54,347 nucleotides of DNA, taken from assembly GCA_902795045.1 (NCBI GenBank), contig CADBJU010000010.1, positions 1 to 54,347 of the forward strand, written 5' to 3'. The notes beneath the pieces are model-generated. The model ran no database searches. It saw only the letters and a program-made list of their open reading frames with translations, and was not told where the DNA came from. Position numbers and translations under genes: made by a program. The stretch comes from Oscillospiraceae bacterium (GTDB lineage: Bacteria > Bacillota > Clostridia > Oscillospirales > Oscillospiraceae). Of the stretch, positions 1 through 54,347 are shown piece after piece (position 1 is the first letter of the stretch; every line of letters begins with the position of its first letter).

Positions 1-126
1 GCCCTTCTGGACGCTCGGTTTGTTATACCCTTTTTTCGCTATTCACCAATTCACATCCAATCCCACTTTGGGGCTTGACTTTTAATAGTTAGTCTTTCAT
101 AAAGAGGCTCCGCGGTACGCGGTGCG

Positions 127-1602
127 TTATGCCCAGGGGTTCTCGGTCGGGTACGGCAGGATCTTGGGCTGATTATAGCCGATATCCCCCACACCCAGGA
201 ACTTGAAGACCTCAAAGAGCGCTTTTCCGTGATGACCGAAGGCCACCGCGCCGTGGTGCGGGAAGCGCTTCTGGATGAGCACATGGCGGTAGAAGCGGCC
301 CATCTCATGGATGGCAAAGACGCCGATGCCGCCGAAGCTCGTCGTGGCGACGGGCAGCACCTCGCCCTCGGCGATGTAGGAGCGAAGCTTGCCCTCCGAG
401 TCGCACTGGAGGCGGAAGAAGGTGATCTCGCCGGGGGCGATGTCGCCCTCGAGGGTGCCGCGGGTGAAGTCGGGCTCGGACCCGGCGGGCTCAAGCAGGC
501 GGTGCTGGATGAGCTGGTACTTGACCGCGCGATCACTGCACATCTTGCAGCTCGGGGTATTGCCGCAGTGGAAGCCCATGAAGGTGTCGGTGAGGCTGTA
601 GTCATATTTGCCCTTGATCTGGTCTTCCCACATCTTCGCGGGGACGGAGTTGTTGATGTCGAGGATGGTGACCGCGTCGCCGGAGACGCAGGCGCCGATG
701 TACTCCGAGAGCGCGCCGTAGATATCCACCTCGCAGCTGACCGGAATGCCGCGGGCGGCGAGACGGGAGTTTACAAAGCAGGGCTCAAAGCCGAACTGCT
801 CGGGGAAGGCGGGCCAGCACTTGTCCGCGAAGGCGACGTACTTTCTCGCGCCTTTGTGTTCCTCCGCCCAGTCGAGAAGCGTCAGCTCAAACTGCGCCAT
901 GCGCTCGAGCAGATCCGGGAAGTAGCGGCCCTCGCCCATCTCGGCGGCCATATCGGCGCACACCTCGGGGATGCGCTTATCGCCCGCGTGGGCCTTGTAG
1001 CTCACCAGCAGGTCCAGCTCGGAGTTTTCCTCGATCTCCACGCCCAGCTCATACAGGCCCTTGATGGGGGCGTTGCAGGCGAAGAAGTCCTGGGGACGGG
1101 GGCCGAAGGTGATGATCTTGAGGTTCTGCACGCCGATGACGGCGCGGGCGATGGGGTAGAACTCCTTGATCATTCTGCCGATGTCCCCGGCGGTGCCGAC
1201 GGGGTACTCGGGGATATAGCCCCTGAGATGGCGCATGCCGAGGTTATACGAGCAGTTGAGCATACCGCAGTAGGCGTCGCCGCGGCCATTGATAAGGTCT
1301 CCGTCCCCCTCGGCGGCGGCCACGAACATGCAGGGGCCGTCAAAGTTTTTGGCGATGAGGGTCTCGGGCGTCTCGGGGCCGAAGTTGCCGAGGAAGACGA
1401 CCAGGGCGTTGCAGCCCGCGGCCTTCACGTCTTCGACCGCTTTGAGCATGTCCTTCTCGTTTTCCACCGTGACGGGACATTCATAGATATTGCCGCCGCA
1501 GGTTTTGACGATGGCCTCGCGCCGGGCGATCGACAGGCCGATGGGGAAGCAGTCGCGGGAGACGGCAACGATGCCGAGCTTGACTTCGGGGATGTTCTGC
1601 AT
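127..1602 (-). CDS. FucI/AraA-type sugar isomerase
   Basis: A 491-residue protein resembling L-fucose/L-arabinose isomerases, which interconvert aldoses and ketoses with a divalent metal in the cytoplasm. The C-terminal half has the acidic and histidine segments expected of metal ligands (CEVDIYGALSEY, LDINNSVP, and a His-rich stretch FPHHGAVAFGHHGKA). The start is the ATG at 1602, preceded by GGAGG at good distance; the frame stays open further upstream but that part overlaps xylB out of frame. It follows xylB by 13 bp, so it is the last gene of a GH3-xylB-isomerase unit. Its substrate is not certain: arabinose, fucose, or a pentose feeding the neighbouring xylulokinase are all possible. No XylA-type xylose isomerase is present in the window. 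Confidence 0.85.
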   Translation of the reverse strand: MQNIPEVKLGIVAVSRDCFPIGLSIARREAIVKTCGGNIYECPVTVENEKDMLKAVEDVKAAGCNALVVFLGNFGPETPETLIAKNFDGPCMFVAAAEGDGDLINGRGDAYCGMLNCSYNLGMRHLRGYIPEYPVGTAGDIGRMIKEFYPIARAVIGVQNLKIITFGPRPQDFFACNAPIKGLYELGVEIEENSELDLLVSYKAHAGDKRIPEVCADMAAEMGEGRYFPDLLERMAQFELTLLDWAEEHKGARKYVAFADKCWPAFPEQFGFEPCFVNSRLAARGIPVSCEVDIYGALSEYIGACVSGDAVTILDINNSVPAKMWEDQIKGKYDYSLTDTFMGFHCGNTPSCKMCSDRAVKYQLIQHRLLEPAGSEPDFTRGTLEGDIAPGEITFFRLQCDSEGKLRSYIAEGEVLPVATTSFGGIGVFAIHEMGRFYRHVLIQKRFPHHGAVAFGHHGKALFEVFKFLGVGDIGYNQPKILPYPTENPWA

Positions 1603-1615
1603 TTTTGTTTCCTCC

Positions 1616-3091
1616 TTAGCGAAGCGCCGGGAACACGTCCCTGAGCGCCGGATAGATTTTTCTGTATTTCTGGTACTGCGCCTCATAGCGCGCGGTGAGC
1701 GCCGGGTCCGGTTCCGTGACCGAGGAGACCTCCACCAGCGCGTCCGACGCGGCCTGCACGCTTTCAAACACGCCGCTGCCCACCATGGCGAGCATGGCGG
1801 CGCCGTAGCCGGGACCCTGCTCGGTGCGGACCATCTCCAGGGGGATGCCCAGCACATTGGCAAAGATCTTGCGCCACAGCGGCGACTTGGCCCCGCCGCC
1901 GCAGAGCTTGGAGCGCCCGACCGGAAGGCCCAGGCTCTTTGCCACCTCAAAGCTGTCGCGGATGGCGAAGGCCACGCCCTCCAGCACGGCCTGCACCAGA
2001 TCCGTCCGCGCGGTATAGAGAGTGATGCCGGTGAAGGTGCCGCGGGCGTTGACATCGTTGATGGGGCTGCGCTCGCCCATGAGATAGGGCAGGAAGAATA
2101 CGTGGTTATTCCCCAGCATGTCGTCGGTGATGCCCGCCTGCTCGGCGGCGTAGTCCTCAGTTCCCAGGATATTGTCGCACAGCCACTTGTTGCAGCTTGC
2201 CGCCGAGAGCATGCAGCCCATCAGGTGGAAGCCCCCGTCGGCGTGGGCGAAGGCGTGCAGGGCGTTGTTGGGATCGACGCGAAACGCCTTTGACGAGACG
2301 AACAGAGTGCCGCTGGTGCCGAGGGAGATGTTGCAGCCTCCCTCGTCCACGACGCCGGTGCCGACAGCCGCGGCGGCGTTGTCCCCCGCCCCGGCCACGA
2401 CCCTGACATCGTCTCTGAGGCCGAAGGCCGCGGCGATCTCCGGCTTCACGGTCCCGGTAACCTCGTAGCTTTCATAGAGCGTCGGCATCTGATCCATCGT
2501 GACGCCGCACAGGCGAAGCATTTCCTCTGACCAGCATTTTTGCCGTACATCCAGCAGGAGCATGCCGCTTGCGTCCGAGTAATCGCAGCTGTGCACCCCG
2601 GTCAGCTTGTAATTGATAAAGTCCTTGGGCAGCATGATTTTCCGGATGCGGGCAAAGCTCTCCGGCTCGTGCTTTTGAAGCCACAGCAGCTTCGGCGCGG
2701 TAAAGCCCGCGAAGGCGATGTTCGCTGTCAGCTCCGAGAGCTTTTCCCTGCCCACGGTCTCGTTGAGGTATCGGACCTCCTCGCCGGTGCGCCCGTCGTT
2801 CCATAGGATGGCGGGGCGGATGACAGCGTCGTTTTCGTCGAGGATGACAAGGCCGTGCATCTGTCCGCCCGCGCCGATGCTGTCCACCTGCTTTGCATCG
2901 ATGCCCTGCAAAAGCTCCTTGAGCCCCTCAAGGCAGGCGTTCCACCAGTCGGCGGGTTCCTGCTCGGCCCAGCCGAGCTGCGGGAAGGTGAGCGGATAGT
3001 CCCGCACCGCTTCCCGCAGGATCGCTCCCCTCACGTCCACCAGCAGCAGCTTCACCGACGAGGTGCCCAGATCTATACCGATTGCGTACAT
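1616..3091 (-). CDS. xylB: Xylulokinase (FGGY family)
   Basis: A 491-residue FGGY carbohydrate kinase that phosphorylates D-xylulose with ATP to give xylulose 5-phosphate. The N-terminus has the phosphate-binding IGIDLGTSSVK motif; the AGAGDNAAAAVGTG segment carries the catalytic Asp; the NISLGTSGT and KLCGGGAKSPLW motifs are the second-domain nucleotide-binding elements of FGGY kinases. Full length for the family. The MHGLVILDE and LWNDGRT segments fit xylulokinase rather than glycerol kinase. It lies 14 bp downstream of the GH3 gene and 13 bp upstream of the isomerase, so the three are surely co-transcribed. Confidence 0.93.
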   Translation of the reverse strand: MYAIGIDLGTSSVKLLLVDVRGAILREAVRDYPLTFPQLGWAEQEPADWWNACLEGLKELLQGIDAKQVDSIGAGGQMHGLVILDENDAVIRPAILWNDGRTGEEVRYLNETVGREKLSELTANIAFAGFTAPKLLWLQKHEPESFARIRKIMLPKDFINYKLTGVHSCDYSDASGMLLLDVRQKCWSEEMLRLCGVTMDQMPTLYESYEVTGTVKPEIAAAFGLRDDVRVVAGAGDNAAAAVGTGVVDEGGCNISLGTSGTLFVSSKAFRVDPNNALHAFAHADGGFHLMGCMLSAASCNKWLCDNILGTEDYAAEQAGITDDMLGNNHVFFLPYLMGERSPINDVNARGTFTGITLYTARTDLVQAVLEGVAFAIRDSFEVAKSLGLPVGRSKLCGGGAKSPLWRKIFANVLGIPLEMVRTEQGPGYGAAMLAMVGSGVFESVQAASDALVEVSSVTEPDPALTARYEAQYQKYRKIYPALRDVFPALR

Positions 3092-3105
3092 GGTTTCCGC
3101 CTCTT

Positions 3106-5307
3106 TCAGAAGCTGAGCGTAACGCTCTGCTCCAGGGTGTCCTTCGAGCTGCCGCCGACAAAGACGCGGAATTCCCCGTCCTCCACGCAGTAGCAGCCGT
3201 CGTTGTTATAAAAGCCGAGGCTCTTTTTCGGCAGGGTGAAGCGGACTTCCCGCTCCTCGCCGGGGGTGAGGCTTACCCGGCAGTAGTCCTTGAGCTCCTT
3301 TACCGGGCGCACTAGGCTCGCCGCCACATCCCGGGTATAGAGCTGCACGATCTCCGTGCCCTCGCGCTCCCCGGTGTTTTTGAGATATACGCTGATCTCC
3401 AGATTGTCCTCCGTCTCACGGACGCTCAGGTCACGGTAGGCAAAGCTTGTGTAGCTCAGGCCGTGGCCGAATGGGAAGACAGCCTCCCAGGGCGCGTCCA
3501 GATAGCGGGAGGTGAACTTGCTCTTGCTGCCGGGACGGCCGGTGCTGGGGTGGTTGTAGTAGACCGGGCACTGACCGGATACCGCCGGGAAGGAGGAGGA
3601 GAGCTTGCCGGAGGGGGTTATATCCCCCAGCAGCGCCGCCGCCACCGCGTCGCCCATGCGGATGCCGAGGTGCCAGGCTTCCAAGATCACGGGAAGCGCC
3701 TCCGCCTCCCAGCCGAGGGCCAGGGGACGGCCGTTCATCAGCACCGTTACCACGGGCTTGCCAGAGTTGAGAAGGTAAGAGAGCAGCTCTCGCTGTCCGC
3801 CGGGCAGGGTGATGTCCGTCTTGGAGCTTGCCTCGCCGGACATGGCGTCGGTCTCGCCGACGACCGCCACGATCACGTCGGCGTCGGCGCAGGCCCTGTC
3901 CGCCTCGTCAAAGTCGATCTCGCCCTCCGGGCCGCCGCAGGGGTAGTAGCTCACATCGGCCCCGGTTGCCTCGAGTCCCGCGCGGATGGAGACGCAGTCC
4001 TCCTTCTTCCAGGCCATGGCCCAGGCGCCGCAAACCTCCTCGGCGTTGTCGGCAAGGGTGCCGACCAGGCTGATCTTCTGCTTGCGGCTGAGGGGAAGGA
4101 CGCCGCCCTCGTTTTTCAGCAGCACCATGGACTCCCCCGCCGCCTTTTTGCACAGGGCGATGTGCTCCGCGGGCAGGCCCTTTTCGTAGGCCTCGATGTC
4201 CGCCTCGGGCACATAGGGGTTTTCAAACAGGCCCAGCCAGACCTTGACGGACAGGATGCGGCGCACGGCCTCATCGATGACCTTCATGGGGACGACGCCT
4301 TTCTGCACCGCCTCTTTCAGATAGTCCTTGTAGATATGGGTGCCCATATCCATGTCCATGCCCGCAAGCGCCGCCTGGATGCCCGCGTCGCGGTCGTCGG
4401 CGGCGATGCCGTGGTTGACGCACTCGCGGATGGCGTTGGCGTCGGAGACCACGAAGCCCTCCAGGCCCATCTCGCCCTTGAGGATGCCGCGCAGCAGCCA
4501 TTCGTTCACCGTGCAGGGAATGCCGTTTAAGTCGTTGAAGGCCGCCATGACCGTGGCAGCGCCCTCCTCCATCGCGGCGCGGAAGGCGGGCAGATACACG
4601 TTATAGAGCTGGGAGTCTGACATGGAGGTGGTGTTGTAGTCCCGCCCGCCCTCGCAGGCGCCGTAGGCGACATAGTGCTTGGTGCAGGCGGCGACATAGT
4701 TTTTGAGGCTGCTCGTATCATTCTGCAGGCCGCGGATCTTGGCGCGGGCAAAGCGGCTCCCGAGCAGCGGGTCCTCGCCGGGTCCCTCGGAGACGCGGCC
4801 CCAGCGGGCGTCGCGCGCCGCGTCGATCATGGGCGCAAAGTTCCAGTTGATGCCGTGGGCGCGGCTCTCCTTTGCCGCCATGCGGGCGGTGTCCTCAAAG
4901 AGCGCATCGTCAAAGCTGCACGCCTCGGCGATGGCGATGGGGAAGACACTGCGAAAGCCGTGGATCACATCGAAGCCGACGATGAGGGGGATGCCGAGGC
5001 GGCTTTCCTCCACGGCGATCTTCTGCAGGGCGTTGTTCTGGCGCGGGTCGTTGCACATGACGGAGCTGACAAGCCCGGCGCGGATATCGTCCTCGTGGAA
5101 ATCCTGCTTGGCGGTGGCCATCAGGCGTCCGAATTCCTCCTGGGAGATACGCCCGTCGGTCAACATTTCGATGAGCTCGGAAAAGGGCACGTCGAAGCCG
5201 CCCACGATGGAGGGCGACTCCTGGTTCATCTGGCCGATCTTCTCGTCGAGCGTCATGCGGGAGAGAAGATCCTCTACAAACTTTTTCTGTTCCTGGGTCA
5301 GCTTCAT
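3106..5307 (-). CDS. GH3 beta-glucosidase/beta-xylosidase
   Basis: A 733-residue GH3 exo-glycosidase that removes terminal beta-linked sugars from oligosaccharides. The (beta/alpha)8 domain (about 1-340) contains KHYVAYG near 210 and the nucleophile region GFVVSDANAI with Asp289; the second domain carries GETDAMSGEAS, the usual region of the acid/base Glu; a fibronectin-III-like domain closes the protein (about 630-733). No signal peptide is visible, so it should act on imported oligomers. ATG at 5307 has AGGAGG upstream. First gene after the promoter at 5446-5475. Whether glucose or xylose is preferred cannot be told, but the xylan context favours xylosidase or mixed activity. Confidence 0.9.
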   Translation of the reverse strand: MKLTQEQKKFVEDLLSRMTLDEKIGQMNQESPSIVGGFDVPFSELIEMLTDGRISQEEFGRLMATAKQDFHEDDIRAGLVSSVMCNDPRQNNALQKIAVEESRLGIPLIVGFDVIHGFRSVFPIAIAEACSFDDALFEDTARMAAKESRAHGINWNFAPMIDAARDARWGRVSEGPGEDPLLGSRFARAKIRGLQNDTSSLKNYVAACTKHYVAYGACEGGRDYNTTSMSDSQLYNVYLPAFRAAMEEGAATVMAAFNDLNGIPCTVNEWLLRGILKGEMGLEGFVVSDANAIRECVNHGIAADDRDAGIQAALAGMDMDMGTHIYKDYLKEAVQKGVVPMKVIDEAVRRILSVKVWLGLFENPYVPEADIEAYEKGLPAEHIALCKKAAGESMVLLKNEGGVLPLSRKQKISLVGTLADNAEEVCGAWAMAWKKEDCVSIRAGLEATGADVSYYPCGGPEGEIDFDEADRACADADVIVAVVGETDAMSGEASSKTDITLPGGQRELLSYLLNSGKPVVTVLMNGRPLALGWEAEALPVILEAWHLGIRMGDAVAAALLGDITPSGKLSSSFPAVSGQCPVYYNHPSTGRPGSKSKFTSRYLDAPWEAVFPFGHGLSYTSFAYRDLSVRETEDNLEISVYLKNTGEREGTEIVQLYTRDVAASLVRPVKELKDYCRVSLTPGEEREVRFTLPKKSLGFYNNDGCYCVEDGEFRVFVGGSSKDTLEQSVTLSF

Positions 5308-5321
5308 GTGTGGCCTCCTGT

Positions 5322-5411
5322 TTATCGATATAGAATTTCCGTTTTGCCGAACATGCCCGTGGGTTCCAGCGCCTCATGGTAAAAATCAAAGGGCGGCTGG
5401 GGGTAGTTCAT
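5322..5411 (-). CDS. Possible 29-residue small protein upstream of GH3
   Basis: A short frame starting at ATG 5411, about 28 nt after the predicted transcription start and ending 14 nt before the GH3 start codon. Its composition is protein-like (PQPPFDFYHEALEPTG, then FGKTEILYR) rather than random, but there is no convincing ribosome binding site. It could be a real small protein, a leader, or the remnant C-terminus of a deleted gene. Unrecognised; low confidence. Confidence 0.25.
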   Translation of the reverse strand: MNYPQPPFDFYHEALEPTGMFGKTEILYR

Positions 5412-5445
5412 CTGGTCCCGGGCGGGCGTAGTCGCTACTTCCGCT

Positions 5446-5475
5446 ATTATAACATTCCTGCCGGGGATGAGACAA
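5446..5475 (-). promoter_or_regulatory. Promoter for GH3-xylB-isomerase operon
   Basis: On the minus strand TTGTCT (5475-5470) and a perfect TATAAT (5451-5446) are separated by 18 bp, in the gap between the GH43 and GH3 genes. This splits the otherwise co-directional xylan genes into two transcription units. Confidence 0.6.
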
Positions 5476-5524
5476 CCCGTAATATTCACAACATAGGGCG
5501 GCGCGAAGCGGATGGTGCTTTTTC

Positions 5525-7144
5525 TTACAGATTCCGATATTCCGCCCATAAAAACCGAGCGCTGTTTTCGCTGTGTGTACTGTTTGCACTGGCAAAGAGT
5601 CCCAGCACCTCGCCCACCATGCAGCCCACCTTTTCGGGGTTGATGGCGGCGCCGTCGGCGCGGGCGAGCTCATGCGTGTGCTGCTCGTCGGGGCCGAAGC
5701 GGAAGCTGTATTCGTTCTCATGAAGCTCCGCTTCCAGCACGATCTCCCCATCCTCCCAGGGAGTCCAGGCCAGCAGCTCCCGCTTCGTCTCGGCGGCAAA
5801 GCCCGGGATGTAGGGCGGCAGGGCGTAGTCTGCCGTATAGCGCAGAAGCTGCACCGCGGTCTTGCCGTCCTTTTGCGCAAGCTCAAGGTGGTACTGGTGG
5901 TTCATGGCCTGCACCACGGCGATGCCCGCGCTCTCCTTCCCTTCCGGGGTAAAGCGCAGGCGGCAGGCAAAGCGGCAGTTCGGCTGCAAGCGGCGGCGGG
6001 CGACGAAGGAGACGAAGTTTTCCTCGGAATGCCCGGCCTCCATGCTCATGGGCTGGAGCGCATCGGTCAGGCTCTGTCTCAGGCAGCGGAGCGTCAGGCC
6101 GCCGCCCGTCTGCCAGAATTTTTCATAGGGTCTGCCCCAGAATACCCACTCTGAGGAAAGCTCCCCGTCAAAGCAGTCGCGGGCGGGCTTTGCGGATGTC
6201 TCGATCCAGGGAAGGCTTGCGGGAAAATCGTACTCCCACTCCACCTTGCCGGTGTCCGGGGTGAAGAGGGGCCAGTCAAGCTCGAAGCGCACGGGGCAGA
6301 GGAAGGTCTCGCGGCCCAGGTTCTTGCTCACCCCGCCGATGAGGCGCGAGGCCAGGAACGCCGCGTACCAGCTCCCGTCCGGCAAATCCACAAGGTCCGC
6401 GTGCCCCGCGTTCTGGATGGCGGCGCGCTGCCCCAGATGCCGCATGGTGAGCACCGGGTTTGCACGGCTGCCTTCATAGGGGCCGAAGATCGCTTCGCTC
6501 CGGGCGACGGTGGAGGAGTGATACTGCTCGGTGCCGCCCTCGGCAATCAGGAGATAGTAATACTTTCCGATATGGTAGATATGCGGTGCCTCGGGGGAAG
6601 CTACGCCCGCCATCGCGCCGCCCCAGAGGGCATGGGGCTCGGAGGCCATGCGGAAGTTTTCAATGTCGTACTCCGCCGCCCAGATGCCCTGACGCAAGCC
6701 GCCGGTCTCACTGGGCCAGATATTGGCAGTGCCCATCATATAGCACTTGCCATCGTTGTCAAAGAAGATGGAGGCGTCGATGCCCGGCACGTCGTCCAGC
6801 CAGTGGGGCTCGGACCAGGGGCCGGCGGGGTCCTTCGCCGTGACGATGAAGTTGCCCCTGTCGCTGAAATTGCAGTTGATGACGTAGAAGGTGCCGCCAT
6901 GCCAGCGGATCGTTGGGGCCATGACGCCGCCGTTAAAGGTGTTTTTCTCCACGTGAAAGCCGTTTTCCGGCGTCATGACATGGCCGAGCTGCTCCCAGTG
7001 CTGTAAGTCCCGGCTGTGAAAGAGGGGGATGCCGGGGCAGAGCTCAAAGCTGGAGCAGACCATATAAAAGTCCTCTCCTACCCGGCAGATGGAGGGGTCC
7101 GGGTAGAAGCCCGGCAGGATGGGGTTTTGAAAGGTATGTTTCAT
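5525..7144 (-). CDS. GH43 beta-xylosidase
   Basis: A 539-residue GH43 enzyme, expected to release xylose (or arabinose) from xylo-oligosaccharides by inversion. The five-bladed propeller begins at once with NPILPGFYPDPSICR, giving the general-base Asp16; GIDASIFFDNDGKCY supplies the pKa-modulating Asp123; ASPEAPHIY supplies the general-acid Glu185. The C-terminal 200 residues form the beta-sandwich typical of the long XynB-type (subfamily 11/12-like) enzymes. No signal peptide, so cytoplasmic. The gene lies 11 bp downstream of the esterase and forms a unit with it and probably with the symporter. Full length for the family. Confidence 0.92.
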   Translation of the reverse strand: MKHTFQNPILPGFYPDPSICRVGEDFYMVCSSFELCPGIPLFHSRDLQHWEQLGHVMTPENGFHVEKNTFNGGVMAPTIRWHGGTFYVINCNFSDRGNFIVTAKDPAGPWSEPHWLDDVPGIDASIFFDNDGKCYMMGTANIWPSETGGLRQGIWAAEYDIENFRMASEPHALWGGAMAGVASPEAPHIYHIGKYYYLLIAEGGTEQYHSSTVARSEAIFGPYEGSRANPVLTMRHLGQRAAIQNAGHADLVDLPDGSWYAAFLASRLIGGVSKNLGRETFLCPVRFELDWPLFTPDTGKVEWEYDFPASLPWIETSAKPARDCFDGELSSEWVFWGRPYEKFWQTGGGLTLRCLRQSLTDALQPMSMEAGHSEENFVSFVARRRLQPNCRFACRLRFTPEGKESAGIAVVQAMNHQYHLELAQKDGKTAVQLLRYTADYALPPYIPGFAAETKRELLAWTPWEDGEIVLEAELHENEYSFRFGPDEQHTHELARADGAAINPEKVGCMVGEVLGLFASANSTHSENSARFLWAEYRNL

Positions 7145-7155
7145 TGCTGACTTCT

Positions 7156-8190
7156 TCAGATGTTCGGAACGCGGCGCAGGGCCTCGTTCAGCTCGTCGAA
7201 GCGGTCCCGGTCGATGCCGCGCTCAGCCAGCAGGTCTCGGAGCGTCATTCTGCCGAGGGCCTGCATCATGTCCTCAAAGCTCATGCCCGGCTCGAAGGGG
7301 ACGATCTGCCGCCGCATTTTCTCAATGGTGGGGGCCAGGACGCGCCGCGCCTCGGGGTTGCCGAAGATGCGGGCGATGGTGCAGTCGAGGCTGAGCCAGC
7401 CCATGCCGTCGTCATTGATACGAGCGCGCAGTACAGGCTCGGTCATGCCCTGAGAGCCGAAGTCGCCGAAGAGGTCCCGCAGGAAGGCCACGCTGTCGGT
7501 CGTCCAGTCCTCGGCCCGCTGGGGGAAGATGGTCTCCGGGCTCTGGATCGAGGGATCGCCGGTGGAAAAGCCGTGGGGGCCGTAGCCGTAGATGTGGCAC
7601 TCGAAGGCAATCTGAAAGCGGTTGAGGGCGTTCATCATGTCCAGGGTGTTCTGGATGGGCACCACGCTGTCGGTGCGGGTGGCAAAGAGGAAGCAGGGGC
7701 AGGTCTTCTCGTCCACGTTCTCGGCGATCCCGGGCATGGTGAGGCCCAGCTCCTGTGCGGTCTCCCGGCGCAGCACGGCATAGCCGAGGATGGCGGCAGC
7801 CGGGCGGCGCTCCGCCAACGCGGCCGCGGCCCCGGCGAGGTGTCCGCCCGCGGAAAAGCCCACGACCGCGATCTTGTTCTTCAGCACGTGCCACTCGTCG
7901 GCGCGCGCGTCGATCGTCGCCATGGTTTCTTCATAGTCCGTAAGCGGCGTGGGCCAGACAGCGTCCTCCCCCACCGAGTAGCGCAGGATGAAGACATGAT
8001 AGCCCGCCTTGAGATACACCGCCGCCACGGGGTCTGCCTCCCGGTCCGAGCAGAAGCGGTAGCCGCCGCCGGGGATAACCACGACGGCGGGCCGGGCGGA
8101 AATGCCGCGAAACTCCCCGCCGACCTCCTGGAGCATGGCGGTGAGAGTGACTTTTCGTTCTTTATTTATGGTGATAACTTCGTATTTCAT
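7156..8190 (-). CDS. Alpha/beta-hydrolase, acetyl-xylan-esterase-like
   Basis: A 344-residue serine esterase of the BD-FAE/acetyl esterase type. It has the oxyanion-hole motif VVIPGGGYRFCSDRE, the nucleophile elbow GFSAGG (Ser113), Asp174 in TRTDSVVP and His206 in GPHGFS, so the full triad is present. Between GH43 and a sugar symporter it probably deacetylates imported xylo-oligosaccharides. The last 80 or so residues (about 260-344) extend beyond the catalytic fold, are helical and charged, and I do not recognise them. No signal peptide. ATG with an AGGAGAAG ribosome binding site. Confidence 0.85.
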   Translation of the reverse strand: MKYEVITINKERKVTLTAMLQEVGGEFRGISARPAVVVIPGGGYRFCSDREADPVAAVYLKAGYHVFILRYSVGEDAVWPTPLTDYEETMATIDARADEWHVLKNKIAVVGFSAGGHLAGAAAALAERRPAAAILGYAVLRRETAQELGLTMPGIAENVDEKTCPCFLFATRTDSVVPIQNTLDMMNALNRFQIAFECHIYGYGPHGFSTGDPSIQSPETIFPQRAEDWTTDSVAFLRDLFGDFGSQGMTEPVLRARINDDGMGWLSLDCTIARIFGNPEARRVLAPTIEKMRRQIVPFEPGMSFEDMMQALGRMTLRDLLAERGIDRDRFDELNEALRRVPNI

Positions 8191-8220
8191 TGTTCTTCTC
8201 CTTTTGTTTACGACTATAGC

Positions 8221-8296
8221 CGATTGCGAAACCTGCGTTTCGCAATCGATTCACGTTTACGAATATGACCGGATCGCATAAGCAACCCGGTCATAT
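8221..8296. repeat. Two strong intercistronic hairpins
   Basis: Between symporter and esterase lie two inverted repeats: CGATTGCGAAA-6 nt-TTTCGCAATCG (8221-8248) and ATATGACCGG-14 nt-CCGGTCATAT (8263-8296). Neither has a U-tract on the coding strand. The first resembles the terminal hairpin of the repeats at 13255 and 38025. They could limit read-through or stabilise mRNA ends. Confidence 0.6.
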
Positions 8297-8312
8297 ATGG
8301 TATAAAGCTATA

Positions 8313-9704
8313 TTATTTGTCCCAGGCGTGCTTGCCGGCTTCGAGGTCGGCGCGGATTTCACTGACGCGCTTGTCGTCCAGCTTGTACCAGAACAGCGGC
8401 ACCATCGAGAGAACGCCGATCACGGCGGGGATGATATTGACAACGATGTTGATGCCTCTGCAGGCGGCGGGAGTCTGGGCGGCGTTGGGAACGTAGCCGA
8501 CAGCGGACAGCAGCAGCACACCCACAGAGCCGACAAACGCAGTGGCGAGCTTAACACCGAAGCTGAGGAAGGAGGCGACCAGGCCTTCCTGACGCTTGCC
8601 AAGCTTCCAGTCGCCGTACTCGAGGGAGTCGCCGATCATGCCCGGGCAGATGTTGGCGCCGGAGTTGGCAACGCCGCAGATGAAGGACAGCGGGAACAGG
8701 AACTGCTTGGTCGGGAACAGGTACATCAGGATGAAGCCGGTGACCATGACAGCGTTCAGGATCAGCATCCAGTTGCGCTTGCCGAACCACTTGGTGGTCC
8801 AGGGCAGGATTATCACGCCGATCAGGGCGGCGACGGTCATGGTGGTGAAGGTCGGGGAAATCAGGGCAAACGGGTTATCGCCGCCGACAACGTAGACAAT
8901 GTAGTAGAACAGCATGCCCATACGGCCGGAGACGCAGATGGCACCGAACACGGTGGCCAGAACCACCATCAGCAGCTGATCGTTCTTGACGAGCTCCTTG
9001 ACGCTCTGCAGGAAGCCGATCTTCTCCTGGTGGCCGGCGTGGAGCTTCTCGGTGTAGGTCTCCTTGCAGCCGGCAGCGCACAGCCAGAACAGCGGGACCA
9101 TCAGGACGGACAGGATCACGGTTGCCACGAAGTAGCCCTTCGCGTCGGCGATCTTGGCGCCCTCTGCATTCATGGTGCGGGAGAAGTGGAGGATCATGGG
9201 CATCGCAACGAGGGACAGGACGATGCCGATAAGCTGGGAGCCGAAGCCGCGGGCGGTGGCGAGGTTCATACGGACACGGGAGTCAATGGCGATGACGTTC
9301 TGCAGCGCCTGATAGGCGATGGAGCAGGCCGTGTAGGCCATGCCTGCGCCGACATAGGTGGCGAGGGCAAGGGCGACCTTCAGCCAGCCGGTCACGGGGA
9401 ACACGGTGAAGGTCAGGATGTTGAAGATTGCGAGGACGGGAGCGCCGAAAATCATGTAGGGACGGAAACGACCCCAGCGGGACTTGGTGTGGTCGGCGAT
9501 GTTGCCCATCATCGGGTCGTTGATGGTATCCCAGACACGGGCGATCAGCATGATCATGGAGATTGCGCCGGCGGAGAGTGTAACAACGTCGGTGTAGAAT
9601 GCCATCAGGTAAGTGTTGATCATGTACCAGCTCATCTGGCACGCGATCTCGCCCAAGCTGTAGGAAACCAGCAGTTTCGGATCGGTTTTTTCCTGGGTCG
9701 TCAT
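8313..9704 (-). CDS. GPH-family sugar symporter (MelB/XynP-like)
   Basis: A 463-residue, twelve-helix glycoside-pentoside-hexuronide:cation symporter. The N-terminal SYSLGEIACQMSWYMINTYLM, the DTINDPMMGNIADHTKSRWGRFRPY segment (helix 2-3 loop with the family's conserved acidic and basic residues) and later hydrophobic segments are diagnostic. It would bring xylosides or other glycosides into the cell with Na+ or H+. It sits between the C-glycoside-like genes (51 bp downstream of the TIM-barrel gene at 9755) and the xylan hydrolases, so it could serve either set. ATG at 9704 with TAGGAGG upstream. Confidence 0.9.
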   Translation of the reverse strand: MTTQEKTDPKLLVSYSLGEIACQMSWYMINTYLMAFYTDVVTLSAGAISMIMLIARVWDTINDPMMGNIADHTKSRWGRFRPYMIFGAPVLAIFNILTFTVFPVTGWLKVALALATYVGAGMAYTACSIAYQALQNVIAIDSRVRMNLATARGFGSQLIGIVLSLVAMPMILHFSRTMNAEGAKIADAKGYFVATVILSVLMVPLFWLCAAGCKETYTEKLHAGHQEKIGFLQSVKELVKNDQLLMVVLATVFGAICVSGRMGMLFYYIVYVVGGDNPFALISPTFTTMTVAALIGVIILPWTTKWFGKRNWMLILNAVMVTGFILMYLFPTKQFLFPLSFICGVANSGANICPGMIGDSLEYGDWKLGKRQEGLVASFLSFGVKLATAFVGSVGVLLLSAVGYVPNAAQTPAACRGINIVVNIIPAVIGVLSMVPLFWYKLDDKRVSEIRADLEAGKHAWDK

Positions 9705-9754
9705 AATGTTTATCCTCCTAATATTATTTGCGCTCTGTGCACAATAACAGACAC

Positions 9755-10678
9755 TTAGATAATGAAGTTGTCGAGGTAGCGCTTGGAAAGGCGGATGGAC
9801 TTGAGTACATCCTCCTTGCAGGATTCAAAGGCCTTGTCCTCCACCTCGATGACGGCGTTGCCGTTATAGCGGATGTCATGGAGGGCGGAGATGAAGGCGC
9901 CCCAGTCCACATCGCCAAGGCCGGGCAGCTTCGGGCTCATGTACTCCAGCGGATAGGCCAGAACGCCCACCTGCTTGAGCTTGTCGGGATAGAGCTTGAT
10001 GTCCTTGAAGTGGACGTGGAAGATCTTATCCTTGAACTCGTACACGGTCTGCACGTAGTCAAGGCCCTGCCACACGTAGTGGCTGGGGTCGAAGTTCAGG
10101 CCGAAGTTCGGGCTGGGCAGCTCGGCGAAGAGTCTGCGGAAAATGGCCGGGGTGCACATGAGGTTCTGTCCGCCGGGCCACTGGTCCGGGCCGAAGAGCA
10201 TGGGGCAGTTCTCGATGGCGACCTTGACGCCCTGCTCTTCCGCAAGCTTGATGATGGGCGGCCAGATCTCCTTGAAGAGCTCAATGTTTTCCTCCACGGT
10301 CTTGTGCTGGTCGCGGCCGATGAAGGTGGTGACCATGTTGACGCCGAGGATGGCGGAAGCCTTGATGAGTGCTTTCAGGTGATTGATGGCAACCTCGCGC
10401 TTGGCAAGGTCGGGATCCATGGTGTTGGGGTAGTAGGCCAGGGAAGAGATGCGCATGCCCATGAACTCCACATAGCCTTTGACGTACGCGGCATAGTCCG
10501 GGTCAGAGCAGACGCGCTCGGCGTCGATGTGGGAAACGCCGGCGTAGCGGCGCTCTGCCTTGCCGGCGGGCCAGCAGGCAACCTCGAGGCACTCAAAGCC
10601 CATCTCGGCGGCGGCGTTGACGGCTTCCTCAAAGCTCCAGCCGTCCAGGATCGCGGTCAGAAGACCAAATTTGAACAT
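9755..10678 (-). CDS. Sugar isomerase/epimerase-like TIM barrel
   Basis: A 307-residue xylose-isomerase-like TIM barrel (AP-endonuclease-2 family, IolE/YcjR-like). Likely metal ligands are the Glu of AIENCPM, the Asp/His of NFDPSHYVWQ, HVHFKD and the Glu of VIEVED. I start at ATG 10678, with GAAGGGAG upstream, rather than at the in-frame ATG 27 nt earlier. Relatives such as YcjR epimerise 3-keto-glucosides, which fits the two Gfo/Idh/MocA oxidoreductases nearby. Upstream lies a palindromic repeat, downstream the GPH symporter. Exact reaction unknown. Confidence 0.82.
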   Translation of the reverse strand: MFKFGLLTAILDGWSFEEAVNAAAEMGFECLEVACWPAGKAERRYAGVSHIDAERVCSDPDYAAYVKGYVEFMGMRISSLAYYPNTMDPDLAKREVAINHLKALIKASAILGVNMVTTFIGRDQHKTVEENIELFKEIWPPIIKLAEEQGVKVAIENCPMLFGPDQWPGGQNLMCTPAIFRRLFAELPSPNFGLNFDPSHYVWQGLDYVQTVYEFKDKIFHVHFKDIKLYPDKLKQVGVLAYPLEYMSPKLPGLGDVDWGAFISALHDIRYNGNAVIEVEDKAFESCKEDVLKSIRLSKRYLDNFII

Positions 10679-10711
10679 AGTGTATTCTCCCTTCGTAGGT
10701 GTCATCTAAGC

Positions 10712-10848
10712 TCTTGGCTCCCCCGCGCCGGGGGAGCTGTCACGAAGTGACTGAGAGGGCCGCTTCCTATGACAGGGGGGGATACCCTCTCAGTCATGGC
10801 GCTTGCGGGGGACGCGCCATGCCAGCTCCCCCGGAGGGGGAGCCAAGA
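10712..10848. repeat. Palindromic intergenic repeat (type C)
   Basis: A 137-bp imperfect palindrome. The ends TCTTGGCTCCCCC (10712-10724) and GGGGGAGCCAAGA (10836-10848) are perfect inverted copies, each with its own inner hairpin, and TGACTGAGAGGG/CCCTCTCAGTCA pair inside. It resembles MITE-like palindromes common in gut Clostridia and lies between two co-directional genes. Confidence 0.8.
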
Positions 10849-10866
10849 TACGCTGTGCGCTGTTTT

Positions 10867-11910
10867 TTACCGGTTTGCCGGGATGTCGACGGCGACGCCC
10901 TTTTCGCTCGACTCCATGGAGGCGAAGACCGCGCGCATGGCGGAGAGGACGCTGTCGCCGGAGATGGGGGATTCCTCGCCCTTCATCAGGCAGTCCACCC
11001 ACAGGTCGATGATGCCGGACTTGGTCTGGTTGTCGTTGGTCTGGATCTGCTCGACGTCGAAGTACTTGGGCGCCTCACCCTTCTTCTTGAGCACGATGGA
11101 GTGCGCCGGGTCGTCGTAGATGCGCATTTCGCCCTCCGTGCCGTAGATGACAGTGGAGTTGTCCTCGGCGGCGTAGTAGGTCCAGGAGGCGGTCATGGTG
11201 CCGATGACGCCGTCGGCCATCTCGTAGATGCAGATGGCGTTGTCGTCCACGCCGATGAGATTGCCGTCGGCCCCGCGCTTATCGAGCGTGGTGAGCTTGG
11301 CAGTGGTGCGGACCACATTCTCGCCCAGCAGGAACTGGATGAGGTCGGTCTTGTGGATGCCAAGGTCGGCCATGGCGCCCATGGCGGCCTTGGTCTTGTC
11401 AAAGAACCAGGTGTTCTTGCCCGGGGTGATGCTCCAGGTCTCGGGGCCGCCGTGGCCGAAGGCGGTGCGGAAGGTGATGACCCTGCCAATCTCGCCGTCG
11501 GCGATCATCTTCTTGGCAAGCTCATGGGCTTTGGTCAGCCTCTGGTTCTGGCCGATCATGAGAAGCTTGCCCTGCTCGTGGGCGACTTTCACCATCTCCT
11601 CGCAGTCGGCAAGGGAGATGGCCATGGGCTTTTCGCACAGGACGTGCTTGCCCGCCTTGAGGGCCTTGATGGTGAGCTCGGCGTGGGCGTTGTTCGCGGC
11701 GCAGACGGAGACAGCGTCGATGTTGGGAGCCGCGAGCAGCTCCTCGGCGGTGTCATAGGCCTTGCCGCCGTACTTTTTTACCATGTCCTCGGCGCGGGAT
11801 TTGGTGGGGTTAAAGAAGCCGACGAGCTCGCAGTTGGGGTTATCGGCGTACTCGGGGATGTGCCGGACCTGGGCGATCTTGCCGCAGCCCAAAATACCGA
11901 TTTTCAGCAT
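10867..11910 (-). CDS. Gfo/Idh/MocA-family oxidoreductase (DgpA-like)
   Basis: A 347-residue NAD(P)-dependent dehydrogenase. The Rossmann motif GILGCGKIAQ is at residue 5, the catalytic EKP motif appears in HVLCEKPMAIS, and the C-terminal alpha/beta substrate domain is complete (GIHKTDLIQFLLGE). Such enzymes oxidise sugars at C3; in C-glycoside-degrading gut bacteria a member (DgpA) makes the 3-keto-C-glucoside that is then cleaved. It is 12 bp downstream of the DUF6379 gene, itself 13 bp downstream of a TIM-barrel gene, exactly the partners expected for that pathway. Substrate inferred from context only. Confidence 0.87.
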   Translation of the reverse strand: MLKIGILGCGKIAQVRHIPEYADNPNCELVGFFNPTKSRAEDMVKKYGGKAYDTAEELLAAPNIDAVSVCAANNAHAELTIKALKAGKHVLCEKPMAISLADCEEMVKVAHEQGKLLMIGQNQRLTKAHELAKKMIADGEIGRVITFRTAFGHGGPETWSITPGKNTWFFDKTKAAMGAMADLGIHKTDLIQFLLGENVVRTTAKLTTLDKRGADGNLIGVDDNAICIYEMADGVIGTMTASWTYYAAEDNSTVIYGTEGEMRIYDDPAHSIVLKKKGEAPKYFDVEQIQTNDNQTKSGIIDLWVDCLMKGEESPISGDSVLSAMRAVFASMESSEKGVAVDIPANR

Positions 11911-11922
11911 AGTGTTTCCTCC

Positions 11923-12363
11923 TTACACGATGAGCAGTCTGCGGCTGTTGGTGTTCTGGCCGAACTCGCGGAAGTAGATGACCGCGGGCTTGTCCGGATC
12001 CTCCAGCGCCTCCATGAAGGGGGGCATGTAGGAGTGGGTGCAGCAGAAGCCGTAGGTCAGGTCGTGGAAGCCCTGCTTTAATCCGCCGGGCTTTTTGACG
12101 ATCAGGGTCGCGGGCTCCATGGGGTGCCAGTGGCGAGTGCAGTCTTTGCGCATGTCGGCGTAGGTGAAGTCCTCGCCGTTTACGCGCCACATGATCTCGT
12201 TTTCGCCGAAGCTCTCGCCGTCCACGATCAGGTGGCCCGGACGGATCTGGCTGAGGTACACGCCGCGATAATAGGGCAGGCGGATCTTGAGCTGGAAGCC
12301 GACGATCTCGCCGTTTTCTTCGATGTTGCGAAATCCGACAGACTGAATGACCTGTTTATCCAT
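11923..12363 (-). CDS. DUF6379 protein, C-glycoside deglycosidase small subunit-like
   Basis: A 146-residue beta-rich protein matching my recollection of DUF6379, the small subunit of two-subunit C-glycoside deglycosidases (DgpB-type; called CarC in other systems). Recognisable stretches are RLPYYRGVYLSQI, VDGESFGENEI, ATLIVKKPGGL and GFHDLTYGFCCTHSYMPPF; several conserved His and Cys residues lie in that last segment. The partner is the next gene upstream (12377-13195). ATG at 12363 with GGAGGGG upstream. Family assignment is by recall, not by a search. Confidence 0.72.
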   Translation of the reverse strand: MDKQVIQSVGFRNIEENGEIVGFQLKIRLPYYRGVYLSQIRPGHLIVDGESFGENEIMWRVNGEDFTYADMRKDCTRHWHPMEPATLIVKKPGGLKQGFHDLTYGFCCTHSYMPPFMEALEDPDKPAVIYFREFGQNTNSRRLLIV

Positions 12364-12376
12364 TGTTTTCCCCTCC

Positions 12377-13195
12377 TTAATAACCCAGAATGTTCTTCAT
12401 CATGATGTGATGCTTGCGCAGAGTCTGGCCGACCTCGTAGCCCTGGTCGTACTTGTCCGCGCCCTCGTACTCGCTCAGGAGGTAGCCGTTGTAGCCGTTG
12501 TCGCGCAGGGCCATGAGCACTTCCTTGTAGGGGATGGTGGTCTCCTCGAAGTCGTCGTTCATGTGGATGAACTTGGCGTGGCAGCAGTAGATATAGGGGA
12601 TCAGGGGGATGATGTCCTCCGGCTCGTTGGGGACGAAGTGGGGATCGACGAACTCGCCCTCGTCGAACTTGTGGCGGAAGACGGAGAAGTCGATGATCAT
12701 CTGGCTCTTGAGATTGGTGGGGATGTGGATCTCGGGGCACATGGTGAGCCCGAGACGCTCGGCCAGGGGCAGGGCGCCGCGGATAATCTCGCGCCAGTTT
12801 TCAACGGGATTGAGGGCATCGTCCACAACGCTCATCTTGGTGCGCAGGACCTTGAAGCCCAGGCGGTGCGCAAGACGCAGATCCTGCTCGAGGCGGGCGA
12901 CGGCCTCCTCGGTACTCAGCAGGCGGTCCTGCAGGACGCGGCAGTCGATCCAGTGGCCGTACTCCACCGGCTCCACCTGGTACTTGTCGCACAGGGAGAA
13001 CCAGTAGTTGACCCACTCGTCGGTGGGATAGGGGTAGTTTTCGATATGGGTGTTGGCGAGGATCTCCACGCCGGTGGCGCCCATGTCATGGATGTCCTCG
13101 AAGCAGTCCTCGAGGGTCTTTTCAAAGCCGAACTCGGCGGAGTAGCTGTAGAGGGCAACGCCTCTCTTGGGGCCCTGATTATTATTGCGGTACAT
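12377..13195 (-). CDS. TIM-barrel C-glycoside deglycosidase large subunit-like
   Basis: A 272-residue sugar-phosphate-isomerase/epimerase-like barrel. Candidate metal ligands are Glu155 and His157 (CPEIHIP), His206 and His211 ([11 protein letters not shown]), and Glu242 (LLSEYEG). The opening [20 protein letters not shown] and its pairing with a DUF6379 gene 13 bp downstream match the catalytic subunit of enzymes that cleave 3-keto-C-glucosides. The start at ATG 13195 has AAAGGAGGA upstream. A generic keto-sugar isomerase remains possible. Confidence 0.8.
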
Positions 13196-13254
13196 AAGCC
13201 ATTCCTCCTTTAGAAACTATGTGGAACTATCTGTAATGTTTATGGCCCGGAGGG

Positions 13255-13403
13255 AATCAAATCGTTTTTGAGGGAGCTTTGCTTCTTCAAAAACACCCTG
13301 AGGCGAACTTTGTGAGGCCTCGCGCCGACCAAACGCGGCGTGTAACGCTCCGCCGCGTGCGATAAGCGCGAGTACCTCAATCGCGAACCGTGTTCGCAAT
13401 TGA
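13255..13403. repeat. Intergenic repeat family A, copy 1
   Basis: About 150 bp, roughly three quarters identical by eye to 38025-38174. It contains a GTTTTTGAGG/CTTCAAAAAC hairpin, a conserved GAGGCCTCGCG block, an ACGCGGCG/CGCCGCGT hairpin and a terminal TCAATCGCGAA/TTCGCAATTGA hairpin. It abuts the stop codon of the gene at 13404 and interrupts the putative operon. Confidence 0.8.
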
Positions 13404-14549
13404 TCAGAACTTGAGTGCTTCGGGCATCTCGAAGGTAGTGGTCATCTTGTAGGGCTCGCCGGTCTTGACGCTGACATCAAAGGCGTTGATGCCCTCGGTG
13501 ACATGGCGGCAGAGGTCGGCGGATACTCTGGGCTTTCTCCCCTCGACAATGGCTCTGGCCATGTCGGAAACGCCGGAGCCGCGCTGGTTGCCCACGCGGG
13601 GCGCGACGGTCTCGATCTCGGTGAAGAGGCCCATGGTCTCCGGGCCGTAGATGGCGCCGAGACGGGCACCCACGTTGTCGCCCTTGGAGTTGACGAGATT
13701 CTTGAAGTCCTCGGCCTTGAGGAGCTTGATGGGGCCCATCATGGCGTTGGGATCGGGGGCGAAGAGGACGCCCTCGGTGCCGTAGAGCTCCATGCCGGGC
13801 AGGCTGGACTTCCACTCGTCATAGGTCAGGTTCAGGTTGCCGACGGTGCCGTTTTTGAACTTGAGCACCGCGCAGTAGTTGGTGTTGACCTCGACCTCGA
13901 CGTCCTTGTCCCAGATCCTGCGCACGTCCCAGCCGCGGTTTGCGTAGGCAAAGAGGCTGTCGATGGGGCCGAGCAGGGTGACGAGAGAGGTGAGGAAGTA
14001 GGGGCCCATATCGAGCGCGGGGCCGACACCCTTCTTGTAGAGGTAGCCCGCGTTGGGGTGCCAGAGGTCCGCGCCGGGGCCGACGTAGTTTGCGGTGACG
14101 CCGATGACCTTGCCGATGGCGCCCTCATCCAGGAGCTTGCGCACGGTCTGGAACTCGGGAGTCAGGAAGGTGTCGGGAGCGGAGCCGACGAAGAGGCCCT
14201 GCTTTTCTGCAAACTCGACGATCTCGTTGGCCTGCTCGAGGCTGTCGGCCAGGGGCTTTTCGCAGTAGACATGCTTGCCGGCCTTCAGCGCTGCCATGGT
14301 CAGGCTGTAGTGGGAGGCGGGATTGGTGAGGATGATGACGATGTCGACCTCGGGGTCATTAAGCATCTCCTCGGTAGTGTAGACCTTGGGGACGTTCCAG
14401 CGCTTGGCCGCTGCCTTGGCAGCCTCCACGTTCAGGTCCGCGCAGCCCACGGGGCGCAGGTTTTTGAACACGGGGCCGAGGGTGCCGAAGTAGTGGTCGC
14501 AGTAGACACCGGTGCCGATGACGCCATAGCCAAGAACTTTTTCTTCCAT
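13404..14549 (-). CDS. Gfo/Idh/MocA-family oxidoreductase
   Basis: A 381-residue NAD(P)-dependent dehydrogenase, distinct from the one at 10867. Rossmann motif GYGVIGTGVYCDHYF, EKP motif in HVYCEKPLADS, and a substrate domain with GVGPALDMGPYFLTSLV. The frame is open further upstream, but ATG 14549 has GGAGAG upstream and lies downstream of the predicted promoter, so I start there. It is the first gene after the class II-like Crp/Fnr-family site at 14631-14650 and so probably leads the operon running toward 9755. It may oxidise a second glycoside class or catalyse the reverse reduction of a keto sugar. Confidence 0.87.
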   Translation of the reverse strand: MEEKVLGYGVIGTGVYCDHYFGTLGPVFKNLRPVGCADLNVEAAKAAAKRWNVPKVYTTEEMLNDPEVDIVIILTNPASHYSLTMAALKAGKHVYCEKPLADSLEQANEIVEFAEKQGLFVGSAPDTFLTPEFQTVRKLLDEGAIGKVIGVTANYVGPGADLWHPNAGYLYKKGVGPALDMGPYFLTSLVTLLGPIDSLFAYANRGWDVRRIWDKDVEVEVNTNYCAVLKFKNGTVGNLNLTYDEWKSSLPGMELYGTEGVLFAPDPNAMMGPIKLLKAEDFKNLVNSKGDNVGARLGAIYGPETMGLFTEIETVAPRVGNQRGSGVSDMARAIVEGRKPRVSADLCRHVTEGINAFDVSVKTGEPYKMTTTFEMPEALKF

Positions 14550-14605
14550 GAATGTGCTCTCCTTTTTTGATTTGTTCGTATTACGCGATGTTTTCGACTG
14601 ATAAC

Positions 14606-14650
14606 AGTATATAGGAGAAAGCGCAGATTTGTAGTGACATATGTCACTAC
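14606..14650 (-). promoter_or_regulatory. Predicted Crp/Fnr-family operator and promoter (site 1)
   Basis: A perfect 20-bp palindrome, GTAGTGACATATGTCACTAC, at 14631-14650. On the minus strand a TATACT -10 box lies at 14611-14606; taking it as -12 to -7 puts the start at 14599 and the palindrome centre at -41.5, the geometry of class II activation by Crp/Fnr proteins. There is no good -35 box. A near-copy is at 16520-16539 and the regulator gene is at 16649. Confidence 0.75.
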
Positions 14651-14807
14651 GCCGTGCAGAAAAGCGCCGGGAGATTTCTGTGTATTGTTCACAAAAGCGT
14701 GATAGACTTGACAAAATTCAGGCCGTGCCTTTGTAGATAATGCTATATAGAAGAAGGGAGGCCATGCAGTTCCTTACAGAACCGTACGGTCTCCCGTTTG
14801 CAAAATA

Positions 14808-16352
14808 TCAGAAGGCGTACATCTCCACCAGTCTGGTCTCGGGCAGGTCGCCGAAGCGGAGGGTCATCTGCTCGTCGCCGTTGAGCACGCGGCCGCGCAC
14901 CCACTCGCCGTTTTCGACGCGGCCCTCCTCCATGCGGAGGATGTCCAGCTTTCTTGCGTCGCCGGGCTTTGCGTGAAATTCCGCGGAGCAGTTAAGGCCC
15001 GCAAGCAGGAACTTGTTCGGCTCCGGCTCGATGACGTACAGGCAGCCGAGGGGCTTGCCGCTCATGCGCGGGCCGTATTTGACCACGATGTCGCAGCCGG
15101 CAAAGCGCAGGAAGGCAGAGTAGTCGGTCTCGCCGTGGCGCACACAGGCACGCAGATGCTCGGTGCCGCGGTACTTGAGATACAGGGGCTCGAGGTTTTC
15201 CAGCAGCTTGTAGGTTGCGGCCAGGCAGTCGCGGCTGCCGGTGATGTCGAAGGCGGAGGGGTCGATGTTCAAAGCGATCATCAGATCCATCGGCGGCTTA
15301 TCGAGCTGGGACGGGTCGAGGGCCAGGTCCTCGACGCCGAAGGGGGAGAAGCAGATGGCGTTGTGCCTGCCGAAGGCGTAGAGGGCGTAGGAGGAGGCCA
15401 CCGCGTCCTTGCGGATCTCGGGGATAAAGAGGGGGTTTATATCGCTTGCGTAATCATCCATCACGTCCGCGCAGTAGGGCACATAGATATCCGGGCCGAA
15501 GGTGAAGAGGCACGGGGCCGCCGCGCGCCAGATGGCCTGCACCCGGGTGACAGGGCCGCCGGAGGGATAAGAGCCGGGGAACCAGGGGCTCTGGCACAGC
15601 CAGGCGTTGGCGTAGCAGGGCAGATCGTATTCCTTCTTGCCGGAGGCGGCAATGGTCTCGACAGCGCTTGCAAAGTGCCATGCCATGAAAAACTCGCCCG
15701 CGTCGTCGCCGAAGAGCTCCTTCCACGTGCCGCGCAGGCCGCCCAGCTCGTCGCCGAGCTTTTCGGGGATGGGCCGGTTGAAGGCGGCGTTGGCGGCGGG
15801 GCTGTAATCGCGGTCGGTGCCGAGAAGGCCGATCTCGTTTTCCACCTGCATGACGACGATAGTGTTTTCATACTCGTCGATCTCCTTGATGTGGCGCATG
15901 ACGGCGGTGAAGGCCCTGCGGTCCTTCTCCACGGCGGCGGTGCACAGGGGGGAGATGGTCTTCATCTTCTCGCCGTTGACCTTCTCGGCGCGGAAGTAAG
16001 TCTCGGTGTCCTTCTTCATCCAGGCGGGGACATAGAAGGACTCGGCGTTTTTCCACAGGCCGAACCACAAAAAGCAGAGCTTGAGGCCCTCCCAACGGGC
16101 GGAGGCGACCATTTCATCCAGCAGGGAAAAATCATATTTGCCCTCAGCCGGCTCGATGAGCTCCCAGTACAGGGGGACGATGACCGAATTCAGGTTCAGG
16201 CCGCGCAGGGCGGGCCAGAGCTTTTCATCCAGGAAGGCGGAATCGGAGGCGCTGGAGTTGTGGATCTCACCGCCGCGCATGAAGAAGGGCTTGTCGTGCA
16301 CATAGAGGGTCGGGATTCCTTTTTCGTCGCGTTTGACATAAGGGATGCTCAT
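14808..16352 (-). CDS. GH35/GH42-like beta-galactosidase with DUF5597 region
   Basis: A 514-residue clan GH-A glycosidase. The barrel has VHDKPFFMRGGEIHNSS at the start, acid/base Glu173 in MQVENEIGLLG and nucleophile Glu312 in LFIPEIRKD; the C-terminal 150 residues resemble DUF5597 beta domains seen on such enzymes. No signal peptide. The ATG at 16352 has GGAG upstream; an in-frame start 60 nt further up lacks one. It is preceded by operator site 2, so it shares a regulator with the oxidoreductase operon and may trim O-linked sugars from the same glycosides. Substrate unknown. Confidence 0.82.
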   Translation of the reverse strand: MSIPYVKRDEKGIPTLYVHDKPFFMRGGEIHNSSASDSAFLDEKLWPALRGLNLNSVIVPLYWELIEPAEGKYDFSLLDEMVASARWEGLKLCFLWFGLWKNAESFYVPAWMKKDTETYFRAEKVNGEKMKTISPLCTAAVEKDRRAFTAVMRHIKEIDEYENTIVVMQVENEIGLLGTDRDYSPAANAAFNRPIPEKLGDELGGLRGTWKELFGDDAGEFFMAWHFASAVETIAASGKKEYDLPCYANAWLCQSPWFPGSYPSGGPVTRVQAIWRAAAPCLFTFGPDIYVPYCADVMDDYASDINPLFIPEIRKDAVASSYALYAFGRHNAICFSPFGVEDLALDPSQLDKPPMDLMIALNIDPSAFDITGSRDCLAATYKLLENLEPLYLKYRGTEHLRACVRHGETDYSAFLRFAGCDIVVKYGPRMSGKPLGCLYVIEPEPNKFLLAGLNCSAEFHAKPGDARKLDILRMEEGRVENGEWVRGRVLNGDEQMTLRFGDLPETRLVEMYAF

Positions 16353-16494
16353 TGCGGGGTCTCCTTTCAAATATAGAGTGAAGAGTGGCGTTATGGAGTG
16401 CCTTCGGCGCAATTGTTAAAATCATCGCGGAGGGATACCTTTTCCATAAGCCACCTCACAAAATTATTTTTGGGCTTGTCTTTTTCGTGATTAT

Positions 16495-16539
16495 AGTATA
16501 TAAAAGAAATAAGATGTTCGTAGTGACATTTGTCACTTG
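16495..16539 (-). promoter_or_regulatory. Predicted Crp/Fnr-family operator and promoter (site 2)
   Basis: AGTGACA-TT-TGTCACT at 16522-16537, differing little from site 1 in the flanks. On the minus strand TATACT lies at 16500-16495, with the same 29.5-bp distance from palindrome centre to the first base of the -10 box as site 1. A perfect TATAAT at 16495-16490 partly overlaps and is an alternative -10. No -35 box. The site lies between the GH35 gene and the divergent regulator gene and could also autoregulate the latter. Confidence 0.7.
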
Positions 16540-16648
16540 CTATGGGCGAATCTTTTTCCGGCTTTTTGTGCACATCCCACAAAGTTGCCTCGGCAATTGT
16601 CTGTTTTCGGCAAGCTCTTTGTGAATCTTAGAGATCGGAGGGATCGTA

Positions 16649-17311
16649 TTGGAGACCATCCAGGACCAGAAGCTGCTGGAATCCTACCTGGAAAAGCGCA
16701 GGATACGGGAGCTGTTCGGCAGCTCCATGCCGCATTTTCTCCTGCTGCGCTACTCCCCGGGGGAGCTTCTGACCACGCCCTTCTCGCCCAGCCGTTATCT
16801 GCAGTTCATTGTGGACGGCGATCTGCTTTTGTACGAGATGCCGGACGAGGAATCCACCGTCACGCTGCTGACCCACAACAACGACATCACGATCCTCGGA
16901 GACGTAGAGCTCATCGACGCCAAGTTCACCCCCTTCTTTGTGGAGGCGAAAACCACCGTCTATACCCTCGCCGTCTATCTGGAGCAGTACCGGCAACGGT
17001 TATTGAGCGACCCGGTGTTCCTGCTGCACCTGTGCCGCTGCCTTGCCAACAAGCTCAACGGTGCCGTGGTTTCCAGCCGCAGCGGCTCATTGAGGCAGCG
17101 GGTGTGCATGTCGCTTCAGAACGCGCAGTGCGGCGACGCCATCTCCAACATCGCCCGCCTGGCCCGCTCCCTCAACGTAAGCCCCCGCCAGCTGCTGCGC
17201 GTGCTCAAGGAGCTGTGCGGGGAGGGCTATCTCGAACATCCGGGCAAGGGCGTATATATCGTGCGAAAAAAGCCGGACCTTACCTATGACGACGTGCGCA
17301 GGAAGGAATAA
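16649..17311 (+). CDS. Crp/Fnr-family transcriptional regulator
   Basis: A 220-residue protein with an N-terminal cupin-like sensor domain (PGELLTTPFSPSRYLQFIVDGDL, about 35-115) and a C-terminal winged helix (about 145-210; SNIARLARSLNVSPRQLLRV is the helix-turn-helix). It lacks the Cys set for an Fnr iron-sulphur cluster and most cAMP-contact residues, so the ligand is unknown; it resembles YeiL-type members. The start is TTG at 16649 with GGAGGG six bases upstream. Divergent from the GH35 gene; two matching palindromes nearby make it the likely activator of both units. Confidence 0.88.
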   Translation: METIQDQKLLESYLEKRRIRELFGSSMPHFLLLRYSPGELLTTPFSPSRYLQFIVDGDLLLYEMPDEESTVTLLTHNNDITILGDVELIDAKFTPFFVEAKTTVYTLAVYLEQYRQRLLSDPVFLLHLCRCLANKLNGAVVSSRSGSLRQRVCMSLQNAQCGDAISNIARLARSLNVSPRQLLRVLKELCGEGYLEHPGKGVYIVRKKPDLTYDDVRRKE

Positions 17312-17373
17312 CAAGCTCAGCCGCGAAACTCTCACCCTCGCGCTGTGCATCGCCCCCTTCTTCTTTCCTGAAA

Positions 17374-17405
17374 AAAACGCTTCCGGAATTATCCGGAAGC
17401 GTTTT
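17374..17405. terminator. Bidirectional intrinsic terminator
   Basis: A 14-bp perfect stem (AAAACGCTTCCGGA with TCCGGAAGCGTTTT) and a 4-nt loop, with A and T runs on both sides, between the convergent regulator and ABC ATPase genes. Confidence 0.9.
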
Positions 17406-17416
17406 CGTTTCTTCTC

Positions 17417-18211
17417 TTACTTTGTCAGCAGCGCCTCGTCGGAGTCGATGCTCGCGCCCTTCTGGGCAAAGAGATCGATGAGCTGCTGCTTGGTGAGCTT
17501 CTTCTTCTCCTCGCCCTCGATGTCGAGGATGATGTGGCCCTCGTTCATCATGATGAGGCGGTTGCCGTGGCGGATGGCGTCCTTCATGTTGTGGGTGATC
17601 ATGAGCGTGGTGAGCTTGTGATCCTGCACGATCTGGTCCGAGAGCTCCAGGACCTTCGCGGCGGTGCCGGGGTCGAGGGCCGCGGTGTGCTCATCGAGCA
17701 GCAGGAGCTTGGGCTCGCGCAGCACCGCCATCAAAAGCGTGACCGCCTGGCGCTGGCCGCCGGAGAGCAGGCCGACCTTGGAAGTCAAACGGTCCTCAAG
17801 GCCGAGGCCGAGGATCTTCAGGCGCTCGTGGTACTCCTCGCGCTCGGCGTTCGTGACGCCCCACTTGAGCCCGCGCTTCTGACCGCGGCGGGCGGCCAGT
17901 GCCAGGTTTTCCTCGAGCTGCATGTTGGGCGCGGTGCCCATCATGGGGTCCTGGAATACGCGGCCGATGAGGTGGGCGCGCTTATGCTCCGGCAGGGCGG
18001 TGATGTCCTGGCCGTCGAGAAGGATGCGCCCCTCGTCCACGGGCCAGACGCCCGCCACCGCGTTGAGCATGGTGGACTTGCCCGCGCCGTTGCCGCCGAT
18101 GACGGTGACAAAGTCGCCGGGCTTTAAGTGCAGGCTCAGGCCGTTGAGGGCCTTTTTTTCGTTGATGGTGCCGGGATTAAAGGTTTTGGAAATGTTCTGC
18201 AGATCAAGCAT
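17417..18211 (-). CDS. ABC transporter ATPase (TrpZ-like)
   Basis: A 264-residue ABC ATPase: Walker A GGNGAGKST near 40, Q-loop FQDPMMGTAPNM, signature LLSGGQRQAV, Walker B LLLLDEHTAALD and switch His in MITHNM. I start at ATG 18211, in the usual MLDLQNISKTFNPG context; the frame upstream overlaps the permease. It overlaps the permease gene by 8 bp. With a PF04392-like binding protein and a LIV/ribose-type permease this is the TrpXYZ-type importer known for aromatic amino acids in Firmicutes. Confidence 0.9.
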   Translation of the reverse strand: MLDLQNISKTFNPGTINEKKALNGLSLHLKPGDFVTVIGGNGAGKSTMLNAVAGVWPVDEGRILLDGQDITALPEHKRAHLIGRVFQDPMMGTAPNMQLEENLALAARRGQKRGLKWGVTNAEREEYHERLKILGLGLEDRLTSKVGLLSGGQRQAVTLLMAVLREPKLLLLDEHTAALDPGTAAKVLELSDQIVQDHKLTTLMITHNMKDAIRHGNRLIMMNEGHIILDIEGEEKKKLTKQQLIDLFAQKGASIDSDEALLTK

Positions 18212-19160
18212 CGCTTCCGGCCCCCTTCCTCCTGAGCTTGGCAAAGGAGCTCTTCTTCTGGCCGCGCAGGTAGGGCACCGCGAGGAACAGCGCAACAACG
18301 ATGGCGGTAAAGAGCTTGAGATCGTTGGAGTTGAGCTTGAGCCAGAGGACGATGACGATGACGAGATAGTACACGATGCCGCCCACGACCGTAAAGCTCA
18401 GCGTGCCGTAGAAGTTGAGGTGCTTGCCGAGGATCGCGCCGCCCACCACCTCGCCGATGATGACGGCGGCAAGGCCGATAACGATGGCGCCGCGGCCCAT
18501 GTTGATATCCGCAAAGCCCTGGTACTGGGCAAGCAGGCCGCCGGAGAGGGCGACGATGCCGTTGGAGAGCGACAGGCCCAGCACCTTCATGTTGTCGATG
18601 TTGATGCCGAGGGCGCGGCTCATGGCGGGATTATTGCCGGTGGCGCGGATGGCGGAGCCCTGCTCGGTGCCGAAGTACCAGTACATCACGGAAACCAGCG
18701 CGAGGGCGATGATGATGCCCGTCAGGATCGCGGCGGGGATGTTGCGCGAGGAGAGCAGCAGATGGTATTTATCCACGCTGACGGCCTTGTTGGCCGCCAT
18801 GCCCATAATATGCAGATTGATGGAGTAGAGGGAAAACTGGGTCAGGATACCGGCGAGGATCGCGGGGATGCCGAGCTTCGTGTGCAGTACGCCGGTCACG
18901 AAACCCGCGAGCAGTCCCGCCAGCATGGCCATCAGCAGCGCCGCCCATGCGGGCCAGCCCGCGAGGATCAGCATGACGGTCACGGCGCCGCCCGTGGTGA
19001 ACGAGCCGTCCACCGTCAGGTCCGCCACATCCAGCAGGCGGAAGGTGATGTAGATGCCCAGGGCCATGATGCCCCAGATGATGCCCTGGGACACGCCGCC
19101 GGGCATGTTGCGGAAAAGCTTCAGGACGTTCAGAGAAGCGAAGTAGCTTGTTAAAGTCAC
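18204..19160 (-). CDS. ABC transporter permease (TrpY-like)
   Basis: A 318-residue integral membrane protein of the BPD_transp_2 family with about nine hydrophobic segments (for example LLMAMLAGLLAGFVTGVL and AIVIGLAAVIIGEVVGGAIL). The start is probably GTG 19160, six bases after GAGGTG; a GTG nine bases earlier (19169) is possible. It carries substrate across the membrane with the ATPase downstream. The middle gene of a three-gene operon; ends in a basic tail (LRRKGAG). Confidence 0.85.
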   Translation of the reverse strand: MTLTSYFASLNVLKLFRNMPGGVSQGIIWGIMALGIYITFRLLDVADLTVDGSFTTGGAVTVMLILAGWPAWAALLMAMLAGLLAGFVTGVLHTKLGIPAILAGILTQFSLYSINLHIMGMAANKAVSVDKYHLLLSSRNIPAAILTGIIIALALVSVMYWYFGTEQGSAIRATGNNPAMSRALGINIDNMKVLGLSLSNGIVALSGGLLAQYQGFADINMGRGAIVIGLAAVIIGEVVGGAILGKHLNFYGTLSFTVVGGIVYYLVIVIVLWLKLNSNDLKLFTAIVVALFLAVPYLRGQKKSSFAKLRRKGAGSDA

Positions 19161-19179
19161 AGAATACACCTCAGTTGAT

Positions 19180-19206
19180 GCCCCGGCAGGATAATCCCGC
19201 CGGGGC
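19180..19206 (-). repeat. Intercistronic hairpin
   Basis: GCCCCGGC and GCCGGGGC with an 11-nt loop, between binding-protein and permease genes, without a U-tract. Likely stabilises the upstream mRNA so that the binding protein is made in excess. Confidence 0.6.
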
Positions 19207-19229
19207 GTTGATTACAGGGGACTTAGAAA

Positions 19230-20180
19230 TTACTCTGCAATGGCCTCGTAGGCTTCGGGAACGGTGATGCCGAGAATGTCGCAGTTGGTCTTGTTGAACT
19301 TCTTGGCGAAGGGAGCGTACTCGATCTCCATGGTGGAGACATCGGCGCCCTCGGAGAGGATCTTCGCGGCCATCTCACCGGTGACGGTGCCGAGATCGTA
19401 GTAGGAGATGGACAGGGTGGCCACGCCGCAGCCCGCGCAGAGGTTTTCCTCACCGGCAACGATGGGGACCTTCTTGGACAGGGCGACGTTGTTGATCAGC
19501 TCCGCGTTGGAGGCGGCGGTGTTGTCGGTGGGGATGTAGAGAACGTCGCAGTCGTCGCAGGCGTTGTTGGTGACGGCGGAGACATCGTTGGAGTCAGCAA
19601 AGGTGAAGTCTGTGACCTTATAGCCCATCTCTTCAAGGACGGGGCGGATCTCATCGGCCTGGAACTTGGAGTTGGGCTCGCCGGAGCAGTAGAGCAGGCC
19701 GACATTTTTGACGTCAGGGAAAAGCTCGTTGACAACGGCGGCAAGCTCGGCGGCGGGGACGCCGTCGGAGGTGCCGGAGATGTTGGTGCCGGTGCTGCCC
19801 TTCCAGTCGTCGATATCAAGTGCGGAGGCATAGTCGGTAACGGAGGTGCCGAGCACGGGGATCTTGTTGGTGGCAGCCTGGGCGGCCAGCAGGGCGGGGG
19901 TGGCGTTGGCCATGATCAGGTCGACCTCGTCGGACACAAACTGGTTGCAGATGACCGAGCAGGTGGCGGAGTCGCCGGAGGCGTTCTGTTCGACAAAGCT
20001 GACCTTGTCGCCGAGGGCCTTGGTCAGGGCGTCTTTAAAGCCCTTGGTAGCAGCGTCGAGGGCGGGGTGCTGCACGAGCTGGCAGATGCCGACGGTGTAG
20101 GAATCGGCGGCAAAGGCAGAGGGAGCCGCCAGCGTAAAGACCATGGTCAGTGCGAGAACGAGAGTGAGGATCTTTTTCAT
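19230..20180 (-). CDS. ABC transporter substrate-binding protein (TrpX-like)
   Basis: A 316-residue secreted binding protein. A signal peptide (MKKILTLVLALTMVFTLAAP, ending AFAADS) is followed by the PF04392-type fold: YTVGICQLVQHPALDAATKG, a QFVSDEVDLIMANATPALLA loop and VGLLYCSGEPNSK. The signal peptide has no lipobox Cys. This family's known cargo in Firmicutes includes tryptophan (TrpXYZ). The tyrosine-coded leader upstream suggests tyrosine here, but this is inferred from regulation, not from binding residues. The start at ATG 20180 has AAAGGAGAT upstream. Confidence 0.88.
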   Translation of the reverse strand: MKKILTLVLALTMVFTLAAPSAFAADSYTVGICQLVQHPALDAATKGFKDALTKALGDKVSFVEQNASGDSATCSVICNQFVSDEVDLIMANATPALLAAQAATNKIPVLGTSVTDYASALDIDDWKGSTGTNISGTSDGVPAAELAAVVNELFPDVKNVGLLYCSGEPNSKFQADEIRPVLEEMGYKVTDFTFADSNDVSAVTNNACDDCDVLYIPTDNTAASNAELINNVALSKKVPIVAGEENLCAGCGVATLSISYYDLGTVTGEMAAKILSEGADVSTMEIEYAPFAKKFNKTNCDILGITVPEAYEAIAE

Positions 20181-20248
20181 GTTCGTGATCTCCTTTATTT
20201 TCGTTTTTTTGCTTTCATCCGTGGGAAGTGCGTTTATCACCCCAAAAG

Positions 20249-20279
20249 AAAAAAACCGCTCAGACAGCAGTCTGTGCGG
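20249..20279 (-). terminator. Attenuator terminator (3:4 helix)
   Basis: On the minus strand CCGCACAGAC (20279-20270), loop TGCT, GTCTGAGCGG (20265-20256), then seven T. A strong intrinsic terminator 69 nt before the binding-protein start codon and downstream of the Tyr-rich leader, so transcription must pass it to express the transporter. Confidence 0.88.
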
Positions 20280-20353
20280 CGCGTTGTCGGTTATCGAAGC
20301 CTGACCAAACGTTTTCTTGCAGCACAAACCGCTATTACCGAAAGCGATAATAG
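20256..20353 (-). promoter_or_regulatory. Tyrosine ribosome-mediated attenuator
   Basis: Three mutually exclusive helices can be drawn on the minus-strand RNA. 1:2 is CTATTATCG (20353-20345, over Tyr codons 15-16) with CGGTAATAG (20340-20332), nine pairs with one wobble. 2:3 is 14 continuous pairs, three of them wobble, between 20335-20322 and 20277-20264. 3:4 is the terminator. A ribosome stalled on Tyr codons would melt 1:2, free arm 2 to form the antiterminator and allow transporter expression; a ribosome at the stop codon would cover arm 2 and permit termination. This is trp-operon logic with tyrosine. Confidence 0.8.
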
Positions 20354-20394
20354 GAATAATAGCTGTATGCGTATGCAATGCGGCGTCCGGTCAT
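20335..20394 (-). CDS. Tyrosine-rich leader peptide
   Basis: A 19-residue frame, MTGRRIAYAYSYYSYYRFR, ending in TAA-TAG. Six of residues 8-16 are tyrosine (two TAC, four TAT) and one Phe follows. AGGAG lies eight bases before the ATG. It starts about 24 nt after the predicted transcription start and ends at the arm-2 sequence of the attenuator. Its role is to let the translating ribosome sense charged tRNA-Tyr; the peptide itself probably has no function. Confidence 0.82.
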   Translation of the reverse strand: MTGRRIAYAYSYYSYYRFR

Positions 20395-20423
20395 GACAGC
20401 GTCTCCTCTCTGGTGATGGCTGT

Positions 20424-20452
20424 ACTTTAGCACTTTTTGGCGCTAAAGTCAA
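20424..20452 (-). promoter_or_regulatory. Promoter of the transporter operon with overlapping inverted repeat
   Basis: On the minus strand TTGACT (20452-20447), 17-bp spacer, TAAAGT (20429-20424). A perfect 8-bp inverted repeat, ACTTTAGC/GCTAAAGT (20424-20431, 20442-20449), covers the -10 box and most of the -35 box and may be a repressor site. Confidence 0.6.
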
Positions 20453-20531
20453 TGCCGTTTTCCAGGCTCTCTGTCATTTCGGTAAAAAGCAACAGGAAGC
20501 GGTGGAACCTTGAAACTTCTTTTGTGAAAAT

Positions 20532-20561
20532 TTGAAGTTTTTTCGTTTTCGTGTGTATGAT
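20532..20561 (+). promoter_or_regulatory. Promoter for the LCP gene
   Basis: TTGAAG (20532-20537), 18-bp spacer, TATGAT (20556-20561), about 100 bp upstream of the LCP start codon. Faces away from the transporter promoter. Confidence 0.5.
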
Positions 20562-20667
20562 TTCCCGGCGTGCGGGAAATACTCCCGAGTGAATGGAAAC
20601 ACGGCTCGGCAAGGCCGCGTGATAATACAAAAAACGTCTCGCTCACGGCGGACGGAAAGGCGGGAGT

Positions 20668-21939
20668 ATGGACAAGAAGAAATGGCTGCGGCGGATCACG
20701 ATCATCGGCGGCAGCGCGGCAGCGGCGGTCGCCGCGACGGTGGGGGCGTATTTTCTCTGGGAAAAGCCGCCGGAGACCGTCACAGGAAACCCGGTGCTGA
20801 CGGAGGTAAACCAGCCCCAGCCCTCGGCCGAGGCTCCGTCCTCCCCCACCGCCGTTCCCACGCCGACGCCGGACCGGGGCACCGCCTTTGAGACCGAGCG
20901 GCAGGACGGGGTCTACACCATTTTACTTGCCGGAAGCGACGACGGGACCGGCAACACCGACACCATCATGGTCGGCAAGCTCGACACCGTGCGGCACACC
21001 GCAAGCTTCGTGAGCCTGCCGCGCGACACGCTCATCAATGTGGACACGCCCATCCGCAAATTAAACAGCGTATACTGGACGGCAATATACAGCGGTGCCG
21101 ACGGCAGCGAGGCGTTAAGGCGGCACGTGAAGAAGCTCACGGGCTTTGACGTGGACTGCTACGCGGTCATCAGCCTCGAGGCCTTCGAGCAGGCGGTGGA
21201 CGCTCTGGGGGGCATCTGGTACGATGTGCCCCAGCGCATGTACTACGAGGACGGGCCGGTCATCGACCTGGAGCCGGGCTATCAGCTCTTAAACGGCGAG
21301 CAGTGCATGTGGCTGTGCCGCTTCCGCAGCGGCTATGTCAACGGCGACCTCGACCGCATCAAGGTCCAGCACGATTTCCTCAAGGCTGCGGCGGATCAGT
21401 TCCTGCAGCTCGGCAGCATCCCGAACATCCCCCAAGTGGTGCAGATCCTGGCGGAGAATATGGACACCAACATGTCTGCCTCCAACATGGCCTGGTTTGC
21501 AAGACAGCTCCTGCGCTGCCGCAGCGAGGACATCCGCTTCTACACTGCGCCGAACACCCCGTCCTATGTCCACGATCTGAGCTATACCTTCCTCGATCTC
21601 TATAACTGGATCCAGATGATCAACGACGATCTCAACCCCAACGCCCAGCCCGTGAGCGAGGGACAGCTGGACCTGGTGTATCTGCGCGGCGGAGAGGTCT
21701 GCTGCACGACCACCATCCAGGGCATCTCCTACTTTTCTCTCGGCAGGCGCACGGAGCCGGAGGAGGAAAAGGAGGAAATCTATGCCGAGGAACTCATCGA
21801 AGAGCCGGAGGAGGAAGCCCCGCCCGCGCCGGAGGAATGGATCACCGGCACCCCCGGCAATAAGAGCGACGCGGCTCCGCCGCCCTTCGCCATGCCGACG
21901 GACGACGACTGGCTGACGGAGCTAAAGAGCGCGGGGTAA
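20668..21939 (+). CDS. LytR-CpsA-Psr (LCP) family protein
   Basis: A 423-residue membrane-anchored LCP protein; such enzymes transfer polyprenyl-linked glycopolymers to peptidoglycan outside the cell. A basic N-terminus and one transmembrane segment (IIGGSAAAAVAATVGAYFLW) precede a Pro-rich linker and the LCP core from about residue 75: ILLAGSDDGTGNTDTIMVG, SLPRDTLINV and WLCRFRSG with YVNGDLDRIKVQHDFL hold the family's Asp and Arg residues. The last 70 residues are Glu/Pro-rich and probably disordered. ATG 20668 follows GGCGGGAG. Stands alone; a downstream repeat separates it from GH5. Confidence 0.88.
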   Translation: MDKKKWLRRITIIGGSAAAAVAATVGAYFLWEKPPETVTGNPVLTEVNQPQPSAEAPSSPTAVPTPTPDRGTAFETERQDGVYTILLAGSDDGTGNTDTIMVGKLDTVRHTASFVSLPRDTLINVDTPIRKLNSVYWTAIYSGADGSEALRRHVKKLTGFDVDCYAVISLEAFEQAVDALGGIWYDVPQRMYYEDGPVIDLEPGYQLLNGEQCMWLCRFRSGYVNGDLDRIKVQHDFLKAAADQFLQLGSIPNIPQVVQILAENMDTNMSASNMAWFARQLLRCRSEDIRFYTAPNTPSYVHDLSYTFLDLYNWIQMINDDLNPNAQPVSEGQLDLVYLRGGEVCCTTTIQGISYFSLGRRTEPEEEKEEIYAEELIEEPEEEAPPAPEEWITGTPGNKSDAAPPPFAMPTDDDWLTELKSAG

Positions 21940-21946
21940 ATAAGAA

Positions 21947-22189
21947 GGACGCGTTGCAAAACACATTTTATATGCGTTACGCGTAGGGGCCGACGCCCTC
22001 GGCGGCCCGGCAGTGAAATCTCAACAATTGCATGTATCCCCGGCAAATTCGCAACGTTTGTGCCCATTTGCCGGGGATTTCTGCATAATTTCAAGCTGTT
22101 CCGCGCGGGCCGCCGAGGGCGTCGGCCCCTACAATGATATGAGAGTTTTTACGATAAACAAGGCTATAACATCATTTTGCAACGCGTCC
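21947..22189. repeat. Outer inverted-repeat element
   Basis: A perfect 15-bp inverted repeat, GGACGCGTTGCAAAA at 21947-21961 and TTTTGCAACGCGTCC at 22175-22189, brackets the inner type B element. The arrangement suggests one mobile palindrome inserted inside another. It occupies the convergent gap between the LCP and GH5 genes. Confidence 0.75.
21983..22132. repeat. Palindromic repeat type B, copy 1
   Basis: The first 27 nt (21983-22009, beginning GTAGGGGCCGACGCCC) are exactly inverted at 22106-22132. Inside is a further perfect 13-bp inverted repeat, ATCCCCGGCAAAT/ATTTGCCGGGGAT (22036-22048, 22066-22078). The same 27-nt end recurs at 53158-53184. Confidence 0.85.
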
Positions 22190-22191
22190 GT

Positions 22192-23139
22192 TTACAGCAG
22201 CGTCAGCAGCTCATCTCTCACGCCGTCCATGCGTTCGTCGATCAGGCCGAAATCCATCTGCTTCCAGCTCCACATGGCGTGGGCGATGCCGTGGCGTGCA
22301 AAGACCTTGTGCAGGTCGCGGAACCACTTGACCGCTTCCTCGGGCGGCACCACGTCGATGACGCCGAACTCGCCGCAGTAGAGCTCGCAGTGCTCCTTTT
22401 CCGCCTTCTCAATGGCGGGGGCCAGGAAGTCCTCAAACCACGCCTCGCTCGCGCCGCAGTCGGCGTAGGCGCAGCGCTTGTCCTGCAGCTCCGGCATCCA
22501 GTAGGCGCCCTGGTGGGTGAAGGCATGGGGCTCATAGAAATGGAAGTTGTAGACCATTTTGTCGTCGTAGGGCGCGTCCAGCTCGGGGACGGTCCTGGCG
22601 CTGTTCCAGTTGTAGCTGCCGAGCAGAATGATCGTGTCCGGCGCGTAGACGCGGATGCGGCGCACACACTCACGGGAGATGCGCTTCCAGGCGGGGAGAA
22701 AGCGCGCCTCGGTCACCTCGTTGAGAAGCTCAAAAGCCACGCGGTCGGGCATGCCGCCAAACCACTCCGCGAGTGTTTCCCAGATGTCATAGAAGCGTTC
22801 CTGATAGCTCTCGCTCTCGAAGAAGCCCGCCTCTTTTTCGCCCGCGTCAAAGGAGTATCCGGGCGTCTTATGCAGGTCGAGCACCGCCCTGAGGCCGTAC
22901 TTATCGCAGAGCGCAAGCGCCGCGTCGATGCGTCCGAGACCGTCCGGGCGCATGGTGCCGTCCGGGTTCTGGATGACGTTATAGTCGATGGGAATACGGA
23001 CATGGTCAAAGCCCAGAGCGGCGATCTTCTCAAAATCCGCCTCGGTGATGAAATTGTTCAGGCGCTCCTCCGAGTAATCGCACTGGGAAAACCAGCCGCC
23101 GAGGTTCACGCCCTTCTGAAAACCGAGCTCTTTTAACAT
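22192..23139 (-). CDS. GH5 endoglucanase-like glycosidase
   Basis: A 315-residue GH5 (cellulase family) enzyme with a single TIM barrel. Catalytic acid/base Glu141 is in AFELLNEVTEA and nucleophile Glu257 in LYCGEFGV; RIPIDYN and YNFHFYEPH are further conserved stretches. No signal peptide, so it should cut imported beta-glucan oligomers inside the cell. It follows the sugar ABC permeases, separated by a terminator-like hairpin; the neighbouring phosphorylase would take its products. ATG 23139 with GGAAAGGA upstream. Mannan or xyloglucan oligomers are alternative substrates. Confidence 0.88.
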   Translation of the reverse strand: MLKELGFQKGVNLGGWFSQCDYSEERLNNFITEADFEKIAALGFDHVRIPIDYNVIQNPDGTMRPDGLGRIDAALALCDKYGLRAVLDLHKTPGYSFDAGEKEAGFFESESYQERFYDIWETLAEWFGGMPDRVAFELLNEVTEARFLPAWKRISRECVRRIRVYAPDTIILLGSYNWNSARTVPELDAPYDDKMVYNFHFYEPHAFTHQGAYWMPELQDKRCAYADCGASEAWFEDFLAPAIEKAEKEHCELYCGEFGVIDVVPPEEAVKWFRDLHKVFARHGIAHAMWSWKQMDFGLIDERMDGVRDELLTLL

Positions 23140-23154
23140 GGTGATTTCCTTTCC

Positions 23155-23186
23155 AAAAACGGCCCTCCCTGCGGAGAGCCGTTTTT
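23155..23186 (-). terminator. Intrinsic terminator between permease and GH5
   Basis: AAAAACGGC/GCCGTTTTT stem with an inner CTCC/GGAG helix and CTGC loop; T-run on the minus strand. Likely reduces read-through from the transporter operon into GH5. Confidence 0.75.
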
Positions 23187-23205
23187 ATATGTATTTGTTG
23201 TTGTA

Positions 23206-24078
23206 TTATCCCTTCACAGAGCCGGCGGTGACGCCCTTGATGATGGACTTGGAGAGGATGATGTACACGATCAGCACCGGCAGGATGGCGAGCAGGATAA
23301 ACATGTACACCTTGCCCATATCGAACTTGGAGTAGTCTGCGGAACGAAGCTGGGCGATCATGATAGGCACGGTCTTCTTCTCCGCCTTGGTCAGCAGCAG
23401 GGAGGGCAGGAAGTAGTTGTTCCAGGACTGGACGAAGGAGAAGATGAGCTGCACAGCCAGCGCGGGCTTGAGCATGGGGAGGATGATGGTGTTGAAGGTG
23501 CGGAACTCTCCGCAGCCGTCCACGCGGGCCGCGTCCACGATCTCCATGGGGAGGTTGGACTCCATGTACTGCTTGATGTAGAAGAACACGATCGGGGCTG
23601 CCATGCCGGGCAGGATCAGAACCAGGTAGTTGTTCGTGAGACCGAACTTGTAGCACAGCTGCACAAAGCCGGAGGCCGACACCTGGGTGGGGATGACCAT
23701 GATGGCCATGATGAAGGCGAACAGGAACTTCTTGCCCTTGAAGTCATAGGCCTGGAAGCCGTAGGCGGTGAGAGCGGAGAAGTAAGTGGTGAGGATGGCG
23801 GTCAGGCTTGCGATGATAAAGCTGTTCAAAAGGCCGCGGGGGATATTGATGGAGCTGTCTGTCCAGGCGTTTTTGAAGTTTTCCAGCATATGCCCGCCGG
23901 GGATGAGCGTGAAGCCCGCCTGGAGCTGGCCGTTGGAGCGGCTGGCGTTGATGAACAGCATATAGAAGGAGAACAGGCACAGGATCGACAGGAAGATCAG
24001 GATGGCATAGACGAGGATCCTGAGCAGCGTCAGCTGCACGACGGCCTTGCGGGCCTCTTTCGGTGTTTTGGCATTCAT
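23206..24078 (-). CDS. Sugar ABC transporter permease (MalG-type)
   Basis: A 290-residue carbohydrate-uptake (CUT1) permease with six transmembrane segments. The EAA loop is visible as PMEIVDAARVDGCGEFRTFNTIILPMLKPALAVQ. It pairs with the permease 12 bp upstream. It ends GVTAGSVKG, as usual for MalG relatives. No dedicated ATPase gene is present, as is typical for CUT1 systems that share an MsmK-type ATPase encoded elsewhere. Confidence 0.92.
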   Translation of the reverse strand: MNAKTPKEARKAVVQLTLLRILVYAILIFLSILCLFSFYMLFINASRSNGQLQAGFTLIPGGHMLENFKNAWTDSSINIPRGLLNSFIIASLTAILTTYFSALTAYGFQAYDFKGKKFLFAFIMAIMVIPTQVSASGFVQLCYKFGLTNNYLVLILPGMAAPIVFFYIKQYMESNLPMEIVDAARVDGCGEFRTFNTIILPMLKPALAVQLIFSFVQSWNNYFLPSLLLTKAEKKTVPIMIAQLRSADYSKFDMGKVYMFILLAILPVLIVYIILSKSIIKGVTAGSVKG

Positions 24079-24090
24079 GGTCGTTCCTCC

Positions 24091-25026
24091 TTAGTCCTTT
24101 TTGTTCAGCGTGCGGTAGACCAGCAGGCTCAGCACACCGGTGATGATGAAGATGATTACGGAGATCGCGCCGGACATGCCGTAGTTCTTGCTGCCGCCGA
24201 GGTAGTTGTTGAGGTACATGACCAGCGTCATGGAGGTGCGGTCGGGCATGCCCTTGCCGTTGGTGAGGACCTGGGGCACGTCGAACATCTGCAGGCCGCC
24301 GATCATGGCGGTGATGACCGTGTAGACGAGGATCGGCATCAAAAGCGGCAGGGTGATCTTGAAGAAGACCTGCGTGGAGCTTGCGCCGTCGAGGTTTGCC
24401 GCCTCAAAGAGATCCTGGTCAATGCCCATGATGCCTGCCATCAGGAGGATAGTGGTATTGCCGAACCACATGAGGAAGTTCATCATGCTTATAAGCCCGC
24501 GCACCGTGCCCTTGTAGGCGAAGAAGTCGATGGGCACATCGCTCCAGCCCCAGGCCTGGATGAGCTGGTTGACGGGGCCGACATTGGAAAACAGGGTGAA
24601 AAACAGCATCGAGAAGGCGGAGGCCATGATGAGGTTCGGCATGTAGATGACGGTCTTGAAGAATTGCTGACCCTTGATGTTCAAGCGGTAGCTGGTGAAG
24701 AAGATCGCCAGCAGCAGCGCAATGAGCACCTGGGGCACCGCGCCCAGCAGCCACAGGGCCAGGGTGTTTCCGGCATACTTGAGGATGTTGATGGTGCCGG
24801 TCTTGTCGGGTGTAAAGAGCTTGACATAGTTGCCGAAGCCCACGAAGTTCGGGCCGACCTGCTTGAGGCCCTCGCGGTAGTTTTCAAAGAAGCTGTTGTA
24901 GATGGTCAGGACCTGCGGTGCGAAGGTGAAGATGAAATACGCCAGGAAGAAGGGCAGGATAAACAGATACCCCCACTTGGCATAGGAGACGCCCTTTTGG
25001 TTGCGGCGCAGCTGCTTTTCGTTCAC
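24091..25026 (-). CDS. Sugar ABC transporter permease (MalF-type)
   Basis: A 311-residue CUT1 permease. The N-terminal YLFILPFFLAYFIFTFAPQV helix and the EAA loop QDLFEAANLDGASSTQVFFK are diagnostic. The start is GTG 25026 with AGGGGG upstream; the nearby ATG is out of frame and soon stopped. It is separated from the binding-protein gene by a terminator-like hairpin, so it should be expressed at a lower level. Confidence 0.92.
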   Translation of the reverse strand: MNEKQLRRNQKGVSYAKWGYLFILPFFLAYFIFTFAPQVLTIYNSFFENYREGLKQVGPNFVGFGNYVKLFTPDKTGTINILKYAGNTLALWLLGAVPQVLIALLLAIFFTSYRLNIKGQQFFKTVIYMPNLIMASAFSMLFFTLFSNVGPVNQLIQAWGWSDVPIDFFAYKGTVRGLISMMNFLMWFGNTTILLMAGIMGIDQDLFEAANLDGASSTQVFFKITLPLLMPILVYTVITAMIGGLQMFDVPQVLTNGKGMPDRTSMTLVMYLNNYLGGSKNYGMSGAISVIIFIITGVLSLLVYRTLNKKD

Positions 25027-25117
25027 GGTTGCATACCCCCTGAAAATTCTCTCTCAAATTCTTTTATTAAAATCGCATCGCAATACGCAGCTAAACTATG
25101 TACTCCGATCTGATTTC

Positions 25118-25145
25118 AAAAGGGGCGAGGCATTTGCCTCGCCCC
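25118..25145 (-). terminator. Partial terminator after the binding-protein gene
   Basis: A perfect 10-bp stem GGGGCGAGGC/GCCTCGCCCC with a 4-nt loop and TTTT on the minus strand, between binding-protein and MalF-type genes. Fits the usual arrangement that lets the binding protein exceed the permeases. Confidence 0.75.
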
Positions 25146-25182
25146 CGGAAGGTTTGCTGTGCGATCGCGTTATTCAGTCAGA

Positions 25183-26469
25183 TCACGGAGTCACGATGGT
25201 GGGGTACTTCTCGTTGACGTAGAGGTAGAAGTTCTTCATCGCAGTGTCCTGATCGACGGAGCCGCGGTAGTACTCCTGGAGGCTGTTCTGCAGGCCCTCG
25301 TTGAGGAGCTGGTCATAAATGGTGTGGTTCTCCCAAACGATGTTGTCGGTCATCTCGGAGAAGACAGCGACATCGTTCTGGCCGCCCAGGAAGGCAGAGC
25401 CGTAGTTGGGATCGGCAGCGAACTTGGCGTTGACAGCCTGGTTATTGCTGAACTGAGCCTCGTCGGAGACGAGCTTGGAGCAGACTTCCTCGTTGTTGAT
25501 GAAGGTGTTCATCACGTCGGCGAGCATGGTCGGGTTATCGGTGCCGGCAGGCGCGAGCAGCCAGGTGCCGCCCCAGAAGTGAGCAGCGGGGCCTTCGCAG
25601 ATCGCCCAGTCGCCGGAGCAGCCCTTGTCGGGATCCTGCGCATTGCCCATGCAGAAGTTGAAGTACCAGGCAGGTCCGAAGAAGCACATGGTCTTGCCGT
25701 CTTTGAACATCTGGACGTTCTTCTCGTCGTCCCACACGCCGGCGGTCAGGGTGTAGCCGTTCTTGACGAACTCGTCGGTCTGAGCCATCCAGGCCTCGAT
25801 CTGGGGATCGATCTGGATGTTGTTGTCAGCGTCGACCCAGGGAGTGGTGCAGTTGTTGGAGAAGGGACGGAAGGTCTCGGCGAAGGAGGCGGTCATGTAG
25901 TAGCCCTTGGCCTTGGCATCGGCAGCGACAGCGTTGAACTTATCCCAGGTGTCGAGCTTGGCCTGAACCTCGGCGGGATCATCGGTGCCGAGCACGTCCT
26001 TGGCGATGGAGCGGCGGTAAATCAGAGCGGAGGGGCAGCACTGGAAGGAGACGCCCTTCACAACACCGTTTGCGTCGGTCGCAGCCTGGACAGTGTACTT
26101 GTAAGCGTTGGAGAAGTCGTTCACGCCGAGGGCGGTGACGTCCTGGGTGAAGTCGGAGTCGACGTACTTGAGGATGTAGTCAGCCTCGGCCAGGAACATG
26201 TCGACCTTGTCGTCGTCCTTGGCATCGGCCTGGTTCAGCAGAGCTGCATCCAGAGCATCCTGGTAAGCGCCGTTGTCAGAGGGGACGATGATCCAGTTGA
26301 CGGTGACACCTTCGGGAACGGTGTAGTACTTCTCAAAGAAGCCCTTGAACTCTTCGTTCCATGCGTAGATGTTGAAAACCTTTCCTTCGGGTTCATCGGC
26401 GAAAGCGGCGGTGCCGCAGAGCGCGAACACCATGACCAGAACCAGAAGCATTGCGATGGTCTTTTTCAT
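25183..26469 (-). CDS. Sugar ABC transporter substrate-binding protein
   Basis: A 428-residue extracellular solute-binding protein (family 1). Signal peptide MKKTIAMLLVLVMVFALCG then TAAFADEPEGK; CG near its end is followed by TAAF, so lipid attachment is possible but the lipobox is poor. VFNIYAWNEEFKGFFEKYY is typical of cello-/xylo-oligosaccharide binders. Trp-rich stretches (CFFGPAWYFNF, FWGGTWLLAP) suggest stacking on sugar rings. ATG 26469 with GAGGAAAA upstream. With LacI, GH5 and GH94 alongside, cello-oligosaccharides are the best guess. Confidence 0.9.
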   Translation of the reverse strand: MKKTIAMLLVLVMVFALCGTAAFADEPEGKVFNIYAWNEEFKGFFEKYYTVPEGVTVNWIIVPSDNGAYQDALDAALLNQADAKDDDKVDMFLAEADYILKYVDSDFTQDVTALGVNDFSNAYKYTVQAATDANGVVKGVSFQCCPSALIYRRSIAKDVLGTDDPAEVQAKLDTWDKFNAVAADAKAKGYYMTASFAETFRPFSNNCTTPWVDADNNIQIDPQIEAWMAQTDEFVKNGYTLTAGVWDDEKNVQMFKDGKTMCFFGPAWYFNFCMGNAQDPDKGCSGDWAICEGPAAHFWGGTWLLAPAGTDNPTMLADVMNTFINNEEVCSKLVSDEAQFSNNQAVNAKFAADPNYGSAFLGGQNDVAVFSEMTDNIVWENHTIYDQLLNEGLQNSLQEYYRGSVDQDTAMKNFYLYVNEKYPTIVTP

Positions 26470-26534
26470 GATCTTTTCCTCCTGATAATTATTGTGATTT
26501 ATTATTTGCGGGTTTTTCCCGCTGATCACCTTGT

Positions 26535-27542
26535 TTATATCTCCCCCACCGTGCCGCCTTCCTGCAGGGAGCCGGTCACGATCTCGCGGTCGAGGATCAC
26601 GGTGCGCGGATGCTCGATCTGCTCGATGAGCCTGTCGGCGGCGATGGTGCCGAGCTTTTCGGTATCCTGCCGCCAGGTGGTGAGCACCGGGCTCATGATC
26701 CGAGAGAGGGGGATGCCGTCATACCCGACGGCGGAGATGTCCCGCGGAACCTTAAGTCCCGCGTCGCGGATGGCGTTCATGCCGCCGATCCAGGAGTAAT
26801 CGTCCGGGAAGAAGATGCAGGTGGGTCTTTCCGGCATGGCCAGAAGCTCCTTCGTGATGCGCCGGCAGCTTGCCGGGTCGTGGAACACGCCCTCGCGTAT
26901 CCACTCCTCCGGGACCGTGATCCCGAACTCCTCGCAGGCCCGGTGAAAGCCGGTCAGGCGGTTCCGGGTCACGCCCGTGAGCTCCCCGTGGATGATGGCG
27001 ATCTTCCGGTGTCCCTTCGACGCCGCGTAACGCACAAGCTCCTCCATGCCCTGCATGTTGTCGGACATCACGGAGATGCGGTTATTGAAGATGTGGTCGA
27101 TGGTCACCACCGGCAGATCCGACTGCACAAGCTCCGTCACCATGGGGTCATTGAAGTCCGCCGAGGCGATCACTACCCCGTCCACCCCGCGGTAGCGGCA
27201 GTGCTGGAGGTAGCTGGTCTGGCGGCTGCCGACATTGCGGTTGATAAAGGTGATGTCGTAGCCGTGCTTTTCCGCCTCGCTGCGGATGCCGTCAAGCACC
27301 GTGGAAAAGAATTCGTGCGCCAGACCGCCGTGCATGGGATCGACGAACAGGACGCCGATGTTGTAGCTGCGGTTGGTCTTGAGCGCGCGGGCGGTGGCGT
27401 TGGCCATGTAGCCGAGCTCATCCGCCAGGTGAAGGATGCGCTCGCGCGTCTCCTCGCCGATGTCCGGCTGGCCGTTGAGCGCTTTGCTCACCGTGGCAGT
27501 CGAGACACCGCAGCGCTTTGCAATGTCCTTGATCGAGACCAC
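26535..27542 (-). CDS. LacI-family transcriptional regulator
   Basis: A 335-residue repressor. The helix-turn-helix is at the N-terminus (SIKDIAKRCGVSTATVSKAL), followed by the hinge helix NATARALKTNRS and a periplasmic-binding-like sensor domain (GVLFVDPMHGGL to VGYDGIPLSRIMSP). GTG start at 27542 with AAGGAG upstream. It is divergent from GH94 and co-directional with the ABC operon 65 bp downstream. The motif AAACGATTA just after both divergent promoters is a candidate operator. It probably senses a cello-oligosaccharide. Confidence 0.92.
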   Translation of the reverse strand: MVSIKDIAKRCGVSTATVSKALNGQPDIGEETRERILHLADELGYMANATARALKTNRSYNIGVLFVDPMHGGLAHEFFSTVLDGIRSEAEKHGYDITFINRNVGSRQTSYLQHCRYRGVDGVVIASADFNDPMVTELVQSDLPVVTIDHIFNNRISVMSDNMQGMEELVRYAASKGHRKIAIIHGELTGVTRNRLTGFHRACEEFGITVPEEWIREGVFHDPASCRRITKELLAMPERPTCIFFPDDYSWIGGMNAIRDAGLKVPRDISAVGYDGIPLSRIMSPVLTTWRQDTEKLGTIAADRLIEQIEHPRTVILDREIVTGSLQEGGTVGEI

Positions 27543-27561
27543 GGAGAACAGCTCCTTTACT

Positions 27562-27609
27562 TAATCGTTTTCGTGGCTTTAATGTAACGCATTTCCTAAA
27601 AAATTGCAA
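27562..27609 (-). promoter_or_regulatory. lacI-type gene promoter and operator
   Basis: On the minus strand TTGCAA (27609-27604), 17-bp spacer, TACATT (27586-27581), then AAACGATTA at 27570-27562, a few bases after the predicted start: a repressor position suggesting autoregulation. Confidence 0.6.
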
Positions 27610-27784
27610 GTACTTTCTTGCGAAAAATCCGGTTATTTCAAATTCTTGTCGTTCTTCCACAATTTTAGGGGTCTGTTTTTGTGCAATACCACGGAGCTCT
27701 GAAACAGGCTTAAACATTCTCCCCCGCTCCGTTTTCGGGTTTGCAGCATTTTTACCGAAAACAGGCTCTTTTTGAAAAAAGCTC

Positions 27785-27835
27785 TTGATTTTTCTGCCCA
27801 AATGCGTTACTCTCTATGTATCACTTAAACGATTA
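27785..27835 (+). promoter_or_regulatory. GH94 promoter and operator
   Basis: TTGATT (27785-27790), 17-bp spacer, TACTCT (27808-27813), then AAACGATTA (27827-27835) just downstream. The mirror arrangement to the regulator promoter in the same 310-bp gap; the rest of the gap (about 27610-27780) shows nothing notable. Confidence 0.6.
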
Positions 27836-27852
27836 CGCGAAGGAGATAGCTT

Positions 27853-30288
27853 ATGCAATACGGACATTTTGACGACGCCCGGCGCGAGTACGTGATCACC
27901 ACGCCGCGCACGCCGCTGCCCTGGATCAACTATCTGGGGAGCGAGGATTTCTTTACCCTGCTCAGCAATACCGCCGGCGGTTACAGCTTCTTCCGGGACG
28001 CACGGCTGCGCCGCCTGACCCGCTACCGCTACAACAACGCGCCGCTGGACCAGGAGGGCTTCCATATTTATATAAAGGATGGCGCCTCCGTCTGGAATCC
28101 CGGCTGGCAGCCCGTGCAGGCCGGGCTTGACGCCTACGAGTGCCGCCACGGCATGGGCTATTCCATTATAGAAGGTGCTAAGGACGGCGTGAAGGTATCC
28201 CAGGAGCTGCTGGTTCCCGTCGGGGAGCGCTGCCTGCTCATGCGCGTCACCGTCAAGAATGAAGGCAAGGCCGCAAAGAGCCTGCGCCTGTTCCCGTTTG
28301 TGGAGTTCTGCCTCTGGGACGCTATGGACGACGCCTCCAACTTCCAGCGCAACTACTCCACCGGCGAGGTCGAGGTGGTAGGCTCCGCCATCTACCACAA
28401 GACCGAGTACCGCGAGCGCCGCGATCACTACGCCGTGTTCTGGGCAAACCGCATGCCCGACGGCTTTGACACCCAGCGTGAGGCCTTCCTCGGCCTCTAC
28501 GGCGGCCCCGCCCACCCCGAAGCCGTTTTCGGCGACGGCTGCACCGGCAGCATCGCCCACGGCTGGCAGCCCGTGGCCGCGCAGCAGTTCAATCTCAGTC
28601 TTGCCCCCGGTGAGCGTGAGAGCGTGATCTTCGGCCTCGGCTATATCGAAAACCCCCAGGCCGAGAAATGGGCCGCGCCCGGCGTTGTCAACAAGACGCG
28701 CGCCGAGGCCATGATGGCCCGCTTTGCCGACAATAAAGCTTTTGACACCGCGATGGACACCCTGCGGAAGCACTGGGACAAGCTGCTCAACAAATATCAG
28801 GTCAGCACCGGCGACGCGCGTCTCGACCGCATGGTGAACATCTGGAACCAGTACCAGTGCATGGTCACCTTCAACATGAGCCGCTCGGCCAGCTACTACG
28901 AAAGCGGCATGGGCCGCGGGATGGGCTTCCGCGATTCCTGCCAGGATCTGCTGGGCTTCGTGCACATGATCCCCGAGCGCGCGAGAGAGCGCATCCTGGA
29001 CATCGCCGCCACCCAGTTTCCCGACGGCAGCGCCTACCACCAGTACCAGCCCCTGACCAAGAAGGGCAATCTGGACGTGGGCAGCGGCTTTAATGACGAC
29101 CCCCTGTGGCTTATTGCGGGCACCGACGCCTACCTGCGCGAGACCGGCGACTTCGGCATTCTCGACGAGCAGGTGGACTTTGACAACGATCCCTCCTTGG
29201 CCCAGCCCCTGCTGGAGCATCTGCGCCGCAGCTTCAACTACACGCGCACACACCTCGGCCCCCACGGCCTGCCCCTCATCGGCCGCGCCGACTGGAACGA
29301 CTGCCTCAACCTCAACTGCTTCTCCGAGCACCCTGGCGAGAGCTTCCAGATCACCGGCCCCAGCGAAGGGCCCGTGGCCGAGAGCGTGTTCATCGGCGGC
29401 ATGTTCGTCAAGTACGGCCGCGCCTGGGCAGAGATCTGCCGCCATGTGGGCCTGAACGGCGAGGCCGACGAGGCTCTGAAGGCTGTTGAGCAGGTCGAAG
29501 CCGCAGTCCTGGACGCGGGCTGGGACGGCGAATGGTTCCGCCGCGCCTTTGATGCCTACGGTCATGTGGTCGGCGGCAGGGAGTGCGAGGAGGGCCAGAT
29601 CTTCATCGAGCCCCAGGGCATGTGCGTCATGGCGGGCATCGGCAAGGAGAGCGGCGAGGCCGCCAAAGCCATGAAGAGCGTGGAGGAGCGGCTTGACACC
29701 AAGTACGGCATCGTGCTGCTCAACCCCGCCTACACCCGCTACCACCTCGAGCTCGGCGAGATCTCCAGCTATCCCCCCGGATACAAGGAGAATGCCGGCA
29801 TCTTCTGCCACAACAACCCCTGGATCGTCTGCGCGGAGGCCGAGCTCGGCCACGGCGACCGGGCCTTCCAGGTCTACCGCCGCACCGCCCCCGCCTTCAT
29901 CGAGGACATCAGCGACATTCATCGCACCGAGCCCTACGTCTACAGCCAGATGATCGCGGGCAAGGACGCCCCCAGCTTCGGCGAAGCGAAGAATTCCTGG
30001 CTCACCGGCACCGCCGCCTGGACCTTCCTGTCTATCTCCCAGGCGATCCTGGGCGTCAAGCCGACGCTCGACGGCCTCGAGATCGATCCCTGCGTCCCCT
30101 CCGGCTGCAAGGGCTTCGTGGTCACCCGCTCCTACCGCGGCGCGGAATATGAGATCCATGTGGATAACCCCAGCGGCGCGCAGTACGGCGTGAAATCCAT
30201 GACGGTCGACGGCAAGGCTTTTGACGGCAAGCTCATCCCCGTGCAGCCCGCGGGCGCTCACGTGAGAGTGGACGTTACGCTGGGATAA
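27853..30288 (+). CDS. GH94 cellobiose phosphorylase
   Basis: An 811-residue GH94 enzyme that splits cellobiose (or a cello-oligomer) with phosphate to glucose 1-phosphate and glucose in the cytoplasm, saving ATP. The N-terminal beta-sandwich ([19 protein letters not shown]) leads to the (alpha/alpha)6 barrel: [17 protein letters not shown], then [12 protein letters not shown] with the general-acid Asp483, and [14 protein letters not shown]. Full length for cellobiose phosphorylases. ATG 27853 with AAGGAG upstream. Divergent from its probable LacI repressor; partner of GH5 and the ABC importer. Other GH94 specificities (cellodextrin, laminaribiose) are less likely given the length. Confidence 0.92.
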
Positions 30289-30317
30289 TGCCAAACCCAT
30301 ACGATAAGCGCAAAAAT

Positions 30318-30343
30318 GCCCCTCGGCGAAAACGCCGAGGGGC
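30318..30343. terminator. Bidirectional intrinsic terminator
   Basis: GCCCCTCGGCG-AAAA-CGCCGAGGGGC, perfect 11-bp stem with T-rich 3' and A-rich 5' flank, between the convergent GH94 and aminotransferase genes. Confidence 0.9.
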
Positions 30344-30366
30344 TTTGGTTTTCCTTGCGGAGATGA

Positions 30367-31461
30367 TCACTTGAGATCGAAGAGCTTGTAGGTCCAGCCC
30401 ATATCGTCCTCGACCTTGCCGGTCTGGATGCCGTAGAGGGTGTCGTACAGCTTCTGGGCCACGGGGCCGACCTGCTCGTCGGCGACCTTGTAATCGGTGC
30501 CCTTGAAGTTCAGGCAGCCGATGGGAGAGATGACCGCCGCGGTGCCGCTGGCGAAGATCTCCTGCAGGGAGCCGTCCTTGGAGGCGGCGATGATATCGTC
30601 GATGGCGAGCTTGCGCTCGGAGACCTTGACGCCCCACTTCTTGAGGAGCTGGATGACCGAGTTGCGGGTGATGCCGGGCAGGATCGTGCCGGAATCCAGG
30701 GGCGCGGTGATGACCTCGTCATTGATGCGGAAGAAGGCGTTGGAGGTGCCGATCTCTTCGACGTACTTGTGCTCGGCAGCGTCAAGCCAGAGAACGTCCT
30801 TGCACTGGTACTTCATGGCGTCGAGGGAGGCGCGCATGCCGCCGCCGTAGTTGCCGCCGACTTTGGCAAAGCCCGTGCCGCCGCGGGCAGCGCGGATATA
30901 CTCATCCTGCACGAAGATGCGGGTGGTGGCAAGACCGCCGTCGTTGGCAGCGTAGTAGGAGCCGGTCGGGGTCAGGATGATCATGAAGCGGTAGTGCTTG
31001 GCGGGCAGGACGGAGAAGGAGACCTCATCGCCGAAGATGAAGGGGCGGATATACAGGGCGGTGCCGGGAGAGGAGGGGATCCAGTCGCGGTCTTCCCAGA
31101 TAACGGCCTTGACGGCGGCGAGGAAGAGGTCGCCGGGCAGCTCGGGGATGCACATACGCTCACAGGTGCGGGCCATGCGGGCGATGTTCATCTCGGGGCG
31201 GAAGATCTGGATGGCACCGGAGGGGGTCTTGTAGGCCTTCATGCCCTCGAACATCATCTGCGCATAGTGCAGCACGCAGGAAGCGGGCTCGATCTCGATG
31301 GGGGCGTGGGGGACGATGCGTCCGTCATGCCAGCCCTGGCCCTCGTCCCAATCCATGCAGAACATGTGGTCGGTGAAGTACTGGGCAAAGCCGAGCTTGC
31401 TTTCATCCGCGGGCCGGGGCTTGGGATGAGTGGTACGGGTCACGGGAAAATTGTATTCCAT
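30367..31461 (-). CDS. ilvE: Branched-chain amino acid aminotransferase
   Basis: A 364-residue class IV PLP aminotransferase of the eukaryote-like (type II) BCAT form, exchanging amino groups between Leu/Ile/Val and 2-oxoglutarate. The Schiff-base Lys200 is in GFAKVGGNYGGG; AQMMFEGMKAYKT and EEIGTSNAFFRI are the typical substrate/PLP regions. ATG 31461 has GGAG ten bases upstream; the longer open frame overlaps the nitrilase gene. Last gene of the oxoacid oxidoreductase operon, where it would link the oxoacids to amino acids. Confidence 0.92.
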   Translation of the reverse strand: MEYNFPVTRTTHPKPRPADESKLGFAQYFTDHMFCMDWDEGQGWHDGRIVPHAPIEIEPASCVLHYAQMMFEGMKAYKTPSGAIQIFRPEMNIARMARTCERMCIPELPGDLFLAAVKAVIWEDRDWIPSSPGTALYIRPFIFGDEVSFSVLPAKHYRFMIILTPTGSYYAANDGGLATTRIFVQDEYIRAARGGTGFAKVGGNYGGGMRASLDAMKYQCKDVLWLDAAEHKYVEEIGTSNAFFRINDEVITAPLDSGTILPGITRNSVIQLLKKWGVKVSERKLAIDDIIAASKDGSLQEIFASGTAAVISPIGCLNFKGTDYKVADEQVGPVAQKLYDTLYGIQTGKVEDDMGWTYKLFDLK

Positions 31462-31475
31462 AGTGGCATTACTCC

Positions 31476-32261
31476 TTACAGTTGATATATTTCGGGGCGT
31501 CTGTCCCGGAAGACGTGGATGCTGTTTCGAATCTGCTCCTTGACGGCAAAGTCGCAGTCGGCAAGGATGATCTCCTCCTGCGTGCCCGCCTCTGCCTTGA
31601 TTTCGCCCCAGGGGTCGTAGATCGCGGAGGAGCCGCCGTAGACCGTCTCCCCCGCTGTGCCGCAGCCGTTGCAGCAGGCGAGGAAGATCTGGTTTTCGAT
31701 GGCGCGGGCGCGGTTGAGGGTCTGCCAGTGGGCGCGGCGGACGCCGGGCCACTCGGCCGGGACAAAGAGCAGCTCGATGTCCTGGAGGGCCAGGGAGCGT
31801 GTCAGCTCCGGGAAGCGCAGGTCATAGCAGATGATGAGCCCGCATTTCACGCCGTCAAGCGTGAAGGTGCAAAGACGGCTGCCGGGGGTGAAGTAATCGT
31901 GCTCTCCCATGGGGGTGAAGAGATGGGTCTTGTCGTAGGAGGCGATGCAGGCGCCGTCGCGGTCGAAGACGTAGGCGGTGTTGTAGATTTTGCCGCCTCG
32001 GTTCGTCACCGCGGAGCCCGCGACGAGGTTGATGTGCAGTTCAGCCGCCAGTGCGCCGAAGGCCATTTTGATGATCTCGCCGTCGCGGTCAGCCAGTTCT
32101 GCGAGGTTTTCCCGCGGGAAAAAGCCGATATTAAAAGTCTCCGGCAGCAGCACAGTATCCGCGCCGTCCGCCGCAGCCCGGCGTATAAGCTCCAGCGCGT
32201 GGGGCAGGTTATACGCGCTGTCGCCGAGGTGTACGTCCATCTGGGCGCAGGCGATTTTCAC
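31476..32261 (-). CDS. Carbon-nitrogen hydrolase, omega-amidase-like
   Basis: A 261-residue nitrilase-superfamily amidase with the catalytic triad Glu41 (LLPETFN), Lys111 (YDKTHLF) and Cys145 (IICYDLRFPE). The pattern fits omega-amidase/YafV proteins, which hydrolyse 2-oxoglutaramate or 2-oxosuccinamate, the by-products of glutamine or asparagine transamination. Sitting 14 bp before the aminotransferase gene it may pull that transamination forward. Overlaps the oxidoreductase gamma gene by 4 bp. Confidence 0.85.
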   Translation of the reverse strand: MKIACAQMDVHLGDSAYNLPHALELIRRAAADGADTVLLPETFNIGFFPRENLAELADRDGEIIKMAFGALAAELHINLVAGSAVTNRGGKIYNTAYVFDRDGACIASYDKTHLFTPMGEHDYFTPGSRLCTFTLDGVKCGLIICYDLRFPELTRSLALQDIELLFVPAEWPGVRRAHWQTLNRARAIENQIFLACCNGCGTAGETVYGGSSAIYDPWGEIKAEAGTQEEIILADCDFAVKEQIRNSIHVFRDRRPEIYQL

Positions 32262-32797
32262 GGCTGGTAGTCCTTCCCGGCCTGGATGGCCTTGAGGTTT
32301 ACATCCATGAGGTTCATCTTGCGGGCGGGGATCACGTGCTTGAGCGCTTCCTCAACAGTCTCGTCCTTGATGCACTTCGTCTCGCGGATAACGGTGCCGA
32401 GCAGGATCATGTTGGCGAGGTTTTTAAGCTCCATGTCCTTGGCCATCTGGGTGGCGGGAACATAGTAGACGTCCACGTCGTCACGCGCGACCTTGCGGGA
32501 GATCAGCGTGGAGTCCACGAAGATCTTGCCGCCGGGGACGACAGCGCTCTCATACTTGTCGAGCGACGGGGTGTTCATGACGATGAGCACATTGGGGTGC
32601 TGCACGATGGGGGAGCCGACGGGATCGTCGGAGAGGATGACGTTGCAGTTGGCGGTGCCGCCGCGCATCTCGGGGCCGTAGGAGGGCAGCCAGCTGAGCT
32701 GGCGCTTTTCCACGAGGCCCGCGTAGGCCAGCACCTTGCCGATGAACAGCAGGCCCTGTCCGCCAAAGCCCGCGATTACGATTTCATGATGTGCCAT
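32258..32797 (-). CDS. 2-oxoacid:ferredoxin oxidoreductase gamma subunit
   Basis: A 179-residue subunit of the POR/VOR/KOR gamma family: IVIAGFGGQGLLFIGKVLAYAG at the N-terminus and SYGPEMRGGTANCNVILSD are diagnostic. It completes the TPP- and ferredoxin-dependent complex with the next three genes upstream, interconverting a 2-oxoacid + CoA with acyl-CoA + CO2. Separate gamma and delta subunits place it in the four-subunit VOR/KOR group. Confidence 0.92.
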   Translation of the reverse strand: MAHHEIVIAGFGGQGLLFIGKVLAYAGLVEKRQLSWLPSYGPEMRGGTANCNVILSDDPVGSPIVQHPNVLIVMNTPSLDKYESAVVPGGKIFVDSTLISRKVARDDVDVYYVPATQMAKDMELKNLANMILLGTVIRETKCIKDETVEEALKHVIPARKMNLMDVNLKAIQAGKDYQP

Positions 32798-32800
32798 ATC

Positions 32801-33538
32801 TTACGCCTCCTTATCCCGGAACACGCCCAGCGGATACTGGGGGATCATGGCCTCGTCGATCCACTGCAGGGCCTTCTGCGGCGTCATGCCCCAGTTGGTG
32901 GGGCAGGCGGAGAGGACCTCGATGAAGGAGAAGCCCTTGCCGTCGATCTGGTTCTGGAAGGCCTTCTTGATGGCGCGCTTGGCGTTGCGGACGTTCTTGA
33001 CGTTGTTGACGGTCACGCGCTCAAGGTACTGGGGCGCGTCCAGGGTTGCGAGCAGCTCGCAGACACGGATGGGGTAGCCCTGGGTCTTGGGGTCACGGCC
33101 GTAGGGAGAGGTCTGGGTGACCTGGCCGATCAGGGACGTGGGGGCCATCTGGCCGCCGGTCATGCCGTAGATGGCGTTGTTGATGAAGATAATGGTGATG
33201 TTCTCACCGCGGGCCGCGGTGGAAACCGTCTCGCACATGCCGATGGAGGCAAGGTCGCCGTCGCCCTGGTAGGCAAAGACGATGTTGTCGGGCAGGGCGC
33301 GCTTGACGCCGGTGGCGACAGCGGGTGCGCGGCCATGGGCGGCCTCGATCATGTCGCAGTTAAAGTAGTTGTAGGCAAGCACGGAGCAGCCGACGGGCGC
33401 GATGCCGACGGTCTTGCCCTCGATGCCGAGCTCGTCGATGGCCTCGGCGACCAGGCGGTGCACGATGCCGTGGGTGCAGCCCGGGCAGTAGTGCAGCACG
33501 GTGTCGGTCAGGGCATGGGGCTTTTCAAACACGATCAT
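32801..33538 (-). CDS. 2-oxoacid:ferredoxin oxidoreductase beta subunit (TPP-binding)
   Basis: A 245-residue TPP-binding subunit. [28 protein letters not shown], then the [20 protein letters not shown] and [16 protein letters not shown] stretches bind TPP-Mg. The start is ATG 33538, overlapping the alpha gene stop by 4 bp (translational coupling). Confidence 0.93.
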
Positions 33539-34605
33539 GCTTCTTTTCCTCCTTCTGCGATTTTGCGGATATGCTCCAGCACCTCGTCCGGGGTGGGGAT
33601 CATGCCGCCGACACGGCTGCAAAGCTCAACGGGCTTTTTGCAGCGGATGGCGAGCTCCACGTCCTCCTTCATCTGGCCCATGTTCATCTCCACGCACAGG
33701 AAGGCGTTGACCTTCTCGGCTGCGGCGGCAAGGGCCTTCTTCGGGAAGGGCCAGAGGGTGATGGGACGGAGCATGCCGACCTTGATGCCCTGCTTTCTGG
33801 CCTCGACAATGGCGTTGCGGGAGACGCGGGCAGTGATGCCGCAGGCCACGATGCAGATCTCGGCGTCGTCCATCATGTACTCTTCCCAGAGGCATTCGGA
33901 CTCTTCGATCTTCTTGTAGCGCTCAAAGCGCTCGAAGTTCTGTTTCTCAAGGTTCTCCGGGGAGAGGTCGAGAGAGGTGATGATATTGTGGGGGCGCTTC
34001 ATCTCGGTGCCGGTGGCGGCCCAGGGATTGTCGTCGCCGAAGGCGTTGGAGGGCTCGGGCAGGTTCACGGGCTCCATCATCTGGCCCATGGTGCCGTCAG
34101 CCAGGAGCATCGCAGGCATGCGGTACTTCCACGCAAGGTGCAGGGCGCGGCCGGTGAGGTCCGCCATCTCCTGCACGGAGGAGGGGGCGAAGACCAGGAC
34201 ATGGAAGTCGCCGTGGCCGGGGCCGCGGGTAGCCAGGAAGTAGTCGGACTGGGAGGGCTGGATGCCGCCCAGACCGGGGCCGCCGCGCTGGACGTTGATG
34301 ATGAGGGCGGGCAGGTCCGCGCCCGCGAGGTAGGAGATGCCCTCCGCCTTGAGGGAGATGCCGGGGCTGGAAGAGGAGGTCATGGCCGGATGGCCGGTGG
34401 AGGCCACGCCATAGACCATGTTGATGGCCGCGATCTCGCTCTCGGCCTGGAGGAAGGTGCCGCCGATCTTGGGCATTTTCTTGGCCATGTAAGCGGCGAC
34501 CTCAGTCTGCGGGGTAATGGGATAGCCGAAGTAATGGCGGCAGCCGGCCAGAATGGCGGCCTCGGCGATCGCTTCGTTTCCTTTCATCAGGACGGTTTCA
34601 CTCAT
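33535..34605 (-). CDS. vorB: 2-oxoacid:ferredoxin oxidoreductase alpha subunit (VorB-like)
   Basis: A 356-residue alpha subunit: [30 protein letters not shown], the [19 protein letters not shown] pyrimidine-binding region and [16 protein letters not shown]. The best match I recall is VorB, the 3-methyl-2-oxobutanoate (valine-type) branch rather than 2-oxoglutarate. This agrees with the branched-chain aminotransferase in the operon, but pyruvate- or 2-oxoglutarate-type specificity is not excluded. Confidence 0.88.
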
Positions 34606-34621
34606 ACGCCTGCTCCTTTCC

Positions 34622-34828
34622 TTAACGCTCCACGGTGATGACGCAGTCGGGGCACATCATGGCGCAGCTTGCGCATCCGATGCACTCCTCGGGCTTTGTC
34701 AGCTCCACGGGGGAATATCCTTTTTGGTTGAGTCTGGTTTTAGAAAGGGCCAGGATCTGCTTCGGACATGCCGCGACGCAAAGGCCGCAGCCCTTGCAGA
34801 TTTCCTCTCTAAAGGTTAATTTTGCCAA
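34622..34828 (-). CDS. 2x[4Fe-4S] ferredoxin-like delta subunit
   Basis: A 68-residue dicluster ferredoxin with two Cys motifs, CKGCGLCVAACP and CIGCASCAMMCP. The delta subunit of the oxidoreductase, passing electrons between TPP site and free ferredoxin. TTG start at 34828 with AAGGA upstream; its first 20 bases lie within the end of the ATPase gene. Confidence 0.9.
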   Translation of the reverse strand: MAKLTFREEICKGCGLCVAACPKQILALSKTRLNQKGYSPVELTKPEECIGCASCAMMCPDCVITVER

Positions 34829-35510
34829 GGCTTGTTCCTTCTTTCTCCATGTAGTATAGTTGCATGATCTGTATAGGAAAGAAATTGCTCACTTTGTTTT
34901 GAAGCTCTTTACTGAGCTTTTCGGACGCGCAGCTCATTTTGACCGGGAGCTTGACCCGTTCGGCAAACTCCTGCGCAAAGCGCTCCCCCGCGATCACGTC
35001 CTCCGCCTTTGTCAGCGGGCCGAGGTTCGTGTTGTTCACAATCGCGGTAAAGGGCAGGGCGCAGGCGGCCTCGATCTCGTAAAAGACCTCCAGCGCGTCG
35101 TCGATGTTCCGTGTCAGGGGGCGGGCCTTGTTGAGGACGAACAGCATCTCGTAGTCGTTTTCCTCCCGGATGCCGGGGACATAGCGGCCCAGAGCCAGGG
35201 CACCCCGGTCGTCGCCGCCCACGTCGATGACACCGCAGGCGCTCTTGTCGTCCACCAGGGAATAGGCTTCACCCGGCAGGGCGGGCAGGTCGACATTGGA
35301 ATTTGCGTAGTCCGAGGAGATGAGGCGCACGCCCGCGGCCTTCAATTGCTCGGCCCCGTCCTTGGTGCGGAAGTAGGGGTTTACGATGTCCAGGTCCGCG
35401 ACCGTGACCTTCAATCCCTGACTTCTGAGCCAGAGGGCGTAATTTAGCGCGATATTGGTTTTTCCGCTGCCGTAATGTCCGGCAAAGAGGGTAAGGCGTT
35501 TATGGTCCAT
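34809..35510 (-). CDS. P-loop ATPase of CobQ/MinD-like type in the VOR operon
   Basis: A 233-residue SIMIBI-class P-loop protein: GHYGSGKTNIALNYA at residue 10, DLDIVNPYFRTKDG (switch-like), GVIDVGGDDRGALALGRY, and VLNKARPLTRNIDD. Relatives occur next to oxoacid oxidoreductases in Clostridia, but their role is not known to me; a cluster-insertion or assembly role is a guess. Start at ATG 35510 with AAGGA upstream; overlaps the ferredoxin gene by 20 bp. Confidence 0.8.
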   Translation of the reverse strand: MDHKRLTLFAGHYGSGKTNIALNYALWLRSQGLKVTVADLDIVNPYFRTKDGAEQLKAAGVRLISSDYANSNVDLPALPGEAYSLVDDKSACGVIDVGGDDRGALALGRYVPGIREENDYEMLFVLNKARPLTRNIDDALEVFYEIEAACALPFTAIVNNTNLGPLTKAEDVIAGERFAQEFAERVKLPVKMSCASEKLSKELQNKVSNFFPIQIMQLYYMEKEGTSLGKINL

Positions 35511-35525
35511 ATGATTATCCTTTTT

Positions 35526-35687
35526 GCCTCCCTCAGCCGCACAGCGGCGAAAAGAGGGAGGTGCCCTGAAAGGGCAGAGGGAGTTTTCCTTCATTCCCAG
35601 CATTCAAAGGGACTCACATCGCCCCTTCCACCGCTGAAGCGGTCCCCCTCCCCCAGACGCCGCAAGCGGCTGGGGGGAGGCTAGAGG
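35526..35687. repeat. Palindromic intergenic repeat (type D)
   Basis: GC-rich hairpin-rich block between the HTH-cupin-ligase and ATPase genes: CCTCCCTC/GAGGGAGG (35527-35534, 35554-35561) around GCCGC/GCGGC, then TGCCCTGAAAGGGCA, and a CCGCTGAAGCGG hairpin followed by CGCCGCAAGCGGC. Similar in design to the type C element at 10712. Confidence 0.6.
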
Positions 35688-35689
35688 GA

Positions 35690-37984
35690 TCACAGCTTGT
35701 TCCTCATGATCTTGCCGCTGATGGTCTTGGGGAGCTCCTTCTTGAACTCGACGATGCGCGGGTACTTGTAAGGCGCGGTGTGCTGCTTGACGTAGTTCTG
35801 GATCTCCTTCTTGAGCTCGTCGCTGCCCTCCTTGCCGGGGACAAGCACGATGCTGGCCTTGACGACCTGACCGCGGATCTCGTCCGGGGCAGCGGAGACG
35901 CCGCACTCGAGCACATACGGCAGCTCCATGATGACGTTTTCGATCTCGAAGGGCCCGATGCGGTAGCCGGAGGACTTGATGACATCGTCCACGCGGCCGA
36001 CGTACCAGATGAAGCCGTCCTCATCGCGCCAGGCCTCGTCGCCAGTGTGGTAGTAGCCGTCGTGCCAGACTTCCTTTGTCTTCTCCGGGGCCTGGTAGTA
36101 GCCGAGGAAGAGACCGCATTTGCGCTTGCCGTTTTCGTCGGCTTTAATGACGATCTCGCCGCTGATGCCGTCCTCGACAGGGTTGCCGTCGCGGTCGAGG
36201 ATGTCGATGCCGTAGCCGGGGACGGGCTTGCCCATGGAGCCGGGCTTGATATTGCTGCCGGGGAGATTGGCGATGCCGAGGGTCATCTCGGTCTGGCCGA
36301 AGCCCTCCGCGAGCTTGAGGCCCGTGAGCTTCTCGAATTGATAGAAGACTTCGGGGTTGAGCGCCTCACCCGCCGTGGTGGCGTGGCGGATGGAAGAGAG
36401 ATCGTACTTGGAAATGTCGCTCTTGATAAGCATACGATACATAGTGGGCGGCGCGCAGAAGGTGGTAATGTTGTACTTGGCGAACATGGGCAGGATCTTC
36501 TCGGCGTCGAAGCGGTCAAAGTCATAGGTGAAGACCGCGCCCTCGCACAGCCACTGGCCGTAGAGCTTGCCCCAGAGCGCCTTGCCCCAGCCGGTTTCTG
36601 ATATAGTGAAATGCAGGCCGTCCCGCTCCACCATGTGCCAGTAGCGGGCAGTGACATAGTGGCCGAGGGCGTATTTGTAGCTGTGCAGCGCCATCTTCGG
36701 GTAGCCCGTGGTGCCGGAGGTGAAGAACATGAGCATGGGGTCGTCCCCGCAGGGGGAGGTCTCCGTGCGGCGGTAGCGGCGGGAGAAGAGGCCGTATTCG
36801 CCGTCGAAGTCGTGCCAGCCCTCGCGCTTGCCATTGACCATGATCTTGGTGACGCTCATGCCCGCTGCCTGCTCGCCCAGTTCCACCTGGTGGGCAACAT
36901 CCCCGTCGCCGGTGCAGACGATGGCAGACACGCCCGCCGCCTTAAAGCGGTACTCAAAGTCGTGGCTGAGAAGCTGGTTGGTAGCCGGAATGGCGATCGC
37001 GCCCAGCTTGTGCAGGCCGAGGATCGCAAACCAGAACTGGTAGTGACGCTTGAGCACCAGCATGACGCGGTCGCCGCGCTTGATGCCGAGGGAGGTAAAG
37101 TAGTTTGCCGCCTGGGAGGAGGCGTCCTTGATGTCCTTGAAGGTGAAGCGCCGCTCGGTCATGTCGTTGGCAATGTGGAGCATGGCGAGCTTCTCGGGCG
37201 TCTTGCGGGCAATCTCGTCGACGATATCGAAGGCGAAGTTGAAGCTGTCCTCGTTCTTGAAGCGCAAGTCCTTGAGCACGCCGTTTGCGTCCTCCTCGGC
37301 CTCGATGAACTTCTCGCACAGCAGCGGCTCCCGCTCGGGCTTGACGGCAGGCTTTGCTTCTTCCTCCTCCGCCTGCATGAGGCCGGGCTTCTGGACCGTC
37401 TCGTCCGCCGCCATGATCATGGCGAGGAACGTGCAGTCCTTGCCGTCAATGGCGATCATGCCGTGGGGCGTGGAGCTGTCGTAGTAGATGCTGTCGCCCT
37501 CGTGCAGGATCTCCTCATGCTCGCCGATGCGCACACGCAGGGTGCCGGAGATGATGAGGTCGAATTCCTGACCCGCGTGGGTGGTAGTGTGAATGGGCTC
37601 GTTCTGGAGCTCGGTGGAGTACTGGTAGGTGACCCAGTAGGGCGTCGCCATCTTTTTGCGGAACAGCGCCGCCATGTTCTGGATGACGATGCCGTCCTCC
37701 ACGGCGGTGACAAGGCCCTGATCCCGGCGGTTCACCGCGTAGGAGGTCAGTCTTGCGCTGCGGCCTTCCAGAAGCTGAATGGGCTCGACGCCCATGGCCA
37801 TGGCGGCCTTGTGCAGGAAGGTAAAGGGCAGGTCCACCCGGCCGGACTCGTACTCGATGTACTGCGCCTCGGTGATGCCGGTGCGGGCCGCCATCTCCTC
37901 GGTGGAAAAGCCCACGATGTCGCGCAGCTCCCGGATACGAAGCGCGATCTGCAGAAGCTGATTGTCTGCGGTCTGTACGTTCAT
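35690..37984 (-). CDS. HTH-cupin-acyl-CoA ligase fusion
   Basis: A 764-residue three-module protein. Residues about 10-72 form an XRE-type helix-turn-helix (IRELRDIVGFSTEEMAARTG); 110-195 a cupin (HTTTHAGQEFDLIISG, EGDSIYYDSSTPHG); 245-764 an adenylate-forming acyl-CoA synthetase with MLMFFTSGTTGYPKMALHS, GFGQTEMTLG, YHTGDEAWRDEDG and the catalytic Lys near PKTISGKIMR. HTH-cupin proteins are normally small regulators, so this joins a likely sensor/DNA-binding unit to a ligase resembling medium/branched-chain types. First gene after the Ile T-box; probably activates a branched short-chain acid for the oxidoreductase. A repeat lies between leader and start codon. Confidence 0.9.
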   Translation of the reverse strand: MNVQTADNQLLQIALRIRELRDIVGFSTEEMAARTGITEAQYIEYESGRVDLPFTFLHKAAMAMGVEPIQLLEGRSARLTSYAVNRRDQGLVTAVEDGIVIQNMAALFRKKMATPYWVTYQYSTELQNEPIHTTTHAGQEFDLIISGTLRVRIGEHEEILHEGDSIYYDSSTPHGMIAIDGKDCTFLAMIMAADETVQKPGLMQAEEEEAKPAVKPEREPLLCEKFIEAEEDANGVLKDLRFKNEDSFNFAFDIVDEIARKTPEKLAMLHIANDMTERRFTFKDIKDASSQAANYFTSLGIKRGDRVMLVLKRHYQFWFAILGLHKLGAIAIPATNQLLSHDFEYRFKAAGVSAIVCTGDGDVAHQVELGEQAAGMSVTKIMVNGKREGWHDFDGEYGLFSRRYRRTETSPCGDDPMLMFFTSGTTGYPKMALHSYKYALGHYVTARYWHMVERDGLHFTISETGWGKALWGKLYGQWLCEGAVFTYDFDRFDAEKILPMFAKYNITTFCAPPTMYRMLIKSDISKYDLSSIRHATTAGEALNPEVFYQFEKLTGLKLAEGFGQTEMTLGIANLPGSNIKPGSMGKPVPGYGIDILDRDGNPVEDGISGEIVIKADENGKRKCGLFLGYYQAPEKTKEVWHDGYYHTGDEAWRDEDGFIWYVGRVDDVIKSSGYRIGPFEIENVIMELPYVLECGVSAAPDEIRGQVVKASIVLVPGKEGSDELKKEIQNYVKQHTAPYKYPRIVEFKKELPKTISGKIMRNKL

Positions 37985-38024
37985 AGATATTTCTCCTGTT
38001 CATGAAATAGCTGATTACAGTAAT

Positions 38025-38174
38025 AATTCAATCGTTTTTGCTGTAGCTTTGCCGCAGCAAAAACACCCTGAGCCGAGCTTTGCGAGGCCTCGCGTCGGCC
38101 AAGTGAGGCGTCCCCCGCAAGCCGAACGCGATAAACGCGAGTCCTCAATCGCGAATCTTATTCGCGATTGAATT
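38025..38174. repeat. Intergenic repeat family A, copy 2
   Basis: A 150-bp element bounded by perfect 10-bp inverted ends, AATTCAATCG and CGATTGAATT. It contains GTTTTTGCTG/CAGCAAAAAC and TCAATCGCGAA/TTCGCGATTGA hairpins and the conserved GAGGCCTCGCG block. The first hairpin differs from copy 1 by base changes on both sides that keep pairing. It sits directly after the U-tract of the T-box terminator and before the fusion gene start. Confidence 0.85.
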
Positions 38175-38441
38175 GAAAAAAGCTCGCCCCCAAGAATACT
38201 TGAGGCGAGCTGTTAATCCCGCGGTACCACTCAAATTGCAGCTTATGCTGCCGCTTCAGGCCCCAACAGGCCCTATCCCTTAACGCGGGCGGAACGGGAA
38301 ACGCTTACTCAGCGATGCCTTTCAGGTCTCCGGCTCGGAAGTGATGGGCCCTTGAAGCTGGCGTTTCCGACTCGCACCGTCCGTCGGCTCTCTGAACACG
38401 CTTCCCTTCGGCCGTCTTCGTCACAGCCTTTGTGAATGTTG
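38175..38441 (-). ncRNA. T-box leader, isoleucine-type specifier (ATC)
   Basis: On the minus strand the leader has CAGAGAGCCG in stem I, the T-box core GAGTGGTACCGCG (near 38220-38232), and a terminator, AGCTCGCCTCAAG pairing with CTTGGGGGCGAGCT (38211-38181), then six T. Aligning stem I with the leader at 42608, the position before ACTTCCGAGCC reads ATC (Ile) where the other reads CTC. Uncharged tRNA-Ile would therefore turn on the ligase-VOR-aminotransferase operon. Specifier assignment is by eye. Confidence 0.85.
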
Positions 38442-38447
38442 CCTCAA

Positions 38448-38476
38448 TTATTACCGCAATTTTATGCTTTTGTCAA
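38448..38476 (-). promoter_or_regulatory. Promoter of the Ile T-box operon
   Basis: On the minus strand a consensus TTGACA (38476-38471), 17-bp spacer and TAATAA (38453-38448), just upstream of the T-box leader. Confidence 0.75.
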
Positions 38477-38654
38477 GGAGAATCCTTATCCATGGAAAGA
38501 GTTTCGACTTTTTGACGAAATCCGGGGGTTCTGTCAAATAAGATTCGGGCAATAAAGCATAATTCGTCAAGAGCAGATTCCGAGAAAAACGGTGTTCTGA
38601 TGAAGACGCTTTTTCGCAGGAATACTTTGTGTATTTCAAGAAGAAGCGGCAAAG
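38477..38654. other. Intergenic stretch without recognised feature
   Basis: AT-richer sequence between the T-box promoter and the stop codon of the fusion gene at 38655. No convincing frame, hairpin or terminator was found. Confidence 0.5.
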
Positions 38655-41174
38655 TCAGGGCGCCGTTTTTCCGGAAGATGCCGAAGGCGAATTGTGCTGC
38701 ATTGCCTCAAGCGCTTTTGCCGCGTCCTCTCTCATTTTATATTTCAGGATCTTGCCTGCCGCGTTCATGGGGAAGCTGTCGGTAAAGGTGATGTAGCGCG
38801 GGACCTTGTGGCGGGCCATATGGTCGGTGATGTATTTGCGCATCTCCTCCTCGGTCATGGTCTCGCCCTCCTTGAGGATGATGGCGGCGTAGGCCTCCTC
38901 GCCGTACTTCTTGTCCGGCACGCCGATGACCTGCACGTCCTGCACCTTGGGATGGGTGTAGATGAACTCCTCGATCTCCTTGGGGTAGATGTTCTCACCG
39001 CCGCGGATGATCATGTCCTTGAGACGGCCCGTGATGCGGTAGTTGCCGTTTTCATCCCGCACCGCCAGGTCCCCGGAGTGGAGCCATCCCTCGCTGTCTA
39101 TCGTCTCCGCGGTAGCCTTGGGCATCTTGTAATAGCCCTTCATGGTATTATACCCGCGCGAGCAGAATTCACCCGTCTCGTTGTCGCCGAGCTCCCGCCC
39201 GGTCTCGGGGTCGATGATCTTGCACTCCACGTGCGGGAAGGCGTAGCCCACGGTGTCGGTGCGCACGTCGAGGGAGTCTGTCCAGGCGGACATGGTGCTG
39301 CCGGGGGCGGACTCGGTCTGGCCATAGACGGAGACGATGCCGATCATATGCATCTCATCCGGCTGGGCGGCGCGGCGCATGAGCTCCGGCGGGCAGCCGG
39401 CACCCGCCATGATGCCGGTGCGCATGTGCGAAAAGTCCGTCTTCCGGTAATCCGGGTGGTTGAACATGGCGATGAACATCGTCGGCACGCCGTTGAAGCA
39501 GGTGATCTTCTCCTGGCGGATGCAGGCGAGCGAGCTCTTTGCCGAGAAGTAAGGCATCGGGCAGACGGTGGCGCCGTGGGTCAGGGAGGAGGTCATGGAC
39601 AGGACCATGCCGAAGCAGTGGAACATGGGCACCTGGATCATCATGCGGTCCGCGGTCGACAGACCCATGCGGTCGCCGATGCACTTGCCGTTGTTGATGA
39701 CGTTATAGTGGGTGAGCATGACGCCCTTCGGAAAGCCCGTGGTGCCGGAGGTGTACTGCATGTTGCACACGTCGTCGGGCTTGACCTGGGCGGCCATGGC
39801 GTTGACCGTCTCCTGCGGCACCATGTCCGAGCGCGCCATGGCCTCCTCGAAGGTGAGGCTGCCCTCCTGCCGGAAATCGACGGTGATGACGTTTCTCAGA
39901 AACGGCAGCTTGCGGCAGTGCAGGGGCTTGTCCTTGTCGTGGCCCTTGAGTTCGGGGCAGAGCTCGTTGATGATGGCGCGGTAGTCGGAGTCAAGGCACG
40001 ACTCGATCATCACGAGGGTGTGGGTATCGGACTGGCGCAGGAGGTATTCGGCCTCGTGGCTTTTGTAGGCGGTGTTCACCGTCACCAGTACCGCGCCGAG
40101 CTTGACGGTGGCCCAGAAAGTGATATACCAGGCCGGGACGTTCGTCGCCCAGACGGCGACCTTGCTGCCGGGCCGCACGCCGAGATAGACCAGGGCACGG
40201 GCAAAGCGATCCACATCCTCACGGAACTCTTCATAAGTGCGGGTGTAGTCGAGGGTCGTGTACTTGAAGGCGTACTGATCGGGGAACTCCTCCACCATGC
40301 GGTCGAGCACCTGGGAGAAGGTCAGATCCAGCAGCTCGTCCTTCTTCCAGACGTATTCGCCGGTGCCGTCATGGTTGGGGTAGAGGCGCTTTTTCTTGCC
40401 GCGGGTGTTCTCAAAACGGCCCATGTAGTTGACGAAATGGGGGAAGATGATGTCGGGGTCGTCCAGATCCTCGATCCACTCCGGCTTCCACACGAGGGAG
40501 ATATAGCCGTCGTAGTCGATGGAGCCGAGGGCGCGGATCATCTCATCGACCGGCAGATTGCCCTCGCCGATGATGGTATAGCCGCCCGCCTCGTCCGAGT
40601 CGCGGATATGCACATGGCGTACGTAGGCGCCGAGATTTTTGATGGTGGTGTCGGCATCCTCGCCGCAGTCGTGGCAGGGGTGGTGGATATCCCACAGCGC
40701 CGCCAGGCTGTCGCTGGCAAAGTCGTCCATCAGGGCGCGGAGTCTGCCCGTGTCGGAATAGATGCCGGTGGTCTTGATGAGCAGCGTGACCTCCGCCTTC
40801 TCGGCCGCGGGCAGAAGCTCTTTTACGCGCTCGCGCACGAGGTCCTCCCTGTCCTCCAGGGCGACCACGGAGACGTATGGCGTGCGGATGCTGCCCGCCG
40901 TCTCCAGCAGCCACTTCACGTCCCTGAGGGTCGTTTCCGGTAGTGAAAGATCAATGGAGCTGTCAAGGCACGGGATCGCCATGCCCTTTTCGCGCAGCTG
41001 CCTTACCGTGGTGGCGGCGCGGTAGCGGTCGAAGGGGCAGCCGCGGTCGATGAGATCCTCGCGTTTGAAGAGATCGTAAAGCTCGATGCCGTTCATGCCG
41101 CTCTCTTCAGCAGAAAGGAGCAGCTCGTCCCAGCTCATATGCTGCCAGCCGCGGGTGGAAAAGGAAAGCTTCAT
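38655..41174 (-). CDS. TIM-barrel/acyl-CoA ligase fusion
   Basis: An 839-residue two-module protein. Residues 1-255 are a sugar-isomerase-like barrel (LSFSTRGWQHMSWDELLLSA; WDIHHPCHDCG; YVRHVHIRDSD). Two usual metal-ligand Glu positions look replaced: Lys134 in TLLIKTTGIYSD and Val228 in ISLVWKPEW. Residues about 285-825 are an acyl-CoA synthetase with MQYTSGTTGFPKGVMLTH, SVYGQTESAPG, LHSGDLAVRDENG and the catalytic Lys in NAAGKILKYK. Its start overlaps the LeuA-like stop by 4 bp, so the two are coupled under a Leu-type T-box. It may activate a branched acid such as isovalerate, but the barrel's role is unknown. Confidence 0.88.
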   Translation of the reverse strand: MKLSFSTRGWQHMSWDELLLSAEESGMNGIELYDLFKREDLIDRGCPFDRYRAATTVRQLREKGMAIPCLDSSIDLSLPETTLRDVKWLLETAGSIRTPYVSVVALEDREDLVRERVKELLPAAEKAEVTLLIKTTGIYSDTGRLRALMDDFASDSLAALWDIHHPCHDCGEDADTTIKNLGAYVRHVHIRDSDEAGGYTIIGEGNLPVDEMIRALGSIDYDGYISLVWKPEWIEDLDDPDIIFPHFVNYMGRFENTRGKKKRLYPNHDGTGEYVWKKDELLDLTFSQVLDRMVEEFPDQYAFKYTTLDYTRTYEEFREDVDRFARALVYLGVRPGSKVAVWATNVPAWYITFWATVKLGAVLVTVNTAYKSHEAEYLLRQSDTHTLVMIESCLDSDYRAIINELCPELKGHDKDKPLHCRKLPFLRNVITVDFRQEGSLTFEEAMARSDMVPQETVNAMAAQVKPDDVCNMQYTSGTTGFPKGVMLTHYNVINNGKCIGDRMGLSTADRMMIQVPMFHCFGMVLSMTSSLTHGATVCPMPYFSAKSSLACIRQEKITCFNGVPTMFIAMFNHPDYRKTDFSHMRTGIMAGAGCPPELMRRAAQPDEMHMIGIVSVYGQTESAPGSTMSAWTDSLDVRTDTVGYAFPHVECKIIDPETGRELGDNETGEFCSRGYNTMKGYYKMPKATAETIDSEGWLHSGDLAVRDENGNYRITGRLKDMIIRGGENIYPKEIEEFIYTHPKVQDVQVIGVPDKKYGEEAYAAIILKEGETMTEEEMRKYITDHMARHKVPRYITFTDSFPMNAAGKILKYKMREDAAKALEAMQHNSPSASSGKTAP

Positions 41175-42586
41175 GCCTCACCCTCCTCATATGCGATCTT
41201 GTTGAGCGCGTTCACGTAAGCCTGAATACTGGAAAACACGATGTCAGTGGAAATGCCGCGCCCGGAATAGAGCTTGCCGTTGGACACCAGGCGCACCACC
41301 GTCTCGCCCATGGCCTCGCGGCCCTCGGTGACGGCGCGGATCTGGAAATCGTCCAGCTCGTAGTGGCGGTTGACCACCTTCTCGAGCGCGAGGAAGGAGG
41401 CGTCGATGGGGCCGTCCCCCAGGGCCACGCCCTCGAGCATCTCGCCTTCGCGGCTTAATTTGATATGGGCCATGGCGGAGATGTTGCTGCCGCTGTTGAT
41501 GACATAGCTCTCCACCGTGTAGCTCTGCGGCACCTGGAGGGCGACCGAGGCGATGATGGCGTCGAGTTCCCGCGCTCCCACCTGCTCCTTGTGGCGCAGC
41601 AGGTCCTGTACAGCCTCCCACACGGCCTGGGTGTCCTCGGGGTTTAAGTCATAGCCCAGATCGCGCGCGGCCTGGGCAACGCTGGCTGCGTCGTCGCCGA
41701 GGGCCAGGGACAGCTCGCGCGCCGCGTCCTGCACCCCGTCGTCAAAGGGCGAGGTCTTGTTGCGCTTGGTCTCCACCATCCACACGATCTGCCGCACGAT
41801 GCGCTTGAGCTCCACCGTGTGCAGGGGACATGTGACGCCGAAAAGCTCTTCTCTCGCCGCCAGGATGCCCGCCACGTTCTGGAGGGAGGCGGTGTCGCCC
41901 ACGGCGGCGGTCTTGACCTCACGCGCGCCCGCTCTCACGGCGGCAACGGCGCAGGCGTCCGCCATGGCCATAGTGTTGGCGCAGGCCACGCCCAGGGTCA
42001 CGTCCGAGAGGGCCGGGACGGTGTCGAGCAGGTTTTTCAGAAAGTCCGCCAGCTCCTCCGGCAGCAGGGCGCCGGTGGCGTCGCAGACGGTGACGGTCTT
42101 TGCGCCCGCCGCGACGGCGGTCTCGATGGCCTTGTGCAGGAAGGCTGCGTCGCTGCGCGTGGCGTCCTCGGCGAGAAACTCCACATCTTCGGTCTTCTCC
42201 GCGCAGGCCTTCACGATCTCTTCGATACAGGCAAGCATGGCGTCCGGCTTTTTGCGGGACAGGTACTCCATCTGCACGGTGCTGACCGGGGCCGTGACCT
42301 GGAGCCGCGGGTGCTTTGCGCCCTTGATGGCTTCCCAGGTCTCATTGACACTGTCGGTATTCAGCTCCACGGGCACGGCCACGACGCTGCCCTTCACCGC
42401 CGAGGCGATGGATTTGACGCGCAGGGCGTCGGCCCGGCCCGTGCGGATGCCTTCGATCTCGATGACCGAGACCGCCAACTTGTCCAGGAGCTTGGAGATT
42501 TCAAGCTTGCCCTTGAAGCTCAGGCTGTGGTCGGCCCCCTTGGCAAGCTGTTTCATCGTAATGTCGCTGATGCGGATTTTCTCCAT
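41171..42586 (-). CDS. LeuA-like protein with degenerate catalytic site
   Basis: A 471-residue HMGL-like TIM barrel with a C-terminal LeuA regulatory (dimer) domain from about 363 (GDGPIDASFLALEKVV, GRGISTDIVFSSIQAYVNALN). Key 2-isopropylmalate-synthase residues are absent: the N-terminal DTTLRDGEQ reads DITMKQLAK (catalytic Arg and metal Asp lost), and the metal-binding H-x-H reads GVACANT (Ala201, Ala203). EDVEFLAEDATR and the late Asn remain. Start at ATG 42586. Preceded by an apparent leucine T-box. It is either a pseudoenzyme, perhaps a leucine-sensing partner, or a divergent family with another reaction. Many tools would call it 2-isopropylmalate or citramalate synthase. Confidence 0.85.
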   Translation of the reverse strand: MEKIRISDITMKQLAKGADHSLSFKGKLEISKLLDKLAVSVIEIEGIRTGRADALRVKSIASAVKGSVVAVPVELNTDSVNETWEAIKGAKHPRLQVTAPVSTVQMEYLSRKKPDAMLACIEEIVKACAEKTEDVEFLAEDATRSDAAFLHKAIETAVAAGAKTVTVCDATGALLPEELADFLKNLLDTVPALSDVTLGVACANTMAMADACAVAAVRAGAREVKTAAVGDTASLQNVAGILAAREELFGVTCPLHTVELKRIVRQIVWMVETKRNKTSPFDDGVQDAARELSLALGDDAASVAQAARDLGYDLNPEDTQAVWEAVQDLLRHKEQVGARELDAIIASVALQVPQSYTVESYVINSGSNISAMAHIKLSREGEMLEGVALGDGPIDASFLALEKVVNRHYELDDFQIRAVTEGREAMGETVVRLVSNGKLYSGRGISTDIVFSSIQAYVNALNKIAYEEGEA

Positions 42587-42607
42587 TCTGCGCACTTCCT
42601 TTGCACG

Positions 42608-42873
42608 AAAAAATAAAGCCCTCTGAAGTCCATACGACCTCAGGGGCGAAGTTTCACTCGCGGTACCACCCTGGTTCTCCGCCGGCTGTCGGCGGACTCT
42701 CTCGGGCTCCAATAAGCCCATGGCCTGTAACGGGGCCTCCCGTGATCCGCTACTGTGTGTTCACGAATCCCGCTCGGGAACGAGACGCTTTCCGACTCAC
42801 GCACCGGCTCACACCGCCCGCCGGTTCTCTGTGCCGCTCATACGGAAGCGATTTTCCTTCATCGCTGTTTACA
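42608..42873 (-). ncRNA. T-box leader, leucine-type specifier (CTC)
   Basis: Minus-strand leader with CACAGAGAACCGG in stem I, the T-box core AGGGTGGTACCGCG (42660-42673) and a terminator (42647-42618: GCCCCTGAGGTC, loop GTATG, GACTTCAGAGGGC) followed by a T-rich run. The inferred specifier before GTTCCCGAGCGGG reads CTC (Leu). It ends about 20 nt before the LeuA-like start codon. Confidence 0.87.
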
Positions 42874-42879
42874 GGCGAA

Positions 42880-42908
42880 ATTCTACCACAGCCCTCCCCC
42901 AGCGTCAA
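42880..42908 (-). promoter_or_regulatory. Promoter of the Leu T-box operon
   Basis: On the minus strand TTGACG (42908-42903), 17-bp spacer, TAGAAT (42885-42880), directly upstream of the T-box leader. Confidence 0.7.
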
Positions 42909-42951
42909 CTGTGTAAATTACCATTTTTCCTGCGTAATTATGAAATAATTC

Positions 42952-42980
42952 TTGACATTTTGACTTTAGCTCGTTAAACT
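42952..42980 (+). promoter_or_regulatory. Promoter of the amidohydrolase gene
   Basis: TTGACA (42952-42957), 17-bp spacer, TAAACT (42975-42980), 33 bp before the start codon; divergent from the Leu T-box promoter. Confidence 0.7.
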
Positions 42981-43013
42981 TTCCGGGTAAACTGCAACAA
43001 ATCAGGTGATCCC

Positions 43014-43832
43014 ATGCTCATTATCGACTCCCATGTTCATATCTTTCAGCCAAACATCGCGCTCGCGGCGGTGCTCGCGACCAACAGCTTTTATGAGGGT
43101 TCCTGCAATGAGGAGATCCCCGCCCCTGTCAGCCTCGGCCATCTGCCGGGCACCGTGAAGGACCTGCTGCCCCGCATGGAAAAAGACGGCGTTGACCGCG
43201 CCGTGGTCTTCTCCACTGCGACCGCGCCCCACCAGGTGGAGGTCATCAACCGCTTCATCCGCGATACCTGCCGGGAAAACCCGCAGCTCATCGGCGTCGG
43301 CACCATGCACCCGGACTACCCGGACTTTGAGGGCGAGGTCAAACGCATGAAGGAGTTCGGCCTTGTGGGCATCAAGCTCCACCCGGACATCCAGCGCTTT
43401 AAGCTCGACGATGAGCGCCTGATGCCGCTCTACGAGATCATGAGCGCGGAAAATCTCTTTCTCATCGCCCACACCGGCGACTACCGCTTTGACTACTCCA
43501 CCCCCAGCCGCATGGCGCGCGTGGCGAAGACCTTCCCGAAGCTTCGGTGCGTCGCCCCCCACTGCGGCGGCTGGAGCGAGTGGACGGAGGCCCGCGAATG
43601 CCTCAATCTGCCCAACGTCTACATCGACACCAGCAGCACCCTCCCCTTCAACGCCTATGAGGCGGCGAAAAAGGCGATCGCGCTCTTTGACCCCACGCAC
43701 ATCTTCTTCGGCACGGACTACCCCATGTGGGAGCCGGGCGAGGAGCTGGAGCGCTTCTTCTCCCTTAACCTCGGCGACGAGCTCAATGAGATGATCCTGG
43801 GCAAAAACTTTGAGAGCTTTTTGAACGCATAA
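43014..43832 (+). CDS. Amidohydrolase-family metal-dependent hydrolase
   Basis: A 272-residue TIM-barrel hydrolase of the Amidohydro_2 type. The metal motif HVH is at the start (IIDSHVHIF); GIKLHPDIQ, FLIAHTGDY, APHCGG and FFGTDYPMW give the later His and Asp ligands. Relatives hydrolyse or decarboxylate a range of small acids and lactones, so the reaction cannot be assigned. It is monocistronic with its own promoter and a terminator; the next gene is convergent. Confidence 0.85.
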   Translation: MLIIDSHVHIFQPNIALAAVLATNSFYEGSCNEEIPAPVSLGHLPGTVKDLLPRMEKDGVDRAVVFSTATAPHQVEVINRFIRDTCRENPQLIGVGTMHPDYPDFEGEVKRMKEFGLVGIKLHPDIQRFKLDDERLMPLYEIMSAENLFLIAHTGDYRFDYSTPSRMARVAKTFPKLRCVAPHCGGWSEWTEARECLNLPNVYIDTSSTLPFNAYEAAKKAIALFDPTHIFFGTDYPMWEPGEELERFFSLNLGDELNEMILGKNFESFLNA

Positions 43833-43840
43833 GACACGAA

Positions 43841-43868
43841 AAATCCCCGGCGAATTCGCCGGGGATTT
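43841..43868. terminator. Bidirectional terminator, perfect 28-bp palindrome
   Basis: AAATCCCCGGCGAA meeting its exact complement TTCGCCGGGGATTT, between the convergent amidohydrolase and cupin genes, with A- and T-rich flanks. Confidence 0.85.
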
Positions 43869-43884
43869 CCGCGTTTCAAAATAC

Positions 43885-44208
43885 TCAGACAAAGTCCTCG
43901 CGCATGGGGGTGAAGATGTCCAGGAGTTTGGTATCCTCCAGAATCCGCACACCGTGGACCACGTTGGGTGCGACATAGTAGGTGTCGCCGGTTTCAAGGA
44001 TCTTGTCGGCCTGGCCTTCCTCCTGGTAGACGAGCTTGCCGGAGATGATGTAGCCGATCTGCTCATGGGGGTGGGAGTGCGGGGCGCCGACGGAGCCCTT
44101 TTCAAACGTCAGCTCACAGGCCATGAGATTCTGACTGTAGGACAGCACCTTGCGCTTGACACCGCCGCCGAGATCCTTCGCGGCGACGTTTTTATTCTCC
44201 GTATACAT
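43885..44208 (-). CDS. Small cupin protein
   Basis: A 107-residue single-domain cupin. The metal-binding motif is complete: HSHPHEQIGYIISG (two His, one Glu) and the later APNVVHG. It is 10 bp downstream of the TRAP large permease gene and probably part of the dctP-Q-M operon. It may bind or isomerise the imported compound or act as a sensor; no specific function can be claimed. Confidence 0.8.
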   Translation of the reverse strand: MYTENKNVAAKDLGGGVKRKVLSYSQNLMACELTFEKGSVGAPHSHPHEQIGYIISGKLVYQEEGQADKILETGDTYYVAPNVVHGVRILEDTKLLDIFTPMREDFV

Positions 44209-44218
44209 ATCCGTGTCC

Positions 44219-45523
44219 TTATCCGATCAGGGAGCCGGTGATCCGCGGCAGCCAGAGGCTGATGGACGGGATGAAGGAGATCAGCAGCAGGGCGATGATC
44301 ATGCACACGTAAAACGGCAGGGTGGCCTTGACGACCTTCTCCATCGGGCGCTTTGCCACGGCGGAGCCGATGAACAGCACCGCGCCGACAGGCGGGGTCA
44401 GCAGGCCGATGCCGCAGTTGAGCACCATCATGATGCCGAACTGGACCGGGTGCAGGCCGACACTCTGCGCAACCGGCAGCAGGATGGGCGTGGCGATCAG
44501 GATGATCGGCGCCATATCCATGATCATGCCCAGCAGCAGGAGGATCAGGTTCAGAAGCAGGATGACCACCACGGGGCTGGAGGAGATGCTGGTGATGAAG
44601 GTGGCCGCCTTGGCGGGAACGTGCAGGAGGGTCAGGCAGTTGCCGAAGGCCGCGCTCATGGCGATGAGGATCAGCACGATGGCGAGGGTGTCGATGCACT
44701 GCTCCAGGCTCTTCCAGACGCCCTTCCAGTCGAGGCCCTTATAGATGAACACAGACACGATCAGGGAGTAGATGACCGCGATGGCGGCGGACTCGGTGGC
44801 GGTGAAGACGCCGCCCACGACGCCCACGACCACGATCAGCACGGCCAGCAGCGCCCAGATGGACTTGCCGATCTGCTTGAAGAAGTTGGACAGGGAGAAG
44901 GGCTTGCCCTTGGGGTAGTTGTTCTTGACGGAGAGGATGTAGGAGCCCACCATCAGCGCGATGGCGAGGATGGCGCCGGGGACGTAGCCTGCCATGAACA
45001 GCGCGCCCACGGACACGCCGCCCGCGGAGGTGGCGTAGATGACCATGTTGTGGCTCGGCGGGACCAGCAGGCCCTCGCAGGAGGAGGTGATGGTGACGGC
45101 GGTGGAGAAGTCGGCGTCATAGCCCTCGTCCACCATCATGGGGATGAGGATGGAGCCGAGGGAGGCGGTGTCCGCCGAGGCGGAGCCGGAGATGCCGCCG
45201 AAGAAGTAGGAGGCCACGATGTTGACCATCGCAAGGCCGCCGCGCATCCAGCCGACCAGCGAGTTTGCCAACGCGATCAGCTTGTCGGAGATGCCGCCGG
45301 TGCCCATCAGAACGCCCATGGTGATGAAGAAGGGAACGGCCATCAGGGAGAAGGACCAGATGCCCTTGACCATCTGCTGCGGCAGCGTGACGATGTTCTG
45401 CCCCATGGAGATCATGCACAGCACCGTGGAAAGGCCGACCGAATAGGCGATCGGGAAGCGCAGGATTATGAAGACAAAAAAGCTGCCCAGAAGGACGAGC
45501 GTCGATAAAGCTTCACCACTCAT
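44219..45523 (-). CDS. dctM: TRAP transporter large permease (DctM)
   Basis: A 434-residue membrane protein with about twelve helices, the channel subunit of a tripartite ATP-independent periplasmic transporter. GGISGSASADTASLGSILIPMM and GLLVPPSHNMVIYATSAGGVSVGALF are characteristic. Its start overlaps the dctQ stop by 4 bp. Confidence 0.93.
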   Translation of the reverse strand: MSGEALSTLVLLGSFFVFIILRFPIAYSVGLSTVLCMISMGQNIVTLPQQMVKGIWSFSLMAVPFFITMGVLMGTGGISDKLIALANSLVGWMRGGLAMVNIVASYFFGGISGSASADTASLGSILIPMMVDEGYDADFSTAVTITSSCEGLLVPPSHNMVIYATSAGGVSVGALFMAGYVPGAILAIALMVGSYILSVKNNYPKGKPFSLSNFFKQIGKSIWALLAVLIVVVGVVGGVFTATESAAIAVIYSLIVSVFIYKGLDWKGVWKSLEQCIDTLAIVLILIAMSAAFGNCLTLLHVPAKAATFITSISSSPVVVILLLNLILLLLGMIMDMAPIILIATPILLPVAQSVGLHPVQFGIMMVLNCGIGLLTPPVGAVLFIGSAVAKRPMEKVVKATLPFYVCMIIALLLISFIPSISLWLPRITGSLIG

Positions 45524-46050
45524 GCCTTTTTATCCTCCTTCACAAAGAGTTGTTCGACATGCAGGAAAATCTGCTCCAGCTCGAAAATAATCATGCCGAT
45601 ACCGGCCACCGGGACCGGCAGATACTGCCACACCTTGCTGAGGGTGGGGATGGAGGCATACTTGCCGCGCAGGCTCAGGGGAGAATTGCAGAAGCGGATG
45701 CCGTAGACCACGAGGATGATGCCCAGGATCATGACGGCGAGGTCCGCCAGGATGTCCGACACTGTCAGCACCTTCTTGGGCAGGTAGGTGTCGAAGGCGG
45801 TCATGCGGATGTGCGCGCCCTTGCGGATGGCGAGGGTTGCGGAGAGGACCGCCATGTAAACCATGAAGGTCAGCACGACCTCCTCGCTCCAGTGGGGGTC
45901 GGTGATGAACGGGATATAGCGTCCGGCCACGGCCCAGGAGGTGATAAGGATATCGCCGACGAGCAGCAGCTTGCAGATGAACATGATGATCTTGTACGTC
46001 CAGTCGTACAGGGGCCTGATTTTCTCAAGCGTGCGGAAAAATGCAGGCAA
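45520..46050 (-). CDS. dctQ: TRAP transporter small permease (DctQ)
   Basis: A 176-residue protein with four hydrophobic helices and the typical ADWSEEV-like region here reading DPHWSEEVVLTFMVYMAVLSA, followed by RKGAHIRMTAF. It bridges binding protein and DctM. The start is TTG 46050 with AAAGGGG eight bases upstream. Confidence 0.88.
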   Translation of the reverse strand: MPAFFRTLEKIRPLYDWTYKIIMFICKLLLVGDILITSWAVAGRYIPFITDPHWSEEVVLTFMVYMAVLSATLAIRKGAHIRMTAFDTYLPKKVLTVSDILADLAVMILGIILVVYGIRFCNSPLSLRGKYASIPTLSKVWQYLPVPVAGIGMIIFELEQIFLHVEQLFVKEDKKA

Positions 46051-46095
46051 AGCGAAAACCCCTTTCTTTACGATTTCTTAGCGGGACAAAAACCG

Positions 46096-46124
46096 GGGGC
46101 GCAGGGGGACTTCCCCTGCGCCCC
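46096..46124 (-). terminator. Intercistronic hairpin after dctP
   Basis: A perfect 12-bp stem GGGGCGCAGGGG/CCCCTGCGCCCC with a 5-nt loop, followed on the minus strand by CGGTTTTTG. A partial terminator likely to keep binding-protein mRNA in excess. Confidence 0.7.
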
Positions 46125-46163
46125 TCAGGCTTTGTGATTTACGTTGATTACAGGCGAAAGAAC

Positions 46164-47162
46164 TCAGCCGGCCATGGCGACGAGCTCAGCGTACAGGTCG
46201 GCGAGCTTCTCGGTGTTGGCCTTGATGGTGGGCTGGCAGGCCTCGACCCAGGGAGACTTGTCTTCCACGGGGATAACGGTGGCGCCGTCCTTCTCGAGGA
46301 GCTCGAAGGTCTCGGCTTCGACCTTGCCGACCTGCTCACGGCAGACCTCGGAAGCGTACTTGGCAGCCTCCATGATCCAGCCCTGCTGCTCCTCATTGAG
46401 CTTGTTCCAGCCGGTATCGGTGATGACGATCTGCAGAGCGCCGAGGGTGTGGCCGTCGAGGAGGAGGTAAGGCGCGACTTCCTGGAAGGCGTTGGAGCGG
46501 TAGTTGGCGGTGGGCTGCTCAGCGCCATCGACAACACCGGTGTTCAGGGCGCTGTAGAGTTCGGTGAAGGGGACGCTGGTGGCGGAAGCGCCGAGGTTCG
46601 TGACCATGCCGGTCATAACGGGGTCGGAGGAAACACGGATCTTGAGACCCTTCAGGTCGTCAAGGCCCTTGACCTCGTTCTTGAAGAAGAAGTGACGGAA
46701 GCCTTCCTCGCCGTAGCAGAGGCCGCGCAGGGGCAGGCCGATCTCCTGGGGCTCGTTCAGGAACTCCTGGGCCAGCTCGCTGTCGGCGAACTTCCAGAAG
46801 TGATCCTCGTTGACAAAGGTGTAGGGGATGGACAGAAGGCTGGCCTTGTCGCAGCCGTACTGGGTCAGCGCGAAGGCGGAGATACGGCTGATGTCGCAGA
46901 TGTTGCCGCCGCCGAGCAGGTTATCGAGGATCTGATCCTCGGAACCGAGAACGCCGCTGGCCTGGATGTCGATGATGACAGAGCCGCCGGACAGCTCTTC
47001 GGTCTTTTCCTTGAAGGCCTTGGCCATTGCACCGACGATGGTGCCCTCGAGGGGGTTGACTTCCGCGTAGGTGAGGGTAATGGGCTCATCAGCGGATGCG
47101 GAAACGGCGCACAGCGCAAAGATCATGCACAGTGCCATGGTGAGTGCCAGGAACTTTTTCAT
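46164..47162 (-). CDS. dctP: TRAP transporter substrate-binding protein (DctP)
   Basis: A 332-residue secreted binding protein: signal peptide MKKFLALTMALCMIFALCAV to ASADEP, then the DctP fold with GLKIRVSSDPVMTGMV (the Arg that salt-bridges the ligand carboxylate) and VDGAEQPTANY. The Arg implies a carboxylate ligand; which acid is unknown. ATG 47162 with GGAGGAAAA upstream; first gene after the promoter at 47267. Confidence 0.92.
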   Translation of the reverse strand: MKKFLALTMALCMIFALCAVSASADEPITLTYAEVNPLEGTIVGAMAKAFKEKTEELSGGSVIIDIQASGVLGSEDQILDNLLGGGNICDISRISAFALTQYGCDKASLLSIPYTFVNEDHFWKFADSELAQEFLNEPQEIGLPLRGLCYGEEGFRHFFFKNEVKGLDDLKGLKIRVSSDPVMTGMVTNLGASATSVPFTELYSALNTGVVDGAEQPTANYRSNAFQEVAPYLLLDGHTLGALQIVITDTGWNKLNEEQQGWIMEAAKYASEVCREQVGKVEAETFELLEKDGATVIPVEDKSPWVEACQPTIKANTEKLADLYAELVAMAG

Positions 47163-47266
47163 CTTGTTTTCCTCCAATTTCAGAATTTTTACGCAGCTCT
47201 TGTGATAGTCTGCAAAGCTGTGAAGATTCACAAATTTTACGCTACACAAGCAAGCTCTTGTATGCT

Positions 47267-47295
47267 ATTATAACAGCAGCTTAACAGTTTGTCCA
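47267..47295 (-). promoter_or_regulatory. Promoter of the TRAP operon
   Basis: On the minus strand TGGACA (47295-47290), 17-bp spacer, perfect TATAAT (47272-47267). Confidence 0.7.
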
Positions 47296-47365
47296 TAATC
47301 AAAGCGCAAAAATCCGGATAAAAAATATGTACAAAACGGACAGCGCGCAGAAAGGGAAGCCGAGA

Positions 47366-47896
47366 ATGAAAAACACGCCGAACACCCTCACCATCGCCTG
47401 CAAGATCGACCGGAGGACCTTCACACGCTTTGCGGTATACGATACGCTCATACGAAAAAAGGGCTGGCGGAACCCGGTCCTGTTTGCGCTCATCATGTCG
47501 GCCTTTGCCGCCGTGTGCTTTTTCGTGAGAAAGACCCACGCGCAGGCGACGCTCCTGGGCGGCGTGCTGCTGGGGGTGGGGCTCGTGCTGCCCATCGTGT
47601 GGTTCGGGATGTTTTTCGCATCCGTCCGCCGCCAGGCAAAGCGCAGCGGCCTATCCCCGGACACGGTGCAGTACACCGTGACCCTCTCCGAAGAGAAGAT
47701 CCACGTCTCGAAGGGCAAGGAGGCGGCGGATTTCCGATGGCAGGACGCGCACCTCGCCCGTCGCGAAAAGGGCTGCATCTACCTCTACGTCTCCCCCGCC
47801 CGCGCCTTCCTTCTCCCTGACTGTGAGGAAACAGAACGGGCCTGGCAGTTTATCACCGCAAAGCTTGACCCCGCGAAAATCGAGAACAAAGCATAA
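47366..47896 (+). CDS. YcxB-like membrane protein
   Basis: A 176-residue protein with two adjacent transmembrane segments (PVLFALIMSAFAAVCFFV and LLGGVLLGVGLVLPIVWFG) and a C-terminal soluble region (YTVTLSEEKIHVSKG to AFLLPDC), the layout of YcxB-like proteins, whose function is unknown. I favour the ATG at 47366, after AAAGGGAAG; an in-frame ATG at 47327 lacks a ribosome binding site. Monocistronic, ending at a palindromic terminator. Confidence 0.72.
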   Translation: MKNTPNTLTIACKIDRRTFTRFAVYDTLIRKKGWRNPVLFALIMSAFAAVCFFVRKTHAQATLLGGVLLGVGLVLPIVWFGMFFASVRRQAKRSGLSPDTVQYTVTLSEEKIHVSKGKEAADFRWQDAHLARREKGCIYLYVSPARAFLLPDCEETERAWQFITAKLDPAKIENKA

Positions 47897-47899
47897 ACC

Positions 47900-47927
47900 G
47901 AATCCCCCGCCGGCCGGCGGGGGATTC
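47900..47927. terminator. Bidirectional terminator, perfect 28-bp palindrome
   Basis: GAATCCCCCGCCGG joined to its exact complement CCGGCGGGGGATTC, then CATTTTTAT, between the convergent YcxB-like and SGNH genes. Confidence 0.8.
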
Positions 47928-47943
47928 AAGCATTTTTATATCT

Positions 47944-47971
47944 CCACTTTTCACTTTCCACTTTTCACTTT
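47944..47971. repeat. 14-bp tandem duplication
   Basis: CCACTTTTCACTTT occurs twice head to tail, between terminator and SGNH stop codon. Confidence 0.85.
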
Positions 47972-47976
47972 CGTGA

Positions 47977-48732
47977 TCAGATGCTTCGCAGAAATTCCTC
48001 GATGATATAAGACTCGTAGAGGTGGGCGGCGTCGTTGGGATGGGTGTTGCTGCTGCCGGTGAGCGCGCCGGTGTAGTCCACCGCCCAGCGGCGCTTGAGC
48101 TCCTCCTTCACGAAGTCCGCCACATCGGGGTTGACGGTGCGGATCATGGCGGGGGTGTGGCTGTCGCCGTTCAAGTCCAGGTAGGCAAGGCCGTATTTCT
48201 TTGCCGCCGCGATGGTCATGTCCCGGTAAGCCTGCGTCTCCACGCCGTTGGAGACGATGATGCCGATGTGTGCCCGGGGGCGGTTTTGGATGAGCCACCA
48301 GAGCACCACGTTCCAGGCCCCGCCGAAGCTGTGGATCGTATCGTCCTCCAGGGAGCCGAGGGGGATCTTGCCCGTGATGTCCTCCCCGTCGCCGGAGGAG
48401 GCGTGGGGCGCGTGGTGGCTGTCGTTGATGCCGAGATAGATGGTGATATAGTCGGCGTCCTCAGGGATGTTCCGATAGTTCCAGGGCATGTCCGGCGCGG
48501 TGAGAGAGTTGCGGAACGCGCCCGGCTCCGGCGGGAAGGCCAGCGTCCGCCCGCCCTCAAAGAAGGGGACGAGCTCCATGTCGTTGCGGTTTGCGATCAG
48601 ATAGGGATAGACGCTGCGGTGTCCCCGGTAGGGCCCCTCCGATATGGGCGCGTTCTGCTCCAGCCCGTTTGTGAAGCTGTCCCCGCAGACGACCCATTTC
48701 TTGCCGCTGAGAACGTTGTATTCTGTTGACAT
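47977..48732 (-). CDS. SGNH/GDSL hydrolase
   Basis: A 251-residue esterase-like protein with all SGNH blocks: VVCGDSFTNG (nucleophile Ser), FFEGGRTLA, YLGINDSHH (oxyanion Asn) and THPNDAAH (Asp/His-type block V). No signal peptide. Two in-frame ATG lie six bases apart; 48732 is nine bases from GGAGG and is preferred over 48738, which is only three away. Monocistronic. Probably deacylates a carbohydrate or lipid; substrate unknown. Confidence 0.85.
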   Translation of the reverse strand: MSTEYNVLSGKKWVVCGDSFTNGLEQNAPISEGPYRGHRSVYPYLIANRNDMELVPFFEGGRTLAFPPEPGAFRNSLTAPDMPWNYRNIPEDADYITIYLGINDSHHAPHASSGDGEDITGKIPLGSLEDDTIHSFGGAWNVVLWWLIQNRPRAHIGIIVSNGVETQAYRDMTIAAAKKYGLAYLDLNGDSHTPAMIRTVNPDVADFVKEELKRRWAVDYTGALTGSSNTHPNDAAHLYESYIIEEFLRSI

Positions 48733-48830
48733 GGCCATGTTCCTCCCTCAGTCCCTGTTGATGACGCCCGGGGGCCGACATGCGGCGAAACCGGGGCGTC
48801 AGCTTCGCGGTGCCGCTTAAAAGCAGGGTA

Positions 48831-48859
48831 ATTCTATCATAAAGCGTCCCCCGCATCAA
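48831..48859 (-). promoter_or_regulatory. Promoter of the SGNH hydrolase gene
   Basis: On the minus strand TTGATG (48859-48854), 17-bp spacer, TAGAAT (48836-48831). Confidence 0.6.
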
Positions 48860-48975
48860 CCGCCAATCCGGCATTTTCTTTATTGCGCTGTGACTCTTGT
48901 GTGACAGACGCGGTGTTACGCTGCTCCCGCAATGCGCAAAACGGTGCGGCGGCGGAAGATTTCAGTCCGCGTTGC

Positions 48976-49004
48976 TTGACTTTGCCGTATTTTGCCTGTA
49001 GAAT
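48976..49004 (+). promoter_or_regulatory. Promoter of the TlpA-like gene
   Basis: TTGACT (48976-48981), 17-bp spacer, TAGAAT (48999-49004), 32 bp before the start codon. Confidence 0.65.
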
Positions 49005-49035
49005 ATATATACACATTTTTAACAGGAGGATCAAT

Positions 49036-50385
49036 ATGAAAAAAATTCTTTCCCTTCTTCTTGTAGCTGCGATGTTCGCATCGCTCCTGTCGGTTTCCGC
49101 CATGGCGGACGACGGCACCACCATTGATTTTGACGGTGTCGGCGTGACCCTGACCATCCCCGACAGCTACTTTGACACCAACGGCATTCTCGACCCCAGC
49201 GAGGGTGAGGAGCTCGGCTACAACACCGGCTGGTTCTACCTCGACATGGGCTATGTCGCCATGACCCAGGACGAATATGAAGCCCTGCTGGACCAGGATG
49301 AGCTCACGGATGCAGACATCGCTCTGTACCGCAGCAGCCTCGGCACCCTGTTCTCCATCTATGCAGTGGCCGACGGCGCAAGCCTTGACGGCATGATCGA
49401 CATGCTGCGCAGCTACGGTCTGAACCTCGACACGAACAACCTCTCCAAGATCCACGAGGGCAACGGCTACACCTACTATCTGTACGACGATCCCACCGCC
49501 GCCGACGCCGGCAGCTTCCGCCCCGAATACAGCGCGGAGTTCCGCGCCCTGCAGGCCCACACCCAGCAGATCATCAGCAGCGCCAAATTCTATCCCCCCG
49601 TCAAGCCCTACGCCGATCTGGAGGGTAAGGCTCTGCACTTCACCACCACCGACATTAACGGCAACACCGTCACCAGCGAGGAGCTCTTCGGCAGCCACGA
49701 GATCACCATGCTCAACGTCTGGGCGAGCTGGTGCGGCCCCTGCATCGGTGAGCTGCAGGAACTGGAGGCCCTCAACGGCCGTCTGGCCGCGAAGAACGCC
49801 GCCGTTGTCGGCCTGCTCATCGACGGAGACGATCCCGACGCCGTTGAGACCGCCCGCCAGATCATGCGCGAGAAGGGCGTAACCTACACCGTGATACTGC
49901 CCCCCGACAACATCGACGATCTGTTCGAGATCAACGCCTACCCCACCACCTTCTTTGTGGGCAAGGACACCGCGCTGACCGGCTCTCCCGTTATCGGTGC
50001 GCAGGTCGATGTCTACGAATCCGCCGTTGACGGCCTGCTCAGCCGCAGCGCTGCGCCGACCAGACAGGCCGGCATCACCGCCGAGGCAGGCGCTGGGAAG
50101 GGTGCCGCCGACGCCGGTGTCACCGCAAACGACGCCGGTATGTACCGCATCTACGTTGCCGACGAGTCCGGCAAGCCCGTAGAGGGCGCTACGGTCCAGT
50201 TCTGCTCCGACAGCTCCTGCCTGCTGGGCAAGACCGACGCTCAGGGCCTTGCCTCCTTCGCCGAGCCCGAGGGCAACTACACCGTGCATATTCTGAAGGT
50301 CCCCGCAGAGTTTGAGAAGAACACCACCGAGTACACCATGCCCGGCACTTACAGCGACCTGAGTGTCGTGCTCAAGCTCAAGTAA
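49036..50385 (+). CDS. Secreted TlpA/ResA-like thioredoxin-fold protein
   Basis: A 449-residue exported protein. Signal peptide (MKKILSLLLVAAMFASLLSV then SAMADDG), an unrecognised N-terminal domain (about 25-185), a TlpA/ResA-type domain (about 190-345) with active-site Cys233-Gly-Pro-Cys236 in NVWASWCGPCIG and cis-Pro in AYPTTFFVG, a low-complexity Ala/Gly linker, then an Ig-like/carboxypeptidase-regulatory-like domain (AGMYRIYVADESGKPVEGATVQF). The signal peptide has no clear lipobox. It would reduce disulphides outside the membrane; no CcdA or other electron donor is adjacent. ATG 49036 with AGGAGGA upstream. Confidence 0.87.
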   Translation: MKKILSLLLVAAMFASLLSVSAMADDGTTIDFDGVGVTLTIPDSYFDTNGILDPSEGEELGYNTGWFYLDMGYVAMTQDEYEALLDQDELTDADIALYRSSLGTLFSIYAVADGASLDGMIDMLRSYGLNLDTNNLSKIHEGNGYTYYLYDDPTAADAGSFRPEYSAEFRALQAHTQQIISSAKFYPPVKPYADLEGKALHFTTTDINGNTVTSEELFGSHEITMLNVWASWCGPCIGELQELEALNGRLAAKNAAVVGLLIDGDDPDAVETARQIMREKGVTYTVILPPDNIDDLFEINAYPTTFFVGKDTALTGSPVIGAQVDVYESAVDGLLSRSAAPTRQAGITAEAGAGKGAADAGVTANDAGMYRIYVADESGKPVEGATVQFCSDSSCLLGKTDAQGLASFAEPEGNYTVHILKVPAEFEKNTTEYTMPGTYSDLSVVLKLK

Positions 50386-50400
50386 TTTCGTAAAACGGAC

Positions 50401-50437
50401 AGCCTCCCCGCGCTGAAGGGTGCAGGGAGGCTTTTTT
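50401..50437 (+). terminator. Intrinsic terminator of the TlpA-like gene
   Basis: AGCCTCCC (50401-50408) and GGGAGGCT (50425-50432) around a 16-nt loop, then a run of T. Confidence 0.85.
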
Positions 50438-50441
50438 CCGC

Positions 50442-50470
50442 TTTTCAAACGCGGAGCATTCTGCTATAAT
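50442..50470 (+). promoter_or_regulatory. Promoter of the GtrA-family gene
   Basis: TTTTCA (50442-50447), 17-bp spacer, perfect TATAAT (50465-50470), 36 bp before the start codon. Confidence 0.6.
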
Positions 50471-50505
50471 GCTTTCCAGTCTTCAAGCAAAAAGGGAGCA
50501 ACACA

Positions 50506-50931
50506 ATGGATAAGAAAAAGGAATTTTTCCGCGCGGTAAAATTCGCGCTGTTCTCCGCGTCGGCGGGGATCATCGAGCTTGCGGTCTTTGCCCTGCTCAA
50601 CGAGCTGCTGGGCCTGCCCTACTGGCTGTGCTATCTGGTGGCGCTCGTGGCCTCGGTGCTCTGGAACTTCACGCTCAACCGGAAGTTCACCTTCCAAAGC
50701 GCCAACAACGTCCCCAAGGCCATGCTGCAGGTGGCGCTGTTTTATGCCGTCTTCACGCCGCTGAGTACCCTGCTCGAACATTTTCTGACAGAGAAGCTGG
50801 GCTGGAACGAATACCTCGCCACCGGCATCAACATGGTCCTGAATCTCACGACGGAATACCTCTATGACCGCTTTGTGGTCTTCCGCGACAGCATCGACAC
50901 CAACGACCTGGCGCAGAAAAAACAGTCATGA
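50506..50931 (+). CDS. GtrA-family membrane protein
   Basis: A 141-residue protein with four transmembrane helices and the GtrA pattern: FALFSASAGIIELAVFALL, LVASVLWNFTLNRKFTF (conserved Asn/Lys/Phe cluster) and a closing EYLYDRFVVF. GtrA proteins are thought to flip polyprenyl-linked sugars across the membrane. ATG 50506 with AAGGGAG upstream. Monocistronic; no glycosyltransferase is adjacent. Confidence 0.88.
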   Translation: MDKKKEFFRAVKFALFSASAGIIELAVFALLNELLGLPYWLCYLVALVASVLWNFTLNRKFTFQSANNVPKAMLQVALFYAVFTPLSTLLEHFLTEKLGWNEYLATGINMVLNLTTEYLYDRFVVFRDSIDTNDLAQKKQS

Positions 50932-50974
50932 ACGAAAACGAGCTGTGAAGAAAACATCACAGCTCGTTTTCGTT
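50931..50974. terminator. Bidirectional terminator with 18-bp stem
   Basis: AACGAAAACGAGCTGTGA and TCACAGCTCGTTTTCGTT form a perfect stem with an 8-nt loop. The left arm begins at the last base of the GtrA stop codon; it serves the convergent zinc-ribbon gene as well. Confidence 0.9.
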
Positions 50975-50990
50975 TTGGGTTTTGCCCGCT

Positions 50991-51644
50991 TTACTTAGCC
51001 GGACGGCAGTAAACCGTCAGCTCCTTGGTATAGCCGGCGCAGGTGAGGGTGAGGGTTGCGGACTTGGGCAGGCTGCCGTCGTCGTGGCACTCGACATGCA
51101 CGGCGTAATCGTCCGTCCGCTCTACCGTGAGGATGCTCGGATTGCTGGACCTCCATTCGACCGCGAGTCCCTGGAGCGTCAGCGGCATGACCTGGACCGT
51201 CAGGTCGATCGGGTCATCCACCCAGATGGTGAAGTCCGTCTGGATCTCGGTGGTGAAGAACATGACGCGCAGGCCCTCGACCGTGGGCGTGGGCGTGGGA
51301 GGCGGCGTGGGAGGCTCTTCGATCGGCGGGATATACTCGGTCACGACCGGGGGTGTAATGACCGTCTGCTGCTGCTTTACGTCGGCCCCTTCGAGGCTGG
51401 TGGTGACCATGACGATCACGGCCAGCACGACGGCGGCAACCAGGATCAGGCCAAAAATGATCTGCCATTTGGTGTTTGTTTCTGCGCGCTCAAAGGCGGC
51501 GGTGCCCTTCACCGTCCCGGGCGTCGGGCTCGGGTTGCGGCTGCTCTGGGTTACCCGCCGGGTGCCGCAGTTGGGGCAGCGGCTGCGCATGGAAGAAAAG
51601 GTCTCGCCGCAGCGCCGACACTTTACTTCGGGGATCATGGGCAT
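50991..51644 (-). CDS. Zinc-ribbon membrane protein with Ig-like tail
   Basis: A 217-residue protein: N-terminal zinc ribbon (CRRCGETFSSMRSRCPNCGTR), a Ser/Pro linker, one transmembrane helix (IIFGLILVAAVVLAVIVMV), a Pro/Thr-rich stalk (PPTPPPTPTPT) and an external beta domain resembling Big2/Ig-like folds (LAVEWRSSNPSILTVE). No catalytic residues are evident. Start at ATG 51644 with GGAGGAACC upstream. Function unknown; perhaps links a cytoplasmic signal to the wall. Confidence 0.78.
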   Translation of the reverse strand: MPMIPEVKCRRCGETFSSMRSRCPNCGTRRVTQSSRNPSPTPGTVKGTAAFERAETNTKWQIIFGLILVAAVVLAVIVMVTTSLEGADVKQQQTVITPPVVTEYIPPIEEPPTPPPTPTPTVEGLRVMFFTTEIQTDFTIWVDDPIDLTVQVMPLTLQGLAVEWRSSNPSILTVERTDDYAVHVECHDDGSLPKSATLTLTCAGYTKELTVYCRPAK

Positions 51645-51696
51645 ACGGGTTCCTCCGTTCTGTCTCAATTCCAAGAGGGCATTTTGGTACGCGTAG

Positions 51697-51725
51697 ATAA
51701 TACATCTAAATTGTCTTTTCGTCAA
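51697..51725 (-). promoter_or_regulatory. Promoter of the zinc-ribbon gene
   Basis: On the minus strand TTGACG (51725-51720), 17-bp spacer, TATTAT (51702-51697). Confidence 0.6.
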
Positions 51726-51737
51726 GACTTGTCATGC

Positions 51738-51932
51738 CCTGCCGCGCTTTTTTTGCGCCATTTTTGGTGCAAATTCCCCACTTTGCCGGTTATTGTCCCA
51801 CACATTCCCGCCCTTTCTCTCCGTGAAAGCCCAAAACGGGTTTTCTTTCCCACAAATGCCCCGGTGTGGGAAAATGTTGTTTTGTGCCCCAGGCGGCATT
51901 TGTAAAATGGCCGCGCCCCTGCCGCGCTTTTT
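51738..51932. repeat. Short repeats in divergent intergenic gap
   Basis: The 350-bp gap between the zinc-ribbon and ATPase-CYTH genes holds a 16-nt direct repeat, CCCTGCCGCGCTTTTT, at 51738-51753 and 51917-51932, and a 9-bp inverted repeat TTTCCCACA/TGTGGGAAA at 51846-51873. Possible operator elements; nothing coding was seen. Confidence 0.6.
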
Positions 51933-51934
51933 CG

Positions 51935-51963
51935 TTGAAAAAAGACGGCGGGCATGGTAAAAT
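51935..51963 (+). promoter_or_regulatory. Promoter of the ATPase-CYTH gene
   Basis: TTGAAA (51935-51940), 17-bp spacer, TAAAAT (51958-51963). A TATAAT at 51969-51974 is an alternative -10. Confidence 0.55.
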
Positions 51964-51994
51964 ACCGGTATAATTATTTAGGAGGGCTGTTCCC

Positions 51995-53095
51995 ATGGCC
52001 AAGCAGATCACCCGCATTGTCCTGACCGGCGGCCCCGCCGCGGGCAAGACCACGCTCATCAGCCGCATCCTCAAGGAATTCAAAAGCGACGACGGCTGGA
52101 AGGTCATCACCATTCCCGAGACTGCGACCGAGCTGATCTCCGGCTTCGGTATCGGCCCCTTCCCCAACTGCATGTCCATGGAGGACTTCCAGTATTATGT
52201 GGTGGGCGACCAGCTGCACAAGGAGCAGCTCGCACTCAAGGCCGCCCGGGCCGTGCCGGAGGAGAAGGTGCTCATCGTCTATGACCGCGCCATCTTTGAC
52301 GACAAGGCCTACGTTTCGGACGAGTTTTTCACGAAGCTTCTGGCCCACTTCGGCAAGACCGAGACCGAGATCATGTCCCACTACGACGCGGTGCTGCATC
52401 TGGTGACCTGCGCCAAGGGGGCCGAGTATGCCTACAACTACGGCAATGCCGCCCGCTACGAGAGCATCGAGGACGCCCGCAAAGCCGACGACAACACCCT
52501 GCGCGCCTGGAGCGCCCATCACGCCCTGTACGTGATTGACAACTCCGTGGACTTTGAGGACAAAATCAACCGCGCAGTTGCCCAGATCTACCGCATCCTG
52601 GGCCAGAGCGCGCCGGAGCCCGGCAAGCGCAAGTATCTGATCCGCATGCCCGACCGGGGTGAGCTGAGCCGCAAGTACGGCGCGGTGCCCATCGAGATGA
52701 TGCAGACCTATCTGCTCTCCTCCGACCCGGAGATCGAGCGGCGCATCCGCCAGCAGTCGACCCTCGGCGACCAGATGTTCTTCTACACCACCAAGCGCGT
52801 GGGCGAGGACGGCACCCGCTGGGTGACCGAGCGGCCCATCTCCGAGAAGGACTACGTGACCTACCTCATGGAGGCGGACCTGAGTCTGAGAAGCGTGCGC
52901 AAGCTCAAGTACCGCTTCGAATACAACGGGCACCGCATGGAGCTGGACGTGTACCCCTTTGCAAGCGACAAGGCCATCTTCTTTGTCTACGGTTCCGATC
53001 CCGCAGAGCTGCCGCCGGAGATCGAGGTCCTCCGCGATGTCACGGGCGACCCATACTACAAAAACAGGGCGTTTGCGGACAGGCAAAGTTTGTGA
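51995..53095 (+). CDS. P-loop ATPase-CYTH fusion protein
   Basis: A 366-residue two-domain protein. The N-terminal AAA_28/NadR-like P-loop domain (about 1-205) has LTGGPAAGKTTLISRIL and VLIVYDRAIFDDKAYV; the C-terminal half (about 208-345) resembles a CYTH/triphosphate tunnel enzyme with alternating charged residues in strands (KRKYLIRMPD, EIERRIRQQS, TKRVGEDGTRWVTERPIS, LKYRFEYNGHRMELDVY). CYTH enzymes bind triphosphates and metal in a beta barrel; the fusion suggests ATP- or polyphosphate-linked signalling or repair. ATG 51995 with GGAGGG upstream. Substrate unknown. Confidence 0.8.
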   Translation: MAKQITRIVLTGGPAAGKTTLISRILKEFKSDDGWKVITIPETATELISGFGIGPFPNCMSMEDFQYYVVGDQLHKEQLALKAARAVPEEKVLIVYDRAIFDDKAYVSDEFFTKLLAHFGKTETEIMSHYDAVLHLVTCAKGAEYAYNYGNAARYESIEDARKADDNTLRAWSAHHALYVIDNSVDFEDKINRAVAQIYRILGQSAPEPGKRKYLIRMPDRGELSRKYGAVPIEMMQTYLLSSDPEIERRIRQQSTLGDQMFFYTTKRVGEDGTRWVTERPISEKDYVTYLMEADLSLRSVRKLKYRFEYNGHRMELDVYPFASDKAIFFVYGSDPAELPPEIEVLRDVTGDPYYKNRAFADRQSL

Positions 53096-53110
53096 TCGAC
53101 GAAACAAGGA

Positions 53111-53250
53111 GCTGTGAAAAAGGTCCCCTTCATCAAGAACACAGTAATATCAACACCGTAGGGGCCGACGCCCTCGGCGGCCCGGCAGAGAGAATCCTGA
53201 ATAACACATGGGCGTCGGCCCCTACACTGTCAATTGACTTTTTTCACAGC
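53111..53250. repeat. Palindromic repeat type B, copy 2
   Basis: Outer arms GCTGTGAAAAA (53111-53121) and TTTTTCACAGC (53240-53250) enclose the 27-nt type B end (53158-53184, identical to 21983-22009) and a partial inverted copy, GGGCGTCGGCCCCTAC (53210-53225). Lies between two convergent genes. Confidence 0.8.
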
Positions 53251-53272
53251 CCCTTGCTTTTTCTGTATGGAT

Positions 53273-54347
53273 TCATCCGACGCTGATAAAGGTGAAGCTG
53301 TCTCCGGTGACATTCTGCGCCGCCGTGCCGGGGAAGCCAAAGATCGTCAGCCCGCTCATGCCCGCGAACGCGTCATCCGCAATGGCGGTCACAGTGGGTG
53401 GGATAAAGATGGATGCAAAGGTGTCATTCGCAAAAGCCTGCGCTCCGATCTCCGTCAGGCCTGTGGGAAGAACGAGATCAATTTTGATCGGGAGGTATAT
53501 CGTGGCGTTGTTCCCGGGTACTTCGGTGAACAAATCAAGATTCAATCCTGAGAAATAACTGTCCGGATCGACGGTGTCTTCAACATCAATGCGCCCGTCG
53601 CCGGAATAGGTGCCGCCGTCGATCACGAGGCGCGGGTTGCTGCCGATGCGATTCCTCAAACTCATATAACCGTTGTTCTCAAGCGTGCCCCCGACTGTGG
53701 CAACACTGTTGTCCATCAGATGCATCTGCCCCTTTGTGATCGTGAGCTTCGCGTCTTCGGGAATGTTGAGCCGGTCATGTGTCTTGACCCAGCCGTTTTC
53801 ACCCACCTTGAGCTCACAGCCCGAGGCGAGCGAAAGGCCGTTGGTGTTCAGTTCGCCGTAGATTTCAGAGACGGCAGCATTTTGGGAGTTGCTGTGATTT
53901 TCAATAAACACATTGCCGCCGTTTCCGTTATTGGCGAGCAGCGCGTCCTGGGCGAGGTAAATGGAACCGCCCCGGTCGGCGTTGACGCGGATCTCCGCCT
54001 TATGTCTGAAAACGTTTTTCCCGCTCAGCTCCCACGGAAATTCGATCCTGATGTCTCCGACAAATCTGTCGTCCAGACCGTTCACGACAGTGATCGCCTC
54101 GGCGGCCTGCTCGTTCGTCTGCGGTGAGAACAGCAGGTTGGTCTTCACGTTCCCATGGGTCACGATCACATTGGGATCGGGCAGGACCCCTTCCGCCGGG
54201 AAGATATTGAAGCACTCACCGAGGACCTTCACCGTGCCGCCGTTTGTATTGAGCTTGTTGTTGACACGGAAGGTGCCGCCGTCAAGCGCAACGCTGCCGC
54301 CCAGGTCCAGGCTCTGGATCTCCGCAATGCCGGAAGAGCTGAAGGTA
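53273..54347 (-). CDS. BspA-like surface protein, 5' end outside window
   Basis: The frame is open to the window edge, so only the C-terminal 358 or so residues are seen. The upstream part is repetitive beta-rich sequence with many Gly/Asn (GGTFRVNN, GGSIYLAQDALLANNGNG, SNPRLVIDGGTYSGDG), like a right-handed beta-helix. The end is a BspA-type leucine-rich repeat (LPTGLTEIGAQAFAN, IPPTVTAIADDAFAG). Probably secreted or wall-attached and involved in adhesion. No sortase motif or anchor at the C-terminus, which ends FTFISVG. A GTG at 54232 is internal, not the start. Confidence 0.78.
   Translation of the reverse strand, partial: TFSSSGIAEIQSLDLGGSVALDGGTFRVNNKLNTNGGTVKVLGECFNIFPAEGVLPDPNVIVTHGNVKTNLLFSPQTNEQAAEAITVVNGLDDRFVGDIRIEFPWELSGKNVFRHKAEIRVNADRGGSIYLAQDALLANNGNGGNVFIENHSNSQNAAVSEIYGELNTNGLSLASGCELKVGENGWVKTHDRLNIPEDAKLTITKGQMHLMDNSVATVGGTLENNGYMSLRNRIGSNPRLVIDGGTYSGDGRIDVEDTVDPDSYFSGLNLDLFTEVPGNNATIYLPIKIDLVLPTGLTEIGAQAFANDTFASIFIPPTVTAIADDAFAGMSGLTIFGFPGTAAQNVTGDSFTFISVG

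Follow-up and report, generated by a model that had tools for sequence, protein, structure and literature searches.

A predicted tyrosine-codon attenuator ahead of a putative tyrosine ABC importer in an Oscillospiraceae bacterium, and related elements at other aromatic amino acid genes

Leader, helices and transporter genes at the locus

The stretch of DNA analysed here, referred to as the window, comprises 54,347 nucleotides of an Oscillospiraceae bacterium genome (contig CADBJU010000010.1). On its minus strand, a sigma-70-type promoter is predicted at 20452..20424 (TTGACT, a 17-nt spacer and TAAAGT, with TG ahead of the -10), followed by an AGGAG Shine-Dalgarno sequence at 20407..20403, which was scored from the sequence, and by a leader peptide gene at 20335..20394, recognized from the sequence and its orthologs. 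The leader, MTGRRIAYAYSYYSYYRFR, runs for 19 codons from the ATG at 20394 to the TAA stop at 20337..20335, and six of these codons specify Tyr (residues 8, 10, 12, 13, 15 and 16). The first-pass annotation had proposed such a 19-codon leader with a good ribosome binding site and six Tyr codons among residues 8-16, and the sequence bears this out. A promoter-like pair of the form TTGA[CA]N-16..18-TANNNT was present within 90 nt upstream of the leader start in 63 of the 67 leaders tested. On the same strand lie three genes assigned by family search, encoding the substrate-binding protein P0001 (19230..20180, PF04392), an ABC permease (18204..19169, PF02653) and an ABC ATPase (17417..18211, PF00005; the start given is a chosen internal ATG).

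The RNA of the leader region can form three helices, located by folding and helix comparison. Region 1 (20345..20353), which spans Tyr codons 15 and 16, makes nine pairs with region 2 (20353..20345 with 20340..20332, -6.9 kcal/mol). Region 2 (20319..20340) is the partner of region 1 or, from 20335 on, of region 3 (20264..20280), the antiterminator partner. The resulting 2:3 helix (20335..20322 with 20277..20264) consists of 14 contiguous pairs starting at the last base of the leader stop codon, gains two G-C pairs past a bulge, and reaches -24.7 as a closed hairpin. The 5' part of region 3 also forms the 5' arm of the predicted intrinsic terminator hairpin 3:4 (20279..20256; 4+5 pairs flanking an A/A mismatch, -13.5), which is followed by a tract of seven T at 20255..20249. 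Every structural element of the trp/his-type set proposed in the first-pass annotation is thus present where it had been placed, including the 14-pair antiterminator, here extended by two pairs, and the classic terminator with its seven T.

Alternative folds were calculated, recovering all three helices together with a second register for 1:2. Folded freely, the entire leader has its energy minimum at -58.2, with region 2 paired to Tyr codons 11-13 and not to codons 14-17. The nine pairs proposed over the last Tyr codons and stop therefore exist, but are not the register that the free fold prefers, and two registers of 1:2 are possible, both over Tyr codons. With a ribosome placed on Tyr codon 15 or on codon 16, the exposed RNA in its full length folded as the terminator, and 2:3 won only while region 4 was still unmade. 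Since the terminator beats 2:3 at equilibrium with the ribosome on these codons, the order of folding must decide between them.

Conservation among relatives and support for pairing

Searches for the binding protein covered 250 genomes of the family, of which 129 gave a match at 1e-30, and 101 genomes of the genus, of which 75 gave a match. Upstream regions of 73 genus loci and 83 other family loci were then read, a set that omits one paralog and contig ends (L002, L046 and L056). A leader with a Shine-Dalgarno sequence and at least four Tyr in 12 codons was found in 51/73 genus regions, compared with none on the antisense strand and 0.0 in ten rounds of dinucleotide shuffles, and in 7/83 of the other family regions (antisense 1; shuffle mean 0.0). 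Under a rule of at least five Tyr plus Phe, leaders were found in 59/73 genus regions (antisense 1; shuffles 0.5) and 16/83 others (antisense 1; shuffles 0.3). At the thresholds used, Trp, His and Leu runs were absent from all 73 genus regions; across all 156 regions there were no Trp or His runs and one Leu run. The Tyr-rich leader is not a product of chance. Orthologous loci lacking the Tyr run and terminator had been named beforehand as evidence against the attenuator; the run is kept in most genus regions, and the Tyr rule fails in 22/73 of them and in 76/83 of the others, with no leader seen upstream of the transporter at L066, L069, L090, L091, L093 and L094. Among 60 transporter leaders, eight contain more Phe than Tyr. 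More distant transporter loci were also considered as carriers of the leader; 54 were scanned, from several families including Oscillospiraceae, and L210 was the sole convincing case.

Many leaders of transporter loci beyond the genus have a different segment in common, [FYL]-A-G after a basic stretch, together with a longer GC-rich terminator (L010, L011, L031, L118, L120, L131, L137, L138, L143, L155 and L159). This segment may be a stalling motif, or region 2 translated into peptide.

Pairing was assessed in an alignment (A1) of 60 of 61 loci that had been picked for showing a leader; the remaining locus, L096, was lost for want of a terminator match. Six rows were later dropped, and a further alignment, A2, took 46 of the 54 that remained. 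The 2:3 positions were paired in 88.9% of cells, against 25-50% when the arms were slid, and cells with changes on both sides numbered 45, compared with 21 in shuffles. For 3:4 the corresponding values were 84.7% against 28-49%, and 40 cells against 14. For both helices, shuffles equalled or surpassed the observed numbers of pairs with changes on both sides and of additional pair types, and the window's two outermost 2:3 pairs were formed in 26/59 and 25/60 sequences only. The orthologous alignment suggested in the first-pass annotation yields compensatory cells for 2:3 and 3:4, but no excess at the level of whole pairs. Because the 1:2 helix overlaps codons, it was compared with synonymous-codon variants, folding the whole 49-base segment and not the 1:2 helix alone. 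The segment was more stable than its variants in 54 of 56 transporter leaders (mean z -1.64; rows L033, L036, L041 and L095 were dropped because they lacked the core pattern), the two that did not beat them being L059 (z +0.17) and the leader in the window itself (z +0.11). In a wider set, one member of which is a transporter's leader, the segment was more stable than its synonymous variants in 74/75 leaders. The helix and leader counts are not independent, because the sequences are related.

Related elements and T-boxes at aromatic genes

A covariance model of regions 2-4 (R1), trained on the transporter leaders and containing neither leader codons nor gene, finds a second copy of the element in the source genome at C17:26029-26105 (E 6e-10). 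This copy has the leader MKNVFFFAYYYLFTGVRG and heads a nine-gene aroF cluster for the synthesis of Phe and Tyr. The cluster matches DAHP synthase, prephenate dehydrogenase, aroB, aroA, aroC, prephenate dehydratase with a chorismate mutase part, shikimate dehydrogenase/kinase, aroQ and an aminotransferase, the matches for prephenate dehydrogenase, the dehydrogenase/kinase and the aminotransferase falling below curated cutoffs. At E 0.01, R1 gives matches in 73/250 family genomes and 72/101 genus genomes. A model built without any element of the ABC transporter (R2) recovers the window element at 7.2e-16, with matches in 76/250 family genomes at 1e-4 and in 14/295 genomes of the order, eight of them in six other families. 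A third model (R3) finds the window element at 8.3e-11 and matches 68/250 family genomes at 1e-3. R2 and R3 were built from sequences picked through R1, so their agreement with the window does not count as independent; the independent evidence comes from the genes and leaders next to the matches, none of which R1 contains.

A subset of the matches listed, amounting to 93 element loci, was chosen and then read. The next gene was recognized at 75 of these: aroF at 56, a TrpB-like gene at 9, an SSF symporter at 4, aroB at 3, and pheA, a paaK-like gene and a transporter of the window's type at one each. Representative next genes were checked against Pfam or NCBIfam, the paaK-like one scoring below cutoff (546 vs 646). 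The other 18 loci had no recognized next gene, and 10 of them had no leader ORF by the rule used; two gene-less loci, L288 (at a contig end) and L357, have aromatic leaders. Searches with Rfam families at cutoff returned none at the window element and none at 19 element loci. Pairing support for 2:3 and 3:4 recurs in chosen sets of these wider-family elements (alignment A3 took 33 of the 44 element loci read up to that point, and A4 took 22 chosen ones); in one such test two measures were not clearly above shuffles and the outer pairs were weak.

Most of the gene-less matches are weak, with the exceptions of L305 (3.6e-7, R1), L326 (2.5e-8, R2) and L363 (2.1e-8, R3). These three adjoin neither an aromatic leader nor an aromatic gene and are perhaps unrelated terminators.

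The aromatic codons of the leaders differ with the gene that follows. Tyr and Phe are about equally frequent in aroF leaders (49% Tyr in 35 leaders), while the pheA leader has five Phe and one Tyr and the paaK-like leader seven Phe and one Tyr (one locus each). Trp codons occur in 9/9 TrpB-like leaders, one to three in each alongside three to five Phe, vs 5/56 aroF leaders. Among the SSF symporters, the leader at L302 has five Tyr, one Phe and no Trp, and those at L359, L360 and L361, from another genus, have two Trp, two Tyr and three Phe each. The last aromatic codon starts 7-18 nt before region 2 in 69/75 leaders of the wider set, a spacing that suits a stalled ribosome leaving most of region 2 free. 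Judged from the sequences, the predicted sensing codons fit the gene served.

The difference between L302 and L359-L361 could mark a substrate switch readable from the leader. At L280 (G061:C15), a Phe-rich leader lies upstream of a gene resembling phenylacetate-CoA ligase; rumen bacteria make phenylalanine from phenylacetate, which would fit such a leader.

The first-pass annotation had described a lineage that mostly uses T-boxes, and T-boxes are indeed found. The source genome has eight T-box matches (RF00230, E<=0.001), none of them at the window attenuator (20.2-20.5 kb) or at the aroF-cluster copy (C17:26 kb). Six of the eight fall below the Rfam cutoff of 93, at 75.7-89.5 bits, and one of these six, at C30, is doubtful, having no visible T-box core. 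One T-box lies 60 bases upstream of a distant paralog of the binding protein (L002, 31% identity), and another precedes a TrpB-like gene that shares 83% identity with one preceded by a Trp-codon leader in another genome. Rfam searches at the gathering threshold found no T-box at 100 + 20 loci, missing the sub-cutoff one before L002; because six of the eight genome matches lie below cutoff, such negatives are weak, and this threshold was dropped as proof of T-box absence. At E<=0.1, no T-box was found at 20 leaderless family loci. A scan of 25 genomes gave 241 matches; among the matches listed, no close ortholog had a T-box immediately ahead of it, and five T-boxes stood immediately before paralogs (28-35% identity) that belong to five other genomes.

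The specifiers of three T-boxes were read by eye. The one governing the paralog at C2:159329-160592 (L002, L323) appears TGG-like. In the window, a T-box at 42639-42871 on the minus strand (106 bits) precedes gene 41171-42600, which by inspection resembles an isopropylmalate/homocitrate-synthase-type enzyme, and its specifier looks CTC (Leu)-like. The window's second T-box, at 38198-38433 on the minus strand (76.8 bits, sub-cutoff), precedes gene 35690-37984, acyl-CoA-synthetase-like with a helix-turn-helix start by inspection, and its specifier looks ATC (Ile)-like.

The elements share a scaffold core, UUUGUG.UGC ... GC.GCAC.G, and carry Tyr, Phe, Phe and Tyr, or Trp with Phe as sensing codons, the exchange occurring even within the SSF symporter family. 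We lean, with some reserve, towards a portable family, in which a homologous antiterminator/terminator scaffold would have spread between aromatic genes in Oscillospiraceae and neighbouring families with its codons exchanged, and would be interchangeable with T-boxes. The conservation of sequence across genes may reflect an added contact, for example with a protein or an RNA polymerase pause.

Transporter substrate, proposed mechanism and known systems

The best solved relative of P0001 is CD0873 from Clostridioides difficile (PDB 6hni, E 2.8e-45). CD0873 binds tyrosine, with Glu-263 contacting the Tyr hydroxyl and Tyr-279 excluding tryptophan, and the tryptophan binder SP1069 has Ala and Gln at these positions (PMC6816091). 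E244 and Y260 of P0001 align with Glu-263 and Tyr-279, and the Gln of SP1069 position Gln-284 is absent, P0001 having Tyr260 there. Tyrosine had been put forward as a testable ligand from the leader codons, and this protein comparison points the same way; the transporter is very probably a tyrosine importer. One could instead suppose that Tyr is what the leader senses but that the cargo of the transporter is a different aromatic compound, be it phenylalanine, tryptophan or an aromatic acid, a reading compatible with the main explanation of the switch. The family is annotated as TrpX-like and some orthologs have Phe-rich leaders, yet the closest solved relative binds tyrosine, both discriminating residues match, and P0001 scores 219.8 bits against the curated TrpX cutoff of 390 (NF041285); we regard such other cargo as unlikely. 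The Glu/Tyr pair is present in 154/159 loci, whether the leader is rich in Tyr, rich in Phe or absent (the 159 are drawn from two collections and include repeats), the exceptions being L002 (Ala/Tyr), L247 (Asp/Tyr) and three that are cut or unaligned. The pocket does not follow the leader, since the four Phe-rich-leader species checked (L240-L243) keep Glu/Tyr, as do orthologs without a leader, and the pocket residues were accordingly ruled out as a tracker of leader codons.

The elements, their conservation, the support for pairing and the fit of codon to gene are established at the level of sequence; use of the promoter, ribosome stalling, tRNA charging as the signal, termination and transport of tyrosine are inferred. 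With a probability of roughly 0.86, the element is a ribosome-mediated attenuator that senses tRNA-Tyr charging, controls a tyrosine ABC importer and belongs to a homologous family at aromatic genes. In this mechanism, transcription would begin just upstream of the leader. With ample Tyr-tRNA, the ribosome would run through the Tyr codons to the stop codon and cover region 2, leaving 3:4 free to form and to end transcription at the T tract. With Tyr-tRNA short, it would stall at the Tyr codons over region 1 and block 1:2; 2:3 would then form before region 4 is made, deny region 3 to the terminator and allow the importer genes to be transcribed. An untranslated leader would form 1:2 and 3:4, giving basal termination. 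Relatives would reuse the 2:3/3:4 scaffold with Phe and Tyr codons before aroF, mostly Phe before pheA and the paaK-like gene, and Trp with Phe before TrpB-like genes.

The same hairpins could also read a stall of another origin. In a nascent-peptide arrest, the leader peptide itself (F-A-x-A-Y plus the aromatic run) would halt the ribosome on free tyrosine or another ligand, much as TnaC stalls ribosomes in answer to tryptophan. The motif F-A-A/V/F-A-Y before the Tyr run recurs in many genus leaders, beyond what codon counting needs; against this, leader sequence and length vary, the aromatic residues differ by gene as codon reading predicts, and a stall on excess ligand would raise importer expression amid plenty, which is an odd sign. 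We judge arrest of this kind improbable. Still less credit goes to a constitutive leader and terminator, in which the ORF would set a fixed read-through or respond to translation stress in general, without being specific for any amino acid. That reading draws on the failure of the window's leader in the synonymous-codon comparison, and is opposed by the Trp codons that separate TrpB-like from aroF leaders and by the lack of any Trp, His or Leu run in the 73 genus regions.

Leader-peptide attenuation controlled by tRNA-Tyr charging would join several known systems. Among enterobacterial attenuators, trpL and pheL sense Trp or Phe (PMC11802643). They resemble the window in their sensing codons, mutually exclusive 1:2, 2:3 and 3:4 helices, T-tract terminator and link to amino acid genes, and differ in reading Phe or Trp, whereas the window has Tyr on a scaffold common to different genes and sensing codons. 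We know of no RNA scaffold common to the enterobacterial attenuators. In Corynebacterium glutamicum, the same source describes aroR, a Phe-Tyr-Phe leader before the aroF DAHP synthase operon that acts by ribosome stalling and on which Tyr availability is reported to be without effect (Neshat 2014, via PMC11802643), a point that weighs against a Tyr response here. The aroF members of the present family likewise have leaders with Phe and Tyr codons before DAHP synthase; aroR differs in being actinobacterial and, in that source, in having no transporter member described. The uORFC-13-1 motif of Acholeplasma, with 24 sequences, is described as a Phe-codon short ORF and terminator before aroF (PMC8632094); it is confined there to one genus plus environmental sequences and to one gene. 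Within the Firmicutes, His leader peptides precede hisZ/hisS* in bacilli, where regular attenuation replaces a T-box (PMC2965389). They too are Firmicutes attenuators, and differ in sensing histidine, in serving aminoacyl-tRNA synthetase paralogs and in occurring in bacilli.

For other aromatic genes, a T-box riboswitch is reported to control the TrpX-type transporter at trpX of Streptococcus suis (PMC9382623), and the B. cereus group is reported to regulate the making of tyrosine through T-boxes (PMC2494555). In Actinobacteria, attenuators of the leader-peptide kind are reported to be absent upstream of the operons for Phe and Tyr (PMC1262725). A T-box likewise senses tRNA charging, and differs in reading the tRNA directly with no leader ORF. 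It is itself one scaffold with exchanged specifier codons. Leader-peptide attenuation itself is known; classical attenuators are not known to us to use one scaffold in common while the sensing codons are swapped. Among the entries listed in the mostly non-subscription literature searched, none described this family under Tyr leaders, attenuators of Oscillospiraceae, Ruminococcaceae or Clostridia, or leaders of Firmicutes DAHP synthase.

For the transporter, a clade named after tryptophan or not named at all gains a concrete and testable ligand, tyrosine. A Firmicutes lineage very probably runs its aromatic amino acid genes through translation-coupled attenuation beside T-boxes, and in uncultured bacteria of rumen and gut the leader codons offer a way to read the substrate. 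Should the scaffold prove portable, it would show an attenuator being reused with new sensing codons, a matter on which isolated, unrelated attenuators can give no answer.
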